A DNA stretch of 64,000 bases, from contig QHYK01000051.1 in the NCBI GenBank assembly GCA_003224085.1, positions 1 through 64,000 on the forward strand, written 5' to 3'. Shown piece by piece: positions 1 through 64,000 of this stretch (positions within the stretch are counted from its first letter, which is position 1; each line of letters begins with the position of its first letter). Position numbers and translations under genes: made by a program. The stretch is from Acidobacteriota bacterium. Its GTDB lineage: Bacteria > Acidobacteriota > Terriglobia > Acidiferrales > UBA7541. The notes below the pieces were generated by a model, which did no database searches, was not told the DNA's origin, and saw nothing but the letters and a program-made list of their open reading frames with translations.

Positions 1-353
1 CCGCGGACAATGGCGCGCAGTTTGTTGTCGTGGTGAGCAACTCGGTAGGAAGCGTGACCAGCAATGCGGCCACGCTCACGGTGAACGCCAGTGCGACGGC
101 GCCCACGATCACCACGCAGCCGGCCAACCAGACGGTGACGGCCGGGCAGGCAGTCACGTTCAGCGTGGTGGCCACAGGCACGGCGCCGCTCAGTTACCAG
201 TGGCAGAAGAACGCCACGGCCATCAGCGGAGCGACTTCGGCCAGCTACACCACACCCGCGACGACTTCCGCGGACAATGGCGCGCAGTTTAGAGCCGTGG
301 TCAGCAACTTGGCGGGGAACGTGACCAGCAATGCGGCCACGCTCACGGTGAAC
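1..353 (+). repeat. Direct repeats (267-bp period) encoding Ig-like modules
   Basis: The segment starting at base 1 (CCGCGGACAATGGCGCGCAG) recurs at 268, and the TGACCAGCAATGCGGCC stretch near 54 recurs near 321. The period is 267 bp, or 89 codons, one Ig-like module. Near-identity at the DNA level indicates recent duplication or gene conversion; more copies probably lie upstream. Confidence 0.8.
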
Positions 354-1199
354 TCCACGGCCACAATGCCGCAGTTCGGGCACGTCTTCATCGTTATCGG
401 AGAAAACAGCGCCTATAGCAGCACCTATAACAGCAGCAATATGCCGTACTTGACCTCGCTCGCCAATCAGTATGGGCTGGCCACCAAATATTGGGCGGAC
501 ACCCATCCTTCGATCGGCAACTACGAGGTCTTCACGGCGGGACAGATCTTTACCAATAACGACAGCGACACGCCGTCCAGTTTGCCCCTCTCCTCGGACA
601 ACATTGCCATGGAGGTGGAGAAGGCGGGCAAGACCTGGAAAGACTACGTGGAGAGTGGGAACGGCTGCGGTGCCCTGAATAGCGGGACTTACTATGTGCG
701 CCACGACCCGCTCCAGTACTTTACAAACATCAACAAGGCCAATCTTGTTTGCTTCAGCCAATTTGCCACCGACCTGGCCAACAAAACGCTGCCGAATCTT
801 TCCTGGCTCTCGCCGAACGGCACCGATGACGGGCACGACACGTCCGCGTCCGCTTTCGACAGCTGGCTGAAAACCGTAATCACTCCGCTCCTGGCCAGCA
901 GCTATTTTCAACCGGGAGGCGACGGGTTGCTCATCGTCACTTGGGACGAAAACGACAAGTCGGGCACGCCCAACTGCTCTACCACGACGGTCGGGCAAGG
1001 CTGCGGCGGTCAAGTCGAGACGGTGCTGATCAGTCCGGTTATCAAGCTGGCCTACCAGTCGACGGCTGGTGATCCAGCCAACTACAACAACACGTACGAT
1101 GGAGCCAACATCCTGCGCACGATCGCCGAGGCGCTCGGACTGAACACGTCCGGCTTGGGCGGAGCCGCTTCGCGGTTGCCCATGGCCGACTTCTTCTAA
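1..1199 (+). CDS. Secreted Ig-like repeat protein with C-terminal phosphoesterase domain (5' end outside window)
   Basis: The reading frame is open from base 3, so the start lies upstream of the window. The visible part starts inside an Ig-like domain (ADNGAQF...SNAATLTV), has one complete Ig-like repeat (about 90 residues, with SYQWQKN), then a domain of about 280 residues resembling the PF04185 phosphoesterase/acid phosphatase family (VIGENSAYSSTY near its start, TWDEND and a late DGANILRTIAEALG segment). Family members hydrolyse phosphomonoesters or phospholipids outside the cytoplasm; substrate here is unknown. The Ig repeats probably act as spacers or adhesion modules. It ends at a TAA with no obvious terminator. 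It is the first of four alkaline-phosphatase-superfamily-like genes in the first 8 kb. Family call fairly sure, exact activity unsure. Confidence 0.8.
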   Translation, partial: ADNGAQFVVVVSNSVGSVTSNAATLTVNASATAPTITTQPANQTVTAGQAVTFSVVATGTAPLSYQWQKNATAISGATSASYTTPATTSADNGAQFRAVVSNLAGNVTSNAATLTVNSTATMPQFGHVFIVIGENSAYSSTYNSSNMPYLTSLANQYGLATKYWADTHPSIGNYEVFTAGQIFTNNDSDTPSSLPLSSDNIAMEVEKAGKTWKDYVESGNGCGALNSGTYYVRHDPLQYFTNINKANLVCFSQFATDLANKTLPNLSWLSPNGTDDGHDTSASAFDSWLKTVITPLLASSYFQPGGDGLLIVTWDENDKSGTPNCSTTTVGQGCGGQVETVLISPVIKLAYQSTAGDPANYNNTYDGANILRTIAEALGLNTSGLGGAASRLPMADFF

Positions 1200-1454
1200 C
1201 CTGCAACCGTGGCGGGAGGGGGGCTCCTTGCGGTGGAATGCGCCGCCCTCCTGGCCACATTGCAATAGGGTTGACGGGACAAAAAGGAAGCCGCCAGCAT
1301 GCCTCAAAAGTCTCCTGGCCGTGGCCCCGTGGCTCCCCACCGCGATTGTTTCGATCCCATTTCGGTCGCCCGCTGCCGGGCGGCTGGATCCACGAACGCG
1401 TACTCTCTTATAGCAATGGTTGCACGAAAGTTGCATAGCTGCTGCCGAACATCT

Positions 1455-2267
1455 TCATTTCTGCAAAAGGAATTCGGGGTCGAGCGTGAATTTGCTGTGC
1501 AGTGCGAAGCCAATTCCCAGCAAAGTGAATTCCGCCCAGTCGCGTCCCGGTCCGAGCAGGGGAGCACCATCAATCGTTCGGGGAAAAAAGTAATGCACCG
1601 AGGAGTTTGAGCCGACTCCGGTAAACTCGACTTCCCGTGGCGCGACGATGCCCCGGCGAGTTTTGAGTGTCGCGACCAAGGCAGGTTTTCCGGCCGGTGT
1701 CACCGCAAATGGCTCAAAACCTCTGCGACCGGCTTGCTCGAGTTTCACGGTGATGACATAGCGGTCGGCCGGAAGGCGCGGCGTCGGGGCCTGAAACGCG
1801 AGGGCCGGTCCTTCGCCCAGTTTCTCGAGGCGCGCAAACGCCTGCGCAACAGGGGTGGCGGATTCCCAGCGCACCAGGATGCCAGCCCAGGGCTTGAGCA
1901 TCGGCGCCGCGTCCATCTGCCGTGAAGAATCCACGGGCGCTTCGATTCGCCCTTTCTGCATGCAATTCCCGTTCTGGTCGATGGCATCGGGGTCACAGTG
2001 CTTCGTGCCTGTGGGAATGCTGAAGGCCGCTTCGGGGTCTTTTTGTAGGAACACCACAACTTCCATCCTCGCCCAAGGCGACTTTCTAACAAGCTTCAGG
2101 GCTTGCTCTGCGGACCATTGCGCTGGAGGTTTATTCTTCCAGAAGTCGTCGGCGCGGGCGGCGGCAGACATCGCGATAAGGATGCTTACAACGGTGGCAA
2201 GCGTGCGTAGTGGAATTGCCAGCAGCCGCGTGAAGTGCGCGCACACGCTGTTGGCCCGGATTCTCAT
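1455..2267 (-). CDS. Exported protein of unknown function
   Basis: I do not recognise a family. Starting at the ATG at 2267 gives about 270 residues with a good signal peptide (arginine-containing n-region, a hydrophobic LLAIPLRTLATVVSILIAM core, then SAAARA-type cleavage). A longer reading to 2351 adds 28 residues with no signal character. The mature part begins DDFWKNKPPAQWSAEQALKLVRKSPWA and contains a cysteine pair (HCDPDAIDQNGNC) that could form a disulfide. The end (FTLDPEFLLQK) is compact and soluble. It is divergent from the sulfatase-like gene at 2475, with about 200 bp between them for promoters. Secretion is inferred; function unknown. Confidence 0.65.
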   Translation of the reverse strand: MRIRANSVCAHFTRLLAIPLRTLATVVSILIAMSAAARADDFWKNKPPAQWSAEQALKLVRKSPWARMEVVVFLQKDPEAAFSIPTGTKHCDPDAIDQNGNCMQKGRIEAPVDSSRQMDAAPMLKPWAGILVRWESATPVAQAFARLEKLGEGPALAFQAPTPRLPADRYVITVKLEQAGRRGFEPFAVTPAGKPALVATLKTRRGIVAPREVEFTGVGSNSSVHYFFPRTIDGAPLLGPGRDWAEFTLLGIGFALHSKFTLDPEFLLQK

Positions 2268-2474
2268 GCAGGCAACCATCTCGCCGGAAACTTCACAACA
2301 TCGTTCGTGGGCTGAACGATTGGATTGTGACACGACAGACAGCTGAGTCAAGGCAAATGACGGCGGCGCAATGGAGTGTCGGCCAGGACTGGAAAAGTCG
2401 GAAGGGCAGGGAGGTACTCGGAGGGAAAATACGCCGCGTTCCGTCAGCGCCGCCTGTGTTACGCTCGAAACGCC

Positions 2475-4445
2475 GTGAGCATCCTGCGACTAATACCATG
2501 TTGGTTTCTGACCTCCGCGGCCGTTGTCGGAGGGCAAGCTGAGACTGAAAAGGCGTCTCGTCCAAGCGTTTTTCTCATCACGATCGACACGCTGAGAAGC
2601 GACCACGTTCATTGCTATGGATACCAGCGGATTCAGACCCCCGCGCTCGATCAACTTGAAAAACAGGGGGTTCGTTTCACACAAGCATTTACGCCCAGTC
2701 CGATTACGAATGCGTCGCACGCAAGTATTCTCACCGGACTGCTTCCAAGCTCTCATGGGGTGAGCGACTTCGGCGTGCCTTTGACGGTGAATCATCCGAC
2801 GCTGGCGGAATTGCTCCAGAAGCAGGGCTACCGGACGGCAGCATTTATTGGTTCCGTTATTTTGGACAGCAAGACCCTAGCGCCCGGCTTCGATCGGGGG
2901 TTTGAGTTTTACGACAATTTTTCCGAGAAGACGGAGACGAAATCACGATGGGGACGAATTGAGCGCCGGGGCATGGATGTAGTACAGCGCGCCGAGACAT
3001 GGCTGGGTGGACATCAAACGGGTCCTCATTTCGTCTGGGTACACCTTTATGATCCCCATGATCCCTACGAGCCGCCTCCTCCCTATTCGGAGATTTATAA
3101 GGAGCACCTTTACGACGGAGAGATTGCGTATGCGGATTCGGCGTTGGGGCATTTCCTCGCTTATCTGAAGAAGCAAAACTGGTACGACGAAGCACTGATC
3201 CTTGTAGTTGGGGACCACGGTGAAGGATTAGGCGAGCATGGTGAAGACACGCACGGCATCTTTCTCTACGATTCGACAACACACGTTCCTTTGATCGTGA
3301 AGTTGCCGAGCGGGCAGGGTGCAGGCAAGGTCATGGATGAACAAGTTCGAACCACGGATATCGTGCCAACAATTCTGGAGCTGCTTGGTATTCCCGCCCC
3401 AGCAGATCTGGATGGCACATCTCTAAAGCTCGCAATCACGGGTAGCGAGCCAACTTCCCGGACCGCCTTTGGCGAAACCGACTATCCTCTGCGTTTTGGC
3501 TGGGCTCCGCTGCGGTCCGTGAGAAGCGAGGGGTTCAAATTCATCGAAGCCCCGCGGCCTGAACTCTATGATTTGTCATCCGACCCGGGAGAGCTTCGCA
3601 ACGGATACGTCCCGTGGGACCCCAGGACGCAGAAACTGCGCAAGATGCTTGCCGACCTAAACCCGAAATCGGCGGTGGGTGGGAAACCTTCGTCTGGGGC
3701 AGTGGCTCCTGGCACGATCGATGAGCTGCGGGCGCTCGGCTACCTGGGTGCAGCGGATGCTCACTCGGCCACAGATGTTTCTGAACCTTCCTTATTGCCG
3801 GATCCCAAAGACAAGATCGAGGAACAAAACCTGCTGCACATCGCGATGATGGCGTCGGAGGATGGGCAGACAGAAAGAGCCAGGACGGCCCTGGAAAGAC
3901 TGCTGCAATTGGACAGCGGGTCTGAAATCGCTCTATTGCAGCTCGGCCGCCTGGAGATGGAATCCCAGAATTACAAAGATGCTACCCGTTATTTCGAAAG
4001 AGCGTCGAAGATGCGTCCTGAGGACGCAGCGGTCGCATTGGATTATGGGCGAGCGCTCGAAATCAGCGGTGATTTGTCCGGTGCGCAGCGCACTTTGCAA
4101 GCACTTTTGAAACTGGATGCGAAGCAACTCGCGGCGCACCTCCTTCTGGGAGAGGTTTATCTCCAATCGAAAAATCCAAAGAGAGCCGAGGACGAATTCG
4201 AAGCGGCAATCCTACTGCAACCCGCGAGCGTGGAGGCGCAGACAGGTCTTGCGAAAACGCTGCTCGGCGAGAAAAAGTTCCCCGATGCGGCGCAATTTCT
4301 GGAAGAGAGCACGCGGTCGTCGGGGAATAACGCGGATTTGTTTGAGCTGCTGGCGCAGGCTTACACGGGGCTTGGTAAACCGAGGGAGGCTCAGCGAGCC
4401 AGAGCTCAAGCAAAGAAGTTACGAGCGACAAGAAAACCGCATTGA
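2475..4445 (+). CDS. Sulfatase-fold (alkaline phosphatase superfamily) hydrolase with C-terminal TPR repeats
   Basis: A GTG start at 2475 is preferred because it puts a signal peptide (ILRLIPCWFLTSAAVVGG) at the N terminus; a GTG at 2376 gives 33 more charged residues. Metal-binding motifs of the sulfatase fold are visible: VFLITIDTLRSDH near residue 38 and VVGDHGEGLGEHGED in the middle. At the motif that normally carries Cys or Ser for conversion to formylglycine, the sequence is TNASHASILTG, so Thr (about residue 78) occupies the nucleophile position. That argues for a phosphatase, phosphodiesterase or transferase rather than a true sulfatase. From about residue 450 onward are several TPR repeats (AVALDYGRALEISGDLSGAQRTL and similar). 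It converges with the phosphodiesterase-like gene, 45 bp away. Fold is sure, substrate unknown. Confidence 0.85.
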   Translation: MSILRLIPCWFLTSAAVVGGQAETEKASRPSVFLITIDTLRSDHVHCYGYQRIQTPALDQLEKQGVRFTQAFTPSPITNASHASILTGLLPSSHGVSDFGVPLTVNHPTLAELLQKQGYRTAAFIGSVILDSKTLAPGFDRGFEFYDNFSEKTETKSRWGRIERRGMDVVQRAETWLGGHQTGPHFVWVHLYDPHDPYEPPPPYSEIYKEHLYDGEIAYADSALGHFLAYLKKQNWYDEALILVVGDHGEGLGEHGEDTHGIFLYDSTTHVPLIVKLPSGQGAGKVMDEQVRTTDIVPTILELLGIPAPADLDGTSLKLAITGSEPTSRTAFGETDYPLRFGWAPLRSVRSEGFKFIEAPRPELYDLSSDPGELRNGYVPWDPRTQKLRKMLADLNPKSAVGGKPSSGAVAPGTIDELRALGYLGAADAHSATDVSEPSLLPDPKDKIEEQNLLHIAMMASEDGQTERARTALERLLQLDSGSEIALLQLGRLEMESQNYKDATRYFERASKMRPEDAAVALDYGRALEISGDLSGAQRTLQALLKLDAKQLAAHLLLGEVYLQSKNPKRAEDEFEAAILLQPASVEAQTGLAKTLLGEKKFPDAAQFLEESTRSSGNNADLFELLAQAYTGLGKPREAQRARAQAKKLRATRKPH

Positions 4446-4490
4446 GCGCGGAGTTGCCAGGTGCGTTGCCTGTGATGAAGATCCTGGCAA

Positions 4491-5720
4491 TTACTTCTGC
4501 GCTGCTACTTTGTTCTCGCTGCTACCAAAAATCTCAGTGAGAACATGTCCGTGCATCTGCCTTGGCTGATCGATGCCGTAAATGTGCAGGATGGTGGGAG
4601 CAATGTCATACACGCTGGCTCCCAAGCCCATCAGGCGAAAATCATTTTTGATGCCCGGCCCCATGGCAAACAACGAACCGGGAACGTCGTCGCCGTCCGC
4701 AAAATCGTGCTTGGCAATGACGGGCGTGGTTTTCTCGTGGTCCATGTGTGCGTGAGGATCTTTCTCTTCGAACTCCCGCAGCGGCTTGATGCCGTGGTCG
4801 GAAAGGATGAACAAGTAAGTGCTGGCGTCCACGTGCTTCAGCACGATGCCCAGAACTTTGTCGAAAGCAACATACTGGTTGGGAAAAGCGTCCTGGCGGA
4901 CGCTGTTGATGCTGGGATTGTACCCAACGTTGAAAGGCGTAATGGGATACAGCCAGTGGCCGGCGCGATCCTCGCAGGACTGCGCCAGAAAAGTGAAATC
5001 GGTGGGATGCTCGGTCAATAGATAATCGAAGAGCTTCGTCTGCTGGTCGCGAATCACTTGAACTTTGGCCAGCCACTGGTCGATCACAGCTGTTTCGTGG
5101 CCTTTCAGTTCGGCGGCGGAAGGCATGCGCTCGCAGTCTATATAGAAGTCGCCTACATTTTTCAGCAACTCGGCTTGCATAGTTCGGGGATAAACCGCGT
5201 CACCGCCCAGCACTTCGCTGAGTTTCGGGGCGCAAAGCACGCCGTCTTCGCAATTCTTGCCGCGCGTCAACATGCCGCTGATCATGTAGCCATTCACGGG
5301 CATAACCGGGAAGGTCGCGGGCACGTTGGCCATGCCGACGGTGATGCCGCTCTTCGAGAGCATCGACCAGATGGGCTCTTCTTTCAGCATGTTGGTATTC
5401 GCGGTGATCCCGCCGACGACAAAGCCGGTTACGCCATGCTCTTCCGGATTGGTGCTGGTGAAGAGCGTGGTGTAAACCCGGGGACAATTCGGGGCGGAAA
5501 CCGTGCGCAGCTTGCCGTAAGCGCCTTTTTCGATGACCCTAGCCAAATTGGGCATTTGGCCCTTAAGCAGGAGAGGACGAATAATGTCCAGCTCCATTCC
5601 GTTGACTCCCACGATGATGACGCGAGGTTTAGCTTTGGGGGAGGCGGCGTCTTGCCCGCGGGCAGGAACAGTCAGCAGAAAAAGCAAAGACAGAAGAACG
5701 GAAACACGTCGGGAAACCAT
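4491..5720 (-). CDS. Type I phosphodiesterase/nucleotide pyrophosphatase-like exported protein
   Basis: About 409 residues from the ATG at 5720, which follows a GGGGTGG purine run and starts a clear signal peptide (VSRRVSVLLSLLFLLTVPARGQ). A longer reading to 5843 lacks signal character. Alkaline-phosphatase-superfamily features are PRVIIVGVNGMELDI (first metal Asp replaced by Asn in the GVNGM motif), PRVYTTLFTSTNPEEHGVTGF (the usual nucleophile region followed by the typical EEHGV), FILSDHGIKPL (metal DH) and a late His. These enzymes hydrolyse phosphodiester or pyrophosphate bonds outside the cytoplasm. The Asn in place of the usual Asp in motif 1 is noteworthy and may alter metal binding. 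It lies on the same strand as the TPR-sulfatase-like gene upstream (142-bp gap). Confidence 0.8.
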   Translation of the reverse strand: MVSRRVSVLLSLLFLLTVPARGQDAASPKAKPRVIIVGVNGMELDIIRPLLLKGQMPNLARVIEKGAYGKLRTVSAPNCPRVYTTLFTSTNPEEHGVTGFVVGGITANTNMLKEEPIWSMLSKSGITVGMANVPATFPVMPVNGYMISGMLTRGKNCEDGVLCAPKLSEVLGGDAVYPRTMQAELLKNVGDFYIDCERMPSAAELKGHETAVIDQWLAKVQVIRDQQTKLFDYLLTEHPTDFTFLAQSCEDRAGHWLYPITPFNVGYNPSINSVRQDAFPNQYVAFDKVLGIVLKHVDASTYLFILSDHGIKPLREFEEKDPHAHMDHEKTTPVIAKHDFADGDDVPGSLFAMGPGIKNDFRLMGLGASVYDIAPTILHIYGIDQPRQMHGHVLTEIFGSSENKVAAQK

Positions 5721-5862
5721 GGTCCACCCCTTGTTTTGAATTCGAATTATATAGTTGGGGATTTTGGGTGTCCAGCGAGACAGCACAAACTTGCAGCAAG
5801 CGCAGCTCAGGGCATCGAAGTCCGCGCTGCAAATGGAACGCAAAGCAAAGTGCAGATAGGTT

Positions 5863-7833
5863 TTACGGGTGATTTGCTTGCTTCAGCCGCTCCGCCTCGG
5901 CATGCTCGCGCGCGGCATCCCCGGCGCGGCCCAGGTTCTCGTATTCGTCCGCCAGGAAGGAATGCGCCTCGCCAGAATCGGTTTGTACCGCCACGGCCTT
6001 TTCCAGATAAGGCAAGGCCTCGGCGTAAGTGCCGTTCACAAACAGCATGCGCCCCAGAAGCAGGTTTGCGCGGTAATGGTCCGGCTCTTCCTGGAGGACT
6101 TCGAGCAAGTTTTTGGCGGCTTCCTGAGGCCGTCCAGTACGGGCATAAATGGAGGCCAAAGAATAGCGGGCGTCGGTCCAATCGGGCCGATTCTCCACCA
6201 AGATTTCGAAATGCTTGCCGGCGGTATTCAGATCGCCGGTTTCGTAGAAGCAGATGGCCAGCTCGTACTGCGCCATCAGCGCATCCGGCCGCAACTCGAC
6301 AGCTTTGCGCAGGGGAGGAATGGCTTTGGCAAAGCTGCCCTGCCGCGAGTAGGCGATGCCCAGGTAATACTGCGCCGCCTGGATTTGCGGGTCTTTAGCC
6401 ACCACGCGCAGCAGCAGGGGGATGACGGTGGCTTCCTTTCCTTCTTCAATGGCCAGGCTGGCATCATGCATATCGTTGGCCACATCGATGCGCTCCTTGG
6501 GGTCAATGCTGGTGGACGGCGTGGTCTTGCCAGAGGCCATGTAGCCCAGCGCGGAGAGCTTTTCTCTGCTCTTTTCGTCGAGTCCGTCTTGCAAGGTCTG
6601 AGGTGCGCCCGTGCTGATCCGTTTTACGAAATTATCCAGCTGGACTGCGAGGCGCGCCGCGGTGAGGCGGTTGCGCGGATAGAGATTGGTCTTCGCGCCA
6701 GGATCTGATGCCAGATCGTAAAGCTCGGGCGATGGCGCACGCACGTAAAGCTGGTTATCCACTCGCAGGGAAACAAGCGCGCTCCAACCAAACGAGCGCT
6801 CGGAGTGGTCGCCGGTAGCAAACGAAGGACGGTTTCCAAGTTGCGGATTTCTAATCAGAGGGAGGAGCGAACCGCCTTGCATGGCCGGAGGGGGCGTCAG
6901 CCCCAGCGCCTCGAGAAGCGTTGGCGCCAGGTCCACGAGGCTCGCAGTGGAATTGACATGCTGGCCGCCAAAACGATTGCCGGGAAGCTTGAGGAGCAGC
7001 GGCACGTGGATGGTAGCGTCATAAAGAAAGATACTATGAGTGAGTTCGCCGTGGTCGCCCAGGGATTCGCCGTGATCGGCGGCGACGGCGATCAGCGCAT
7101 TGTCATACAGCCCCTGGTTCCGCAAAAAGTCAAGCAGCTTGCCGACCGTGGCATCCACGTAGCCGATGCACCCGTTGTAAGGGGCGCTCGGAAACCGGCT
7201 GCGGAACGGTTCGGGTGGATTGTAGGGGTCGTGCGCGTCCCACAGGTGAAACCACAGGAAAAACGGACTACCGTGATGCTGGCCCAGCCATTCGAGCGCG
7301 TATCCCAGGGTCACCTCGCCGCGGCGCTGCATGGAAGCCTCGCGGCGCTCCCCGGTCTTCTGCCGGTGGAAGCCTGCGTTATAGACATCGAAGCCGCGCT
7401 CGAATCCGGAGGCAAACCCGTTTTTCGGGTCGAGAATGATGCTGCCGACGAAGGCCCCGGTGTGGTAGCCCTGAGCGTGGAGAATTTCGGGTAGAAAGGG
7501 GACGCCCGGAGGCAGGCGATCGCCGAAATTTCGGATGCCATGGTACTGTGGAAAAGTCCCGGTGAGTATGGTCGCGTGAGAAACCGGCGTAAGGGGAGCC
7601 TGGGAGTATGCATGCTCGAACACCAGGCTCTGACTCGCCAGCGCATCCAGTTGCGGCGTCAAACCATACTTTGAACCGAGAAAGCCCATGCGGTCCGCTC
7701 GGACCGTATCCAACGTGATCAGGATAACGTTCGGTACAGCGTTCGGTTGGTTGGCTGCCGCCGCGAACGACGGCAACACAGCCAAAAGACTCAGGATTAG
7801 GATGCGTGGCATAAAACAAAAGGGAGCCTGCAT
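5863..7833 (-). CDS. Sulfatase-fold hydrolase with C-terminal TPR repeats
   Basis: The ATG at 7833 has a GGGAG ribosome-binding sequence 9 bases upstream; an ATG at 7812 has none, though it gives a tidier signal peptide (PRILILSLLAVLPSFAAAA). Motifs are NVILITLDTVRADRMG (metal Asp42), TPVSHATILTG at residues 82-92, where Thr82 replaces the formylglycine-forming Cys/Ser, and VAADHGESLGDHGE. Residues from about 440 to the end form TPR repeats (AQYYLGIAYSRQGSFAKAIPPL and later copies). It is a paralogue of the 2475-4445 protein in architecture, length and the Thr substitution. The start codon lies in the terminator hairpin that follows the receptor gene, so expression may depend on readthrough. 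Confidence 0.87.
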   Translation of the reverse strand: MQAPFCFMPRILILSLLAVLPSFAAAANQPNAVPNVILITLDTVRADRMGFLGSKYGLTPQLDALASQSLVFEHAYSQAPLTPVSHATILTGTFPQYHGIRNFGDRLPPGVPFLPEILHAQGYHTGAFVGSIILDPKNGFASGFERGFDVYNAGFHRQKTGERREASMQRRGEVTLGYALEWLGQHHGSPFFLWFHLWDAHDPYNPPEPFRSRFPSAPYNGCIGYVDATVGKLLDFLRNQGLYDNALIAVAADHGESLGDHGELTHSIFLYDATIHVPLLLKLPGNRFGGQHVNSTASLVDLAPTLLEALGLTPPPAMQGGSLLPLIRNPQLGNRPSFATGDHSERSFGWSALVSLRVDNQLYVRAPSPELYDLASDPGAKTNLYPRNRLTAARLAVQLDNFVKRISTGAPQTLQDGLDEKSREKLSALGYMASGKTTPSTSIDPKERIDVANDMHDASLAIEEGKEATVIPLLLRVVAKDPQIQAAQYYLGIAYSRQGSFAKAIPPLRKAVELRPDALMAQYELAICFYETGDLNTAGKHFEILVENRPDWTDARYSLASIYARTGRPQEAAKNLLEVLQEEPDHYRANLLLGRMLFVNGTYAEALPYLEKAVAVQTDSGEAHSFLADEYENLGRAGDAAREHAEAERLKQANHP

Positions 7834-7850
7834 TGTAGCAGGCTCCCTTT
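7819..7850 (-). terminator. Rho-independent terminator overlapping the next gene's start codon
   Basis: Arms 7819-7831 and 7838-7850 are a perfect 13-bp inverted repeat (AAAGGGAGCCTGC) around a 6-base loop. Read on the minus strand the stem is followed by TTTTGTTTT, a proper U-tract, so it ends transcripts from the receptor gene at 7877-11389. The ATG at 7833 lies at the loop/arm junction and its GGGAG ribosome-binding site lies in the stem. Confidence 0.85.
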
Positions 7851-7876
7851 TTCGGACAAAAGCCTGGAGCCGAAGA

Positions 7877-10800
7877 TCAGAAAATAAGCTTCACGCCGAG
7901 CTGCATGGCGCGCGGCCCGCCGGAGGAGAGAAACGCGTTGCCGGCCGCGATGTCCGGAGTTTGGGTGATTTTGAGAAAGGGACCGCAACCGGCTGAATTA
8001 ACGCATCCGTTAGTGCCGACAGGGGTGAAGCTTGAGAAGGTGTTGTTCCCCGGGGTCGGGTTGAAGTTCGGATGGTTCAACACATTGAAGACTTCCCAAC
8101 GGAGCTGGATGCTCAACCGCTCGTTGATCTTCGTGGTTTTGTTCAGGTTTGCATCCCACTGGACGAAATGCGGCCCGCGGAAGGCATTGCGGCCGCAGGT
8201 CCCGATGGTGCCCGGCGCCGGCGTTCCGAAGACGGCTGTCAAGTTGGTAATGATAAAGCTGTTCGGATCGCTGTACTGATAGTGGGGAGCTACCAGGCAA
8301 TCGGGCCGCGGATAGCTCTTGTCCTGCCCTGAATTATCCGTCCCTGTGCTTTGCAGGACTGTGAAAGGCCGCCCGCTGGCATAACTGGCGACGCTGCCTA
8401 TCTGCCAGCCCGAAGTCAACCGAGGCAATGCGGACACCTTGTGGAAGTCATAGGTGATGCCCGTATTGAAGTTCCGGCGAACATCCGTGTCGCAGGGGCC
8501 TTCGTTGCTCGACGGGTCGTACGGATTCTCCTTGATCGGGAGAGTGGCGCCGCCACCACGATTCACCGAGTTCGAGTCAATGCAGTTCGACCAGGTGAAA
8601 TTTACGATGGAGTTCAGGCCGTGCCAGTCGCGCTGCCGATAGGTGAATTGCAAGGCGTTGTAACGCGAGAAGCCATCATTCGTGAGCTGGTTTACGTACC
8701 TGAAATCTGGGAAGTCCGTTGCAAAGGGAAGCGCACAAGCCCCGCCCTTGATCTGGCCCGAGGCGTCGAAGCAGCCGATTGGACGAAGATTCAAACTGCG
8801 AACCAGGAACTGATCCGTACCGTGTTGGCCGAAGTAGCCCACGCTGACCACATTGTTTCGGAACAGCTCATGCTGCAGCGTCATGCTGTAGTACTGGACG
8901 CGCGGCGTCTTTAAGTCCGGGGTCACCCCGAAGATATTGAATGGGGGCGTGGCCGTGGGGTTGGGACCGTAGGTCGGAAAGCACCCCACCGCCGCACCGA
9001 GGCACGAGCCCGCAATGCCGCTGCCGGGTTGTGGGCCAAAGCACACCCAGTCAGGCGATGCGGTGACCGCAGGGTTGTAGCAGGTGTTCGGTCCGAAAGC
9101 CTGAAAAAGTATGTCATTTGGAGTGACATTCGTCGTCGTCGCATTGCCATCCGCCGTGACCGAGAAAACGCCTAGGTTCTCATTCGTAAAGGCGCCGGCG
9201 CGGGCCCCATGGAACGAGTAGGGCGCGCTGATGGCCGCGAAGTTGGCGACGTCGTAGACCATTGCGTAACCAACCCGCAACGACGTCTTGCCATTGCCAA
9301 ACACGTCCCAGGCGAGGCCTGCTCGCGGGCCAAAGTCGCGCAGATCGAGGTTATATAGACGCGGGTTACCCACCCCCACACGGACCAACCCCGGCGGAGC
9401 ATTACCTGGAGGACAGACCGTTGGCTCCGGCGCCGCGCACGGATAGAAGTTCGACGCGATCTTGTCGGCTTCGCCGAGGGCTCCGTTGATCTCCCAGCGG
9501 AGACCGTAACTGATCGTCAGCCTCGGCCGGACCCTCCATTCATCCTGGAGAAAGATGCCCATGGAGGGCTGGTAGAGATGGCGGGAGGTATCGCCAAAGG
9601 AACGCGCGAACTCATCCATTCGGCCAAGCAGCAATTGGGTAAGAAACGTCGGATAGTCAGTCTGGAAACTGCTTATCGATGACCGCGCGCGGTTCCGCAA
9701 GCTGAACGTAGAGGCATAGTCGTAGTTGCCGCCGAACTTAAAAGAATGCGCTCCCTTGACCCAGGTGAAGTGGGTGGACGCGTCGTAGTTCTGCGTGGGG
9801 CGAGTGCTTAGTGGGTAGCCGAAAATGCCGCCGATGTTGCCAGCAGTGACGGAGCTCGCATAAACAGGGGGAACCCCAAAATCGGCCGGATCCAGGGGGC
9901 CGGTATCAATGCCCAGGCTTAACGGATTGACCTTATTGTTGGGATCCAAGATCTGCGCGTAGCGATTCCAGTTGAACCGAACGTCCAGGATCTTGTTGGC
10001 GGAAATCGTGTAGGTCCACCCGAGCCCGGCCACCTGCACCCGCGTCGGGGCAATGCTGTTGAACCCCGCGGGGGAAAGGCCGCTGCCGGGAGCCGGAGAT
10101 ATCGTGTAGCCGCCAAGGGGCGCAGACTGCAGGCTGTCGGCAAAGACATAGCGGCCGGTGAGCTGCATCTTCGCGTTCATCTTGAAATCGAGCTTGATCT
10201 TGAAACTGCTCAGTGAGTCTGTGTTGGGGGAGGCGATGGTTTGGCTGATCCCGCCTGTGGCCACGGCCAAGTTAGCCGCAGCGGGAGTGCAAGATACGAT
10301 GGCCCGTGCACCATCCGAGCAAGGGTAGTACTTCAGCAGCGCCAAGCCCGCAGGATTGAGCGGCAACCCGTTGGGGTTTATGGTGGGATCGGAGAAATTG
10401 GCGAGCGCCTTGGCCAAGTCGCCCTGGGTGGGGATGAGTACTTGGTACGGCTCCAGGGACTTGTTCCTTTGCCCCTCGAAGTCCGAGAAAAAGAACAAAC
10501 GGTTCTTCACCAGGGGGCCACCGAACGTACCGCCATAGTTGTGGTTGTGGTAAGGCGTTGTTTGAGTTGTAAAAAAGTTCTTGGCGTTGAGCCAGTCGTA
10601 GTCGCCGAAATAAAAGGCCGTGCCGTGGAAATCGTTGGTGCCGCTCTTGAGAACCACATTGACGGCCGCCCCGCCCTTCACCCCGTATTCCGCCGAGGGG
10701 AGCTGCTGGACCGAAAACTCTTCGATGGAGTCATTGCCCAGCACGGAGGCGGGAATTCCTAGGACACCGGGCTGGCCTACGACCTCGCTGCCATAGAACC

Positions 10801-11389
10801 GGTCATTGTTCGGCATGCCATCAATCAGATAGTTGTTGGAGGTGGTTCGCAAGCCGCTGATGCTAACGTCCAGGAAGCCGCCGCCCGCCGAGCGCTGCAC
10901 GCCGGGGGTGATAGCCAAAATAGACTTGAAATCGCGGCCTTCGCTGGGGAGATCCACGATGGCTTTGGTGTCTACCTCATTCGTAACACCCGGAGAGTAG
11001 TCCACCAAGGGAGCAACGGCCTCGACGTTCACTGTCTCCGACTTCTGGCCAACCTGCAACTGGAAATCGACCTTGAGCACGATGCCAGCTGCTATCTCCG
11101 CTTGACGGACTTCGGTCTTAAAGCCTTGTACCGACACCGTAATTTTGTGGAGGCACACGGGCAGATTTGTCAGACGATAGGTGCCCGTTTGCGTCGTAGT
11201 GACGACACGCGTTGCGTTTGTGGCCGTGCACACAGCGGAGATTTGAGCGCCAGGAACGGCGCCGCCGCTCTGGTCGGTCACAGTCCCGGTGATCTCACCG
11301 GTGATGATTTGGGCCATCAACGAGGAAGCGGAGAAAAGAAGAGCTAGCGCGAGAACCCTGAAAATGCAAGTGCGCTGAATTTTAGACAT
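7877..11389 (-). CDS. TonB-dependent receptor, Oar-like, with carboxypeptidase-regulatory N-terminal domain
   Basis: About 1170 residues from the ATG at 11389; a TTG at 11404 is a weaker alternative. A signal peptide (CIFRVLALALLFSASSLMAQ) is followed by a carboxypeptidase-regulatory-like domain (EITGTVTDQSGGAVPGAQISAV...GTYRLTNLPV), a plug domain (VDYSPGVTNEVDTKAIVDLPSEGRDFKSIL) and a long beta-barrel ending in GVKLIF with the terminal Phe typical of outer-membrane proteins. Such receptors import large substrates or bind ligands at the outer membrane using TonB/ExbBD energy. Its ligand cannot be read from sequence. A strong terminator follows at 7819-7850. Placement beside exported phosphoesterase-like genes suggests, but does not show, uptake of phosphorylated or sulfated material. 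Confidence 0.9.
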   Translation of the reverse strand: MSKIQRTCIFRVLALALLFSASSLMAQIITGEITGTVTDQSGGAVPGAQISAVCTATNATRVVTTTQTGTYRLTNLPVCLHKITVSVQGFKTEVRQAEIAAGIVLKVDFQLQVGQKSETVNVEAVAPLVDYSPGVTNEVDTKAIVDLPSEGRDFKSILAITPGVQRSAGGGFLDVSISGLRTTSNNYLIDGMPNNDRFYGSEVVGQPGVLGIPASVLGNDSIEEFSVQQLPSAEYGVKGGAAVNVVLKSGTNDFHGTAFYFGDYDWLNAKNFFTTQTTPYHNHNYGGTFGGPLVKNRLFFFSDFEGQRNKSLEPYQVLIPTQGDLAKALANFSDPTINPNGLPLNPAGLALLKYYPCSDGARAIVSCTPAAANLAVATGGISQTIASPNTDSLSSFKIKLDFKMNAKMQLTGRYVFADSLQSAPLGGYTISPAPGSGLSPAGFNSIAPTRVQVAGLGWTYTISANKILDVRFNWNRYAQILDPNNKVNPLSLGIDTGPLDPADFGVPPVYASSVTAGNIGGIFGYPLSTRPTQNYDASTHFTWVKGAHSFKFGGNYDYASTFSLRNRARSSISSFQTDYPTFLTQLLLGRMDEFARSFGDTSRHLYQPSMGIFLQDEWRVRPRLTISYGLRWEINGALGEADKIASNFYPCAAPEPTVCPPGNAPPGLVRVGVGNPRLYNLDLRDFGPRAGLAWDVFGNGKTSLRVGYAMVYDVANFAAISAPYSFHGARAGAFTNENLGVFSVTADGNATTTNVTPNDILFQAFGPNTCYNPAVTASPDWVCFGPQPGSGIAGSCLGAAVGCFPTYGPNPTATPPFNIFGVTPDLKTPRVQYYSMTLQHELFRNNVVSVGYFGQHGTDQFLVRSLNLRPIGCFDASGQIKGGACALPFATDFPDFRYVNQLTNDGFSRYNALQFTYRQRDWHGLNSIVNFTWSNCIDSNSVNRGGGATLPIKENPYDPSSNEGPCDTDVRRNFNTGITYDFHKVSALPRLTSGWQIGSVASYASGRPFTVLQSTGTDNSGQDKSYPRPDCLVAPHYQYSDPNSFIITNLTAVFGTPAPGTIGTCGRNAFRGPHFVQWDANLNKTTKINERLSIQLRWEVFNVLNHPNFNPTPGNNTFSSFTPVGTNGCVNSAGCGPFLKITQTPDIAAGNAFLSSGGPRAMQLGVKLIF

Positions 11390-12466
11390 GTCGTCCCACC
11401 CCAAAGCAGTTTGTGACCCCGGTCACGGAAGAGTGTGATTTATCCGGGGATTCTATGCCCATGCGGTTTTTTGTCAACAAGAATTCATGCTTTGTAAGAG
11501 CTGGAATCCGGTGGAAGACACGATAAAGCTATACAGGTATGCCGTTGCTTCGGTTGCCGAATTCCGGGAATAGCTCCGTGGCCTCCAGCTCTTGGCGAGT
11601 GTTGGGGCGGTTTGATCTCGGTGAACTATTCTTCGGGCATTCGGGGGTGGCACTTGCGCAACACGGAGATCATTTGCAAAAGCTAATCTGCTGCCACGGA
11701 TATCCACTTAACCTAAACGGCATCCAAATAGGAAGGGTCCAGGGGGGACTCAAGGGGGGGACCCAAGATTGGCACAACAGAAAACAAGAAGCGCCCATAT
11801 CCATTACCATCAGCACCTTCGGTGCCGCGCCGCCGTCCGAGGGTTCGGGGTTGCCTTCTGCCCGCGTGAGGTTTAGGGCATTTCCGCCTGATTCTTCAGG
11901 CTATTACCCGATTGTTATTAACAGCCTTTTCGCAAAAATGTAACACGACTCTCATTGGACAGGAACGCACTTTGAGGAGGGCGAAAGGGTCTGTGGTAGA
12001 GTCCGGCCGGGGAAGCCGTTTAAGCTCATGTTCTTCTTACCTTCAACTGTTGTCCCGCCCCTGACCGCGTTGGGAAGTGCCCCCCACCGCTGCACGTTCA
12101 GCTATATGGCGCCTGATGATGGATAAACGCGAAGGCAGAGATGCGTGCGTTTTCGGGGAGGTTTCTTGCGGTATGGGCCGGGTGAGCGGAGAAAGAACAC
12201 CAGGTTTGCCCAGTCAAACGCGGTCACCCAGCACCAAAAAAAACAAGAACGGATTCGTACGGAGAAGCGCGAGTAAGAAGGAATCGCTGTCGCTGAAGTC
12301 CTTTTTGCAGTGCACATCTTCGGGAGCGAAGCAGGCTTTCCGTGTTCGCATGTGCGAGAGCCCGTTAATGCGTGTCGCCAAGAAAGGCGCCGGCTGCAGA
12401 GCATGAAGTCAACGGGTTCTGGGCGGAAATACGGGAAGAGGGAGCATTAGCGATTCTCCAGCCGGA
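11390..12466. other. Long non-coding stretch, no supported gene
   Basis: About 1.08 kb between divergent genes. Short open frames exist on both strands, but none has a ribosome-binding site plus recognisable protein character. It holds a G-rich run at 11735-11760 (possible G-quadruplex) and a small inverted repeat GCCTGA/TCAGGC at 11886-11901. The promoters of the receptor (minus) and the glycosyltransferase (plus) must lie here; I could not place them. Confidence 0.5.
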
Positions 12467-13741
12467 ATGGGGCAGCGAATGAGTTATTTCGAAACAGAAG
12501 GCAACTCAACATGCGTCATGACCTATTCTCATGACGGATTTGGACTCGGACACCTGAGAAGGAACACTACTATCGCTTCCGTTCTCGCCCGCCAGGTCCC
12601 CGATTCGAGCGTACTCATGTTGATCGGGTGTCCCTCGGGAGCGGTATTCAAGCTGCCGACGGGTGTGGACTTTATCAAGCTCCCTTCGGTGATCAAACGC
12701 AACACGGGGGTCTGGCTCCCAATGCGCTTGCGGATCGGGCTGGAAAAAACGAAGGCCCTGCGCGTTGCCACAATCCAAGAAGCTGTTCGAGTGTTTCACC
12801 CGCAGGCGCTGCTCGTGGATCACGTTCCCGTGGGCATCTGGGGGGAGTTGCTTCCTTCTCTGCAAATGCTGAAAAGGAGAAGCGACGCGCCCACGATCGT
12901 GCTGGGGCTGCGGGACATTTTGGATGCTCCGGAAGTTACGCGGACACTCTGGGAACGCGATGGAACTTACGAAGCGATTCGCCGATACTACGACGAAATC
13001 TTCATCTATGGCCACAAGGAAATTTTCGACACCGGCGCCAGCTATGGATTAGACGGCGAGTTTGCTTCGAAACTGCACTACCTCGGATACGTTTGTGAAC
13101 AGGAGCCGTACAAGAGCCAGCAAGAGATGCGCCAGGAGCTTCAGGTTGAAAACAAATTAGTAGTGATAACCGGAGGGGGCGGAGCAGATGCCTTTCCCAT
13201 GATGTTGGAGTGCATGAAGGCTTTGCAGGTGTTGGGAGGGAACTCCGGTTTGGAAGTCATCTTTATAACCGGGCCCTTGATGGAGGGCGGGCAACGCGAG
13301 CACCTGCGTGAACTAGCAAAGGGGCTCCAAGCCCGGGTGCTGGTCCACGTAGACGACCACTTGAGTTACATGAACGCCGCGGACTTGGTCGTTACCATGG
13401 CGGGCTACAACTCTCTGTATCAGCTTATACGGCTGCGCAAGAAGGGGCTGGTCATTCCGAGACCCGGCCCGAGCGCAGAGCAACAAACCCGTGCTCGGCT
13501 TTTCGCTGAGCGGGGCCTCGTCGATGTAGTGCGACCGGGAGAGCTTTCTCCGAAGAGATTGGCCGAAAAATTCATGGACGACTTGGAGCGAACGGACTAT
13601 CCACTCTATGACCCAACCTTTGACACAAACGGAAGCCGGAAGGCGGCAGACCGGCTCGCTGAGCAGCTCACCGCAACCCGCGTCTCGTCCACAGCTTGTT
13701 ATCGGGAACGCGGCCAAGGCGACACTCGGATATATCGTTAG
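12467..13741 (+). CDS. Predicted glycosyltransferase, COG4671/MurG-like
   Basis: 424 residues from 12467; an ATG at 12479 is also possible. The N-terminal YSHDGFGLGHLRRN motif, with glycine-rich GFGLGH, resembles the first loop of MurG/GtfB-type glycosyltransferases and the COG4671 family. The C-terminal half has a GGGGADA segment (about residue 238) and the acceptor/donor-site pattern VTMAGYNSLYQLI...PRPGPSAEQQTRA (about 310-350), typical of nucleotide-sugar binding in GT-B enzymes. No signal peptide or membrane segment, so cytoplasmic or membrane-associated. It is followed by a broken GT4 fragment and an APH-like kinase, suggesting a surface-polysaccharide or secondary-metabolite glycosylation cluster. 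Donor and acceptor unknown. Confidence 0.8.
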   Translation: MGQRMSYFETEGNSTCVMTYSHDGFGLGHLRRNTTIASVLARQVPDSSVLMLIGCPSGAVFKLPTGVDFIKLPSVIKRNTGVWLPMRLRIGLEKTKALRVATIQEAVRVFHPQALLVDHVPVGIWGELLPSLQMLKRRSDAPTIVLGLRDILDAPEVTRTLWERDGTYEAIRRYYDEIFIYGHKEIFDTGASYGLDGEFASKLHYLGYVCEQEPYKSQQEMRQELQVENKLVVITGGGGADAFPMMLECMKALQVLGGNSGLEVIFITGPLMEGGQREHLRELAKGLQARVLVHVDDHLSYMNAADLVVTMAGYNSLYQLIRLRKKGLVIPRPGPSAEQQTRARLFAERGLVDVVRPGELSPKRLAEKFMDDLERTDYPLYDPTFDTNGSRKAADRLAEQLTATRVSSTACYRERGQGDTRIYR

Positions 13742-13941
13742 CACCCTGGCCTCGTCTTTCGCAGACGTTCGTACTGACGGAGGTGCTGGAGCTTGAAGGG
13801 CGCGGCGTCCCGCTGCGCATATTCTGGATCAAAGAACTAGGTCACGAGCCAGTTCACGGCGGATATCGCGCGCCAAGCAGCCTATGGAGCTGTCTTGGCG
13901 AGTTCAGAAACGACCCTTCGAAACGCCAGGAAGGCAAGTGA
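13699..13941 (+). pseudogene. N-terminal fragment of a GT4-type glycosyltransferase, frameshifted
   Basis: Two adjacent frames together read GYIVST then WPRLSQTFVLTEVLELEGRG and VPLRIFWIKE, the usual start of GT4 family glycosyltransferases. The frames join if one C near 13746 is removed, so there is a single-base insertion (or a sequencing error). The similarity stops near 13860, and no GT4 body follows before the next gene at 14060. It overlaps the end of the COG4671-like gene by about 40 bases. I call it a remnant. Confidence 0.6.
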
Positions 13942-14059
13942 AGCTTTCACCTGGGGACGGGATGTTGCCCGTGTCGTCCCAGTGGGTTCGACCGAGATTA
14001 CTTCGAGAAGGTCTGGGGCTCGCTGCTTGAGGAAGATGTTCACCTTGTAGGTGGTACAA

Positions 14060-15106
14060 ATGGCTGCTGGAGAGTATTCACAACCGCGGGCGGAATGGGA
14101 CCCGGATCTTCCCACGCTTCGCGGTGCGCTTGACCCCGCAGAATTGACCAATTGCCTTTACCCGATCGCGGCCTCTCTTTGGCGATCACGGCGCGTAAAG
14201 GTTATTGGGACGCGGTTAATCAATTGGCGCAAAGGCAGCAGGTACACCTTCGAAATTACCGCCACCACCGAAACGGGCTGGCACAACCTTATCGGCAAGG
14301 TTTTCTCCCAGGAGAGTTACAACGTTTTTGATGCCATGAAAAAGATCTGGCAGGTGGGCCTGGACAGGGACTCGGAATTTGCAATTCCCGAGCCGTTAGC
14401 GTACGTCCCGTCGCTGCGGTTGCTCATCCAAGAGAAAGTGAGCGGCAAGCCTGCCAAGGAGGTTTTTCTCGCCGGCAGTCCGGCGGAGCGTGCCGAGGCC
14501 GCGGAGCGCTGCGGGCACTGGCTCATGTGGTTTCAAATTCTTGCCCCTCAGCAAGGCAAAGTTATGACGGTTCGAAAGTTACTGAGGCGGAGCGAAAGCA
14601 GGTTGCGCCAGATCGTGGATGCAAAGGTTCCCTTCGCGAGCAGGGCGGAAGAGCTCTTCCAGCGATTGTTGGTTTTTTCCTCGATGCTGGAAGGAAACAA
14701 CTGGTGCGCGGGGCACGGCGACTACTCCCACTACCAGGTCCTGTTTTCCGGGAAACGCACGGTGACCTTCAATTGGGACGGCTATGACACCGCCGATCCG
14801 TGTCGTGATGCGGCCAGATTTGTTGTTTCGCTCGAACGGCTTGCCCTGAAGGAACTTTCCTCCATTCACGACTTGGACGAAGCGGTACAAATATTCCTGA
14901 AAAGCTATTGGATCTCCAAGCATCCGAGGTTTGCGACGCGATTAGGTTTCTACCGAGCCGCACTCTACTTACGGGCGGCTAGGCGGGACGTAATCAGCCG
15001 CAGTTCGAGAAGCCTTGAGAGGGCGCAAATCATGTTGGACACCGGCATGCGCGCTTTGGACGAAGCCAACGGAGGCGTTAAAAAATGCCGGAATGAGACA
15101 ATCTAA
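14060..15106 (+). CDS. APH/choline-kinase-like phosphotransferase
   Basis: 348 residues from the ATG at 14060, which has AGGTGG about 6 bases upstream; a GTG at 14051 is less likely. The catalytic region is visible: AGHGDYSHYQVLF (residues about 217-229, catalytic Asp221) and TVTFNWDGYDTADPCRDAARF (metal-binding Asp240), matching the Brenner-type HGD...N...D pattern of aminoglycoside phosphotransferase-fold enzymes, except that the metal-binding Asn is Gln226. The N-terminal lobe has IGKVFSQE (a possible ATP-binding Lys80) and LLIQEKVSGKP, the usual hinge. Substrate is unknown. The glycosyltransferase context suggests a sugar or lipid-head kinase rather than antibiotic resistance. Confidence 0.7.
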   Translation: MAAGEYSQPRAEWDPDLPTLRGALDPAELTNCLYPIAASLWRSRRVKVIGTRLINWRKGSRYTFEITATTETGWHNLIGKVFSQESYNVFDAMKKIWQVGLDRDSEFAIPEPLAYVPSLRLLIQEKVSGKPAKEVFLAGSPAERAEAAERCGHWLMWFQILAPQQGKVMTVRKLLRRSESRLRQIVDAKVPFASRAEELFQRLLVFSSMLEGNNWCAGHGDYSHYQVLFSGKRTVTFNWDGYDTADPCRDAARFVVSLERLALKELSSIHDLDEAVQIFLKSYWISKHPRFATRLGFYRAALYLRAARRDVISRSSRSLERAQIMLDTGMRALDEANGGVKKCRNETI

Positions 15107-15254
15107 GCGCAGTGCCAAATTCCGGCGCTCCCGGGGGTAGTCGATCCGAGAATACCAACTCTTTGGTCGGCTAGGGACGCGGATTGGCTATGTGGCATGC
15201 CAGGATTTTGTCATCCATCATCAGTCCTTGGACGTACCAGAAAATACCTGAGGA

Positions 15255-16058
15255 TCAGGCATATCCTCGGGTGGCGCGCCGCTCGTAAGCAAGGCCTTCG
15301 AGGATGCTTTCGGTGGGCAGGGTGTTATCGGCGGGCAGGGTGAGCTTGGGTTTGAGACGTTGGAAAATTTGCTCCGCCATTCGAACGCGCACGTTGTAGT
15401 CCAACTCCGACCGGCGCGTTAAAAACGAATCGATCAGCGCACTTTCCTCAGCAGTCAGGTTGGCGGCCCCAAGAGGAGCGAGAGACGGACTGCTTGGTGC
15501 CTGAGCTGTTTGCCAAACGGGCTTCAGTTCGCCAAACGAGGATTCGCGCACGACCAGGGAGCCGGCCACCAAGTCGCCGAGCCGCTTGTTTTCCTTCGTG
15601 AGAAGCGCGCTCGCTATTCCAACCGCATAAAATGCAGGCAGCCAATCGACGATTCGCAGCAAATTCCTGGCGATGGATTCCGCCGCGGTAAGCGGACGGC
15701 CCGAGTCTTTGATTACCCGAATTCCAGCTTTCCTTTTGCCCGGCGTTTGCCCATTCCAAATAATCTCGAAGAACGAGAAGTAGCCGAAAAAAAGCAAAAA
15801 GTAAAACAGAACCAGAAGGGCGAACCCCCACATCGCGGTTTTAGGCAATACCGCTTCCACAGCTCCAATCGCCATGGTGCCGCCGATGCCTACCAGGAAG
15901 CCGACCAAAACCTGAATCAGCGTGTCCAACGCCAAAGCCAGAAAACGGCTGCCGATGCCTGCAATCGCAAAATCGAGCGAGGTTTGTTCCGGCGTTTCAA
16001 TGGTAAGCTTCTCGGTGTAAGAGCCGGGAGAGCCGCCGTCCGGCAGGTTCGAGGACAT
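15255..16058 (-). CDS. RDD family membrane protein
   Basis: About 267 residues from the ATG at 16058; a further ATG at 16088 is possible. The RDD domain is clear: GIGSRFLALALDTLIQ (R...D), a hydrophobic hairpin, then IIWNGQTPGKRKAGIRVIKDSGRPLTAAESIARNLLRIVDWLP and KRLGDLVAGSLVV. Two to three transmembrane segments are visible, and the C-terminal 90 residues are soluble. RDD proteins are often encoded with SpoIIM, DUF58 and MoxR genes, as here; some act in ion transport or envelope homeostasis. Its start codon interlocks with that of the divergent SpoIIM-like gene. Confidence 0.88.
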   Translation of the reverse strand: MSSNLPDGGSPGSYTEKLTIETPEQTSLDFAIAGIGSRFLALALDTLIQVLVGFLVGIGGTMAIGAVEAVLPKTAMWGFALLVLFYFLLFFGYFSFFEIIWNGQTPGKRKAGIRVIKDSGRPLTAAESIARNLLRIVDWLPAFYAVGIASALLTKENKRLGDLVAGSLVVRESSFGELKPVWQTAQAPSSPSLAPLGAANLTAEESALIDSFLTRRSELDYNVRVRMAEQIFQRLKPKLTLPADNTLPTESILEGLAYERRATRGYA

Positions 16059-17034
16059 GATATCCATCCGCTGGCTGGAGAAACGCAAACCCCACTGGGC
16101 GCGCCTGGAACAGCTCGTGCAAGTATCGAGCCGCGGTGTCCGTGCCCTTCGCCACAGCGAATTGCAAGAGCTTGGGCTATTATACCGTCAAACGGCTTCC
16201 GACCTGGCGGCGGTACGGGAAGATCCTTCCTGCAAGCAACTGGCGACTTACCTAAATCAGCTTCTCGGCCGCAGCCACAATCTCATCTACCACGGTCATA
16301 AAGCGAAAGTCAGCGGCATCGTGCGCTTTTACGGCGAGACTTATCCGCGCGTTTTCCGCGAGACGCTGCCGCCGACACTCCTTTCCCTCGCCATCTTTGC
16401 GGTAACCGGACTCGCCGCCTGGATGGTCACGATTCGCGACCCCGGATTCGCGCATCGCGTGCTCGGTCCAGGCATGATGGAAACCATCGAACGCCGCGAG
16501 ATGTGGACGCACTCCATCGTCACCGTGAAGCCTCTCGCTTCCTCCGGGATCATGACCAACAACCTTTCCGTGGCATTCAGCACTTTTGCCCTCGGTATCA
16601 CAGGCGGAATCGGGACGATTTGGATGCTAGCCTTTAATGGCGCGCTCATCGGCGTAATTGGCGCAGCTACCTGGAAGGCGGGGATGGCTTTGCAGCTCTG
16701 GAGTTTTATTGCCCCACATGGCGTGCTGGAATTGCCCGCGATATTTATTTCCGGAGGCGCCGGAGTGGAGATCGCTCGAGGCCTTTTGTTCCCTGGTTTT
16801 CTGCCAAGACGGCTATCCCTGGCACAGGCCGGTGGCCGTGGAGCCCGCTTGTTGCTGGGGACAATTCCTATGCTCGTGATTGCCGGCGTGATAGAAGGAT
16901 TTTTTTCTCCGAGTTCAGCGCCAATCAAGATGAAGTTTCTTCTAGCGGCCGTTTTGTTTGCGGCGCTGCTCTCCTATTTGTTCTTTGTAAATCGGCCGCG
17001 GCATGGAACGGCTAAAGCAGATTCCGCTCTTTGA
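16057..17034 (+). CDS. SpoIIM (stage II sporulation protein M)-like membrane protein
   Basis: 325 residues. The N-terminal SIRWLEKRKPHWARLEQLVQ...LRHSELQELGLLYRQTASDLAAVRE is the typical soluble head of the family, followed by about six membrane segments with MTNNLSVAFSTFALGITGGIGTIWMLAFNGALIG and APHGVLELPAIFISGGAGVEIARGLL. Conserved in MoxR/DUF58 clusters of non-sporulating bacteria, where it probably serves a membrane-remodelling or envelope role. The start is fixed by the conserved head at the ATG at 16057, which overlaps the start codon of the RDD gene. The 3' end overlaps the end of the DUF58 gene by 23 bp, so the gene is wedged between two opposing neighbours. Confidence 0.9.
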   Translation: MISIRWLEKRKPHWARLEQLVQVSSRGVRALRHSELQELGLLYRQTASDLAAVREDPSCKQLATYLNQLLGRSHNLIYHGHKAKVSGIVRFYGETYPRVFRETLPPTLLSLAIFAVTGLAAWMVTIRDPGFAHRVLGPGMMETIERREMWTHSIVTVKPLASSGIMTNNLSVAFSTFALGITGGIGTIWMLAFNGALIGVIGAATWKAGMALQLWSFIAPHGVLELPAIFISGGAGVEIARGLLFPGFLPRRLSLAQAGGRGARLLLGTIPMLVIAGVIEGFFSPSSAPIKMKFLLAAVLFAALLSYLFFVNRPRHGTAKADSAL

Positions 17035-18400
17035 TGTCGAGGTATTGATTTACCAGGGCGGAAGCCAGCAAACCGGGAACGAGTTCGAACGCAAAGACGC
17101 CCCGCTGACGCAGCCCCCGCAAGAGCAAATCCCGGCGATGGGCGATTTCCAATGCCGCAGCGTGCCGATACATTTCCTCGCAGGTTTGCGGCGTGGCTTC
17201 TGCCAGCGCCGTCAGGTCTGGCTGGTTCATGGCACTGAAAACAACCAGGTGACGCTCGGTCATCTGCATGGCGTACTCGATCACTTCGGGCGTCGTCGGC
17301 GTTTCCGCAAAATCCGTGATCCAAACAACCAAGCTGCGCCGGCTTTGTTCCGTGAGCAGCACGCGAGCGGCGCGGGAGTGATCGGCCTCCGAAGCTTCCG
17401 GGCGAACCTGCGCGAGGCAATCCACAATCGATCGCAGGTGGAGCGGGCCGCGGCCGGCCCCCAAATGGAATTGGATGGCGCGGCCGTAGGCTAACAAGCC
17501 GACGCGGTCGCCGCATTGCGTCGCCACTTGCGCGAGGGAAAGGGCTGCGTTCACAGCGAAGTCGAGCTTGGAGATGCGCAAATCCCTCTGCTCTTGCTGG
17601 ACTTCGGCGCGCAACAATCGCCCGGCATCGATGACAATCCAGATCGCCTGGCTGCGTTCCATTTCAAAGATGCGCGTAGTGAGCTGGTGGCGCCGCGCCG
17701 TGGCGGTCCAGCAAATGTCCCGCATGTCATCGCCTTGCTGATATTCGCGCAGGCTCTCAAATTCGCGCCCCTGGCCGCGTTGGCGGCGCCGGCGCTTTTC
17801 CATTTCAATTTGCCGGCTGCGAATCAAGTAAAGAGCGTGCTGGCGAGCCTGCTCAAGATCCGGAAAAACGCGCACGGTCTGCGCGATCTCCGCGAACGCC
17901 CAACGCTGTGCGAGCGCCAACCAGCTCTGATAGCGCAGAAACAAACGTCCCAGGCGGTGGTCACCGCGCTCGCGGGGAAAAACCTCGTAACTCGCGCAGG
18001 CCCTGTCTTTCGCTGGCACGTGCAGCTCCAGACTGGGCGGAGCGGTCCGAAAAGATGTCGGCGTTTCATCCGCGACAAAACAGCGGATCGCCATTCCGGT
18101 AAAGTTTCGAACGGTCAGCGTTATTCGGCATGGCCGCGCCAGCGCAGGTGCTCGTTCCCACGAGCGGCGCACTTCGATTTCCTCCGGTTTTGGCATACGC
18201 AGCAGATCCGAGACGAATGCCAACACCATGACAACGTCCCAGAGAATCATCGCGCTGATGAGCCGCGGTGACCACCATGCCGGCGCCAGCCACAGCAAGC
18301 CCAAAAGCAGCATCACAAAAAAACGCGGGCCGAACCCGAAGGGCAGCCTTCGAAGAGGTCGCCCACGAGCTCCTGTTTCCTGTGGGATTAATGGCTGCAT
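17012..18400 (-). CDS. DUF58 domain protein (von Willebrand A-like)
   Basis: 462 residues from the ATG at 18400, with AAGGAT just upstream; a TTG at 18445 would overlap moxR. Two transmembrane segments lie near residues 20-60 (PRFFVMLLLGLLWL and ISAMILWDVVMVLAF), then a beta-rich region, then the DUF58 signature EFESLREYQQGDDMRDICWTATARR, and a vWA-like fold containing IWIVIDAGRLL and SLVVWITDFAE. The MIDAS-like DxGR... loop is only partly conserved. DUF58 proteins work with MoxR ATPases as chaperone or adaptor pairs. It is 17-20 bp downstream of moxR and in the same operon. Confidence 0.9.
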   Translation of the reverse strand: MQPLIPQETGARGRPLRRLPFGFGPRFFVMLLLGLLWLAPAWWSPRLISAMILWDVVMVLAFVSDLLRMPKPEEIEVRRSWERAPALARPCRITLTVRNFTGMAIRCFVADETPTSFRTAPPSLELHVPAKDRACASYEVFPRERGDHRLGRLFLRYQSWLALAQRWAFAEIAQTVRVFPDLEQARQHALYLIRSRQIEMEKRRRRQRGQGREFESLREYQQGDDMRDICWTATARRHQLTTRIFEMERSQAIWIVIDAGRLLRAEVQQEQRDLRISKLDFAVNAALSLAQVATQCGDRVGLLAYGRAIQFHLGAGRGPLHLRSIVDCLAQVRPEASEADHSRAARVLLTEQSRRSLVVWITDFAETPTTPEVIEYAMQMTERHLVVFSAMNQPDLTALAEATPQTCEEMYRHAAALEIAHRRDLLLRGLRQRGVFAFELVPGLLASALVNQYLDIKERNLL

Positions 18401-18419
18401 CCGATCCTTGCCCGGCTCT

Positions 18420-19367
18420 TCATTTCGGGATTTCGACGGCGGCAATAACTTGGCTGATGACTTGGTCGGAAGTCAGACCTTCGAGGTCGGCCTCCGGCTT
18501 GAGCATTATGCGGTGCCGCAGAACGGGTAGGGCCGCTGCCTTAATGTCATCGGGCAACAAATAATCGCGGCCTTCCATTCCCGCCAGCGCCCGCGCCACA
18601 AAGAAAAGACCGACCGCGGCTCGGGGGCTGGCGCCAAGAGAAATGGCTGGCCAGTCGCGCGTGCGGCGAACGAGCGAAACCACATAAGAATGAAGAGTTG
18701 GTTCGACGCGCACGCATGCGATTTCGCGGCGCGCTTGCGGAAGCAATGCCCCATCCAGGGGAGTCAGGGCAATCTCCTCGAACCGCCGCGGGTCGAATCC
18801 CTTCTCATACTGCGAAAGAATGTCCATCTCTTCCTGTGCGGAAGGGTAAGTCACGCGAATCTTGAGGAGAAAGCGGTCGAGCTGCGCCTCGGGCAGCGGG
18901 TACGTGCCTTCGAACTCGATGGGGTTCTGTGTCGCCAACACCGCAAAGTTCTCTGTTAGCGGATAGCGGACGCCGTCGATGGTCACCTGACGTTCTTCCA
19001 TGGCTTCCAGGAGGGCCGCTTGCGTGCGCGGCGACGTCCGGTTGATTTCGTCCACCAGCAGCAGGTCAGTAAAAACCGGCCCGCGATGCAACGAAAAAGT
19101 GCTGGCGCTCAGGTTGAACACATTCGTCCCCGTCACGTCCGCGGGCATCAGGTCGGCAGTGCACTGCACGCGCTGGAAGCTCAGCCCGCAAATGCGCGCC
19201 AGGGACTTCACCGCAAGCGTCTTCGCAAGCCCCGGAACTCCTTCGATGACTGCGTGCCCGCCGCAAACCAGCACTAGAAGCAACTGATCGATAAATTGGC
19301 CCTGCCCGACGATAACCTTTGCGAGTTCCTGGCGGACATGGGATGCGAGCTGCGGGAGATGTTGCAC
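18420..19367 (-). CDS. MoxR-type AAA+ ATPase
   Basis: 315 residues from a GTG at 19367 that is preceded by AAGGAG 10 bases upstream. The upstream gene's TAA ends one base before it, so the two are translationally coupled. Walker A GVPGLAKT at 43-50, Walker B DLLLVDE at 101-107, sensor-1 VLATQNP and the MoxR pattern GTYPLPEAQLDRFLLKI are all present, with a C-terminal lid (SLGASPRAAVGLF). MoxR ATPases act as chaperones, usually activating a partner vWA/DUF58 protein, here the next gene. A reading upstream to 19511 is rejected because it overlaps DUF4350 coding sequence. Confidence 0.93.
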   Translation of the reverse strand: MQHLPQLASHVRQELAKVIVGQGQFIDQLLLVLVCGGHAVIEGVPGLAKTLAVKSLARICGLSFQRVQCTADLMPADVTGTNVFNLSASTFSLHRGPVFTDLLLVDEINRTSPRTQAALLEAMEERQVTIDGVRYPLTENFAVLATQNPIEFEGTYPLPEAQLDRFLLKIRVTYPSAQEEMDILSQYEKGFDPRRFEEIALTPLDGALLPQARREIACVRVEPTLHSYVVSLVRRTRDWPAISLGASPRAAVGLFFVARALAGMEGRDYLLPDDIKAAALPVLRHRIMLKPEADLEGLTSDQVISQVIAAVEIPK

Positions 19368-19368
19368 G

Positions 19369-20556
19369 TTAAGCTTTCTCCTTCCGGGTCGAGGGGCGTA
19401 CGGCCAGCCTCGCCGCATTGTGTTCCAGTTTCTGCACGAGATCCAAAGCTTCCAACCGCGGCAACTTGCTCGCGTGGCTTGCCGTTGCGGCCTTCTGGAG
19501 CAAATCGACAATGCCGCCTTCTTTCCAGCCGAGTCGTTGCTCGGCAGCCTGGCCGAGTTCCTGGTCCGTTATGTTCGAAGGCAGGCTCAGTTGCCGGGTT
19601 AGCAGCGTACGAAAACGCTGATAGGAGATGGCAACCGCGGATGGCGCCGCTCCCGCCCTCTCGTACAAGCCGCCAAGCGTTTCCACGTACTCCAGAGGGG
19701 ACAATCGGGAGACTTCTGCGGGCACATAAATCGGGCCGCTCCGCCGGCTGTAGGTGAAAAGAATTGCAAAGACAATCACCCCGATCTGGAGCAGACCCCA
19801 AACCATGGAGGTCTTCGCCACATAGCTCCAAAGCGAGCTGCGTTGCCCATGAAAATATTCGTCCCAGTAGATTTCGTAGGCTTTTCCTGAGGACCAGTCT
19901 TTCAGAGCGTTCAGGAAAAAAGAAAGATTGTCGTACTCCGTGATCCCTGCATTCGTCAATGGTGTGGAGCCGGCCCACCAAAGAATTTCGCCCTGTCCCA
20001 GTTTCCAACTCACCACCGCGGCAAAGTCCGGTTCGCCATAAAGTGCCAGCTGTGAGGAACGGAAGCCGCCCCAATACGCCAGCGGCCGAAAACTTACGGT
20101 TTGCGCTCCCCGCACGAGACGGTTGGGAACCATCGGGCGATAGGTTTCTAAGGGAGCGTTCTCCTGAACTTTCAGATCGCTGGCATCCGGAAAGAACGTG
20201 CGGATACTTGCTCCCGTGAAAAGCACATGCCCGCCATTTTCGACAAAACTAGCCAGCGCTTTTTTCTCTTTCTCGCTTGGCCGTTGAAAAGGCTCAGCGA
20301 GAATAACCAGTGCGCGTTTCGGAATAGCCTCCAACTCCGCCGGCGAATTTTCCCATCGCCTTACCGAGTAATGGAGTTGTGATAGCAACAGGTAGGCCGC
20401 CTCCGCTCCGCCCGGTTGCGCCGAGTAACTGGAAGGGATCGAATTGTTCTCCCCTCCCGGAGGCGCCAAGACCACGCTTGCCGTCAGCAGCAAGAGAAGC
20501 AGGGTGCCGCCAATCAGCAGAATCTTGCGGTCAGAGGGAGCTATTCCAGCAAGCAT
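19369..20556 (-). CDS. DUF4350 domain membrane protein
   Basis: 395 residues. It has an N-terminal transmembrane segment (KILLIGGTLLLLLLTASVVLAP), then the DUF4350 domain with GGAEAAYLLLSQLHYSVRRWE, ILAEPFQRPSEKEKKAL and ENGGHVLFTG (a GATase-like fold, with loss of catalytic character), then a second membrane segment near residue 270 (GLLQIGVIVFAILFTYSRR) and a soluble tail. Function unknown; it is a standard partner in MoxR/DUF58 clusters. Its start overlaps the end of the DUF4129 gene by 16 bp, and its stop is 1 base from the moxR start, both signs of one operon. Confidence 0.88.
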   Translation of the reverse strand: MLAGIAPSDRKILLIGGTLLLLLLTASVVLAPPGGENNSIPSSYSAQPGGAEAAYLLLSQLHYSVRRWENSPAELEAIPKRALVILAEPFQRPSEKEKKALASFVENGGHVLFTGASIRTFFPDASDLKVQENAPLETYRPMVPNRLVRGAQTVSFRPLAYWGGFRSSQLALYGEPDFAAVVSWKLGQGEILWWAGSTPLTNAGITEYDNLSFFLNALKDWSSGKAYEIYWDEYFHGQRSSLWSYVAKTSMVWGLLQIGVIVFAILFTYSRRSGPIYVPAEVSRLSPLEYVETLGGLYERAGAAPSAVAISYQRFRTLLTRQLSLPSNITDQELGQAAEQRLGWKEGGIVDLLQKAATASHASKLPRLEALDLVQKLEHNAARLAVRPSTRKEKA

Positions 20557-21530
20557 CCCAGAGCCTCCAGGTGGGAGAGTGATTCGCGGAAGTCCTCGGG
20601 TCCCGCGCCGCGGTTGGCGTACCAGGCTCTTTCCAGTCCCATGGTCAGCGCTGTGAGGGGCTCGCGATGGACCGGCGACGCCGCAAGCTGGCCGGAGTCC
20701 GGCTCAGCCACCATCTTCAAATATTCTCGCGGAGTCTTCGTACGATCCATGGGGACAACCCCCAAGTCCTCAAGTCGGGCGATTCCCGCCCAATACGCGG
20801 AATGCACTGCTTCGCGAAAGTTGCCTCCTTTCGCGGCTTCGCGTGCGGCGCGAATCCACTCTTGCCAGGTTCGAACCGCGGTCACCGCCGCGCTTGGCGG
20901 CAATGCATTCACGCGGTCCCTGCTCGCGAAGAAACGAAACACCCACATGGCGACGACCCCCACCGCGGCAATCACCAGAAACCAGAACAGGATTTGTCCG
21001 CCGAGCGGGTGTTGTCCGATGCCGCCCAAAAGCCTCAACAGCATCTGTTCGATCCAGGCCTCCACGCGCTGCCGAAGAAGTTCTGACGGGCTTGGTGGCC
21101 GGACGGCTTCGAACTCGGGGCGCTTCAGGATTCGCTCCAGCTCGCCGCGCGCTGGAGGCGAGCTGGTGGCCGGTTTGGCTGAGTATTCGACTTCTTCCGC
21201 CAAATGATTGACCCAGGCTTCCGCGTTCTCGCGGGAAGGGGTGGTCAATTGATCCCGCAGCGGCTCGGAAGAAACTGAGAACGAGCCTTCTCGGCTGGTT
21301 ACCGTCCAGCGCCGGGGGAGAGAACTGCGCAGGGCCACCAACTCCCGCTTGGAAGGTTTTTTCTTCAGAATGTCTGAAATGCGATGGAGTTCTGCGGCAA
21401 ACGAGCCTCGATCGTAGGTCGCGGTCGCTGAACCGGTGGTCTGTGGCGCAGGGCTAAGTTCCTGCCCATTGCTGGGCGGACTTCCCGCAAACACCAGAAG
21501 GATAAGAAAGCGCAAGAGACTACGACGCAT
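20541..21530 (-). CDS. DUF4129 domain membrane protein
   Basis: 329 residues from the ATG at 21530, which starts a signal sequence (RRSLLRFLILLVFAGSPPSNG); a TTG at 21572 is the alternative. One transmembrane segment lies near the middle (ILFWFLVIAAVGVVAMWVF). The C-terminal DUF4129 region has EAVHSAYWAGIARLEDLGVVPMDRTKTPREYLKMV. Such proteins are periplasmic/transmembrane partners in the same gene set; some family members have transglutaminase-like neighbours. Function unknown. Confidence 0.85.
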   Translation of the reverse strand: MRRSLLRFLILLVFAGSPPSNGQELSPAPQTTGSATATYDRGSFAAELHRISDILKKKPSKRELVALRSSLPRRWTVTSREGSFSVSSEPLRDQLTTPSRENAEAWVNHLAEEVEYSAKPATSSPPARGELERILKRPEFEAVRPPSPSELLRQRVEAWIEQMLLRLLGGIGQHPLGGQILFWFLVIAAVGVVAMWVFRFFASRDRVNALPPSAAVTAVRTWQEWIRAAREAAKGGNFREAVHSAYWAGIARLEDLGVVPMDRTKTPREYLKMVAEPDSGQLAASPVHREPLTALTMGLERAWYANRGAGPEDFRESLSHLEALGCLLE

Positions 21531-21574
21531 GAGCACCTGGTGAGGCCGTAGCAGTGACTCTCTGGGTTGCAAAT

Positions 21575-22444
21575 TCAGGACAGCGTTCTCGCCACGCCCG
21601 GAGCTCCTGGCGCAATCGACCCGGTTGGATTCATCATGAACTGCAAATCAAACGCTTCCTTGCGAACCCGCAGATCATAGTAAAACACGGCCGTGGCGAT
21701 CGTTAGAATGGGCCTTACCAGAACCTCCGCAATGAATTCTCCGACGTGGCTCACTGCGAACCACATGCGTAGTGCCTCCGGATTCTTGGCCGCGAGCGCG
21801 ACGGCAACTCCAAAAGGAAACGTAAACAGAAACGCCGCAGCGTAAACGAGCACGAAATAAAGCAAATAAATCACGAAAGCCCGCCCGGCATAGTCCTTGG
21901 TAAGGCCCCAACTCCGTTCCAGAGAGCTTCGCGGTCCAAGATCCTCCAGAAGAGCGGCGGGCACGCACGTAAGCAACCGGCAAGCCAGGTAAATTCCCGG
22001 AATGATGAGAAGGATAAACGCGCACATTACCGCTAGTCCGTTGAGCAAAAGGACTCCAAACAGACTACCTAGTTGACCTCGCATCCGGCCCAACGATGAG
22101 CCAATGGTGGTTGGCCTCCCCAGATACAGTTCGGACACTGCGAATACGGTTCCGCCCTGCGCAAAGAGGTACGCGACCAGGTACACGATCACGCCGATGA
22201 GAAAACCAACAATTCCGAACGCCAGGAGCCCGCCGGAGGGGCCTGCTTGCAGTTGCTCGACGGGCACATTCATGCGGCCCGCTGGAGATGTCATAAACAA
22301 CGTCTGCGCCAGCCGCAGCGCCAGGACCAGCAATTGCGGAATTGCCGTTATGCCCGCAAACAACAAAAAATTCTTGCGATAGAGGGAAAAGGTGCGGTCG
22401 AGGATTTCACCGAGCGAGAGAGGACGCAAGTCGAGATCCGCCAT
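21575..22444 (-). CDS. Multi-pass membrane protein at head of the MoxR operon
   Basis: 289 residues from an ATG at 22444 with a very strong GGGGGAGG site 5 bases upstream; a longer frame to 22570 lacks any start signal. About six membrane segments are seen (FAGITAIPQLLVLALRLAQTLF, GLLAFGIVGFLIGVIVYLVAYLFA, VLLLNGLAVMCAFILLIIPGIYLA and others). LRPLSLGEILDRTFSLYRKNFLLF resembles the head of glycerophosphoryl diester phosphodiesterase membrane-domain proteins. Role unknown. It is the first gene of a five-gene operon with DUF4129, DUF4350, MoxR and DUF58. Confidence 0.8.
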   Translation of the reverse strand: MADLDLRPLSLGEILDRTFSLYRKNFLLFAGITAIPQLLVLALRLAQTLFMTSPAGRMNVPVEQLQAGPSGGLLAFGIVGFLIGVIVYLVAYLFAQGGTVFAVSELYLGRPTTIGSSLGRMRGQLGSLFGVLLLNGLAVMCAFILLIIPGIYLACRLLTCVPAALLEDLGPRSSLERSWGLTKDYAGRAFVIYLLYFVLVYAAAFLFTFPFGVAVALAAKNPEALRMWFAVSHVGEFIAEVLVRPILTIATAVFYYDLRVRKEAFDLQFMMNPTGSIAPGAPGVARTLS

Positions 22445-22796
22445 AAAACCTCCCCCGGTCAACAGGGTCTCAACGTTCCGGTCGGCTGACTGTATCAAAA
22501 GCACGCAGAAAAGGCGACGGCAATCGTCATGCTGGAAGAGTGTCCCTATCGTTCCCTTGAGTCTCTGCACGCTACGTTGAGCGCTTTAATGGCCGATGTG
22601 GCCGCCTCTTGCGCAATCCGGAGGATGTCGTCCATTACCGAGACAACTTGCCAACAGCAATCGAGACCGCCAAGCCGCTCGTGGACGAGGCTAGGCAGTC
22701 TTATGATGAAATGATCCGGCAAATTCAAGAGTCTGGAGAGTGGCAAAACTGATCCGCGTGGGTTGCCGCCCTGACGGATCGGCCGCCTTGCTCTTG

Positions 22797-23183
22797 TTAC
22801 TGAGTCTTCTCGCCCTTCTTTGGCTTGCTCATCTTTGCTACGGTGAACAAGAGGAGATTTCTGTCTTCTTCATCCATGCGCGCCAAGCATTGCTGCAGCT
22901 TTCTTAAATACCTGGCGTCCTTCCCGGAAGAACCCCACAACCTGTGCCCGGATTTTCCGCCCGGTATCTGCGGTTTCGGCGGCTCTTCACCCTCATACAG
23001 AAGTTCGTACATCGGAACTTCCAGCGCGCGCGCCAGCTTCTCCAGTGTTTCCACTGCCGGAACGGTGTGTCCATTCTCCACGCGAGAGAGGTAGCAGCGC
23101 AAGAGGCCGGAGCGCTTCTCGACGTCCCCTTGCGATAATTCTTTCATTTCCCGCACAGTGCGCAGCCTTTCGCCCAAAATCAT
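22797..23183 (-). CDS. XRE-family transcriptional regulator
   Basis: 128 residues. A classic Xre/Cro helix-turn-helix occupies residues 2-65: GERLRTVREMKELSQGDVEKRSGLLRCYLSRVENGHTVPAVETLEKLARALEVP. The tail (GKDARYLRKLQQCLARMDEEDRNLLLFTVAKMSK) is helical and may dimerise. No ligand-binding domain is visible. Upstream, at 23262-23297, there are iterated GAGGGGTA copies that could be its own binding sites. Targets are unknown. Confidence 0.9.
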   Translation of the reverse strand: MILGERLRTVREMKELSQGDVEKRSGLLRCYLSRVENGHTVPAVETLEKLARALEVPMYELLYEGEEPPKPQIPGGKSGHRLWGSSGKDARYLRKLQQCLARMDEEDRNLLLFTVAKMSKPKKGEKTQ

Positions 23184-23261
23184 CTATATCCCTCAATTCC
23201 GGCCATCGGCATGGCCTTGCATATCGGCTACCTCGGTTCGTCCCCAAGATCTAACACAACT

Positions 23262-23297
23262 GAGGGGTAAGCGTCGAGGGGTAGATGAGGGGTAGAT
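23262..23297. repeat. Iterated GAGGGGTA motif upstream of the XRE gene
   Basis: An 11-base unit GAGGGGTAGAT is present twice in perfect tandem (23276-23286 and 23287-23297), with a third partial copy GAGGGGTA at 23262-23269. The nearest start is the XRE gene (23183, minus), about 80 bases away. The rest of the 300-bp gap to the serine hydrolase holds no gene that I can see. Confidence 0.5.
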
Positions 23298-23498
23298 GGA
23301 ACACCCATTGATCTACGGCGGCGCGGTCTCTTCTGCTCGTCCGGCGAAGAATAGGAGTCGGCAAGGAACAGTACTCGAAAAGCGGATTCCGGGGCGTAAA
23401 TTGCACGCTTCAGAACGCAAGCGCGGCCTTCGAGGACAAATTCGGCAAGTGTCTTGCACAAACGCGTGTTATCCTTCGGCCCGCTTCGAGGAGGATCG

Positions 23499-24692
23499 GT
23501 GATCGGAAAGCTCATCGGCTCCGTGTTCTTTCTTCTCGTCCTATCCACGCCGAAGTACACGCGCGCACAAACGCAACGGTCCGATAGCTGGATGGAAAAG
23601 AAAATCGACGCAGTTTTTTCTGGAGTGACTTCTCCGGATGCGCCGGGTCTTGCGGTGCTTGTTCGGCAGAACGGCAAGACACTTTTTGAGCACGGCTACG
23701 GCGTCACCGATCTCCGCAAAAAGACGAAAATCGATGCGCATGCGAATTTCCGTCTGGCTTCGTTCACCAAGCAATTCACTGCGATGGCCATCCTGCTTCT
23801 GGTGCGCGACGGGAAACTCCGCTACGAAGAAACGCTCGTGGAAATCTTCCCGGATTTCCCCGATTATGGAAAATCGATCACCATTCAAACCCTCCTAAGT
23901 CACGTTTCCGGGCTTCCGGACTATGAGGACCTGATGGAAGCCGAGGAAAAAGCAAGCGGCAGAGGCGAAAACGGTGGTCCACCAATCTGGTCGCCGGAAA
24001 AACAAATTCAAGACGCCGAAGTTTTAGAGTTGCTGAAGAAAGAAAAAAGCGGCAAATTCGCGCCGGGGACGAGTTGGGCCTACAGCAATTCAGGCTATGT
24101 TGTTCTCGGCCTTATCGTCGCCAAAGCTTCAGGAAAATCGTACGGCGATTTTCTGCCGGAACGCATTTTCGCACCCCTCAAGATGAATCACACGGTCGTC
24201 TACCAAAAAGGAAAAAACCAAGTCATGAATCGTGCCTTCGGTCATTCCAAGGAAAATGATGCATTCAAGGAAACGGATCAAAGTCCAACTTCGGCGACGC
24301 CGGGCGATGGCGGCGTCTATTCCAATCTGAAAGACCTCGCAAAATGGGACGATGCGCTGCGAAATCACACGCTTCTAAGCGAAAAAGAAATGCAGCCTGC
24401 GCTAACGCCGGTAAGACTTAACGACGGCTCCGAACCGCACTGGCCGAGGGAATCAAACGACGACAATCTTCATCCCGGCAAGCCCGTTTCCTATGGCTTC
24501 GGCTGGTTCCTCGATCCTTACAAAGGGCACCGGCGGATGTGGCACACAGGTTCAACGATGGGCTTTCGCACTGTGATCGAACGCTTCCTCGACGAAAATC
24601 TCACCATCGTCATTCTCTGCAACCGCACTGACCTCGATCCAGAAAGGTTATCGCTTCAAGTCGCAGATATGCTTCTGCCCGCGAAGAATTGA
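23499..24692 (+). CDS. Secreted serine hydrolase, beta-lactamase/class C family
   Basis: 397 residues from a GTG at 23499 with GAGGAGG just upstream; a TTG at 23454 is rejected. A signal peptide (KLIGSVFFLLVLSTPKYTRAQ) leads into a class C beta-lactamase-like domain with the catalytic SxxK (ASFTKQF), the YxN motif (AYSNSGY) and an HTG in place of KTG (MWHTGSTMGF). HTG is typical of esterase/D-aminopeptidase members rather than true beta-lactamases. TLLSHVSGLPDY is the usual TLLxHTSGL motif. It probably acts in the periplasm on peptides or esters. Converges with ffh. Confidence 0.9.
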   Translation: MIGKLIGSVFFLLVLSTPKYTRAQTQRSDSWMEKKIDAVFSGVTSPDAPGLAVLVRQNGKTLFEHGYGVTDLRKKTKIDAHANFRLASFTKQFTAMAILLLVRDGKLRYEETLVEIFPDFPDYGKSITIQTLLSHVSGLPDYEDLMEAEEKASGRGENGGPPIWSPEKQIQDAEVLELLKKEKSGKFAPGTSWAYSNSGYVVLGLIVAKASGKSYGDFLPERIFAPLKMNHTVVYQKGKNQVMNRAFGHSKENDAFKETDQSPTSATPGDGGVYSNLKDLAKWDDALRNHTLLSEKEMQPALTPVRLNDGSEPHWPRESNDDNLHPGKPVSYGFGWFLDPYKGHRRMWHTGSTMGFRTVIERFLDENLTIVILCNRTDLDPERLSLQVADMLLPAKN

Positions 24693-24749
24693 ATTCGTCT
24701 GCAAAATGCGAATTCCGCGGCGTGGAACAAATCTGTCAGGTGAAGCCGT

Positions 24750-26093
24750 TCAGGACAATCCTGAAAGTTTGCCAAGGCCTTTCATTTTGCTGCGCGCCAT
24801 CATGCCGCCGTACTGCTTCATGATCGTGCGCATTTGGAGGTACTGCTTGAGGACGGTGTTGACGTCCTGCACGGTGGTGCCGCTGCCTTTGGCGATGCGT
24901 TTGCGGCGCTTGCCGTCAATGACGTTGTGATCGCGCCGCTCTTCATTGGTCATCGAATTGATGATGGCTTCCAACTGCTTGAGTTTTTTCTCATCCACGC
25001 TCGCGTCTTTCGGCAGATTGGCAAGCGGCCCCATTTTCGGCAACATGTCCATGATCTGCTCGAGCGGTCCCATTTTGCGCACTTGCCGGAGTTGGTCGCG
25101 AAAATCCTCGAGCGTAAATTCGGACTTGCGCAGCTTGCGTTCGAGCTCCTCCGCGGCTTTGCGGTCCACGGCCTGTTCGGCGCGCTCGATGAGCGACAGG
25201 ATGTCGCCCATGCCTAGAACGCGCGAAACGATGCGCTCCGGATAGAATCCTTCCAGCGCGTCGTAGTTTTCGCCAAGGCCCACGAACTTCACGGGAGCGC
25301 CGGAAACTTTGCTGATGCTCAACGCCGCGCCGCCACGCGCGTCGCCATCCAGCTTCGTCAGGATCACCCCCGTAAGGCCAAGCCGTTTGTGAAATTCGCC
25401 GGCAGAGCGCACCGCATCCTGGCCGATCATGGCGTCGGCGATAAACAGGATTTCGCTGGGCTGCAACTCTTTCTTCAGCATGCTCAGCTCATTCATCAAT
25501 TCATCGTCAATGTGCAAACGGCCCGCGGTGTCTACGAGAATCACGTCGCTCGCGGAAAGTTTCGCCTCCTTGATTGCACCCTTCACGATTTCGAGCGGCT
25601 TGTCCGTGCCAGCGCCTGGCCAGATGGCCGTGCCAATCGCCTTGGCCACTTGCGTCAGCTGTTCGCGCGCAGCGGGGCGGTACACGTCCGTGGAAACGAC
25701 GATGGGCCGGTGGCCGTGCTGCGAAAGCCATTTCGCCAGTTTTCCGGTCGTGGTGGTTTTGCCGGAGCCTTGCAGACCGGCGATCATCCAAACCGAAGGA
25801 GGCTTGGATGCGAAGAGCGGTTTCGCGTGCTTGCCGAGAAGCGCGGTCAACTCATCGCGCACCACTTTGACGACTTGCTGGTCCGGCGAAAGCTGCAGCA
25901 TCACTTCGCTGCCGATGGCCTTTTTACGGATGTTGGCGAGCAACTCGTCGGCCACGCCCACGTTGACGTCGCCTTCCAGCAGCGCTTCGCGGATTTCGCC
26001 GAGCGCCGTGTCCAGGTGCTCTTCGGTGAGCTTGCCCTGCCCGCGAAGGTTCTTGAAGGCGCGTTGCAGCTTCTCTGTCAGGTTCTCAAACAT
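24750..26093 (-). CDS. ffh: Signal recognition particle GTPase Ffh
   Basis: 447 residues from the ATG at 26093, where the conserved FENLTEKLQRAFKNLRG head begins. Domains in order are the N-domain helical bundle, the GTPase G-domain with GLQGSGKTTT (residues 106-115), DTAGRLHIDDELM and TKLDGDARGGAALS, and the methionine-rich M-domain (IMDMLPKMGPL, RIAKGSGTTVQDVN) that binds 4.5S RNA and signal sequences. It targets membrane proteins co-translationally. Ordinary single-copy housekeeping gene; C-terminal MMARSKMKGLGKLSGLS is typical. Confidence 0.97.
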   Translation of the reverse strand: MFENLTEKLQRAFKNLRGQGKLTEEHLDTALGEIREALLEGDVNVGVADELLANIRKKAIGSEVMLQLSPDQQVVKVVRDELTALLGKHAKPLFASKPPSVWMIAGLQGSGKTTTTGKLAKWLSQHGHRPIVVSTDVYRPAAREQLTQVAKAIGTAIWPGAGTDKPLEIVKGAIKEAKLSASDVILVDTAGRLHIDDELMNELSMLKKELQPSEILFIADAMIGQDAVRSAGEFHKRLGLTGVILTKLDGDARGGAALSISKVSGAPVKFVGLGENYDALEGFYPERIVSRVLGMGDILSLIERAEQAVDRKAAEELERKLRKSEFTLEDFRDQLRQVRKMGPLEQIMDMLPKMGPLANLPKDASVDEKKLKQLEAIINSMTNEERRDHNVIDGKRRKRIAKGSGTTVQDVNTVLKQYLQMRTIMKQYGGMMARSKMKGLGKLSGLS

Positions 26094-26134
26094 AATCGCC
26101 GTAGTCCCATGGCTTGTTGCAACCTCAAGAATAA

Positions 26135-26458
<324 letters not shown>

Positions 26459-26489
26459 GTGCGGTCGGCTTGGTGTCGGAGCAATTTTT

Positions 26490-29400
26490 TCAAAAGCTGA
26501 GTCTGAGCCCGATCTGCGCGGCGAAGGGTATGCCCACGGTCGTGCCGGGGCCGAAGAAATCGCCCAGGGCGCCGGCAGGCGTGCGGAGCTGGTTTAGGCT
26601 CCTAATCGGGCGGTTTTGTGTGCAGGCCGGCGGATCGAGGCAAAGGCTCGTGGCGTTGAGCGGGTCATTGACTGGAGTGGGGAGCGCCGAGATGTCCGGA
26701 ACGTAGTTGTTGCCCGGATTCTGCCGGTTGAAAAGATTGAAAAACTCGACGAAAGGCCGCAGGGTGGCGCGCTCGCGAAGGACAAGATTCCGGCTGATCC
26801 GCAGATCCACCTGAGAGAAGGGCGAGCCGCGGAACTGGTCAAGCGCCGTTTGCACGCCATTCACCACCGCTCGATCGTTGCCCGTGACACCATCGTGATT
26901 GACATCGACCGGCGTCATCATCGTGTACGGCCGCGCGCTCTCGAATTGCCCCAGCGTGGAAACCTCTAATTTCCACGGAAGCTGCAGCACGCCCACAAGA
27001 ACAAATCGATGCCGGATATCTTCGCCCGAAGGTCCATGATCTCCCGGACCGAAGGGATGGAGGACGTTCGAAACGCCGTTGACATAATCAAATAGCTCGC
27101 CGACGGTGGCGCCCCACGTGGTCGCGTGCGCGAGCACATAATTGGCCGTGAGTTCGAAGTGTTGCGCAAAGCTGTGCTGCATTTGCAGCGCTACGCCGTT
27201 ATAGATGGAGCGGTTGTCGGTGCGGAAGAGCGAGATGCTCGGCGCTGTGGGTGGCAGGCTGAACCCCGGAGTGTATTCGTAGCGGCGATATTGGTGCACA
27301 CCTTGCTGGTGCTCATAGGTCACGCTCAAGCGCCAATCATTATGAAAGGCGTGTTCGTATCCTGCACTTGCGGTCAGCGCGTAGGGCGTGTGGTAGTTGG
27401 GATCGATCAAAGCGCCTTGACCGTTGAACGGCGAATTCAACATGTCCTTGTTGACGGCTTGGAATGCTCTGACCCATCCGTTTTGCGCCAAGTCGTTGTA
27501 GTAGAGGCCTGCCCCGGCTCGAAATACCGTAGTCGAGGATCCCTGGGGTGCGTAAGCGATCCCGAGGCGCGGCGCAATCGCCTTGCGATAGTCGCGCGGA
27601 ATTCCTGAGACCAGTTTGCTGCCGGACGCTCGCAGGGCAGCGAGGGCAGGATTCACGCTTTGATCGTGGCCCGAGGCGACGAACAAGCCGAACGTAGTGT
27701 CGTACCGCAAGCCAGCGTTGAGTGTAAACGAAGGCGTGACGCGCCAGGAATCTTCCGCATAGAGACCGAGGCGGCGGATGCTTTGCGAAAACGAGCCATC
27801 GTCACCACCCGTTTGGCTGGCAGCGGGGCAGTCTGGAAAGCTAGGATTCGGAGCCGTAGGGGGCGGATTCGGACATCCAGGCAACACACCTGGATTCGCG
27901 ATGTAAAAACCCGGGTCGCGGGGATAGGAATAGACCGTCTCGACGTTGCTGGCTAACTCCCCTCGAAGCACCGGTTCGTGAATGAGGTTGACGCCGAAGC
28001 GCGCTGCGTGCCGACCCACGGCTCGCGAGACGTCATAGCGGAACTGGTATTTCTGCTGATCGCGCTGAATCGGAAATGCCGTGATAGCGGTGGCAAACTG
28101 ATTGTCGCCAAAAGTCTCGAGCCCAGAAGTCGTGAGGAAACTCACGGTGAAGGGAAAATTGAAAGCCTCGCCAATATTGGAGTTGCGCACTTTTGTGTGA
28201 TGAAAGCCGCTGGCTTCCAGAGTGAGAGTGCCAAGCCAGGAAGGCGAGAATTGCAGTTGATCGTTCACCAACAAGTTGTAATAGTTCGAAGTGCCAGTCG
28301 CACCGGAGGATGGCAGCGCTCCTTGTTGCAGGAGGTCGTTCTGCGTGTGGTTGCGGTCGAGCGAGCCGCGCGCAAACCATTGCGAGCGCGAGGATTGCAT
28401 CCAGTCGGTTCTCGCGGAAAAAAGCGTGTCGCGGAAAGGCACTGGCACGGAAGAGGGAATCGCACCAATCGAAGAAACATTCGGCAGGTCGCCGGCCGCA
28501 GCCATTTGTGCCAGCGCGTTGAATTCGGAAAGCGAGTGTGCGCTGTAGGCCACGCTGGCGTTTTCATCGATGTATTCGTAAGAGGTGAAGAACCAGAGCT
28601 CTTTGGCTTTAAGCGGTCCGCCAAGCGCGGCGACTCCGTTTTGGCGGGAAAATGGTTGTTTAGGATTCGGCTCAGGATTGTCGAGGGCGTTGCGCGCGTT
28701 CAAGCCGCTGCCGCGGTAATAATAAGAAGCGCTGCCATGCCAATCGTCGGTGCCCCGGCGCGTCGAGATAATCACGCTTCCGCCGTTGGTCCGGGAAGTA
28801 TCGGCGCCGAATTGCGACGTTCGAACGACAAACTCCTGCACGGATTCGGGCGAGAAATTCTGCAAAAAGCCGCCAATGTAATCGTCGTTGTTGTCCCCAC
28901 CGTCTACGGAAAGATCGACGTTCAGGCCCGAACTCCCGCCAAAGGAAACTGCGGTAATGCGGGCTTTGGTCGGATCTGAAGGCTCCACCGGCGCTGTGAA
29001 AGGCGCGAGGTAAGAAATATTCGCGAAACTTCGCGTGGCGAGCGGCACCTCGTCGAGGTCGGAGGAAGTGATAACGGTTTTGATCGTGCTGCTCGTCGTC
29101 TCGATGGGCTGGCTGGCGAGCGAAGGACCGCGGTCGCGCACCTCCACCGATTCCTCTACGGTTTGGGGTTTCAGCGTCACTACCAGCACGGGCTGGCTGC
29201 TCACCGCCACCACTACCGCAGTCTTCTTTTCCGCAAAGCCGGCGGCGTCCACCGTGACCGTATAGCTTCCCGGGAGCAGCGATTCGAATCGTGTTTCGCC
29301 CTGGGCGTCGGCCTTGGCTGAGCGCGACAGCGCAAATTTTTCTTGTGTCACCGAAATGCTCGCCCCGGCGATGCGCGCTCCGCTCGAATCCTGCACGGCG

Positions 29401-29519
29401 ACGAGGAGCGATCCACGCGGGTTCTGGGCCTGCAGCGAAGAAGAAAAGAGCGCAGACGTGACGATCCAGAAAAAGGGAATCACGATTAGGACGATGCGCT
29501 TTCGAACGCTATTCCACAT
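26490..29519 (-). CDS. TonB-dependent receptor, Oar-like
   Basis: 1009 residues from the ATG at 29519. A signal peptide (KRIVLIVIPFFWIVTSALFSSSLQAQ) leads into a carboxypeptidase-regulatory domain (GSLLVAVQDSSGARIAGASISV...LLPGSYTVTVDAAGF). The plug domain contains VPLATRSFANISYLAPF and NDDYIGGFLQNFSPESVQEFVV. A long barrel ends in FAAQIGLRLSF with C-terminal Phe. The gene is complete. Ligand unknown. The upstream gap (29520-30428) contains remnants rather than a partner gene. Confidence 0.9.
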   Translation of the reverse strand: MWNSVRKRIVLIVIPFFWIVTSALFSSSLQAQNPRGSLLVAVQDSSGARIAGASISVTQEKFALSRSAKADAQGETRFESLLPGSYTVTVDAAGFAEKKTAVVVAVSSQPVLVVTLKPQTVEESVEVRDRGPSLASQPIETTSSTIKTVITSSDLDEVPLATRSFANISYLAPFTAPVEPSDPTKARITAVSFGGSSGLNVDLSVDGGDNNDDYIGGFLQNFSPESVQEFVVRTSQFGADTSRTNGGSVIISTRRGTDDWHGSASYYYRGSGLNARNALDNPEPNPKQPFSRQNGVAALGGPLKAKELWFFTSYEYIDENASVAYSAHSLSEFNALAQMAAAGDLPNVSSIGAIPSSVPVPFRDTLFSARTDWMQSSRSQWFARGSLDRNHTQNDLLQQGALPSSGATGTSNYYNLLVNDQLQFSPSWLGTLTLEASGFHHTKVRNSNIGEAFNFPFTVSFLTTSGLETFGDNQFATAITAFPIQRDQQKYQFRYDVSRAVGRHAARFGVNLIHEPVLRGELASNVETVYSYPRDPGFYIANPGVLPGCPNPPPTAPNPSFPDCPAASQTGGDDGSFSQSIRRLGLYAEDSWRVTPSFTLNAGLRYDTTFGLFVASGHDQSVNPALAALRASGSKLVSGIPRDYRKAIAPRLGIAYAPQGSSTTVFRAGAGLYYNDLAQNGWVRAFQAVNKDMLNSPFNGQGALIDPNYHTPYALTASAGYEHAFHNDWRLSVTYEHQQGVHQYRRYEYTPGFSLPPTAPSISLFRTDNRSIYNGVALQMQHSFAQHFELTANYVLAHATTWGATVGELFDYVNGVSNVLHPFGPGDHGPSGEDIRHRFVLVGVLQLPWKLEVSTLGQFESARPYTMMTPVDVNHDGVTGNDRAVVNGVQTALDQFRGSPFSQVDLRISRNLVLRERATLRPFVEFFNLFNRQNPGNNYVPDISALPTPVNDPLNATSLCLDPPACTQNRPIRSLNQLRTPAGALGDFFGPGTTVGIPFAAQIGLRLSF

Positions 29520-29789
29520 GGATCAGGACTTGCCAGGTTCAGCCCCTTCTGCAACAGGGTAAGAATCGCCGCGGGATTGGTCAACAGGGGGGCCGGAAAT
29601 GGACGGTGGCCAGGCAAACTCTGGAGAAGACCAGGAGATAGGAGTCCCTCCAGGATGAAACCTGGCCACCTTGATAAGCAGCCAACACACGCGCTTGCTC
29701 GTGAGACGTGCGGCGCGCCGTCCGCGTTACACGGATGCGTGGGACGTCCTCTCACGGCCACGCAGCACTGAATACGTCAGGTTCCAACA

Positions 29790-29817
29790 AAAAGGGCGAG
29801 CCGAAGCTCGCCCTTTT
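29790..29817 (-). terminator. Rho-independent terminator with UUCG loop
   Basis: A perfect 12-bp stem (AAAAGGGCGAGC, arms 29790-29801 and 29806-29817) closes a 4-base loop. On the minus strand the loop reads TTCG and the stem is followed by TTTTTGTT. It lies about 27 bases past the stop of the membrane-protein remnant at 29844 and probably belonged to that gene. Confidence 0.8.
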
Positions 29818-29843
29818 CCTCCAGACAGCTGGAAGTTGGCTCT

Positions 29844-29999
29844 TCAGCTCTTGGCAGTCCAGATCGACTTGACCAGGTTCAGGTTGGCATCGAACGCTGC
29901 CGGAACCTGCTTGAAGCAGGCGTAACGGCACAGCGCGGCGTTGAAGATGCCCTGCACTGCCGACATCATCACCGAGAGCATCAGGAGGTAGAGAGAGAT
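29844..29999 (-). pseudogene. C-terminal remnant of a multi-pass membrane protein (DUF6159-like)
   Basis: 51 codons before a TGA at 29844-29846, with an in-frame stop directly upstream (TGA before 29999). The frame reads ISLYLLMLSVMMSAVQGIFNA and then ALCRYACFKQVPAAFDANL. The pattern of a last hydrophobic helix followed by ALYRYA-like and VP.xF residues recalls the C-terminus of DUF6159-type membrane proteins. No body is found upstream. Followed by a strong terminator. Family assignment is tentative. Confidence 0.5.
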
Positions 30000-30053
30000 T
30001 CAGGAAATAAAATTGGGCGCCGCAAGGGGGCAGGCAAAAGGCCGAGCGGCTGG

Positions 30054-30236
30054 TCAACGATGCCGGTCCGGGCCGTCGATGGGAGAGCGGTGCAGGCCTC
30101 GCCAATCCTGCTCGGCGCGAAAATGATGCCTGGGAATGTCCGCATCCATCCCGCCATCCCTGGACGCCCAGCGGAACACCACATTCAGAGCAACCAAAAT
30201 TGCCGCTGCAATCGAAATGAGAATCCACCAGTGCAT
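30054..30236 (-). CDS. Possible small membrane protein
   Basis: 60 residues from the ATG at 30236. MHWWILISIAAAILVALNVVF is a good N-terminal transmembrane helix, and the rest is polar. No strong ribosome-binding site (GGATAG about 6 bases upstream). It lies in a stretch of remnants and may be the start of a decayed gene. Confidence 0.3.
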   Translation of the reverse strand: MHWWILISIAAAILVALNVVFRWASRDGGMDADIPRHHFRAEQDWRGLHRSPIDGPDRHR

Positions 30237-30428
30237 GCTGATCTATCCGCCGAGACGCGATTTCTTGCCTTGTTGTCAGACTTGTTCCGACCCCCAATAA
30301 AGCACAGCTAGCATCCTCCAATTCTCAGGGGAAAACAATTAGCGAAGCAGATACTATTGTCCATTTTGACCTTTTTTGAATGGTGTGACCTGAGTCCCCT
30401 TTGCGCGCGATAGTCAAGCGGCTTTCCC

Positions 30429-30600
30429 TTGACGACTCCCCACGCCTAAACGCGGGGATTCTTCGGAGTTACTATGCGACATGGCCACATACCTCCGACG
30501 ATGTTTCCTGCTTCCCGGGCACACGCCTAAACTCGCGTTTAGGTCCTACTGTGCCTCCACAGGCTAATACCGTGGTTTGCGTCAGCCCGCGGTTGAACGG
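30429..30600 (-). ncRNA. Orphan omega-RNA-like scaffold / IS605-type right end
   Basis: On the minus strand the sequence ends in CTCCGAAGAATCCCCGCG, then TTTAGGCGTGGGGAGTCGTC, then AA: a stem (CCCCGCG...CGTGGGG, 30438-30457) followed by a GTCAA-like terminus, the classic right end of IS605/IS1341 elements, where the guide RNA of TnpB joins its target-derived guide. Two further hairpins lie upstream: CCTAAAC/GTTTAGG at 30526-30543 (perfect 7-bp stem) and CTGTG/CACAG at 30549-30562. With tnpB gone, any RNA would be orphaned; the 'guide' would begin at 30428 and read away. Promoter not identified; the 5' boundary is approximate. Confidence 0.6.
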
Positions 30601-30624
30601 TTCAGTTCCGAGAGATTCCCAGTC
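30472..30624 (-). pseudogene. TnpB (IS200/IS605, IS1341-type) C-terminal remnant
   Basis: The minus-strand frame reads DWESLGTEPFNRGLTQ then TTVLACGGTVGP, ending at TAG 30472-30474. This is the kind of end seen on many TnpB proteins, with a GTEP...RG...ACGG pattern. Nothing of the catalytic RuvC/zinc-ribbon part remains upstream; the fragment starts exactly where the receptor gene at 30624 ends. It overlaps the omega-RNA-like structure listed next. Confidence 0.6.
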
Positions 30625-33600
30625 TAGAACGTAAATCGGACGCCGAGTTCTCCCCATAACGCATGGGGAATGATGGTGCTTGCCGGGGCGATGAAACCGA
30701 CAGGATGACCGAATGTATTGGTACCCGAGTTATTTGGAGTATAGCTGGCAATGCTATTGCTGTAGTTGTTGCCGTAGTTGGCGCGATTCGTCAGGTTGAA
30801 CGCTTGCGCGAGCAATTGCAGGTTCATGCGCTCTCCGAATTTGATGTTCTTCGCGAGGCGCGTGTCGAGTTCAAAGAAGGGATCGCCGCGGAGAGGATCG
30901 TACTTTGCAATCGTGCATCCTTGCGTAACGCCGTTCAACCCATAGAAGCAGTTCTGGGCCGCCGTGTTCGCAGCGGAGCCACTGCTAAAGCCAGCGGGCG
31001 CAAAAGCTAGCCAGTTTGTAGGATCGTTGGTTGGAACAACAACCGCATTCGCCGTTCCACCACCGGTGTTTAGCGTGTTGGAAGAATTGGTCAGGTTGTA
31101 AGGGCGTGCGGAACCGAACTGCAGGATCGGTGAGAACTGGAAGCCCTTCGGCAAGTCCACGATTCCGCTGACGGTGACGTGGTGGCGTTCATCGTTGACC
31201 GAAGGGCCCCACTCGTAGCTGGCAAACGGATTCGTCGAGAGCCTCGGGTAGTTCCGGTAGGAAGTGCCTCCGCCGTCGTAAGAATACGCCCAGGCCAGCG
31301 TGTAGTTCGCAGCGAGTTGAAAGCGGTGGCTCATTCGCTCGCGGAAACTGAAGTTTACCCCGTCGTAATGCTCACGGCCAATGGACGCATCGACGCGAAC
31401 GCTCCCCAGTTCCGGCAGCGGCGGGTTCGAGGCCGTAAACGCCGCATCGAGCGGGCGAGTGCAGCAGGTTCCGTTCACCGGCACCTTCTGATCGATATTG
31501 ATGGTCTTGTTTTCGTGCAAACCAAGCACGTGGGTAAATTCCGCCTCAAAGGCGGTATTGGAATTCAGAGCCCAGCTATAACCTCCGTTGAACTCCTCCG
31601 TAACAGGGTTGCGATAATTGGGATCCATCAGGCGGCCTATGCTACCCGGGTTGAGCTGCGCGGACGGAGCCGCAATCGTGGGCATGGGGTCCACGCCGTA
31701 ACGCCATTGGCCCAGTGGTATGTTAGTTCCCGGTACGGTGTCTTTGACGGGGTCGCTGATGTCGAATAAGGTCTGAAAGATAGTCGCATTGGCCTGCTGC
31801 TCCATGAACAACGGGATGTTCTGAAACACATTTCCGAAGTAGAGACCGTAGCCCCCGCGAATAACGTGCTTGCTCTGGCCGGTCAAATCGTAAGCGAAAC
31901 CGACGCGCGGGCTGAAGTCTTTGTTATCGTCATGCGGGACTGTGCTGACGTAAGGATTGGAGATGGGACTATTTAGCGCCACGAGTTCCTGATACGTGCG
32001 GCTGTTCTTGATGTCCGATAGGCCGATCAAGTTGAAGTCTTTATCCCACCGGAGGCCAAGGTTAAGCGTAAGACGGGGGATAACTTTCCAATTATCCTGA
32101 GCGTAGAGACCGAGCTGCTTGGTGGCCACGAGGAAGTACGGATTGCCATTGGCGATGGACATTTCCGTTACCAAGCCTGGAGTAGCGAATCCTTGCGGAT
32201 ATGCTGACGGATTTGCTGTGATCACGCTGGGGTTGGCTCCAAAGCGAATCAAAAGCGTGGGATTGAACTCAAAAAAGCCGCCCTCGACGGGGTTGTGAAT
32301 GAAGTCCACGCCCCCCTGAAAGGTATGATGCCCGACGCTTTTTGAGAGGTCGTCTTTGAATTGCCATTTCTTCTGGAAGGATTGTTGAGGAACGTTGGTG
32401 TTGGTGCCGAACGAGGCGTTTGGGAATATGATGTTAGGGGCGCGCAGATTACTATCAATCAGGTTATTCCAATACTGGTAGCCTGCTGTCAACTGGTTAA
32501 TGGTGGTATTCGATAGATTGGAGTTCAACGTAAAGTTGCTCACGATCAGATGGTTCCTCGTGAAGTTGCCTTCGGTAAGGTCCATGGTGGCGTCGGACTG
32601 ATCATTAAGGCTGTCGTTGACCTGCGAGGTGTAGCTGAGGTACGCACTGTTCTTGTTGTTGATGACCCAGTCGAGCCGGCCGTTGTATCGCCACTCAAAA
32701 AAGGGACGCGGAATTGTAGGCGAGGGCTGATCCGCGAAACCGTTCGCCTTCGCTATGGTAAGCTGAGTAAAAGATATTGCGTCCACCGCCTGAGCCTGGT
32801 GTTCACGTTCGCGTTCGAGGGCCAAGAAGCCAAACAGCCTATCTTTCTTGAATGGGCCTCCGGCAGACCCGCCGAACTGCTGACGTGTATAGTCTGGATG
32901 AGAGGGAATCGTGCCGCTTGGGTGAGTTGGCGTTGGCCCGACGCCAGTGGGATCCTTCTCATCGGTGTCTAGAGCGGTGTCGCGGAAATAGCCAAAAACG
33001 GAGCCGTGATAGTTGTTGGTGCCCGACTTGGTGATCATGTTGATCGCCGCGCCTTCCGAGCGTCCGTTCACCGCCGAGAAGCGCTGCGTGCTGATCTGGA
33101 ATTCCTGAACTGCTTCCAAGGGAAGCTGCATCACAGGTCCACCCACCGTATTGTCTTTGTTATCCACACCATTGACGGTGACGTTGACGTTGCGGCCCCC
33201 GTCTCCGTTCACGGAGAGAATTGCATAGCGGTTTTTTGTAGGGTCGTAGGAGTCGGCGGGCTTCACTCCCGGGGCGAGATAAGCGAGATTGGCGACGTCC
33301 CGTCCGACCATAGGAAGCTCTTCGACCTCTTTGGGCGTAATGTTCTGGCTTACGTCCGTCTTCGTTTGGTCTATAAGCGGGATGGCTTCGCCGGTGACCT
33401 CAATGAGCTCGCTTGCCGCGCCCGGCTTCAACTCGGCGTTGACCGCTGCCGTCTGTCCCACCAGGATTTCGATGGTCTGGGCAATGGGAGCAAATCCCGT
33501 CTTGTTGACGGTTACGGTGTAGGTGCCTGCGGGCAATAATTCAAAACGGTAGAAACCGGTGTCGTCACTCGACGCGGTCCGCGTAATGTCGGTTGCTTTG

Positions 33601-33758
33601 TTCTTTGCGACGACTTCGGCGCCGCTCACAACTGCTCCCGATTTGTCCGTGACTGTGCCCTGGATCGTCGCGCTGGCGGTGGCCTGGGCAAAAGCGTTGC
33701 TGCTTCCAAGGCTCAACAGCAAGACCGCTAGCACCAACAAATACATAGCTCTTCTCAT
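30624..33758 (-). CDS. TonB-dependent receptor, Oar-like
   Basis: About 1044 residues from the ATG at 33758, preceded by GGGGAGAGG. The signal peptide (RRAMYLLVLAVLLLSLGSSNAFAQ) and carboxypeptidase-regulatory domain (ATIQGTVTDKSGAVVSGAEVVAK...LLPAGTYTVTVNKTGF) are followed by a plug (ITPKEVEELPMVGRDVANLAYLAPGV) and a barrel ending in GELGVRFTF. A longer frame upstream to 33971 is rejected, as it only adds low-complexity residues. The stop (TAG at 30624) abuts a tnpB/omega-RNA remnant, so the insertion spared the reading frame. Ligand unknown. Confidence 0.9.
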   Translation of the reverse strand: MRRAMYLLVLAVLLLSLGSSNAFAQATASATIQGTVTDKSGAVVSGAEVVAKNKATDITRTASSDDTGFYRFELLPAGTYTVTVNKTGFAPIAQTIEILVGQTAAVNAELKPGAASELIEVTGEAIPLIDQTKTDVSQNITPKEVEELPMVGRDVANLAYLAPGVKPADSYDPTKNRYAILSVNGDGGRNVNVTVNGVDNKDNTVGGPVMQLPLEAVQEFQISTQRFSAVNGRSEGAAINMITKSGTNNYHGSVFGYFRDTALDTDEKDPTGVGPTPTHPSGTIPSHPDYTRQQFGGSAGGPFKKDRLFGFLALEREREHQAQAVDAISFTQLTIAKANGFADQPSPTIPRPFFEWRYNGRLDWVINNKNSAYLSYTSQVNDSLNDQSDATMDLTEGNFTRNHLIVSNFTLNSNLSNTTINQLTAGYQYWNNLIDSNLRAPNIIFPNASFGTNTNVPQQSFQKKWQFKDDLSKSVGHHTFQGGVDFIHNPVEGGFFEFNPTLLIRFGANPSVITANPSAYPQGFATPGLVTEMSIANGNPYFLVATKQLGLYAQDNWKVIPRLTLNLGLRWDKDFNLIGLSDIKNSRTYQELVALNSPISNPYVSTVPHDDNKDFSPRVGFAYDLTGQSKHVIRGGYGLYFGNVFQNIPLFMEQQANATIFQTLFDISDPVKDTVPGTNIPLGQWRYGVDPMPTIAAPSAQLNPGSIGRLMDPNYRNPVTEEFNGGYSWALNSNTAFEAEFTHVLGLHENKTINIDQKVPVNGTCCTRPLDAAFTASNPPLPELGSVRVDASIGREHYDGVNFSFRERMSHRFQLAANYTLAWAYSYDGGGTSYRNYPRLSTNPFASYEWGPSVNDERHHVTVSGIVDLPKGFQFSPILQFGSARPYNLTNSSNTLNTGGGTANAVVVPTNDPTNWLAFAPAGFSSGSAANTAAQNCFYGLNGVTQGCTIAKYDPLRGDPFFELDTRLAKNIKFGERMNLQLLAQAFNLTNRANYGNNYSNSIASYTPNNSGTNTFGHPVGFIAPASTIIPHALWGELGVRFTF

Positions 33759-34434
33759 CTTGGCCTCTCCCCTTATGCAGCCAAAAGCTGCAGTTACCCT
33801 TTTTCCTTGCGAAGTCGAACGTTTGCTGCCTTGATCGCACACCTGGAATCGGCGAGCCCTGGCCCACGGGGACGTTCGGAATGGCCCAACACACCTCGAC
33901 ACACGCAGTAGCAGGACTTCAGTGCAGTTCGGCCTGGCTGTTATCGATATTGCCCCGGATAAACCAAACATGACGGAAACTCAATTCCCTGGAAAATTGA
34001 GTTCGACAAGCACGGCTTCGAATTCTTTGGGGCAATTCATGGGCCAAGGACATCAATTCGCAACTGGCTGAAAACACAGCACATATCTGAACATACTTCA
34101 CGCGGTTTACGGAATTATAGAAATAGGTATCGATAATATACAAGAACTCATAGAGGTGAGTTTGCGACCACTGCTGGCCACCCCCGAGCCCGTTGCGACA
34201 GGGCGGGTGCAGGTGCGTGGCTTGGACGGCATCCTCTCAGAACTGGAGACCTCCAGAGTGGATTTCGCTTGCGTGGGGAAAACCCTGCAAGAGTTAAGAA
34301 AACGCCTGGTCTGCTGCTATCCTCCTTGCGGAGAAGCGGTCCTTGTTCGCAGGCAATTTCATCGAGGCGGAACTGCCTGCTCAGTCAGCGCGGAGTTTGT
34401 TCCGCGGCCACGGGCCGGGAAAGAGATTCGCTAC
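33759..34434. other. Intergenic region with an inverted repeat
   Basis: About 675 bp between a minus receptor gene and a plus epimerase gene. An exact 9-bp inverted repeat AACTCAATT/AATTGAGTT (33979-33987 and 33996-34004) is present about 220 bases upstream of the receptor. An A/T-rich stretch at 34110-34145 may hold the epimerase promoter. The open frame from 34156 runs into the epimerase, but its first 93 residues are not family-like. Confidence 0.4.
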
Positions 34435-35484
34435 GTGAAGGTTCTGGTTACGGGAAGCAGCGGTTTAATCGGTTCGGAAGCGGTGGAGTATTTTGACCGC
34501 CAGGGCCATGAAGTCACCGGCGTAGACAACAACATGCGGCGCGAGTTCTTCGGGCCCGCCGGAGACACACTCTGGAACTTGGAAAGGCTGAAGCGCGCGA
34601 CGAAGCGTTTCACCCACGCCGAGCTGGATATTCGCGATCGCGTCGCCATGGAAGAACTCGTTCGAACGCAGCATTTCGATCTGATCGTGCATTGCGCGGC
34701 GCAGCCTTCGCATGACAAGGCTCGAGAGATTCCGTTACTGGATTTCGAGGTGAACGCCTTGGGAACGGTGAATCTGCTCGAAGCGACGCGGCAACACTTG
34801 CCGGAGGCAGTGTTTGTGTTCTTAAGCACGAACAAAGTGTACGGCGACGCACCCAACGAAATTCCTTTGAAGGAACTCGAAAAGCGCTACGACTATGCGC
34901 GAGCTGAAGATTATGCTGGCATTGACGAAACCTGCCGGATCGACCGCACGCTACATTCTTTGTTCGGCGCTTCCAAGGCGGCGGCAGATCTCGTCGCGCA
35001 GGAGTACGGTCGGTATTTCAAGATGAAGGTGGGAGTTTTTCGCGGCGGCTGTTTGACCGGCCCGTCGCATTCGGGAGTCGAGCTGCATGGGTTCTTGTCG
35101 TACCTGGTAAAGGTCACACTCAGCGGAGGAACGTATTCCGTTTTCGGCTACAAAGGCAAGCAAGTGCGCGACAACATCCACAGCCATGACGTGGTGCGCG
35201 CGATCGAAGAGTTTGCGGCGAATCCGCGGCCCGGCGAAGTCTACAACCTCGGCGGCGGGCGCGCGAACAGCATCTCGATCCTCGAAGCCGTCGAACGCAT
35301 CGAGCAAATGAGCGGCAAGAAATTGACGTGGCGATATGTCGAGGAAGCCCGCAAGGGCGACCACATCTGTTACATCTCGAATCTCGCGAAATTCAAGAAG
35401 GATTATCCCCAATGGAAGATTACGCGCGGGCTTGACGCGATCCTCGAAGAGATCATCGCGTCCCAGCGGAAGCCGTTGCCGTAG
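34435..35484 (+). CDS. NAD-dependent epimerase/dehydratase, CDP-paratose 2-epimerase-like
   Basis: 349 residues from the GTG at 34435, which is where the conserved [19 protein letters not shown] Rossmann head begins; the frame is open back to 34156, but that part has no similarity. The glycine motif GxxGxxG is GSSGLIG (7-13). The usual YxxxK catalytic pair reads FGASK (Phe177, Lys181), so the catalytic Tyr is replaced by Phe. Later motifs ([55 protein letters not shown]) match a conserved large family of NDP-sugar epimerases. It probably acts on an NDP-sugar for surface polysaccharide. Glycosyltransferase remnants follow. Confidence 0.85.
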
Positions 35485-35596
35485 CGGCAGGCAAGCCACA
35501 AACCTTTCGGCGAGATCATGACCGCCCGGCACCGGGTCTGCCGCTACATGAGAGCTTGCGCGGCGCTGGTCTTGGGCTATCATCTGCATCGGTTCG

Positions 35597-36260
35597 ATGA
35601 TGCCCCGAGCAAGCGCAAGCAATGCGCGGGATCTTCCTCCCAAAAGACCCTGGTGGCGGCCAAAGCCAACACGGCCGCGGCCACCAAAAGCGGAGCCTGT
35701 GATCTTGGGAAAACCGTTTGTCAGCGTGCTCGAACAGGATTTCCCCGCCTCCGACCGCACGCCGGAAATCGTGCGCAAGTTTGAACCCCGAGTGCGGCTC
35801 CTGCGCAAAGAGAACGGCGGGCCAGCTTCGGCGTTCAATGCCGGAATCCCCGAATGCAGCGGCGAAATTGTGGCGTTCCTGGACGGCGACGACTGGTGGG
35901 AAAGCCGGAAGCTTGGTGTGGTGGTAAATGAGTTTGCGACTTACCCGGAAATCGGAACCGTCGGCCACGGCCTTTACGAAGTGGATGAACAGGGCAGGCG
36001 ACTCTTCGTAAATGTTCCGGACCGCCGCTATTCTTGTCGCTTCAGCAACCTGCAGGAAGCACGCCAGTTTGTGGAATTGCGCCCCTTTCCAGAGCGGTTC
36101 TTGTCCGCATGGTTCCACTGCCCGGGGCGCTGCTTGTCGAGGCCGACGAATTCCTTGCCACGTTGAGGACGGCATTTTCTGGCTGCATTGTTCTGGAACA
36201 GCCACTGACATCGTACCGTCTCCACTCTGGCAACCAGTTTCAATTCGCCGAACAAGATCC
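35597..36260 (+). pseudogene. Frameshifted GT2 glycosyltransferase remnant
   Basis: The first frame reads VSVLEQDFPASDRTPEIVRK and then NGGPASAFNAGIPECSGEIVAFLDGDDWW, recognisable GT2 sequence including the DGDDWW acceptor-binding motif. The loop normally between ASD and TPEIV (with IIVVDDGSTDG) is missing, an internal deletion. At about 36030-36080 the homology moves to another frame (LPGALLVEADEFLATL, CIVLEQPLTSYRLHSGNQ). Both deletion and frameshift mean it is inactive. Probably once worked with the epimerase just upstream. Confidence 0.7.
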
Positions 36261-36343
36261 GCGCAGGCAACAGCGCAGGTCTGCCGCGCTCGATTGTCAG
36301 ACGAGGTTCCCGGGAAACCTCCTCGCTCGTCACGCAAGCGGGC

Positions 36344-36529
36344 GTGGCGTTTTATTCAGCTCAAAAAAAGAGCGATCTGGGCGCGGTGCTGCTTCACGTC
36401 CTCGAGGACGAACACTACCGCGCTTGGCTGGCGCAGCGAAGCTGGATCACCCAACAGCGCTATTTTTCCTGGAATGTGATTGCCGCGGGGTACGTCGAAT
36501 TCCTGAAAAAGAAGCACGAGCCCCTTTAG
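36344..36529 (+). pseudogene. C-terminal GT4 glycosyltransferase fragment
   Basis: 61 residues reading VLEDEHYRAWLAQRSW then ITQQRYFSWNVIAAGYVEFLKK, a typical end of GT4 family enzymes. No GT4 body precedes it; what precedes is the GT2 remnant in different frames. It is a fragment, not a gene. Together with the GT4 N-terminal fragment at 13699-13941 it shows that glycosyltransferase genes are decaying in this genome region. Confidence 0.55.
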
Positions 36530-36726
36530 ACACGTCTGCGAAACAACTTTTCTGCCCGAGAGTACTTCGTCAGGAAAACTACATCGCGCCGCTATCCAGA
36601 GAGTGCGGCTATCTGCATAGCCCGGCCACCTACATAGCTTCGCCCGCCTCATGGGATCTTGACGCAAAACCAGGCCCCTGAGATTCTCCTTAGATGCTGA
36701 TACGAAAAGACTTACGGGAGTTCGCA

Positions 36727-38379
36727 TCACCGGCAAAGGGCCTCGATTAGCGCTTCCTTCTTTTGTTCAGCGAGACGCGACAGGGCGTCCAACGAGGAAA
36801 AGTAACCTCCGACGGCCGCGGCGGCCAGGAGCGCAAACGCCTCCGCCGGGAGCCAGCGATTTCCCGTCCAGCGCCCGCTGAAAAGGACCACTGCTGAAAT
36901 TCCGCCGAATACGATTTGCGCGATGAAGGCCATGAGCACCGCCATGCCGGATTGCCGCTGTCCGCGAATCTGGCCAAATTCCAACTTGCGCGGAAAGTTG
37001 AGCGAAGACCAATTGGCGACCGTGAGCTGTCCCGTCACGGCAAAGACTATCGCCGCGAGTGTCGCCACGAGCACAGGAAGCGGGGGCAAGCCGATTCGCC
37101 AGGCGAGCATAGCCAGCGACAAACCGATTTCCACGGCGAGCACCAGCAGCAGCATCAGGTTCTTCCCGAGGAACACGTCGCGAAACCTCAGTGGGGCCAT
37201 GAAGTAGGTTTGAATGCCGCGGCCTTCGAATGCAAAACAGTTGTATGCGGGCGCCATCAGGATCAGGACAAGGTAGGCCATGATGCCAGGAAAAAACATC
37301 TCCGGCGAGATGGGATGTTCCGATACCGTTGGGTGTTTGCCGGTAAACTGCGAGCTGAAGATCAAAACCAGCGCCGGCGGCATGATCAAGGTAAAAAAAG
37401 CAAAGCTGTTGCGCGTGAGGTACCGAAATTCCTTGCGAACCACCGCCGCCACCTGCGGCGACAGCGCGCTCAGGCGATCCGGAGCATCCCCTGCATTCGC
37501 AACCGGGCGCGCGACGGCAGGAGCTGGAGCGGCCGTCTCACTTAGCTGTTCGCCGCGATATTGCGCGGCAAAGCGGTGCCAGAGAAAAAAGCTGAACACC
37601 GCCGCATACAGTAAAAGCCCCAGCGAACCCGCGAGAATTCCGCCAAAGTGAGCTTGAGCAGCGGCGGCCACGGCTTTCCCCGCCAGCGAAGGCGGAAACC
37701 ACGAGAAGTAAGGAATGATCCGGGACGCCAGCGGCCGTAACAATGCGCCATAACGATTCACAATCGGGTTAATCAGATTCAAAGAGACCATTGAGAGAAT
37801 GAACAAGGCGAAAAATAGCTCGCGCGTCCGGCGCCGCGACAGCAGCCGTTCCAGCCAAGAACCTACAAGTCGCTCCAACGTCACGTTGAGCAAAAGGAAC
37901 AGCGCAACAACCAGCAGCATCGCCGGTAACACTCCCGGTTTTGCCGCTGCCACACCAAGAGTCATGGAAGCGAGCCAGCAAACGGATGCAACCGCGGAAA
38001 AATCCGCCAGGCCGTAGGCCAGACCAATGATGTAAAAAGCTGTGAGGTTCACTGGAAAACGGAGCATCGTGCGGAATTCAAAACTGGCTCCGAACCCCGC
38101 GGCAAATATCGGAAACAACTGCCAGAAAAGAAAAATTCCCCAGAAGAGCAGGCCGATCCAGCCGGGTCGGCCCTCGGAAAGACACGCATACGCCCCGGCA
38201 AAAAAAGCGAAACACAGGCCCAGTACAACAATGCCGCTTAAGATTCCGCCGAGGACCACGCCAAGCACGTGCAAGCGATGGCTCTCCTTGCGCAGGCTGT
38301 TGCGAAGAATGCGCCAGCGCAGACCGGCCACCGCGCGAATCTGTGGGAGAATCCCAATCGAAGGGCCTACATCAGCCAT
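36727..38379 (-). CDS. ABC-2-type exporter permease
   Basis: About 550 residues from the ATG at 38379; the start overlaps the end of the ATPase gene (stop at 38367) by 13 bp, so the two are co-translated. There are about 12 to 14 hydrophobic segments in two blocks separated by a soluble linker (about 330-370), with MADVGPSIGILPQIRAVAGLRWRILRNSLRKESHR at the N terminus and KEFRYLTRNSFAFFTLIMPPALVLIF at the start of the second block. This resembles large ABC exporter permeases of the PF16949 type. Substrate unknown. Confidence 0.82.
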   Translation of the reverse strand: MADVGPSIGILPQIRAVAGLRWRILRNSLRKESHRLHVLGVVLGGILSGIVVLGLCFAFFAGAYACLSEGRPGWIGLLFWGIFLFWQLFPIFAAGFGASFEFRTMLRFPVNLTAFYIIGLAYGLADFSAVASVCWLASMTLGVAAAKPGVLPAMLLVVALFLLLNVTLERLVGSWLERLLSRRRTRELFFALFILSMVSLNLINPIVNRYGALLRPLASRIIPYFSWFPPSLAGKAVAAAAQAHFGGILAGSLGLLLYAAVFSFFLWHRFAAQYRGEQLSETAAPAPAVARPVANAGDAPDRLSALSPQVAAVVRKEFRYLTRNSFAFFTLIMPPALVLIFSSQFTGKHPTVSEHPISPEMFFPGIMAYLVLILMAPAYNCFAFEGRGIQTYFMAPLRFRDVFLGKNLMLLLVLAVEIGLSLAMLAWRIGLPPLPVLVATLAAIVFAVTGQLTVANWSSLNFPRKLEFGQIRGQRQSGMAVLMAFIAQIVFGGISAVVLFSGRWTGNRWLPAEAFALLAAAAVGGYFSSLDALSRLAEQKKEALIEALCR

Positions 38380-39155
38380 GAGAGTTCTTCCAGGTGCGGC
38401 CGTTCCGTGCCGTCCTGCCCCACAATCGAAAGGAAAATCTCCTCGAGCGTTGTCTTGCCGCCCACCTCGCCGGAAATGCCCGCGCGCAATTCTTCCAGCG
38501 AACCCTGCGCCACAAGCCTGCCTTTGTGAATGATGGCGACGTGGCTGCAAAGCCTCTCGACGATTTCCAGTACATGGGAAGTCAGGAAAATGGTCGTCCC
38601 ACGCTCGGTCATCCGGCCGAGCAGGGCCTTCAGAGCGCCCGCCGCGAGAGCGTCCACGCCTTCGAAGGGTTCGTCCAGAAACAAAATTCTTGGCCCATGG
38701 ATGACCGCGGCTGCCAGTGCCAGTTTCTTCTGCATGCCATGCGAATAATCCGCGATAAGGGTTTTTGGCCGGTCCGCCAGTTGCATGAAGTCGAGCAGCT
38801 CATTCGCGCGTCGTTGCGTCGTCGCACGATCCAACCCATACATGCGCCCGACGAACTGCAAATATTCCGAGCCCGTGAGCCGTTCGAGAAGGCCCATGCC
38901 TTCGGGTACAACTCCAATCTGGCGTTTCACTTCGACGGGATGCGCGGCGAAGTCCAGCCCAAGAAGCTCCATGCTTCCTGAAGTTGGCGCAAGCAGCCCG
39001 GTGAGCATTTTGATGGTGGTGGATTTGCCTGCTCCGTTCGGTCCCAGGAAACCGAAGAACTGCCCCGCAGCTACCTCGAGATCGATCCCGTCAACGGCAG
39101 TGAGGTTCCCGAACCTGCGGGACAACTTTTGCGTGCGAATCGCAGTTTCCGGCAT
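38367..39155 (-). CDS. ABC exporter ATP-binding protein
   Basis: 262 residues from the ATG at 39155, with AGGAG 10 bases upstream. Walker A GPNGAGKST (38-46), signature DYSHGMQKKL (136-145), Walker B ILFLDEP (157-163), and a switch His in TSHVLE. ABC-2 family (drug/polysaccharide/heme-exporter-like) ATPase. Its permease partner is the next gene, with overlapping ends. Confidence 0.95.
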   Translation of the reverse strand: MPETAIRTQKLSRRFGNLTAVDGIDLEVAAGQFFGFLGPNGAGKSTTIKMLTGLLAPTSGSMELLGLDFAAHPVEVKRQIGVVPEGMGLLERLTGSEYLQFVGRMYGLDRATTQRRANELLDFMQLADRPKTLIADYSHGMQKKLALAAAVIHGPRILFLDEPFEGVDALAAGALKALLGRMTERGTTIFLTSHVLEIVERLCSHVAIIHKGRLVAQGSLEELRAGISGEVGGKTTLEEIFLSIVGQDGTERPHLEELSWLM

Positions 39156-39248
39156 CCTGGCTCCTATGGAAGCATGCGGGGATGGAAAACTCTAACATGA
39201 GTCGGAGGCAGTTTCGCGAAGGCACCTGAACGCCGAAGCGGGGAGCTC

Positions 39249-41066
39249 TCAGCTGGATTTCCTGGGATTCGATCCTTGAGTAGTGAGCTGCTGCAATTCT
39301 TTGGCTGGAAACGCGGCAAGAACGGCAGGCAGCTCGACGCGGAAAACCGCGCCGCCTTCCTGGCGGTTATAGCATAGAATTTTTCCGCTGTGCTCCTGAA
39401 CGATTCCGAAGCAGATGCTTAAGCCCAGGCCCGTGCCCTTTCCCACAGGCTTCGTGGTGTAAAAGGGATCGAACACGCGATGCGGTTCTTTGATCCCGGG
39501 GCCGGTATCTGAAAATAAGATGACAACGTTGCCGCGATCGCGCATGGTCTTGATCGTCAGAACGCCGCCTTTGTGCGATTCCATGGCGTCTATGGCGTTG
39601 CTGATGAGATTGAAAAAAACCTGCATGAGCTGGTTGTCGTCGCCTCGCACTCCGGGGAGCACGGATTCGAGCTGCTGTTCGATCCGGGTGGTGGAAGAGC
39701 GGAGATCCAGTGCGCGAAGCTGGACGGCATTGTTCACTACCGTGTTGATATCGAGCAGCGTGCGCTCAGAGGGTACCTGGCGGGCGAAGCTGAGCAAATT
39801 CACAACGAGCGTTTTCGTTCGTCGGGCCTGTTCACGGATTTTTGAAGCGGTGGAACGCGCCTTGTCCGGCAGGGTTTCATCATCAGCCAGCAGGTCCGAA
39901 AAACCGAGAATGGCAGCCAGCGGATTATTGATTTCATGGGCTGCGCCGGCAGCCAACTGGCCGAGCGAGACAAGTTTTTCTGTTTGCACAAGCTGCGCCT
40001 GAAGCCGCTTCAGATTTTCCAGCGCCTGTTCCGATTGCACCAATAGCCGGGCTCTGTCCGCGTCGGCGAAATAGCTGCGCACGAAAATCAATCCCGCCAA
40101 CGGTAGGGCCGCCACCATCGTGGTCGCCAGCCGGAAATCACGGACATTAGGCTCGCCTTGATCAAAATGCAGGCTGTAGAGCGCAAGGAGCGGCAACGAA
40201 ATCACCGCCACCATGGCCAGACGGCTCGACCAGCCGTGAACGTTCAGGTCGGAGTTGTCGCTCGAGCCTGACGTTTCCTCCAGCGAAGCGGCGTCAAGCT
40301 GGTGGCGATTCAAATAAGCAATCAAGCCGGCGAGCGCGAACCACAAGAACGAAGAGATAAGCGGAAGGTCGTACAAACTGCCTGTGTAGTAGTCGCCAGT
40401 GTCGGTTCCTACATCGATCACCAGAGCGCTAAGCATATAGAGCGCGGAAGCGCCCACAAGATGGATATATACGGTCTTCCACGCGCTCTTGCTGCGCAGC
40501 CAGAGAACGGTAAACCCAATGACGATGACATTGTTTTGAATTATCGCGAGGAGGTTGAAACTATGATTGTATTGCGAAACCGTGGGTGTCGCGTAAATCC
40601 ACGGCAAAACGAAAAAAACGTAAACATAGGTCCACCAGGTCAACAACAGGCTGAAATCGAGATATCCGAGGCGCGCATGCACCTCGCCGCGCTTCTGGTG
40701 TGGTAGGAGCGTAAGCGCAGCTATAATCGGGATGCCGCGCAGAAAGAATAAAATATCGCCCGGATACATTGCGGGTAGCGGCTTATGAAGATAAATCTCG
40801 TAATAACTCCATTGAAACTGTCCGATCATCCAAAGCGTGCAGCTTAGGGCGAGCAGCATCCAAAAAATATTGCGCCGCCAGTGGGGAGTGCCAGCGTTCA
40901 GGAGCAGCCCGGCATTGGCAATCAACGGCAGGATGCACTGTACCAAATCTCCGAACACTACCAGCCCCTGTGACCCGCGAGGGTGTGACAAGGACACAGC
41001 AGCGTAAAGGGCCAGGACGAAAAGACATATTCCTAAGCCCCAGGTGATCGCGCGGGAGAGTCTCAT
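39249..41066 (-). CDS. Membrane sensor histidine kinase
   Basis: 605 residues. The N-terminal half has about ten transmembrane segments (residues about 8-330) with no extracellular domain or PAS domain visible, followed by a coiled linker (LVQSEQALENLKRLQAQLVQTEKL) and the HisKA region LGQLAAGAAHEINNPLAAILGFSDLL with phospho-acceptor His377. An HATPase domain follows with N-box, IKEPHRVFDPFYTTKPVGKGTGLGLSI (F, G1 and G2 boxes). No response regulator gene is adjacent, so it is an orphan kinase whose partner is elsewhere. Possible input is a membrane or redox signal. Confidence 0.9.
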   Translation of the reverse strand: MRLSRAITWGLGICLFVLALYAAVSLSHPRGSQGLVVFGDLVQCILPLIANAGLLLNAGTPHWRRNIFWMLLALSCTLWMIGQFQWSYYEIYLHKPLPAMYPGDILFFLRGIPIIAALTLLPHQKRGEVHARLGYLDFSLLLTWWTYVYVFFVLPWIYATPTVSQYNHSFNLLAIIQNNVIVIGFTVLWLRSKSAWKTVYIHLVGASALYMLSALVIDVGTDTGDYYTGSLYDLPLISSFLWFALAGLIAYLNRHQLDAASLEETSGSSDNSDLNVHGWSSRLAMVAVISLPLLALYSLHFDQGEPNVRDFRLATTMVAALPLAGLIFVRSYFADADRARLLVQSEQALENLKRLQAQLVQTEKLVSLGQLAAGAAHEINNPLAAILGFSDLLADDETLPDKARSTASKIREQARRTKTLVVNLLSFARQVPSERTLLDINTVVNNAVQLRALDLRSSTTRIEQQLESVLPGVRGDDNQLMQVFFNLISNAIDAMESHKGGVLTIKTMRDRGNVVILFSDTGPGIKEPHRVFDPFYTTKPVGKGTGLGLSICFGIVQEHSGKILCYNRQEGGAVFRVELPAVLAAFPAKELQQLTTQGSNPRKSS

Positions 41067-41348
41067 ACACTCGACGATTCCAGTATAGGGTTGCGAAGGG
41101 CGCTAGGCGCGTGGAAATTTCTAGGATTGGCCAGACTATAAACTAATTTCTGGCCTGCGGATTTCCGTCGAGAGTTGGTTATGGGCGGCGAAATTATTGA
41201 AGTGGACTGCCCGCACTAGAGAATAAACCTGCTGAAGAACGGTAATTTTGCGCACGAACACCCTTTCCCTTCACAGATGAATAGAAGATTTTCTCGAAGC
41301 TCTAAAATAGTAACAAGGCGACAAAACTAACGCTATCGATGGTTTGAA

Positions 41349-41390
41349 ACGGCAATCCTTCCCTTAGCGGATTATGGAAGAGTTGTCCGT
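41349..41390. repeat. Imperfect palindrome, copy 1
   Basis: ACGGCAATCCTTCC at 41349-41362 pairs imperfectly with GGAAGAGTTGTCCGT at 41376-41390. A similar element is at 46001-46040 in the same orientation. The remainder of the 380-bp gap (41067-41449) holds no gene that I can see. Function unknown. Confidence 0.5.
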
Positions 41391-41449
41391 CAACGGCTCG
41401 CAATCCCAAGGTCCCGATGGTCCCTTGCGAACAAGGTCGGGCGATGCGC

Positions 41450-42481
41450 CTAGCGCTTTCTGGCGGTGACCAGAGAGTAGTAACAGTGGGTAGGGGTCAC
41501 GCGAATGTCCTCAAACCCAGACTCGCCCAAGATCTCCCTCAACTCGTTCGCCGAATATTGCTTACCTTGCGTATACACCATCATCGTCATGGAAAAAGAT
41601 GTGGCTGCCAGCGGTCTGTCCTTCGTTTCATCGAGCAACATCTCATTGACAAAGATCCGTCCGCCTGACGGCAACGCCTCAAAGGCGCGGCGGCTCAGAA
41701 AGAGACAGCGGTCGCGATCCCAATCATGGAAGACGTTGCTGAAGAAGACTCCGTCATACTCCCTTGGCCACCGGTCCTTGAACATATCCAATTCCACGGT
41801 GTTGATGCGATCTTGGAGGCCATGTTCGGCAATGTAGCGCTGTGCCACTTTGCTGACAGCGGGCAGTTCCATGATTGTAAACGTCGTCCCCGGCCACCGT
41901 TGAGCCACAACGATGCAAAAACAACCGGAACCCCCTCCGACGTCCAAGACGCGTTTGATGCCGTGAAAATCGCCATTCAAGGCGACTCCCATCGCCAGTG
42001 GAAGCGATTGGCAGTGCATTGCATGTGTAAACCCTTCTGCCAGGGCCGAGTCCATTTCATGGGTTTCCCACATTTCGCCGCCACCGTAGGCCGAAGCTCT
42101 TTCCTTTTTCAGTGCCTCCAAGATCGTCGCAGATGTGAGCGGCACGTTCCCGAACAACTTGATGATGCTGCCGCGGTAATACGGGCTGCCAGGCAGCAGG
42201 TACGTTCGAGATACACCAGAGAGACTGAAGTGCCCGTGAGATTGGGTCAGGAAACCCAATGAAGTCAGAACACCAAGGAGCGCCTCGGTCGCTCGAGGTC
42301 CTAGCGAGAGGGCCTGCCCAACCTGTGCCGCCGTCATGGGGTTGGTATCCAAAAGAGGGAATAATCCGAGTTCGTCCGCAGCAGCGAGCGTCGGAAAATG
42401 ATAGAAGGATCTCTCGACATCCCAAATCAGACGGTCATCACAGGTCGGTGGGCTAAGTTGGAGCAGGTTCGGTGCTGCCAT
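41450..42481 (-). CDS. SAM-dependent O-methyltransferase, dimerisation-domain type
   Basis: 343 residues from the ATG at 42481 with GAGGAAACA upstream. The N-terminal 100 residues form a winged-helix dimerisation domain (ADELGLFPLLDTNPMTAAQVGQALSL...LLGVLTSLGFLTQ), followed by a Rossmann methyltransferase domain with VLDVGGGSGCF (residues 178-188) and FFSNVFHDWDRDRC, where His is the usual catalytic base of plant-type/acetylserotonin-like O-methyltransferases. Such enzymes methylate phenolic or hydroxy groups of secondary metabolites. Substrate unknown. Confidence 0.88.
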   Translation of the reverse strand: MAAPNLLQLSPPTCDDRLIWDVERSFYHFPTLAAADELGLFPLLDTNPMTAAQVGQALSLGPRATEALLGVLTSLGFLTQSHGHFSLSGVSRTYLLPGSPYYRGSIIKLFGNVPLTSATILEALKKERASAYGGGEMWETHEMDSALAEGFTHAMHCQSLPLAMGVALNGDFHGIKRVLDVGGGSGCFCIVVAQRWPGTTFTIMELPAVSKVAQRYIAEHGLQDRINTVELDMFKDRWPREYDGVFFSNVFHDWDRDRCLFLSRRAFEALPSGGRIFVNEMLLDETKDRPLAATSFSMTMMVYTQGKQYSANELREILGESGFEDIRVTPTHCYYSLVTARKR

Positions 42482-43276
42482 TGTTTCCTCTTCTTTGTCT
42501 GGTCGCCCCAATGCAGGTCTAGTCTCTGCGATCGCACTGCGATGTGGCCAACATTCGACCAAAACGACAGACAGTATCGGCTGTCAAACTCAGTTAGACC
42601 GACCTGGACAAAACCGTCCGGGCCCGCCTAATGCGAAACCAAAGACGGTCAATGACAGCCGGCCGCAGTAACACTACAAGAAACCTCGGGCACCAGAAAC
42701 GAAAAATACTTTAAGCAGAGTGGCTGGTCAACCCGCAACTCACCGGCTGTCAGCGGCTTTAGTGTTGATGGAAGCGTTCAATTCTCCGATAGTCGGCACT
42801 CGCACCTAATCGTCGGGTCCGATTTTGTGAGCGTACTAGAACGTTCTGGCCCTGCATTCCGCCCATGGTTCGCGCAGATTGGCGAGCCTGGAGGAAACAC
42901 ATGAGTGGGCGGCCGCTACAAAAAGCGCCGAGTTTGTCTTCGCGACCTAACTTCTGGGGAACGACTTTCGTCTAGGTACGTATACATAGCACTAGGAGGA
43001 GTAATCCGCTTCCCGCGCACGGTGGCCAAGCAGAAAAGCGAGTACTACAAGCGCGGGAATGTGGCGAGACAACCTCGCCGCTACGACGGGCCCGCCCACC
43101 CTCTGAAAACGAGCCTGGGGCACTCCAGGCCGCCGGACAAAGCGAGTGGAGAGCAGCTGCCGCCCCTTTCGGGGCGGTTATGTGACCCTGAAACTCGATC
43201 TCGACGCCTATTGATTCCACAAGACTTAACGTCGAGTTTCTGAGGAGTCTCAGGTTGCCCGGGAAGCAGGCATGAG
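42482..43276. other. Intergenic region with repeated CGGCTGTCA motif
   Basis: Nearly 800 bp between divergent genes. CGGCTGTCA occurs at 42578-42586 and 42744-42752 on plus and at 42653-42661 on minus. The last two extend to a 10-base match (CCGGCTGTCA) and so form a long-range inverted repeat. A CCGCCCC/GGGGCGG hairpin at 43160-43177 precedes the permease. A 24-codon frame at 42901 has a good GGAGG site but no recognisable product. Confidence 0.4.
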
Positions 43277-45709
43277 ATGGCTTCGCTTTGGACGGATTTG
43301 CGGTTTACGGTGCGGGAGCTGCGGAAGCGGCCGGGGTTCACGCTGACGGCAGTGCTCTCTCTGGCGCTGGGCATTGGCGCGACAAGCGCTGTGTTCAGCG
43401 TGATCTACGCTGTGCTCATCGACCCCTTCCCCTACCCCGGCTCGGACCGCATCATGGAGATTCGGCTGGTGGACAGGGAAGGCCACGACCGCTTCGCCGG
43501 GCCGACGGGTCCGCAAGCGGGCGTGCTGCGCCAGGCCCGGTCCACCGAAGACGTCGTCCTGATGGATTGGTGGAACCTGACCACCACGGACGGCGACCTC
43601 CCCGAAGACGTCCAAGCCATGTATATCGACCCGAACGCGCCGAATCACTGGGGCATCCGTGCGCAGATGGGCCGCTGGCTGATTCCTTCCGACGCGCCGC
43701 CGGGGCAAACGCCGCAGCCGGTGGTGGTGCTGACCTACGCGTTTTGGCAGCGCTACTACATGGGCGATCCCAACGTGATTGGGCGGACCATCCGGCTTGT
43801 ACACAAGCCGTACCAGGTGGTTGGAGTGATGCCGCCGCGGTTCAAGTGGGGCAACCCGGATATTTACGTGCCGCTGAAGGTCACGCAGGACCCGAACATT
43901 CGCTACGCGGCGTCCATCAAGCTCCGAGCCGGCGTAAACCCCGAGCAGGCCAGCGCAGAGCTGCAGCCGATTATCGAGGAGTTCGCGAAGGCAGCGCCGG
44001 CGAATTATCCGGACAAGTTCAAGGTGAAGCTGCGCAGCATCGTGGAGGTGTATGCGCGTCCACTGGGGCCGACGCTGTGCTTGCTGCTAGGCGCGGTGGC
44101 TTCGCTGCTGCTGATTGGCTGCGCGAATGTGTCGATTTTGCTGCTGGCGCGCGGTACGGAGCGTCAGCACGAATTGGCAGTACGCGCGGCCATCGGAGCG
44201 GGCCGGATGCGGATGATCCGGCAACTGCTGACGGAGTCGCTGGGGATCGCCACAACGGGCGCGCTGCTGGGCGTGCTGCTGGCGTGGCGCGGGCTTTCGT
44301 TGCTGGTGGCGACGCTGCCGGAAAATTCGTTTCCAGCGGAGTCGGTGATCAGGATGAATGTGCCGGTGCTGCTCTTTAGCGTGGCGCTGGCGTTTGTGAC
44401 TTCGATTGTGTTTGGGTTGTGGCCGGCGCTGCAGCTTTCCCGGCCGGAAATTGCGCGGCTGATGCAGAGCAGTTCGCGGCGGGTGGCGGGCAGCGTGGGC
44501 GCGCGGCGGAGTCATGGCGCGCTGGTGGCGGCGCAAGTGGCGTTAACGCTGCTGATGCTGACCGCGGCAGGCGCGGCGGGGAAGGGCTTCCTCAAGCTGG
44601 TGAATACGGATTTAGGCTACGACCCGCACAATGCCATGTCTGTGCCGATTCCGATCCACGAAAACACACACGTCGAGTGGAAAGATCGCGAGGAATATTT
44701 TGAGCAGATCCGCGCGCGGATTGCGGCAATGCCGCAGGTGGTTGCGGCTGGCATTTCGACGAATGCGACGCCGCCCTCGAATGGGTGGCGACAGAACGTC
44801 GAGATTTTGGGCAGCACCTCGGCGGAAAACCCGGAAGTGCGCGTGAACTTTGTCAGCCCGGAGTATTTTCCGCTGCTGAAGATTCCGCTGACGCAGGGAC
44901 GCATCTGGGACCACACGGAAAATATGCGCGGCGCCGCGCTGATGGTAATCAACCAGACGATGGCGCGCCAGTTGTGGCCGAACGGTGACGCGATTGGGCA
45001 TCAGGTCAAGATTCCGTCGCTCAAGGATCAGCCGCCGTATCAGCGCGCGGCCGCTGGAGCGGACGGGTGGTTCCAAATTATCGGCGTCGCGGCGGATGTG
45101 CGCGACGACGGGCTGCGCAATCCCATCAAGCCGCAGGTGTATGTGCCGTACCCGGCGCAGATGTGGATGTTCACACAGATTCTCGTGCGCACGCGGGTGG
45201 CGCCGCTTTCGATTTTGCGGGACATTCGCGCGGAGATCGTGAAGATCGATCCGGAGCAGCAAGTGATGCTCGTCCGGGATTTGAAGACATGGATCAAGGG
45301 GATGCAGGAGTACGCGCAGCAGCGGCTGGTGGCGGCGCTGTTTGGGATTTTCTCGGTGCTGGCGCTGGCGCTTGCGGCGGTGGGGCTGTACAGCGTGGTG
45401 TCCTATGGAGTGGCGACGCGGACGAATGAATTTGGGATTCGCATGGCGCTGGGCGCGGAGGCCGGCGACGTGATCCGCATTGTGCTGTCGTCTACGGCGA
45501 TTCAGGTGAGCAGCGGAGTTGCGGCGGGGATTGCGCTGAGCGTTGCGTTCAATAAGCTGGCGACAAAATGGGTGACGGAAAGCTCGCGCGATCCAATGAT
45601 TCTTGGCGGGGTGACGCTGCTGCTGGTTGTTGCCGCGGCGCTGGCGTGCCTGGTGCCAGCGCGGCGGGCGGCTTCGGTGGATCCCATGGAAGCCCTGCGC
45701 TGCGAGTAG
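43277..45709 (+). CDS. MacB/FtsX-like ABC permease, orphan acidobacterial type
   Basis: 810 residues. It starts LWTDLRFTVRELRKRPGFTLTAVLSLALGIGATSAVFSVIYAVLIDPFPY, the hallmark of the duplicated orphan permease family common in Acidobacteriota. The order is a transmembrane segment, a MacB-like periplasmic domain, an FtsX domain (LLLGAVASLLLIGCANVSILLLARGTERQHELAVRAAIGAGRMRMIRQLL), a second transmembrane/periplasmic unit and a second FtsX domain (VATRTNEFGIRMALGAEAGDVIRIVL). No ATPase gene adjoins it, which is usual for this family. Its body is markedly GC-rich at third positions compared with neighbours. Role unknown, perhaps envelope export or efflux. Confidence 0.92.
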   Translation: MASLWTDLRFTVRELRKRPGFTLTAVLSLALGIGATSAVFSVIYAVLIDPFPYPGSDRIMEIRLVDREGHDRFAGPTGPQAGVLRQARSTEDVVLMDWWNLTTTDGDLPEDVQAMYIDPNAPNHWGIRAQMGRWLIPSDAPPGQTPQPVVVLTYAFWQRYYMGDPNVIGRTIRLVHKPYQVVGVMPPRFKWGNPDIYVPLKVTQDPNIRYAASIKLRAGVNPEQASAELQPIIEEFAKAAPANYPDKFKVKLRSIVEVYARPLGPTLCLLLGAVASLLLIGCANVSILLLARGTERQHELAVRAAIGAGRMRMIRQLLTESLGIATTGALLGVLLAWRGLSLLVATLPENSFPAESVIRMNVPVLLFSVALAFVTSIVFGLWPALQLSRPEIARLMQSSSRRVAGSVGARRSHGALVAAQVALTLLMLTAAGAAGKGFLKLVNTDLGYDPHNAMSVPIPIHENTHVEWKDREEYFEQIRARIAAMPQVVAAGISTNATPPSNGWRQNVEILGSTSAENPEVRVNFVSPEYFPLLKIPLTQGRIWDHTENMRGAALMVINQTMARQLWPNGDAIGHQVKIPSLKDQPPYQRAAAGADGWFQIIGVAADVRDDGLRNPIKPQVYVPYPAQMWMFTQILVRTRVAPLSILRDIRAEIVKIDPEQQVMLVRDLKTWIKGMQEYAQQRLVAALFGIFSVLALALAAVGLYSVVSYGVATRTNEFGIRMALGAEAGDVIRIVLSSTAIQVSSGVAAGIALSVAFNKLATKWVTESSRDPMILGGVTLLLVVAAALACLVPARRAASVDPMEALRCE

Positions 45710-46000
45710 CGGGCGGAAAAAGTAGGTTCACCACTGAGAGCGAAGAGAAGAATGCCAAGACAAGCTCGCCGCGTCCATTCCCGAACGATCTCGCGCCCCG
45801 CACGGAAGACTTTAAGCGTCTTCAGGCCAGAGGTTTCGCGGAGTGGGGGCTCTCCAGATTCATCACTCGCCTGACGGTCACAGACAGCCTGAAAGGGTTT
45901 GGTAAAGGCCTCGGCTCTGCGGCTTCAGAAGCAGGCTATGCCTGGTGCGCCGGCATCTGACACGCCCTGGACTGTCGAGGTTCGACAGGACTTAGATCGT

Positions 46001-46040
46001 CGGCAACCCTTCCTTTTATCTGATTACGGAAGAGTTGCCG
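46001..46040. repeat. Imperfect palindrome, copy 2
   Basis: CGGCAACCCTTCC (46001-46013) pairs with GGAAGAGTTGCCG (46028-46040), 12 of 13 positions matching. It is a close relative of the element at 41349-41390; both carry the GATTA core before GGAAGAGTTG. The rest of 45710-46071 holds no gene that I can see. Confidence 0.5.
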
Positions 46041-46071
46041 TCATCCGGTCACGGCGACGTGTCAAGAGTTA

Positions 46072-47226
46072 TTACGAAGCTAAGGCGGCTTGAAGCATTG
46101 CCCTGGCGTATCCCACATTGAAGGCCAGCGCAGCGTAGCCGCCGCCACCGGGGTAGTAGGGCTTGAAGTCCGGGCGCTCGCGGTCATAGTCGATGGCGCG
46201 AGGATGCTCGGGGTAAACGAGCCGCGAATATTTTTGACGCACTAATTCTTTCATCATCAAAAACATGTCGTTCACGCCTTCGTCGATGAAGACTTCGGTG
46301 TATTTTTCGTTAGGCCGCTCGACGCAAACGTTGCGGTAGTGCACGTGATTGATGACGTCCCTGCTTCCAAAATAGCGGCAAACGTCCACGGGGTCGTGGC
46401 CCATCTCGCGGGTCACGCCGCAGTCGAAGGTAATGCCGTTGCATTTGCTCGGGACAATGTTGATTAGGCGCTTCCAACCTTCAACGCCTCCCATAATCTG
46501 CTGCGATCCGCGACTCAATGGCGCCGGTGGATCGTTGGGGTGGAGAGCCAAACGCACTCCGGCCTGTTCGGCGACGGGAACCACCGCCTGGAGAAAGTAG
46601 GTGATGTTGCTCCACATTTCTTCGAGGTTGTGCGCGCCTTCTTCGGGGAGAGGAAGGAGGTTTTTCACTCGATCGTAATCGAAAGACGTAAGACCGGAAC
46701 CACCCCTTCCGATTTCGGCATAGTAGCCTTCGACCAGGCGGTGGGCATAAAAATTGTATTCGATAACGGGCAGTCCGACTTTTCCAGCGACGCGAATGGA
46801 TTCGCGAACCTTATCAATCTCCTCGTCGCGTCCGGGTCTGCCATAGAGCGTTTTGGGGAAACCCGCGATCATCATATTGCCCAGAGTGAGCCCCCCCGCC
46901 TTGAGCCTGTCCATAAACGCGCGCAGGTCGTCTTCTTGCCAAGGAATGGGAGGACCACCCGTTAGAACGTCATTGACGCCAAGTTGCTTGACGCGGCGGA
47001 TCGCCGAGTCGTCTACGCTTGCCGCGAAAGCTTGTGAGCTGGCCCTGAAAATCTCGATGGCAATTTTGGGAACGCCAGCAGTGCTGGCGATGTCCCGCGC
47101 GCCTATGGCGAAGCTCACACCTGAATTGCCGCGGATCGAGGCCGACAAGGCTGTGGCACCCACCGCTTGAAGCATCTTCCTGCGAGAAAAGTCGGATTTA
47201 GTCAATTGGACCTCCTTCCGCTTCAT
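46072..47226 (-). CDS. Mannonate dehydratase (UxuA)-like protein with apparent Tat signal
   Basis: 384 residues from the ATG at 47226. The N terminus carries SRRKMLQ at residues 14-20, a twin-arginine pattern followed by a weakly hydrophobic stretch (AVGATALSAS), as in Tat substrates. The body is a xylose-isomerase-like TIM barrel. Residues expected for UxuA metal binding are present: VRLALHPNDPP (His229), FDCG (Cys269) and NHVHYRNV (His296). UxuA normally dehydrates D-mannonate in the cytoplasm in hexuronate catabolism; an exported version is unexpected, so it may be a related sugar isomerase or epimerase. It lies upstream of a mannanase-like gene on the other strand. Confidence 0.7.
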   Translation of the reverse strand: MKRKEVQLTKSDFSRRKMLQAVGATALSASIRGNSGVSFAIGARDIASTAGVPKIAIEIFRASSQAFAASVDDSAIRRVKQLGVNDVLTGGPPIPWQEDDLRAFMDRLKAGGLTLGNMMIAGFPKTLYGRPGRDEEIDKVRESIRVAGKVGLPVIEYNFYAHRLVEGYYAEIGRGGSGLTSFDYDRVKNLLPLPEEGAHNLEEMWSNITYFLQAVVPVAEQAGVRLALHPNDPPAPLSRGSQQIMGGVEGWKRLINIVPSKCNGITFDCGVTREMGHDPVDVCRYFGSRDVINHVHYRNVCVERPNEKYTEVFIDEGVNDMFLMMKELVRQKYSRLVYPEHPRAIDYDRERPDFKPYYPGGGGYAALAFNVGYARAMLQAALAS

Positions 47227-47393
47227 GAATGCTCCCGAAGCAAACACCCAGTTCCTCTGAAAGTTCCCTTTGGAGCCGACAAAACTGACCGCATCCGCGA
47301 CATCTTAATAAGCCTTCTCAACAGACGCTAGCCCGCTGACAGCGAAGGAGTTTAGATCTATGATTAGCGACCGATATGTTCCCGAGGTTGGGC

Positions 47394-47413
47394 TGCAACC
47401 TACATTCCGCAGT
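47394..47413 (+). repeat. Left terminal inverted repeat of IS1634-type element
   Basis: TGCAACCTACATTCCGCAGT; its reverse complement matches the right end in 19 of 20 positions. Weaker similarity continues about 15 bases inward (GGCGG). Confidence 0.85.
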
Positions 47414-47442
47414 AGAAGGCGGCAGATTTCCTGGCATTGGGT

Positions 47443-49074
47443 CTACGTATAGGCAGCCGTCGATATCGCGAGAAGGCTCAAGATCTGTTTTTGAATGGGA
47501 GTGAGAGGGTCGGAGAAGGTCTGCACGAGTTCGCCCTTCTGGGAGAGCAGAAGATGGCGGGCGCAAGAGCTGAAGACACGGACGATTTGCTGGATGGTGG
47601 GCGAGGGCGAGGGCCTTTCCTCAGGGAGGATTTCAATGTGCGCTAGGCCCTGTGCACGCATGGCGTTGCGCAGTTGCCGCTCCAGCAGGGCAGAGACGAG
47701 TTGGGCCAAAAAATAGACGAACATCAGGGCCTCAATGCGCTCGTTCTTTTTCAGGAAGATGGGGGCGACCTGTAGGACGGATTTCAGCAGGGCATGGCGC
47801 TTTTCCAGTTGGGGTTGATACTTGTAGGCGCGGAGTACGGCCAAGGCATTCAGGCTCGTATTGGTAGCCAGCGGGAAAATCCCGTCCATGTGCTCGGATT
47901 TCGAGATGGCCTCCTCATCGCGCGAGTAGTGGATGTGCGGCACCTGGCGCACCATTCTGCGATACAACGTGTTGGCCGAAGAACGACCGCGCTTGATTTG
48001 ACGGAATTGCTCGACCGACTCCCAAGTGACTTCGACGCGCACCCAAGGTTTCACCGCAAAGTGCTCCAGGATCTCCTCCACCTTCCGGCGCACGGCTTTG
48101 TCGGTCTTGGGCCTTTTCTTGCGGGCTGGGTCGGCCAGGCCCCCTAACTGCCCCAGGGCCGCGGCGATCTTTTCCTCCCGTTCCTGTCGGTCCCGGCGAG
48201 CTTTTTCGCTCGATCGGAACCAGTACACCCGGAAGCCTTCGCGCATCTGATACAGCCCCGTGGCCGCTTCGTACAAATCGATGCGCCTATGCTTCCGGCT
48301 GGATCGCTTGGCCCACACTTTCTCCCAGCGAACGAAGGAGGCTTCGACCTTGCTTTGGAACTCGTCGACCTCGCCTCGCGTGCGTGGCACAACGGTGATA
48401 AACCGGCCCTGACTCCGATCGATGTTGAGCAGCGTCTCGCTGACGCAGAGTTTCGAGTCGGCTACGTACAAGAAATCGGAACAGCCCAGGAGCCCACGCA
48501 GCATCTGCCAATTTTGCCAGTGCAGGGTGTCATCGGTGCGGTTGCCATCGTGCGCTTTAAAGAGCAAGGGGATGGCGCCATCCTGCGTCACGGAAAGCTC
48601 GTACACCAGCTGGAGGAGGTCCGGACGGTGATCCTTGCTGTAGCCCCGGCGGAGCTGCACCGCTCTCCGCTGCTGTCCCGTGTAGGCCCCGCTGAGCTTG
48701 ACCGAAGTTGTGTCCTGGTGGATCTGGCTTACATCCAGCTGATACGCTTGGACCGAAGCGAGCACCACGCGGGTCAGCAGGCTGGCGCGATCGACCTCGA
48801 AGAGACAGTCCAGAGCCCGGGCCAGCACATCGTCACTGTAGTTTCCGCCGTACACCAGGGCCGGATCATAGGGAGCCGCCCACTCACGGATGGCATAGAG
48901 CGCATTGCGTTCGAGCACGATATTTTTAAGTAGCAGAAGGAGGGCCCGGGCGTAGGGGGCGCGTCGGGTGGCCTCGGTGATATGCTCAGGGAGGCCGATG
49001 CGTTCGATGAATCGATCGAGGATGGGAAGGGGACCCAGGACTTGGCGAACCAGACGAAAGGGCTCCTCTTGCAT
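47443..49074 (-). CDS. IS1634-family transposase
   Basis: 543 residues. The N-terminal region (LDRFIERIGLPEHITEATRR...ARALLLLLKNIVLERNALYAIREWA) resembles DUF4277, as in IS1634/ISSod-type transposases. DDE residues seen are Asp121 in HQDTTSVKLSG, Asp206 in VADSKLC, and probably the Glu of QPQLEKRH near residue 424. The middle is rich in Arg and Lys (DNA binding). Complete, with stop just inside the left inverted repeat. A cut-and-paste type transposase; divergent partner gene upstream. Confidence 0.92.
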   Translation of the reverse strand: MQEEPFRLVRQVLGPLPILDRFIERIGLPEHITEATRRAPYARALLLLLKNIVLERNALYAIREWAAPYDPALVYGGNYSDDVLARALDCLFEVDRASLLTRVVLASVQAYQLDVSQIHQDTTSVKLSGAYTGQQRRAVQLRRGYSKDHRPDLLQLVYELSVTQDGAIPLLFKAHDGNRTDDTLHWQNWQMLRGLLGCSDFLYVADSKLCVSETLLNIDRSQGRFITVVPRTRGEVDEFQSKVEASFVRWEKVWAKRSSRKHRRIDLYEAATGLYQMREGFRVYWFRSSEKARRDRQEREEKIAAALGQLGGLADPARKKRPKTDKAVRRKVEEILEHFAVKPWVRVEVTWESVEQFRQIKRGRSSANTLYRRMVRQVPHIHYSRDEEAISKSEHMDGIFPLATNTSLNALAVLRAYKYQPQLEKRHALLKSVLQVAPIFLKKNERIEALMFVYFLAQLVSALLERQLRNAMRAQGLAHIEILPEERPSPSPTIQQIVRVFSSCARHLLLSQKGELVQTFSDPLTPIQKQILSLLAISTAAYT

Positions 49075-49082
49075 GGAGCTCT

Positions 49083-49108
49083 ATCCTAATGTATATTGGT
49101 ATTAGGAT
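49083..49108. promoter_or_regulatory. Inverted repeat between transposase and DUF6788-like gene
   Basis: ATCCTAAT (49083-49090) and ATTAGGAT (49101-49108) form an exact 8-bp inverted repeat with a 10-base gap in the 15-30 bp region that separates the two divergent starts. A candidate operator or promoter control site for the element. Confidence 0.45.
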
Positions 49109-49421
49109 GTCAAGAACAAAAGCAACCCCGAAGATAAAAATCACCATCGTGGCGGAGGGCCCGATTCTGCCGGGCTCGGTGTCCACGGCCAGGAGTCAAT
49201 GCGGCAAGCCCAACTGCGCCTGCAAGGCCAGCCCGCCCAAGCTCCACGGCACCTATTATCGATGGACGGGGTTCGTGGAGGGAAAACGAACGACCAAGAC
49301 CATCAGTAAAGGGACGGCCGAAGAATGCGAGCGCCGGATCAAAAACTATCGAGCCCTGCAGAGCAAACTCGATCGCCTCGTGGAATCCGCGCTGGCAGAG
49401 GCACCCTGGAAGGAGTCATGA
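49107..49421 (+). CDS. DUF6788-like small protein of the insertion element
   Basis: 104 residues from the ATG at 49107; an ATG at 49089 is also possible. It has GSVSTARSQCGKPNCACKASPPKLHGTYYRWT, with the CGKxxCxC pattern of possible zinc-binding cysteines, and then charged helices (ECERRIKNYRALQSKLDRLVESALAE). Such genes are commonly carried by IS1634-type elements, in my recollection, as DUF6788. It may regulate or assist the transposase; function unproven. Confidence 0.7.
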   Translation: MSRTKATPKIKITIVAEGPILPGSVSTARSQCGKPNCACKASPPKLHGTYYRWTGFVEGKRTTKTISKGTAEECERRIKNYRALQSKLDRLVESALAEAPWKES

Positions 49422-49476
49422 GTATGCTATCTTGCTGAAATCAGGCTGGATCTCACCGGAAAACTTGCCCGCCTCA

Positions 49477-49496
49477 ACTGCGGAATGTAGGCTGCA
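49477..49496 (-). repeat. Right terminal inverted repeat of IS1634-type element
   Basis: Minus-strand reading TGCAGCCTACATTCCGCAGT, one mismatch to the left end. The element stops at the TGCA; flanking bases do not pair. Confidence 0.85.
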
Positions 49497-49653
49497 AAGG
49501 CAAGCAGCTTTGATCACCCGATGATCTGCGAGACGCATAATTCGGCTCTCCTCCGCTCCGGCTATTGAACCGATTGTCCGGCCGGCCCAGCGGCTCAATT
49601 CGCCCTGCCGCAAACTCGCGGATCGTTCGCCTGCAGAGAAAGGACTCTCGCAC

Positions 49654-51726
49654 ATGTGCACGCGTTCGTCTCTCAATTTCATTGCGGCTATACTCCTGCT
49701 CGGATTCCATGCTCGCGCAACCGCAGCGCAACAGCTCCAGATTCAGGACGAAGTGGATGCAAAGGGGCGCCACTTTGTTCATCGCAGCGGTCGTGAACTC
49801 TTCCATGGTGGCCGCCCTTTCCGCGTCGCTGGGTCCAACAACTACTATCCCATGTACGTGTCCCAGTTTATGGTCGACGCCCTTCTGAATAAGGCCGCGG
49901 CCAGCAGCTTCAACGTCTTCCGATTCTGGGGTTTCCTCGATATCGGCAATCAGGATGGCTCCAATTCCGTCGACGGCACCGGAAAACACAACGGCGTCTA
50001 TTTTCATTTCTGGAATGGCACAGCTCCCGACTTTAACGATGGCCCCACTGGCCTTCAGCATCTCGACTACGTCATTTCTAAAGCGGGCCAGTTAGATTTG
50101 AAGGTGATCATTCCCTTCGTCAACAACTGGAAAGACTTTGGCGGTATGGATCAATATGTGCGCTGGAAGGGAGGCCAGTTCCATGATGACTTCTACACTG
50201 ACTTGACCATTCGTCAGTGGTACAAGGACTGGATCTTCCACGTGCTCAATCACACCAACTTCTACACCGGCATCAAATACAAAGATGACGCCGCCATCAT
50301 GGTTTGGGAATTGGCCAACGAGCCGCGCTGCGGCGGTTCCGGAGTTTATCCGCGTTCAGCCGGCTGTAACACTAAGACCTTGCTTGCTTGGGCCGACGAT
50401 GTCAGTAAGTTCATCAAAACGATGGACACAAAACACTTGGTCGCCAGCGGCGATGAAGGCTTCTTCTGCAACGATCCGGCCTCTTCCGATTTCACCGTAA
50501 ATTGCAGCCAGGGTGTGGACGCGATAGCTCTCGCGAATCTCGACGCCATGGATACCGTGTCATTTCATCTGTACCCCGATTTCTGGAAGGGGTTCCTCTC
50601 GATTCCGGAACGCGCGGCTTTCGGCAGGCAATGGATCGAACAGCACATTCGCGCCGCCCGGCAGATCCGTGAGCGGGCAATCCTCGGCGAATTTGGCTGG
50701 CTGGATCAAGCCACGCGCAATCCAACTTATAAAAGCTGGACCGATGAGATTCTCGAGGAACGTGGCGCGGGAGCGCTGTATTGGCTCTTGTCCGACAAAC
50801 AGGATAATGGCTCGCTTTATCCCGATTTTGATGGCTTTACCGTCTATTGCCCTGCTCCGGTTTGCATGGCCTTTACGAACTTTGCCAGGCGCGCGCAAGA
50901 CCTCGAGCCGGTTAGCTCCAATCCCGTCGCCGATGACGACCGGGCCACGACCGCCAACGACACTCCGGTAACTCTGAACGTTACCGCCAATGACATCACC
51001 TATCAGAATGTTCCGCTCGACCTCGATTCCGTAGACCTGGATCCGACGACTCCCGGTCAACAAACGCAGTTCACAACACAGTTCGGCACCTATTTGGTGC
51101 AGCCCGATGGAAACGTAACCTTCACGCCAGCCTCGCCATGCGTTTCCGGCACGATCGCCACAACGTATATAGATATGGACATGAAAGGCCGCATCTCCAA
51201 CCCGGCAAATATCATCGTCACCGTTCAGGGCATCCCGGGCGAGCTTTACAATTTCGAAGATGGCACGGACACCTGGACGGCCGCCAGTTTCAATCCCAAC
51301 GCGGGCACAACGTCGCAAAGCGCCTTGTTCGCTACCCACTGCACTCACAGCTTGCAGATCACCGCGACCGCAAACGGCGGCTGGTTTGGTCCCGACCTCT
51401 CTACGCCTCCGCTTCCCGTTCCTCTGGCCAACGTTCATCAAATTCTGTTGGATGTCACGACCACCACGACCGGAACATCGCAATCGGTCGCCGTTCAAGT
51501 GGGTAGCGATTTCCACTGGTGCCAAACCAATTTCGGCCTCATCAATCCCAACACCAGCACAACCGTAACGGTTGATCTGATGGCGCTGTTCCAGTCCACC
51601 TCGGCTTGCCTTGGTTCCCTGCCGAAGGACCTCAGCGCTTTGCGAGCTTTATGGGTGTTCTTCAATACGGGTGGCAGCGGTATGCCCAGCGCCGAATTTT
51701 ACGTGGACAACGTCCGGACACAGTAA
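49654..51726 (+). CDS. GH5-family beta-mannanase-like glycosidase with C-terminal carbohydrate-binding region
   Basis: 690 residues from an ATG with AAAGGA about 14 bases upstream. Signal peptide NFIAAILLLGFHARATAAQ. The (beta/alpha)8 domain carries NVFRFWGF, VWELANEPRC (acid/base Glu223) and AILGEFGWL (nucleophile Glu346), with HLYPDFW between, as in GH5 endo-beta-1,4-mannanases. Residues 435-530 look like an Ig/cadherin-like spacer (VADDDRATTANDTPVTLNVTANDI), and 535-690 (YNFEDGTDTWTAAS...) look like a CBM27/CBM35-like mannan-binding module. It would cut mannan or glucomannan outside the cell. The IS1634-type element lies 157 bp upstream. Specificity not provable here. Confidence 0.85.
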   Translation: MCTRSSLNFIAAILLLGFHARATAAQQLQIQDEVDAKGRHFVHRSGRELFHGGRPFRVAGSNNYYPMYVSQFMVDALLNKAAASSFNVFRFWGFLDIGNQDGSNSVDGTGKHNGVYFHFWNGTAPDFNDGPTGLQHLDYVISKAGQLDLKVIIPFVNNWKDFGGMDQYVRWKGGQFHDDFYTDLTIRQWYKDWIFHVLNHTNFYTGIKYKDDAAIMVWELANEPRCGGSGVYPRSAGCNTKTLLAWADDVSKFIKTMDTKHLVASGDEGFFCNDPASSDFTVNCSQGVDAIALANLDAMDTVSFHLYPDFWKGFLSIPERAAFGRQWIEQHIRAARQIRERAILGEFGWLDQATRNPTYKSWTDEILEERGAGALYWLLSDKQDNGSLYPDFDGFTVYCPAPVCMAFTNFARRAQDLEPVSSNPVADDDRATTANDTPVTLNVTANDITYQNVPLDLDSVDLDPTTPGQQTQFTTQFGTYLVQPDGNVTFTPASPCVSGTIATTYIDMDMKGRISNPANIIVTVQGIPGELYNFEDGTDTWTAASFNPNAGTTSQSALFATHCTHSLQITATANGGWFGPDLSTPPLPVPLANVHQILLDVTTTTTGTSQSVAVQVGSDFHWCQTNFGLINPNTSTTVTVDLMALFQSTSACLGSLPKDLSALRALWVFFNTGGSGMPSAEFYVDNVRTQ

Positions 51727-51895
51727 GCCCCTTCTCGAATGCAAAACTGCGGACAAACGAAGAGAAATGTTTCCGGACCCTGCCGTATTTTTGTAGAGGA
51801 CGATCTGGAAGAAATCGGGCTTGCACAAACCTCCGCGCGACGCTCGAGAGCTGTGCCGCTCGTTGGTCGTTGCGGGCAGCGTCAATTAGGTAAGC

Positions 51896-52051
51896 TCATT
51901 TGGGTGCAACAACGCCCACGACACGGTCCACCGCATTGCGCCGGTCTTCAGCGATCACGTGCGAATACATCACGAGCTTGACACGCGGATCACCGTGCGT
52001 GCGATTGCTCCGCACAACATTGGGCATGGCCCCGGTATGCAAGTAGGGCAT
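51896..52051 (-). pseudogene. C-terminal fragment of a tyrosine recombinase
   Basis: On the minus strand an open frame ends at TGA 51896 and reads THGDPRVKLVMYSHVIAEDR then RNAVDRVVGVVAPK. This matches the end of phage-type integrases, including the catalytic Tyr of the YSHV motif, as in (G/T)HxDPxxTMxYSH. No catalytic Arg or His box is seen upstream, so it is truncated. The 375-bp gap otherwise holds no gene that I can see. Confidence 0.5.
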
Positions 52052-52102
52052 AAGTTTTTGGCAGAACCTCCTCGCTTGATAAAAATTGTATTTGCCAGAG
52101 TT

Positions 52103-53950
52103 TCAGCCACCGATGCGCTGGTATAAATGGTAAGGCTCGTCGGCGATGCGAGCGAAGGGACGAAATGTCAACTTTCCAGCATCGGCCGTCACGACGAAAT
52201 CATCCGAGTCGGCCGCCAAAGGACTGGCAGCTAAGAATTGCGCTCGCGTCAAGCGGGCCGGCAACTCACCCGTGCCGAAGAGGGAGAGCGGTCCGTGCAT
52301 CAGGGCTACCAGATCTGCGTTCTGCGCATCGACCGCTTCGAGGCGCCACGGCATACCAATCTCAAACTCCAGGTGATCACCGTTTTTCCAGGTTCGTGTG
52401 ACCGCGAAGAATTTTCCAGGCGTCGGGTCGCCCTCCGCGCGCTTGCCGTTGACTGAGATGCGCGTCTTGGCATCGGCCCAAGCCGGCACTCGAAGATAAA
52501 CGGTAAAGGTTTCGGGCCGAGGGAGTTGAAAACGAAGCTCCGCCGTATTCAGTCTCGGATATTGCGTGGTCTGCGTCAGACTGCAGTGGCTGCCGTTTTG
52601 GGTCCAGGTTAGTTTCGACGGGAGAAACAAATTGACGTAGATTCCATCCTTGCCCTGGTAGTAAGAGCTGATTCCGTAGTCCGCTGCTAGCTGCGGGAAC
52701 GTGCCCGAACAGCAGGGCCATTTGTCCTTGTAATAGACCTTCTTTGCCGCGTCCAAGTTGTAATCCGAATAGTAAAAACTGGTGCCGTCCGGAAGGATTG
52801 GCTTTGCGCCGGCAATGGTATTGTAGAGCACGCGCTCCAGGCTGTCGCCATAGCGAGAGTCCTCCGTCACGCGCAGCAAGTAACGCGTGATTTTGAAATG
52901 TCCGTAGGCGCCGCAAGGAGTTTCAAAGCTTGCATGCGTGGTGCCCAGGCTGGCGGCCAAGTGTCCCTTGCCCGGTTCCACAAATGCTTCGTTGGGGCCC
53001 CACCCTCCCGTCGCGTAGCTTTGTTCCTGCACCATGCGAAGGCCATTGGCCGCGGCGCGCAGATACTTTTCGTCGCCGAGCATGAGATAGGCCTGCATCG
53101 CAGAGCTAAGCGTGTTGACGTGGCTATAAGCATGTTTGCCGGGTAGCGCATTCCTGTTTTCTGCCAGCGCGTCGTAGTATTCGTGGTAGATGAAGCGTTT
53201 TCCGAGATCGAAGTAACGCTTGTCGCCACTGCGCTGATAGGCCAGAAAGAAGTTCTCAGGAAGCGTGTAAGTTTCGTCCCAGGTATAGGAGATATCCTGG
53301 TGTGGCCGCGCCTCCTGTTCCGCGCGACTCAAAGCTTTCTCGGGGAGATGCGGCAGCACCGCCTCCGTTGCCCGCCTGAGCACTTCCAGAGCGATTGGAT
53401 CCTTGGCGAATTCATGCGCATCGATCAAGCCACAGCAGGTTTTGTCAAACGTATAGCCCGGCAGCCGGTAATCAACGTAGAACTTTCCGCTGGGTTCCAC
53501 CGTCTCAGCGAACCCGCGCACCAAGCGATGAACTTTCGCCTGCGTTGGCTTTGAGCCCGTAACGGCGTAAGCGCGCGCCAACCCCGACAAATACTGGCCA
53601 AAGCTGTGGCCGGGAATGAATCCGTGAAAATTGTTCTCGGGGTTGAAATCGTCAGCATTGTCGTACCAGCCGCCGAGATCCGGCCCCGGGGCAGGCATTC
53701 CTTGGCGCTGGCGAAATGGCTTGAGAAGGCCATCCTCATCGAGATGGAGAAACACTTGATGATTTTGCTCAAACTGAGTGCGGAAATGACGGTCAAGAAG
53801 CTGTACGCTGGAATAGGGAAAAGTGGAAAGCGGAGGCGAAATCGCAGCGATAGCGCTCTTCGCCCCAATGGGCACCGAGCGGGTGATCCACGCGCCCGCC
53901 GCCGAAATCATGGCGGTCTTTGCAAACTGACGCCTGGTTGTACGTCTCAT
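52103..53950 (-). CDS. GH127-like beta-L-arabinofuranosidase, Tat-exported
   Basis: 615 residues from the ATG at 53950, with AAAGGAG about 8 bases upstream. A Tat signal (TTRRQFAKTAMISAAGAWI) precedes an (alpha/alpha)-barrel of the GH127/DUF1680 type. The metal/nucleophile site has Cys413-Cys414 (WPCCSGTF). The Glu that normally precedes Cys by two residues (ExC) is here ETPC (Glu343, Cys346), one residue further apart. The rest is the usual C-terminal beta-sandwich (TFTVYLRVPAWADAKTRISVNGK). Such enzymes remove terminal arabinofuranose from plant polymers. A LacI-type operator covers its promoter (53973-53986). Confidence 0.8.
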   Translation of the reverse strand: MRRTTRRQFAKTAMISAAGAWITRSVPIGAKSAIAAISPPLSTFPYSSVQLLDRHFRTQFEQNHQVFLHLDEDGLLKPFRQRQGMPAPGPDLGGWYDNADDFNPENNFHGFIPGHSFGQYLSGLARAYAVTGSKPTQAKVHRLVRGFAETVEPSGKFYVDYRLPGYTFDKTCCGLIDAHEFAKDPIALEVLRRATEAVLPHLPEKALSRAEQEARPHQDISYTWDETYTLPENFFLAYQRSGDKRYFDLGKRFIYHEYYDALAENRNALPGKHAYSHVNTLSSAMQAYLMLGDEKYLRAAANGLRMVQEQSYATGGWGPNEAFVEPGKGHLAASLGTTHASFETPCGAYGHFKITRYLLRVTEDSRYGDSLERVLYNTIAGAKPILPDGTSFYYSDYNLDAAKKVYYKDKWPCCSGTFPQLAADYGISSYYQGKDGIYVNLFLPSKLTWTQNGSHCSLTQTTQYPRLNTAELRFQLPRPETFTVYLRVPAWADAKTRISVNGKRAEGDPTPGKFFAVTRTWKNGDHLEFEIGMPWRLEAVDAQNADLVALMHGPLSLFGTGELPARLTRAQFLAASPLAADSDDFVVTADAGKLTFRPFARIADEPYHLYQRIGG

Positions 53951-53972
53951 TATCCTCGCTCCTTTCGGGCTT

Positions 53973-54021
53973 TGAAAGCGCTTGCAAGATAATCTATAAC
54001 TCCAAAGAAGTTGCGGAGCAA
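53973..54021 (-). promoter_or_regulatory. Sigma70-type promoter with LacI-family operator before the GH127 gene
   Basis: On minus: TTGCTC (54016-54021), 17-base gap, TATAGA (53993-53998), then TGCAAGCGCTTTCA (53973-53986), which fits the TGNAANCGNTTNCA LacI-family consensus. The operator covers the predicted +1 region, so a repressor there would block transcription. The promoter is inferred from spacing and similarity only. The same operator could also act on the divergent TPR gene at 54069. Confidence 0.6.
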
Positions 54022-54068
54022 GCTGTAATCATCTTTCAGGATGCAGTATTCTCCGCAGAACAGAGCTT

Positions 54069-55547
54069 ATGCGGATGCGGACAAAATTTATCGGTGCGAT
54101 CCTTCTTTGCGTTTCTTCAGCTTTCGGGCAGGAACAGAAGGAAAATCCACTCGACGCCATCCGAGCGGCACTAGCGAACAGAGATTTCGACCACGCGGTC
54201 GAGCTCACTCGTGCGGCACTTCGCACGTCGCCGAATAACGCACGACTCTGGACGTTTCAAGGCCTCGCTTTTGCAGGAGAGGGTGACAATTCCAACGCGC
54301 TAGTCTCGTTCAAGAATGCGCTGAAGATAGATCCCAACAATGTGGGAGCGCTGGCGGGCGCAGCCCAGAGCGCTTACGCAACAAACAAAAGCGCCGAGGC
54401 AGTGCCGCTGTTGAATCGCCTGCTGCGATGGCGGCCGGACGAACCTACGGCGCACGCGATGCTGGCCGTCTTGGAATACCGCGAAGGTAACTGCGCCGGT
54501 GCGACCACGCATTTTGAAAAGGCTGGAGAAGTGATTCGTTCACAAATGGATGGCCTCAATGCCTTTGGCATGTGTCTGGTCAAGCTAAAGAAGCTCGATC
54601 AGGCGGAGTCGGTGTTTGGTCAAGCGCTCACGCTTCGCCCCGAAGACCGCCGCGAGCGACACCTCTTAGCTTCTTTGGAAATCATGACGCGAAAGCCCCA
54701 ACAAGCTCTGGCCACACTGAAGCCGCTCCTCGATGACGCCGATCCCTCTGCCGATACGCTGCAACTCGCCTCCGCTGCATATGAAGATTTGGGGGACACT
54801 CCGAAAGCGGTCGAAACGCTGCGTCAAGCCCTCCTTCGAGATCCTCTAAACGTGAGCTTGTACTTGGACTTTGCAAATATTTCGTTTTCCCATGAATCGT
54901 TTCAGGTCGGTATCGACGTGATCAACGAGGGGTTGAGGCTACGGCCGAAATCAGCGGACCTCTACCTGGCGCGTGGTGTCCTGTACGTGCAACTGGCGCA
55001 GTACGACAAGGCAGAAGCGGATTTCGAGAAGGCGCAGGAGCTGGACCCGGCGCAATCTCTCGGCGCCGCGGCGCAAGGGCTAGCAGCAGTGCAGGAGAAC
55101 GATCTCGACCATGCTCTTGCTACCGTGCAGTCAAAGCTAAAGCAGAATCCGAACGATCCCATGTTGCTGTATCTTCAGGCGGACGTGCTGACGCAGAAAG
55201 GCGCGGATTCAGGAACGCCGGAATTTCAGCTAGCGTTGCAGTCCGCGGAGAGAGCCATAAAGTTGCGACCAACACTCGCAGCAGGTCGGGAAGTACTGGC
55301 CAAACTCTATATGCAGACGGGACAATACAAAGAAGCGGCAGACCAATGCCGAAAAGCGCTTGCCAGCGATCCGAAGGACCAAACCGCTTTGTACCGTTTG
55401 ATTCAAACACTCCGCAAGATGGGAGACAAGGACGAGATCCCGGCTTTGCTGAAGCGCCTCGCGTCGCTTCGCGAGGAAGCCACAAAAGAAGAGAGAGAAA
55501 AGTATCGATATAAGTTGATTGAGGAAGGAGAGCCGGCGAAGCCGTAA
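54069..55547 (+). CDS. Secreted tetratricopeptide-repeat protein
   Basis: 492 residues from the ATG at 54069 or 54075. A signal peptide (MRTKFIGAILLCVSSAFGQ) is followed by TPR-type helical repeats over nearly the whole length (FDHAVELTRAALRTSPNNARLWTFQGLAFAGEGDNSNALVSFKNALKIDPNN; later AEADFEKAQELDPAQ). No catalytic domain. It may be a periplasmic scaffold for partner proteins. Together with the FG-GAP/ASPIC-UnbV gene 128 bp downstream it forms a pair common in Acidobacteriota. Divergent from the GH127 gene and close to its operator. Confidence 0.85.
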   Translation: MRMRTKFIGAILLCVSSAFGQEQKENPLDAIRAALANRDFDHAVELTRAALRTSPNNARLWTFQGLAFAGEGDNSNALVSFKNALKIDPNNVGALAGAAQSAYATNKSAEAVPLLNRLLRWRPDEPTAHAMLAVLEYREGNCAGATTHFEKAGEVIRSQMDGLNAFGMCLVKLKKLDQAESVFGQALTLRPEDRRERHLLASLEIMTRKPQQALATLKPLLDDADPSADTLQLASAAYEDLGDTPKAVETLRQALLRDPLNVSLYLDFANISFSHESFQVGIDVINEGLRLRPKSADLYLARGVLYVQLAQYDKAEADFEKAQELDPAQSLGAAAQGLAAVQENDLDHALATVQSKLKQNPNDPMLLYLQADVLTQKGADSGTPEFQLALQSAERAIKLRPTLAAGREVLAKLYMQTGQYKEAADQCRKALASDPKDQTALYRLIQTLRKMGDKDEIPALLKRLASLREEATKEEREKYRYKLIEEGEPAKP

Positions 55548-55675
55548 AACTCGCAGCGACGGCTAAGTCGTTGTCCGAAACGAACGCCAAGTCTGTCTGC
55601 GGGCCCCGTTTCCGACCGTGGCCACGACAGAGTGAAGCACGCAAAAGATATGAAACTTTCCAGCTTGATCCTCCG

Positions 55676-57439
55676 ATGAAGTACACGCGCCGTACGTTTG
55701 TCCTTTATGGTATGGGCGCTGCGGCCTGTCTGGGTGCTAGGCGATTGGCCGCTCAAGGAGTTTCAACGCACACCGCGAAGCCGCTCGCCAGACCGGCACC
55801 TTCGGGCCGGCCCTTCAACGCCCGTTTTGTCGATGTCGCGGCCGAGGCGGGATTGCAGGATCCCGTGATTTACGGAGGTGTGGAAAGCAAGAAATACATC
55901 CTGGAGGCAACAGGATGCGGCTGCGCCTTTATCGACTTCGACAACGACGGATGGATGGACATTTTTTTGCTTTCTGGGACACGCCTTGTGGGCAGTCCGC
56001 CAGGGGCAACCAACCGGCTCTACAAGAACAATCGGGACGGAACTTTTTCTGACGTCACCGAGAAAGCGGGGCTGCACGGCGAGGGTTGGGCATGCGGAGT
56101 TTGTATCGGGGACTACAACAACGATGGCTTTGACGATATTTTCTGCACCTATTTCGGACAAAACGTTCTCTACCGCAACAACGGCGATGGAACGTTCACG
56201 GATGTCACTAAGTCCGCTGGGCTGCGAAACGACCGGCCGAGATGGGGAGCAGGATGCAGTTTTCTGGATTACAACCGCGACGGTCATTTGGACTTGTTCG
56301 TTTCCAACTACGTGAGGTTTTCGTTGGAACACGCGCCCGTACCTGGGGACAATAGCAACTGCAATTGGAAAGGAATTCCCGTCGAATGTGGACCGCGTGG
56401 GCTGCCGATGGGGAGGCATTCGCTCTACCGAAACAATGGTGATGGAACATTCACCGATGTCAGCCATCAGGCAGGAATTGCAAAAAGCGAAACCTATGGC
56501 ATGACTGTGGTTGCCGCCGATTTTGACGAAGACGGATGGCCCGACATCTACGTGGCCTCGGACTCTACACCTAGCTTGCTGTTCATGAACAATCATGACG
56601 GAACGTTTCGTGAGGAAGGCGTAGTGCGAGGAGTGGCCCTTAGCGACGACGGCATGGAGCAGGCGGGAATGGGCGTCGGTGTCGGCGACTATGATCTGGA
56701 TGGGCACCTGGATCTTTTCAAGACACACTTCGCGGACGACGCTAATGTTCTTTATCGCAACGACGGGAAGGGATACTTCGATGATATGACGCGATCGTCG
56801 CGCGTCGGCGTCGAAACGCGCTACGTATGTTGGGGAGCCGGAATTACCGACCTCGACAACGATGGTTACCCAGACCTGTTCATGGTGACCGGCAACGTCT
56901 ATCCGGAAGTAGAACGAAAGCTCCCGCAATACGCCAACAAGACACCGCGCGCAGTGTTTCGCAACCTTGGCAACCGCACTTTTGAAGAACTGATCGAGGT
57001 GGCGGGCCCGGGAGTGGCGGCGGCGCATTGCAGCCGGGGGTGTGCTTTGGGAGATTTCGACAACGATGGGGACGTAGATATTCTGATCGTCAATCTGAAT
57101 GAGCCGCCCTCGCTCTTACGCAACGATGTCAGCGGAAAAGGAAACTGGATCAAAGTGAGGCTAGAAGGCGTAAAGTCCAACCGCACTGCGATGGGAGCTC
57201 GCGTTCTCGTCCATTATGGAGCCGGAACGCAAGCGCAGGCGGTATTGAGCCAGTCTAGCTTCTATTCCTGTAACGATCCTCGGCTGCACTTTGGCTTGGG
57301 AGCTTCCACAGCGGTGGACATTGACGTGTGTTGGCCAAGCGGTTTGCGTGAGACCTTCAAACAGATCCCCGCCAATCAATTGATTACGCTTAAAGAGGGG
57401 GTTGGGCGGGTGCCCAATCGCGGTTGGTCGAGGACATAA
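55676..57439 (+). CDS. FG-GAP/VCBS repeat protein with ASPIC/UnbV C-terminal domain (CRTAC1-like), Tat-exported
   Basis: 587 residues from the ATG at 55676; the frame is open back to 55571. A Tat signal (YTRRTFVLYGMGAAACLGARRL) precedes at least six FG-GAP/VCBS-like repeats with calcium-type loops (FDNDGWMDIF, YNNDGFDDIF, YNRDGHLDLF, FDEDGWPDIY, YDLDGHLDLF, LDNDGYPDLF, FDNDGDVDIL). The C-terminal domain (NWIKVRLEGVKSNRTAMGARVLVHY and DPRLHFGLGASTAVDIDVCWPSGLRETF) is ASPIC/UnbV. It likely acts as a calcium-stabilised beta-propeller adhesion or carbohydrate-binding protein on the cell surface or in the periplasm. Function unknown. Confidence 0.9.
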   Translation: MKYTRRTFVLYGMGAAACLGARRLAAQGVSTHTAKPLARPAPSGRPFNARFVDVAAEAGLQDPVIYGGVESKKYILEATGCGCAFIDFDNDGWMDIFLLSGTRLVGSPPGATNRLYKNNRDGTFSDVTEKAGLHGEGWACGVCIGDYNNDGFDDIFCTYFGQNVLYRNNGDGTFTDVTKSAGLRNDRPRWGAGCSFLDYNRDGHLDLFVSNYVRFSLEHAPVPGDNSNCNWKGIPVECGPRGLPMGRHSLYRNNGDGTFTDVSHQAGIAKSETYGMTVVAADFDEDGWPDIYVASDSTPSLLFMNNHDGTFREEGVVRGVALSDDGMEQAGMGVGVGDYDLDGHLDLFKTHFADDANVLYRNDGKGYFDDMTRSSRVGVETRYVCWGAGITDLDNDGYPDLFMVTGNVYPEVERKLPQYANKTPRAVFRNLGNRTFEELIEVAGPGVAAAHCSRGCALGDFDNDGDVDILIVNLNEPPSLLRNDVSGKGNWIKVRLEGVKSNRTAMGARVLVHYGAGTQAQAVLSQSSFYSCNDPRLHFGLGASTAVDIDVCWPSGLRETFKQIPANQLITLKEGVGRVPNRGWSRT

Positions 57440-57603
57440 CTCCAAGAAGATCGGGTAAAACCTATTCTATTCAGTTGCATGCATCGGGATGATGCCGTGG
57501 GCTGCCCGCCGGCCTGGTTCCTTGGGCTTGTACAGTTTCTACACCAAGTCCGCAACGCCTGCTGACGAGCCGGGTTCAATTTTCCCTCCAGCGTGAATTT
57601 TGC

Positions 57604-57734
57604 TTGACAGAATGAAAATGTTGATGATAAACACGCCAGAAATGCAAGCGTTTGCATAGCAGCCTAGGCGCGCAAATGTTGGAGTACCTGCTTGCCGCAG
57701 AATGTTCACCATTCAAACCATGTAAGCGATTGCA
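57604..57734 (+). promoter_or_regulatory. Sigma70-type promoter with two LacI-family operators upstream of receptor genes
   Basis: TTGACA (57604-57609), a 16-base gap, GATAAA (57626-57631), then TGCAAGCGTTTGCA (57643-57656), nearly a perfect LacI-family palindrome. A second copy, TGTAAGCGATTGCA (57721-57734), lies 78 bp further. Both fit TGNAANCGNTTNCA. The first sits just past the expected +1; the pair could allow DNA looping. The repressor gene is not in the window. Confidence 0.65.
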
Positions 57735-57805
57735 CCATGCTTGAGCGGCCACCAGTCCTGCAAGTTCCCGTCGAGGTGATAGCTGCGGAGGTGAGGAATG
57801 AGCGG

Positions 57806-58921
57806 ATGGTCTGCTTAGAGGATTTGGTCCGCCGGCCAGTAAAGCAGATAACGCTCTTCGACTTGGCAGTCAGGCTCTTCGTGGTCGCGATGTTCCTTGC
57901 GGTTTCCGTGAAGGCCCAGTTTACGAGCAACGTCCAAGGGTTTGTGCTCGATCCTAGCGGAGCAGTACTTGTCGGAGCCACGGTTAGCTTGCGCAACTCT
58001 GACACGGGCGTTCAGAACGTGATGAAAACGGGTGATAGCGGAAACTACCGCTTCAGCAGCCTCCCCCCTGGCAATTACGTGATTTCCGCTGAGGCAGGCG
58101 GCTTTAAGAAAGCCGAAGTGTCATTTACTTTGAGCACCGGCGAAACTCAGGGCATAGATGTTCACTTGGCTGTTGCTACTGCCGCGGCTGCGGTGAAGGT
58201 AACCGCGGAGGCAGCGCCTTTGAACGTGGACGAAAGCCGAATTCAGGCGACACTATCGGCGGATACAGTCAGAGATCTCCCCCAACTGAATCGCAATATC
58301 TATGACGTTTTGGCGGTTACGCCTGGCGTAGTGGGCACGGGAACGCGAGGGCCGGGCGAAGCAGATGCGGACTGGGACGTCCGACAGCGTTTCTTGCTCT
58401 CTGGAACCTACACATTTCCAGGACTGAACAGCGGCGTCGGAAAGGTGGTGACATCCGGCTGGGAGTTGACCAGCATTGCCGCCATCCACACGGGCACGCC
58501 TTTCTGGGTTATCTGCTCCGGCGCGCCCAGCTGCGACTACAACAATGACGGGTTGTTCTACGATATTCCCAACCAACCAAGCACTAATTTCACCGGTTCG
58601 CATAGCGGCCAGGCATACATAAACGGAATCTTCTCGGCGTCGGATTTCCCAGTGCCCGCCGTCGGCACGGAAGGCAATTTGCGTCGAAACACTTACGGCA
58701 ATCCCGGACTTGCGCAAGTAGATGCGAGCGTGCTCAAGAACAACCGCGTGCCTTGGCTGGGCGAGCAGGGCAACCTGCAATTCCGCTTCGATTTCCTGAA
58801 TGTTTTCAACCACGTGAACCTGGGTTCGGTCGATAACAACTTGGTGGACGCCACGTTTGGAAGAGTCACGTCCGCCTTGAGCGCCCGGCAGATTCAACTA
58901 GGGCTTCGAATTTCTTTTTAA
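57806..58921 (+). CDS. Shortened TonB-dependent receptor, Oar-like (internal deletion)
   Basis: 371 residues from the ATG at 57806, which has GAGG upstream; ATG 57737 and TTG 57692 are possible but extend a non-signal N terminus. Signal peptide LAVRLFVVAMFLAVSVKAQ, carboxypeptidase-regulatory domain (SNVQGFVLDPSGAVLVGATVSLRN...LPPGNYVISAEAGGF) and the first part of a plug (NIYDVLAVTPGVVGTG). It then jumps directly to the last barrel strands (DWDVRQRFLLSGTYTFPGLN...) and ends QLGLRISF. About 750 residues present in the neighbour at 58991 are missing, yet the frame stays open. Whether it is functional is unclear. Confidence 0.75.
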   Translation: MVCLEDLVRRPVKQITLFDLAVRLFVVAMFLAVSVKAQFTSNVQGFVLDPSGAVLVGATVSLRNSDTGVQNVMKTGDSGNYRFSSLPPGNYVISAEAGGFKKAEVSFTLSTGETQGIDVHLAVATAAAAVKVTAEAAPLNVDESRIQATLSADTVRDLPQLNRNIYDVLAVTPGVVGTGTRGPGEADADWDVRQRFLLSGTYTFPGLNSGVGKVVTSGWELTSIAAIHTGTPFWVICSGAPSCDYNNDGLFYDIPNQPSTNFTGSHSGQAYINGIFSASDFPVPAVGTEGNLRRNTYGNPGLAQVDASVLKNNRVPWLGEQGNLQFRFDFLNVFNHVNLGSVDNNLVDATFGRVTSALSARQIQLGLRISF

Positions 58922-58990
58922 CGCAGGCTGGCTTTTAGATTCTTGTTTTCCAGGGTGGGTCGCACGTAGCTGGACTGAGGGAGGAAACAC

Positions 58991-61900
58991 ATGCGAATAG
59001 AGTCTCGCATTTCATGCTGCGTTCGGCTCTTGCTTGTCATGCTGCTTGTTGCTGTTTCTGCTCGAGCTCAGTTTACGGGAAACATCCAAGGCACGGTAGT
59101 GGATCCGAGCGGCGCCGCGATTGCGCAAGCAAAGGTGGACCTCGTTAACACCATTACGCAAGTCTCGGCCGCCACCACAACCGACGCCACGGGGAGCTAT
59201 CGGTTCTTGAGCCTCGCCCCAGGGTCTTACAAAATCACCGTCGAGGCTAAAGGCTTTTCGAAATCGGAAACGACTTTCACGCTCGAAACAAACGAGAATC
59301 TGAACCTGCCCATTTCTCTGAAGGTCGGGGCGGCAACAGAATCCATTGTTGTGACGACGGAGCCGCCTCTTCTGAATACTGCCGAGACCCGAAATCAGGA
59401 GACACTGGAGGCTCAAGAGCTTTCGACATTCCCACTAGCGGGGAGGAATATGCTCTCCCTTATAAGCGTCGCTCCTGGAGTATCCGGCCTGGGGCTCGCC
59501 GGGGGACCGGGTGTGGCGTCGGGCACACCCGGGAGTGGTGTGGACGTCTTCTCCACAGAAACGGCCGCTGATATCAGCGCCAACGGGCAAGGAACTGTTG
59601 CGAACATGTGGACTATTGACTCCCTGGACGTCACCAGCAACATTCGGCAGGGTGTTTTGAATCTTGTCCCCAACCCCGACGTGATTCAGGAAGCGAACAT
59701 TCAGGTCAACACGTTTTCCTCCGAATACGGCCGTGGCAGCGGACTGCAAACCGCGCTTACAACTAAGTCTGGTACGAATTCATTCCACGGCCTAGCCAGT
59801 GACTATTTCTTTTACCAGCCGATGTTTGCCAAATATTCGCTGTCCAACTCAGCTCAAACCTTGGCTCCGTTTCATAGCAACAACATTTCCGCAACGATGG
59901 GGGGCCCAATCCTTCCACATCACCAATTCTTCTTCTTTTTTGGCGTGGAACCGTTGCGTTCTTCCAATTCGACGGGGAACCAGACCCTAACATTTGCGGA
60001 TCCGGCCTTTGCGTCGTGGGCGCAAACCAACTATCCGAATACTTTCGGAACGAAGGTTCTAACAACGTATGTGCCTACCCACATCGCGGGGACCACCGTT
60101 TTGAAGACCGCCAACGATATCTTCCCTGGCACGTGTGGAACCGCCGCAACGAACAATTTGCCCTGCTCGACTCCGATGATCGATTCAGGGACATTTAATG
60201 CCACCAATTTCCGCAATGGAACGCAATATTTCGTCCGGGTGGACAAGTACCTCAAGAATGATCGCATCTACGGTAGTTTCTTTCGCACTCTTCTTGGCTT
60301 CGGGGGCCCCGCGGCAATCCCGCAGTTCTCGACCACAAACAACACTTGGGAGCGCGCCTTCCAGGTCAACTGGACGCACACTTTCAGCCCGACTCTTCTA
60401 AATGAAGCCATCTTCGCCCAAAATCGCATCGAGGGGAAGCTTGACGAGACCGGCGATTTTACTATTCCAGGAATCGGCGTCACTGGACAGAGCCTCGGAT
60501 ACGGTCTTGGCTTTTCCCAGGGAGATTTTATCCAGCACAACTATCACTGGCGCGATGTTCTGAGCAAGATCCGGGGCGCCCATGTGTTAAAAGTCGGGTA
60601 CGAAGGATGGTTCGGTGACGACGTGGAGCCCTTCCAAGGGCCGTGGTCTCACCCGGCTTTTAGATTCAACAACCTGTTAGCGTTGGCGCAAGATGCCCCC
60701 GCCACGGAGGGCGGAGTTATGTACAACCCCATCACTGGCCAACAGCAACTTTGGGATTGGAACGCCGCCTCCAAGACTTGGGGCCTCTTCGCCGAGGACA
60801 CGTGGAAAGCGCGACGGAATCTGACCTTGACGCTGGGTTTCCGCTTCGACGATCAGGGAAATCCGTATTCCCGCTCGACATCGACAGTGTTTGGCAATTT
60901 CTATCTCGGCACTGGTTCCACGTTCGACCAACGAGTAGCGTCTGGTTTCGCAAAACCCGCACATCATGCCGTCAACCATTCCCCGGAGGCGTACACTCCT
61001 CGCATCGCCGCCGCATGGGACGTTAATGGAAAGGGCGCCTGGGTTTTACACGGCGGATTCGGCATGTATTCGAATTGGCTCACTCCCGCTAACATCCAGG
61101 AAGAGTTCCGCGGCAATCCGCCCGGTTTGATTCTCCCTACGTTTTTCGCGGCAAATGCACCTGGCAATCGTCCTGTCTTTGTTCAGGGTACCAGCAGCAA
61201 ACCGCCGTTTGGATTTACATTCCCGGCCCTGGCGGGAACATCCTTGTGTCCTCTAGCTCCCTGTCTGGACTCCGCTGGAGGCATTGTGGGCGCAGGCCTT
61301 TCGATCGGAGGGATTGATCCGAACATCGTGTCCCCGGCAGCGTACATTTTCGCAGCGACGCTCGAGCACAAACTGACCGGCCATCTCGTTGCCAGCGCGC
61401 TTTACAGCGGGTCTCACGACTCTAACCTCGTTGGCAACGGCAATCTTGGAGGCGTAGTTTCCTATGGTGTCGACATCAACGTCATGCCCGGCGACCTGAT
61501 TGGAAAGCCGCCCAATTCAGCTCCCACGCGGCTCAATCCCAGTTTTGGTCCAATCGCTTATACGCAAAACGATCGCGTCGGCAACTATAACGGAATCACC
61601 TTTGATCTTCGGGCGCGCGTGAGACGTGGTTTCTTCGACGCCTCGTACACGCGCTCTTCTTCCAAAGATGACGCCAGCAGATACCCTACAGCGCTAAATC
61701 CTCACCAGTACTACGGGCCTTCGCCCTGGGATGTACCTAACCGCTTTTCGCTCAGCTTCAACTACCAACTCCCAGGCCTGAATGGCGGGGAAGGATTCCT
61801 CGGTCACGCTACTGAAAGTTGGGGACTCAGCGGAACCAGCATTTACCAGACCGGGTATCCTTTTACGGTTTTTACTGGCGCTTCGTTTTCAGCGGGCGGT

Positions 61901-62272
61901 GATTACAATGCCGATGGAGATGACTACGACTTCCCGAACGTGACCAGCTATCAGCAGGCCACCTCGCGCGGGGCATACCTCTCCGGTGCCTTCACCGCAG
62001 GGCAGTTCACTACGCCCGCTAGCGGCACTGAGGGCAACGAGAAGACGGGGCAATTCCGTAACCCGGCTTTTGTGCAGACGGACACTACGGTTTACAAGAA
62101 CACACACATCACGGAGAGACTTAACTTTCAAATGCGGTTCGAGTTCTTCAACTTGTTCAACCATCCTAACTTTCAGAATATCCAGGCCGATTTGAGTGCA
62201 GGAAACTTTGGAAAAGTAACCAGCCAGACGTTGCCACGCTGGTGGCAGCTCGGAGGCAAGCTGATTTTTTAA
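58991..62272 (+). CDS. TonB-dependent receptor, Oar-like, in sugar locus
   Basis: 1093 residues from an ATG preceded by GGGAGGAAAC. Signal peptide (IEISR-type start, then VRLLLVMLLVAVSARAQ), carboxypeptidase-regulatory domain (GNIQGTVVDPSGAAIAQAKVDL...LAPGSYKITVEAKGF), plug (QELSTFPLAGRNMLSLISVAPGV) and full barrel ending WQLGGKLIF. It lies between the shortened receptor and a GH127, so it probably imports oligosaccharides released by the glycosidases. Probably transcribed from the operator-controlled promoter at 57604. Confidence 0.9.
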   Translation: MRIESRISCCVRLLLVMLLVAVSARAQFTGNIQGTVVDPSGAAIAQAKVDLVNTITQVSAATTTDATGSYRFLSLAPGSYKITVEAKGFSKSETTFTLETNENLNLPISLKVGAATESIVVTTEPPLLNTAETRNQETLEAQELSTFPLAGRNMLSLISVAPGVSGLGLAGGPGVASGTPGSGVDVFSTETAADISANGQGTVANMWTIDSLDVTSNIRQGVLNLVPNPDVIQEANIQVNTFSSEYGRGSGLQTALTTKSGTNSFHGLASDYFFYQPMFAKYSLSNSAQTLAPFHSNNISATMGGPILPHHQFFFFFGVEPLRSSNSTGNQTLTFADPAFASWAQTNYPNTFGTKVLTTYVPTHIAGTTVLKTANDIFPGTCGTAATNNLPCSTPMIDSGTFNATNFRNGTQYFVRVDKYLKNDRIYGSFFRTLLGFGGPAAIPQFSTTNNTWERAFQVNWTHTFSPTLLNEAIFAQNRIEGKLDETGDFTIPGIGVTGQSLGYGLGFSQGDFIQHNYHWRDVLSKIRGAHVLKVGYEGWFGDDVEPFQGPWSHPAFRFNNLLALAQDAPATEGGVMYNPITGQQQLWDWNAASKTWGLFAEDTWKARRNLTLTLGFRFDDQGNPYSRSTSTVFGNFYLGTGSTFDQRVASGFAKPAHHAVNHSPEAYTPRIAAAWDVNGKGAWVLHGGFGMYSNWLTPANIQEEFRGNPPGLILPTFFAANAPGNRPVFVQGTSSKPPFGFTFPALAGTSLCPLAPCLDSAGGIVGAGLSIGGIDPNIVSPAAYIFAATLEHKLTGHLVASALYSGSHDSNLVGNGNLGGVVSYGVDINVMPGDLIGKPPNSAPTRLNPSFGPIAYTQNDRVGNYNGITFDLRARVRRGFFDASYTRSSSKDDASRYPTALNPHQYYGPSPWDVPNRFSLSFNYQLPGLNGGEGFLGHATESWGLSGTSIYQTGYPFTVFTGASFSAGGDYNADGDDYDFPNVTSYQQATSRGAYLSGAFTAGQFTTPASGTEGNEKTGQFRNPAFVQTDTTVYKNTHITERLNFQMRFEFFNLFNHPNFQNIQADLSAGNFGKVTSQTLPRWWQLGGKLIF

Positions 62273-62352
62273 GTCAGCATTTGCCGGGCTTGAGAAAGGT
62301 GAGATGAATTCCGCGGATCCCCGCGAGTCCACAGCTCCTCAAGGAGGTTGGT

Positions 62353-64000
62353 ATGACAAAAAGACCTGAGATTTCACGACGCCAATTCGTCGGCTCTGCC
62401 ATTTCGGCAGCGACAATGGCTGCCCTGCCACTAAGTAACCTGCCGCGGTCAAGAGAAAAAGAACCGCCATCAGGTTCTGCCGCTGTAGGAGCCTCTACAG
62501 GTTTTGAATGGAAGGATGAGGGTGTGCTGAACCTGGTCAAATCTCCCCATGCCAAGTTGCGAAACGTACCCATACACGCGGTCACCATCGCCTCTGGCTT
62601 TTGGGCAGCGCGCCGCCAGGTAAACGTCGAGAAGAGCATCCCCTCCATGGAAAAGCTGCTCGAATCTAACGGTCGCATGGACAATTTCCTGCGCTTGGCA
62701 GGCAAGAGCGACGCGCCTCAGCGTGGGCCGGTATTTTCCGATTCGGATGTTTACAAATGGACGGAAGCGGCAGGCTTCGCGCTTCAATCGGCCGGCCGCC
62801 CCGAGTTACGCAATTTGGCGGACAAAATCATCAAGGAGGTTGTCGCTGTCCAGGAGCCAAGCGGGTACCTGAACACGTACTATGTCGGAGACCGCGCCAA
62901 AGACCGCATGACACCTGAAGTTCAACGGTGGGGCCACGAGTTGTACAACATCGGCCACATGATCCAGGGCTCCATTGCCTACTACCGTGCCACGGGCGAC
63001 CGCACTCTGCTGGACGCCGGCATCCGCTTCGTCGACGGCTTCCTCCTTCCGAACTTCGGTCCTGGGCCCGACAAGAAACCGATCTTCTCCGGCCATCCGG
63101 AGATGGAGCTCGCACTCATTGAGCTTTACAGAACCACGGGGGACAAACGTCACTTGGAACTGGCCGGGTATATTCTTCAAGGCGATGACCGGATCAAAGT
63201 ACCCCATCGTGGGTACGTGTACCATTTTTGCGGTATCCCGTTCACGTCACGCACGCACCTGGAGGGACATGCGGTACGCGCCATGTACGCTTGCTGCGGC
63301 GCGGCCGACTATTATCTCGAAACTGGCGATGCCACGTACTGGAAAACGCTGAACACTCTCTGGGACGACCTGGTCAATCACCAAATGTACGTGACGGGTG
63401 GAGTCGGAGCGCGCAGCGACGGCGAGGCCTTTGGAGACGTGTACGAGCTTCCGAATTTTACAGCCTACGGCGAAAGCTGCGCCGCCATCGGCAACATGAT
63501 GTGGAATTGGCGCATGCTCGCGGCCACAGGAGATGCGAAATATGCGGACATCATTGAGCGCGCCTTGTACAACGGGATCAATTCAGGCATGTCCCTTGAT
63601 GGAACGCTTTACTGCTACCGCAATCCGTTGGGCTTCGATCCTTCGGGCGGCGACCGAATCCGCAATCCCTGGTACGACGTGACCTGCTGTCCGCCGAACC
63701 TTGAGCGCACGTTTGCCTCGCTTCCGGGATATTTCTACAGCACTTGCGCCGACGGTCTGTATCTGCATCTTTACGACAACTCAGTGCTCGACTGGCACCT
63801 GGAGAATGGAACCCCGTTGAAGGTGCAGCAGAAGACGAATTATCCGTGGAAAGACGGCGTGGACATCACTGTGACGCCGGAGACGCCAGTGGAGTTCACG
63901 CTTTACTTGCGGATTCCCGGATGGTCGGACCACGCGCAGGTGACGGTCAATGGGAAAGCGGTTTCGGGAGTCACACCGGGGGAATACCTTGCGCTGAGGC
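62353..64000 (+). CDS. GH127 beta-L-arabinofuranosidase, Tat-exported (3' end outside window)
   Basis: At least 549 codons, open to the end of the window. The ATG at 62353 has a perfect AAGGAGG site. Tat signal RPEISRRQFVGSAISAATMAAL. GH127 features: KWTEAAGFALQ, the canonical ExC (YGESCAAIG, Glu374/Cys376) and TCCPPNLERTFASLPGYFY (Cys445-Cys446), forming the zinc-thiolate site with Cys as nucleophile in this family. The C-terminal beta-sandwich begins at about 480 (LYLRIPGWSDHAQVTVNGK). It likely removes terminal arabinofuranose. This is the better-conserved copy of the two GH127s and is downstream of the receptors, with 80 bp between. Confidence 0.88.
   Translation, partial: MTKRPEISRRQFVGSAISAATMAALPLSNLPRSREKEPPSGSAAVGASTGFEWKDEGVLNLVKSPHAKLRNVPIHAVTIASGFWAARRQVNVEKSIPSMEKLLESNGRMDNFLRLAGKSDAPQRGPVFSDSDVYKWTEAAGFALQSAGRPELRNLADKIIKEVVAVQEPSGYLNTYYVGDRAKDRMTPEVQRWGHELYNIGHMIQGSIAYYRATGDRTLLDAGIRFVDGFLLPNFGPGPDKKPIFSGHPEMELALIELYRTTGDKRHLELAGYILQGDDRIKVPHRGYVYHFCGIPFTSRTHLEGHAVRAMYACCGAADYYLETGDATYWKTLNTLWDDLVNHQMYVTGGVGARSDGEAFGDVYELPNFTAYGESCAAIGNMMWNWRMLAATGDAKYADIIERALYNGINSGMSLDGTLYCYRNPLGFDPSGGDRIRNPWYDVTCCPPNLERTFASLPGYFYSTCADGLYLHLYDNSVLDWHLENGTPLKVQQKTNYPWKDGVDITVTPETPVEFTLYLRIPGWSDHAQVTVNGKAVSGVTPGEYLALR

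Follow-up and report, generated by a model that had tools for sequence, protein, structure and literature searches.

The locus

The window, by which the whole 64 kb stretch analysed here is meant, carries on its minus strand an IS605-group remnant at 30572-30429 (hereafter the window copy). A gene that we take to encode an Oar-like TonB-dependent receptor ends 51 bases upstream of it. The features of the locus are the following.

30624..33971, minus strand: presumed Oar-like TonB-dependent receptor gene, an ORF of 1115 aa that reads toward the window copy and has homologues at the same place in the congeneric genomes G006, G012 and G008
30573..30623, minus strand: spacer of host sequence that separates the Oar-like gene from the window copy (no match to the IS605 family; comparison with G006 and G012)
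30429..30572, minus strand: 5'-truncated IS605-group right end, equal to a complete predicted omega-RNA (reRNA) scaffold of 144 nt with a TCAA end (BLAST homology, covariance model match, consensus pairs)
30472..30570, minus strand: last 32 tnpB codons and stop, corresponding to residues 377-408 of the C21 TnpB (translation against the C21 protein)
30438..30457, minus strand: terminal stem-loop adjoining the guide, stem 4-like, which doubles as the subterminal hairpin at the right end of the transposon (window-strand fold, alignment A1)
30413..30428, minus strand: putative guide GGGAAAGCCGCTTGAC, the host flank 3' of the window copy (sequence; length of about 16 from an excerpt of PMC8612924)

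The window copy terminates in ...GGGAGTCGTCAA at 30429, and GGGAAAGCCGCTTGAC then runs from 30428 downwards on the minus strand, just where a reading of the sequence alone had placed a putative guide. The subterminal hairpin (30457-30438) and the terminal TCAA (30432-30429) are the two marks of an IS605-group right end. That sequence-only reading had recognised such an end, with its stem structure, on the minus strand, and the identification is borne out by homologous right ends at 25 further places in the genome, by a 153.4-bit match to covariance model R1 and by a fold z of -4.0. As for the GTCAA-like terminus it described, the element closes in TCAA, and so do all 22 of the other own-genome copies (of 25) whose match reaches the end; IS608 has TCAA at its right end too. 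The element had been drawn out to 30624 and has to be shortened to 30429-30572, the point at which homology stops: the BLAST matches of the 25 other places overrun 30572 or 30429 by a few chance bases at most, and their 5' start lies at 30572 in 16 and further 5' in none. Instead of some 50 tnpB codons, only 32 and the stop (30472-30570) are present, and the remainder of the 61-aa ORF at 30657-30472 derives from host DNA, which supplies its first 29 residues, residue 29 spanning the border. This ORF has no Pfam match at E <= 0.001. No tnpA or tnpB gene is thus left at the window copy, tnpB being reduced to 32 codons, and because of this and of the missing Pfam match the window copy is filed as a fragment of an IS605-group element and not as an element. 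The lack of a nuclease, likewise claimed, holds at the locus and not for the genome, where C21 encodes a full-length family TnpB.

No left end adjoining a short target motif was found in the window for this copy. The left ends of C21, C91 and C17, compared with the whole window, gave nothing with E below 0.2, the best left-end match being one of 21 bases that falls on the right-end hairpin itself, and a full-length element query had one match on the window contig (among the 40 of 66 candidates scored). Having no left end, the window copy should therefore not excise. Six further right ends of the same genome (C46, C157, C138, C119, C25 and C90) break off on their 5' side no more than about 160 bases from the terminus, and no left end was detected for them. 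A selective retention of right over left ends was set aside as unproven, since left-end remnants with no right-end match exist as well (C126, C108, C11).

Two side observations concern the surroundings. The guide-position flank and the element terminus together hold a six-base inverted repeat, GTCAAG / CTTGAC, within 30409-30435 of the window. The stretch 29800-29994 of the window, between the two Oar-like genes, recurs in many congeneric genomes at 76-92% conservation (in G014, for instance, at 92% over 108 bases) and overlaps a small ORF on the minus strand at 29981-29844.

The family in the genome and its congeners

The genome comprises 6.8 Mb in 159 contigs, and the right end matches at 26 places, the window included; two of these, C148 and C122, probably belong to a single copy that another insertion has interrupted. 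The related elements that the sequence-only reading expected are found both here, at the 25 other places, and in at least four of 35 other congeneric genomes, at most 14 candidates being scored per genome, so that copy and genome numbers are lower bounds. A full IS605 copy with the same end, which it proposed to look for, is C21, with 1535 bases that follow TTAC, begin with CGAGGGG... and close in ...TCAA. The motif TTAC precedes the left end at 12 of the 13 places read, the exception being C147 with TTATC.

The C21 TnpB has 408 residues and the Pfam domains HTH_OrfB, OrfB_IS605 and TNB, and its residues 12-387 match the TnpB chain 8bf8, presumably ISDra2 TnpB, with an E of 7.7e-67. In an alignment with the designed nuclease 9yyg, which has the same length, D, E and D of the partner stand opposite the acidic residues of the motifs VDM (D), VET (E) and RDENA (D). 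These three are presumably the RuvC residues. For ISDra2 TnpB, D191 and E278 are named in an excerpt of PMC8612924. C21 is absent among the ten Y1_Tnp matches in its genome, so it can have retained no more than a remnant of tnpA; at C17 there is a tnpA frame that runs for 146 codons without a stop and includes an HVH motif.

Three copies, C45, C91 and C114, lack a tnpB core but keep both ends, the left one flanked by TTAC and lying 265-277 bases from the right terminus. They score 131-140 bits with R1 and are better candidates for mobile solo scaffolds than the window copy. Scaffolds of this tnpB-less kind, with TnpB homology from residue 369-379 or so, occur besides in G008 (C371, C402) and G006 (C13, C84, C148, C178, C233), and among all of them left ends were recognised only in the three own-genome copies. 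Perhaps those of the three genomes form one amplified PATE-like family.

Some further arrangements were met in the family. At C58:104761-104820 (L185) a mini element of 60 bases follows TTAC, in which half of the left-end hairpin is fused directly to half of the right-end hairpin, with a TCAA end. At C90:43253 (L049) the element's own terminus, reversed, precedes the right-end hairpin and creates a long palindrome, TTGACGACTC...GAGTCGTCAA. The insertion that apparently splits the C148 end from C122 (L046, L039) has the terminal repeat TTGA(C/T)CTCTGCATAAATAATGCAAT, its halves lying on two contigs. L149 (QIAU01000034.1), in a MAG of gp1 Acidobacteria, has TnpB residues 336-408 at 95% identity and a scaffold of 146.8 bits by R1; this copy in another acidobacterial group may reflect a recent transfer or a mixed bin.

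Fold and covariation of the scaffold

Taken together with 20 flanking bases, the window-strand sequence has a folding energy of -67.8 kcal/mol (z = -4.0), a stability that none of 200 shuffles reached. This fold, with the last hairpin in the family register, was laid on alignment A1, whose 37 rows are the window copy, 15 of the 25 other own-genome copies and 21 of 27 copies from G008, G006, G018 and G003, those omitted (10 own, 6 others) being short, split or at contig ends. On A1, 93.2% of cells form a pair, and the covariation score reaches 0.214, compared with 0.137 +/- 0.006 for shuffled alignments (0/500); 104 cells are changed on both sides against 41.5 +/- 6.4, numbers that give no probability, the scaffold being partly tnpB coding in the longer copies and the copies being related. 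Slid versions of the structure score 0.096 or less on A1, a comparison biased in favour of a structure that, like this one, is drawn from a member sequence. Two other statistics were no higher than in the shuffles. For pairs changed on both sides, 120 of 500 shuffles of A1 came out as high, and 280 of 500 of A2 (19 of the 21 congener copies, without G006:C112 and G006:C65); for further pair types all 500 did so with either alignment. RNAalifold on A1 reproduces helices 4 and 5 and a part of helix 6 and differs in its other pairings.

The window copy retains 42 of the 44 consensus pairs. Its last hairpin is altered and has nine pairs in its own fold; the loop is UUUA in the family register and UUAG in the minimum-energy fold of the window copy itself. 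By eye, a pseudoknot that joins the bases directly ahead of the guide to the 5' part is possible as a pairing of GAC (30545-30543) with GUC, in columns that barely vary in A1. As in ISDra2 and IS608, the scaffold of the guide RNA shares sequence with the 3' end of tnpB and extends to the right terminus (excerpt of PMC8612924), and the UUUA loop of the family register recalls the UUUA tetraloop at -20 to -17 of the ISDra2 omega-RNA (excerpt of PMC10097598). According to the same excerpt, deletion upstream of the last 116 nt of the ISDra2 scaffold left cleavage undiminished, the 5' region being dispensable; the window copy keeps 144 nt next to the guide position, against the 116 nt that suffice there.

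The covariance model and its reach

Model R1 was built from 19 copies of G008, G006 and G018 and from none of the genome under study. It matches the window copy at 30572-30430 with 153.4 bits and an E of 2.9e-37, the only match in the 64 kb at E up to 10, so that the covariance-model check proposed by the sequence-only reading came out in its favour. In the genome as a whole at least 22 matches were obtained, the window included (150 of 1824 candidates scored). The model was also applied to 30 of 72 TnpB loci, namely 29 non-acidobacterial ones and L149, together with 18 own-genome loci. Of the 29, it recovered 19 at E <= 0.1, and 15 of these also at E <= 0.01. Every such hit lies on the strand of tnpB and begins no more than 60 bases from where the tnpB match ends; three are partial (about model positions 4-71). 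The taxa include Burkholderia, Nostoc, Anaerovibrio, Mailhella and Bacillus-like ones, and some loci share a genome. Among the 18 own-genome loci of this set only L051 matched (E 0.08).

The covariation score and the R1 match describe a conserved structured RNA that ends at the right terminus, as is expected of an omega-RNA. Because R1 finds the window copy as well as the tnpB 3' ends of distant loci, the scaffold is, to judge by sequence, the genuine omega-RNA of this TnpB clade, the independent R1 test being stronger evidence than the covariation statistics. The orphan omega-RNA-like scaffold of the sequence-only reading is thus right as anatomy: a covariance model match with no nuclease at the locus. 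Rfam, run on the whole window at the gathering score, gave no match. A search of 30300-30750 with E up to 10 returned JPX_2 at 15 bits, at 30307-30366, outside the element, and it was rejected as chance.

The guide sequence and its possible targets

In the own genome, targets were sought as the 20-mer made of TTAC and the guide, with up to three mismatches. It has no TTAC-flanked target within this limit, its only matches to the 20-mer being the window copy's own flank (with TCAA) and one site with TTTC, and the proposed search for guide-matching sites thus came back empty there. Across 36 congeneric genomes there were 14 matches, these two included, against 19 for a reversed control pattern. 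One of them, G005:C9:1105, has TTAC and a single mismatch; its surroundings have no BLAST similarity to the window, and it was set aside as a coincidence, though an uncommon one. Viral contigs gave one exact match of 18 bases, against 0 and 1 for two control patterns. The last bases of the guide can pair with the element terminus, a pairing that would hinder the guide. Guide length is about 16 in an excerpt of PMC8612924, where it is also suggested that TnpB with its reRNA cuts the donor joint left by excision.

Age of the insertion

Three congeners were found with both flanks, G006, G012 and G008, in which homologues of the Oar-like gene (85, 82 and 53% identical in protein) stand before the same downstream block and the element is absent; the insertion is thus lineage specific. 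Only five alignment columns distinguish the window copy from its closest sisters (C151, C65 and one of G008), so an intact fold is expected without selection. The idea that the scaffold has been repurposed as a regulatory RNA, which would call for conservation of the locus over species, is not supported by these observations: it is absent in three congeners, its sisters differ at five columns and no TTAC-flanked site lies within three mismatches in the own genome. Just behind the Oar-like gene, G006 and G012 have a hairpin and, after it, a U-rich tract (fold z of -1.6 and -2.8). By eye, the host remnants on either side of the window copy resemble the two arms of this terminator of the congeners, 30573-30623 resembling the left arm. 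Within 30250-30750 of the window there is no terminator-like site and no sigma-70-like promoter.

Interpretation

The window copy is very probably a recent, 5'-truncated relic of an IS605-group transposon, and most likely inert. An IS608-like transposon, with its left end after TTAC and its right end at TCAA, would have inserted downstream of the Oar-like receptor gene and would afterwards have lost tnpA, the left end and the whole of tnpB apart from 32 codons, leaving the whole scaffold with host flank in the guide position. The scaffold RNA could arise by read-through from the Oar-like gene, inside whose 3' UTR it would lie, and could be bound in trans by the C21 TnpB. TnpA should not excise the window copy, in which case no donor joint (TTAC and guide) would ever arise and the RNA would be left without a target; this is why the window copy is most likely inert. 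One observation counts against the reading as a relic, namely that the 5' edge of the scaffold (CGGU, the first pair of helix 1) coincides exactly with the break. Near-identical breakpoints are seen in C46, four bases further 5', and in G006:C105, at most one base further, and these would fit a retention of scaffolds. The shared breakpoint was judged, on a rough estimate, to be compatible with chance, since short remnants cluster close to the terminus.

An active orphan omega-RNA is an unlikely alternative, in which the C21 TnpB (or that of another copy) would load the RNA of 30572-30413 and take its guide from the flank. A single nuclease would draw on many such dispersed guides and cleave incoming or sister DNA with the empty site. 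The scaffold is complete by R1 and keeps 42 of 44 pairs, it is longer than the 116 nt sufficient for ISDra2 cleavage (excerpt of PMC10097598), at least 22 R1 matches including the window's exist in the genome, and so does a full-length TnpB. Yet the 20-mer recurs in the own genome within three mismatches only at the window copy's flank and at the TTTC site, congeners have fewer matches than the control despite the TTAC site in G005, the guide end can pair with the terminus and 30250-30750 has no sigma-70-like promoter. Service by another TnpB, which the sequence-only reading put forward, is conceivable in so far as the cognate C21 TnpB is in the genome, but with no left end the copy should not give rise to the donor-joint target. 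A wider proposal is rather improbable: the C21 TnpB would serve dispersed solo scaffolds, each with its own guide (the window copy, C46, the PATE-like C45, C91 and C114, and copies with broken tnpB), and the window scaffold, lying in the Oar-like 3' UTR and cut precisely at its 5' edge, would be a host-transcribed guide RNA.

It is quite doubtful, too, that the copy has been domesticated as a 3'-UTR element whose hairpins terminate or stabilise the Oar-like mRNA in place of a terminator split by the insertion. The hairpin and U-rich tract of G006 and G012, the position of the window copy between arm-like remnants and the want of a terminator-like site in 30250-30750 would suit it, but no T run follows the hairpin of the window copy, the insertion is young and lineage specific, and the likeness of the remnants to terminator arms was judged by eye. 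Units that keep both ends without core genes do exist in this genome (C45, C91, C114); that the window copy is itself such a PATE- or MITE-like non-autonomous unit, moved by TnpA in trans, has next to no probability, with no left end in the window and the Oar-like gene ending 51 bases upstream. A function for the window copy is therefore not supported, and as a single locus this relic is ordinary transposon debris.

Stand-alone or trans-acting omega-RNAs of TnpB and IscB systems are reportedly treated by Altae-Tran in 2021 and Meers in 2023, and the window copy resembles them in being a scaffold with no nuclease of its own beside a family that has one; unlike theirs, its expression and use are putative. 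Within known elements, TTAC is shared with IS608 (excerpt of PMC8612924), whereas ISDra2 uses TTGAT, and unlike both the window copy lacks a left end and tnpA and retains just 32 tnpB codons. The closest published text found on tnpB-less elements with an omega-RNA is PMC7290912, in an excerpt of which a PATE-like element of Halanaerobium hydrogeniformans lacks tnpB and keeps 58 nt of its tail, the whole right end of 160 nt and a left end of 28 nt. The window copy has no left end, and C45, C91 and C114 are closer to that element than it is. A term search of PMC12558985 met no mention of stand-alone or tnpB-less elements.

The R1 model reaches TnpB loci of distant taxa, while Rfam has no gathering-score match in the window. 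As an IS605 family decays, complete guide-RNA scaffolds can stay behind at scattered places in a genome that still encodes the nuclease, and the two together make service in trans testable.
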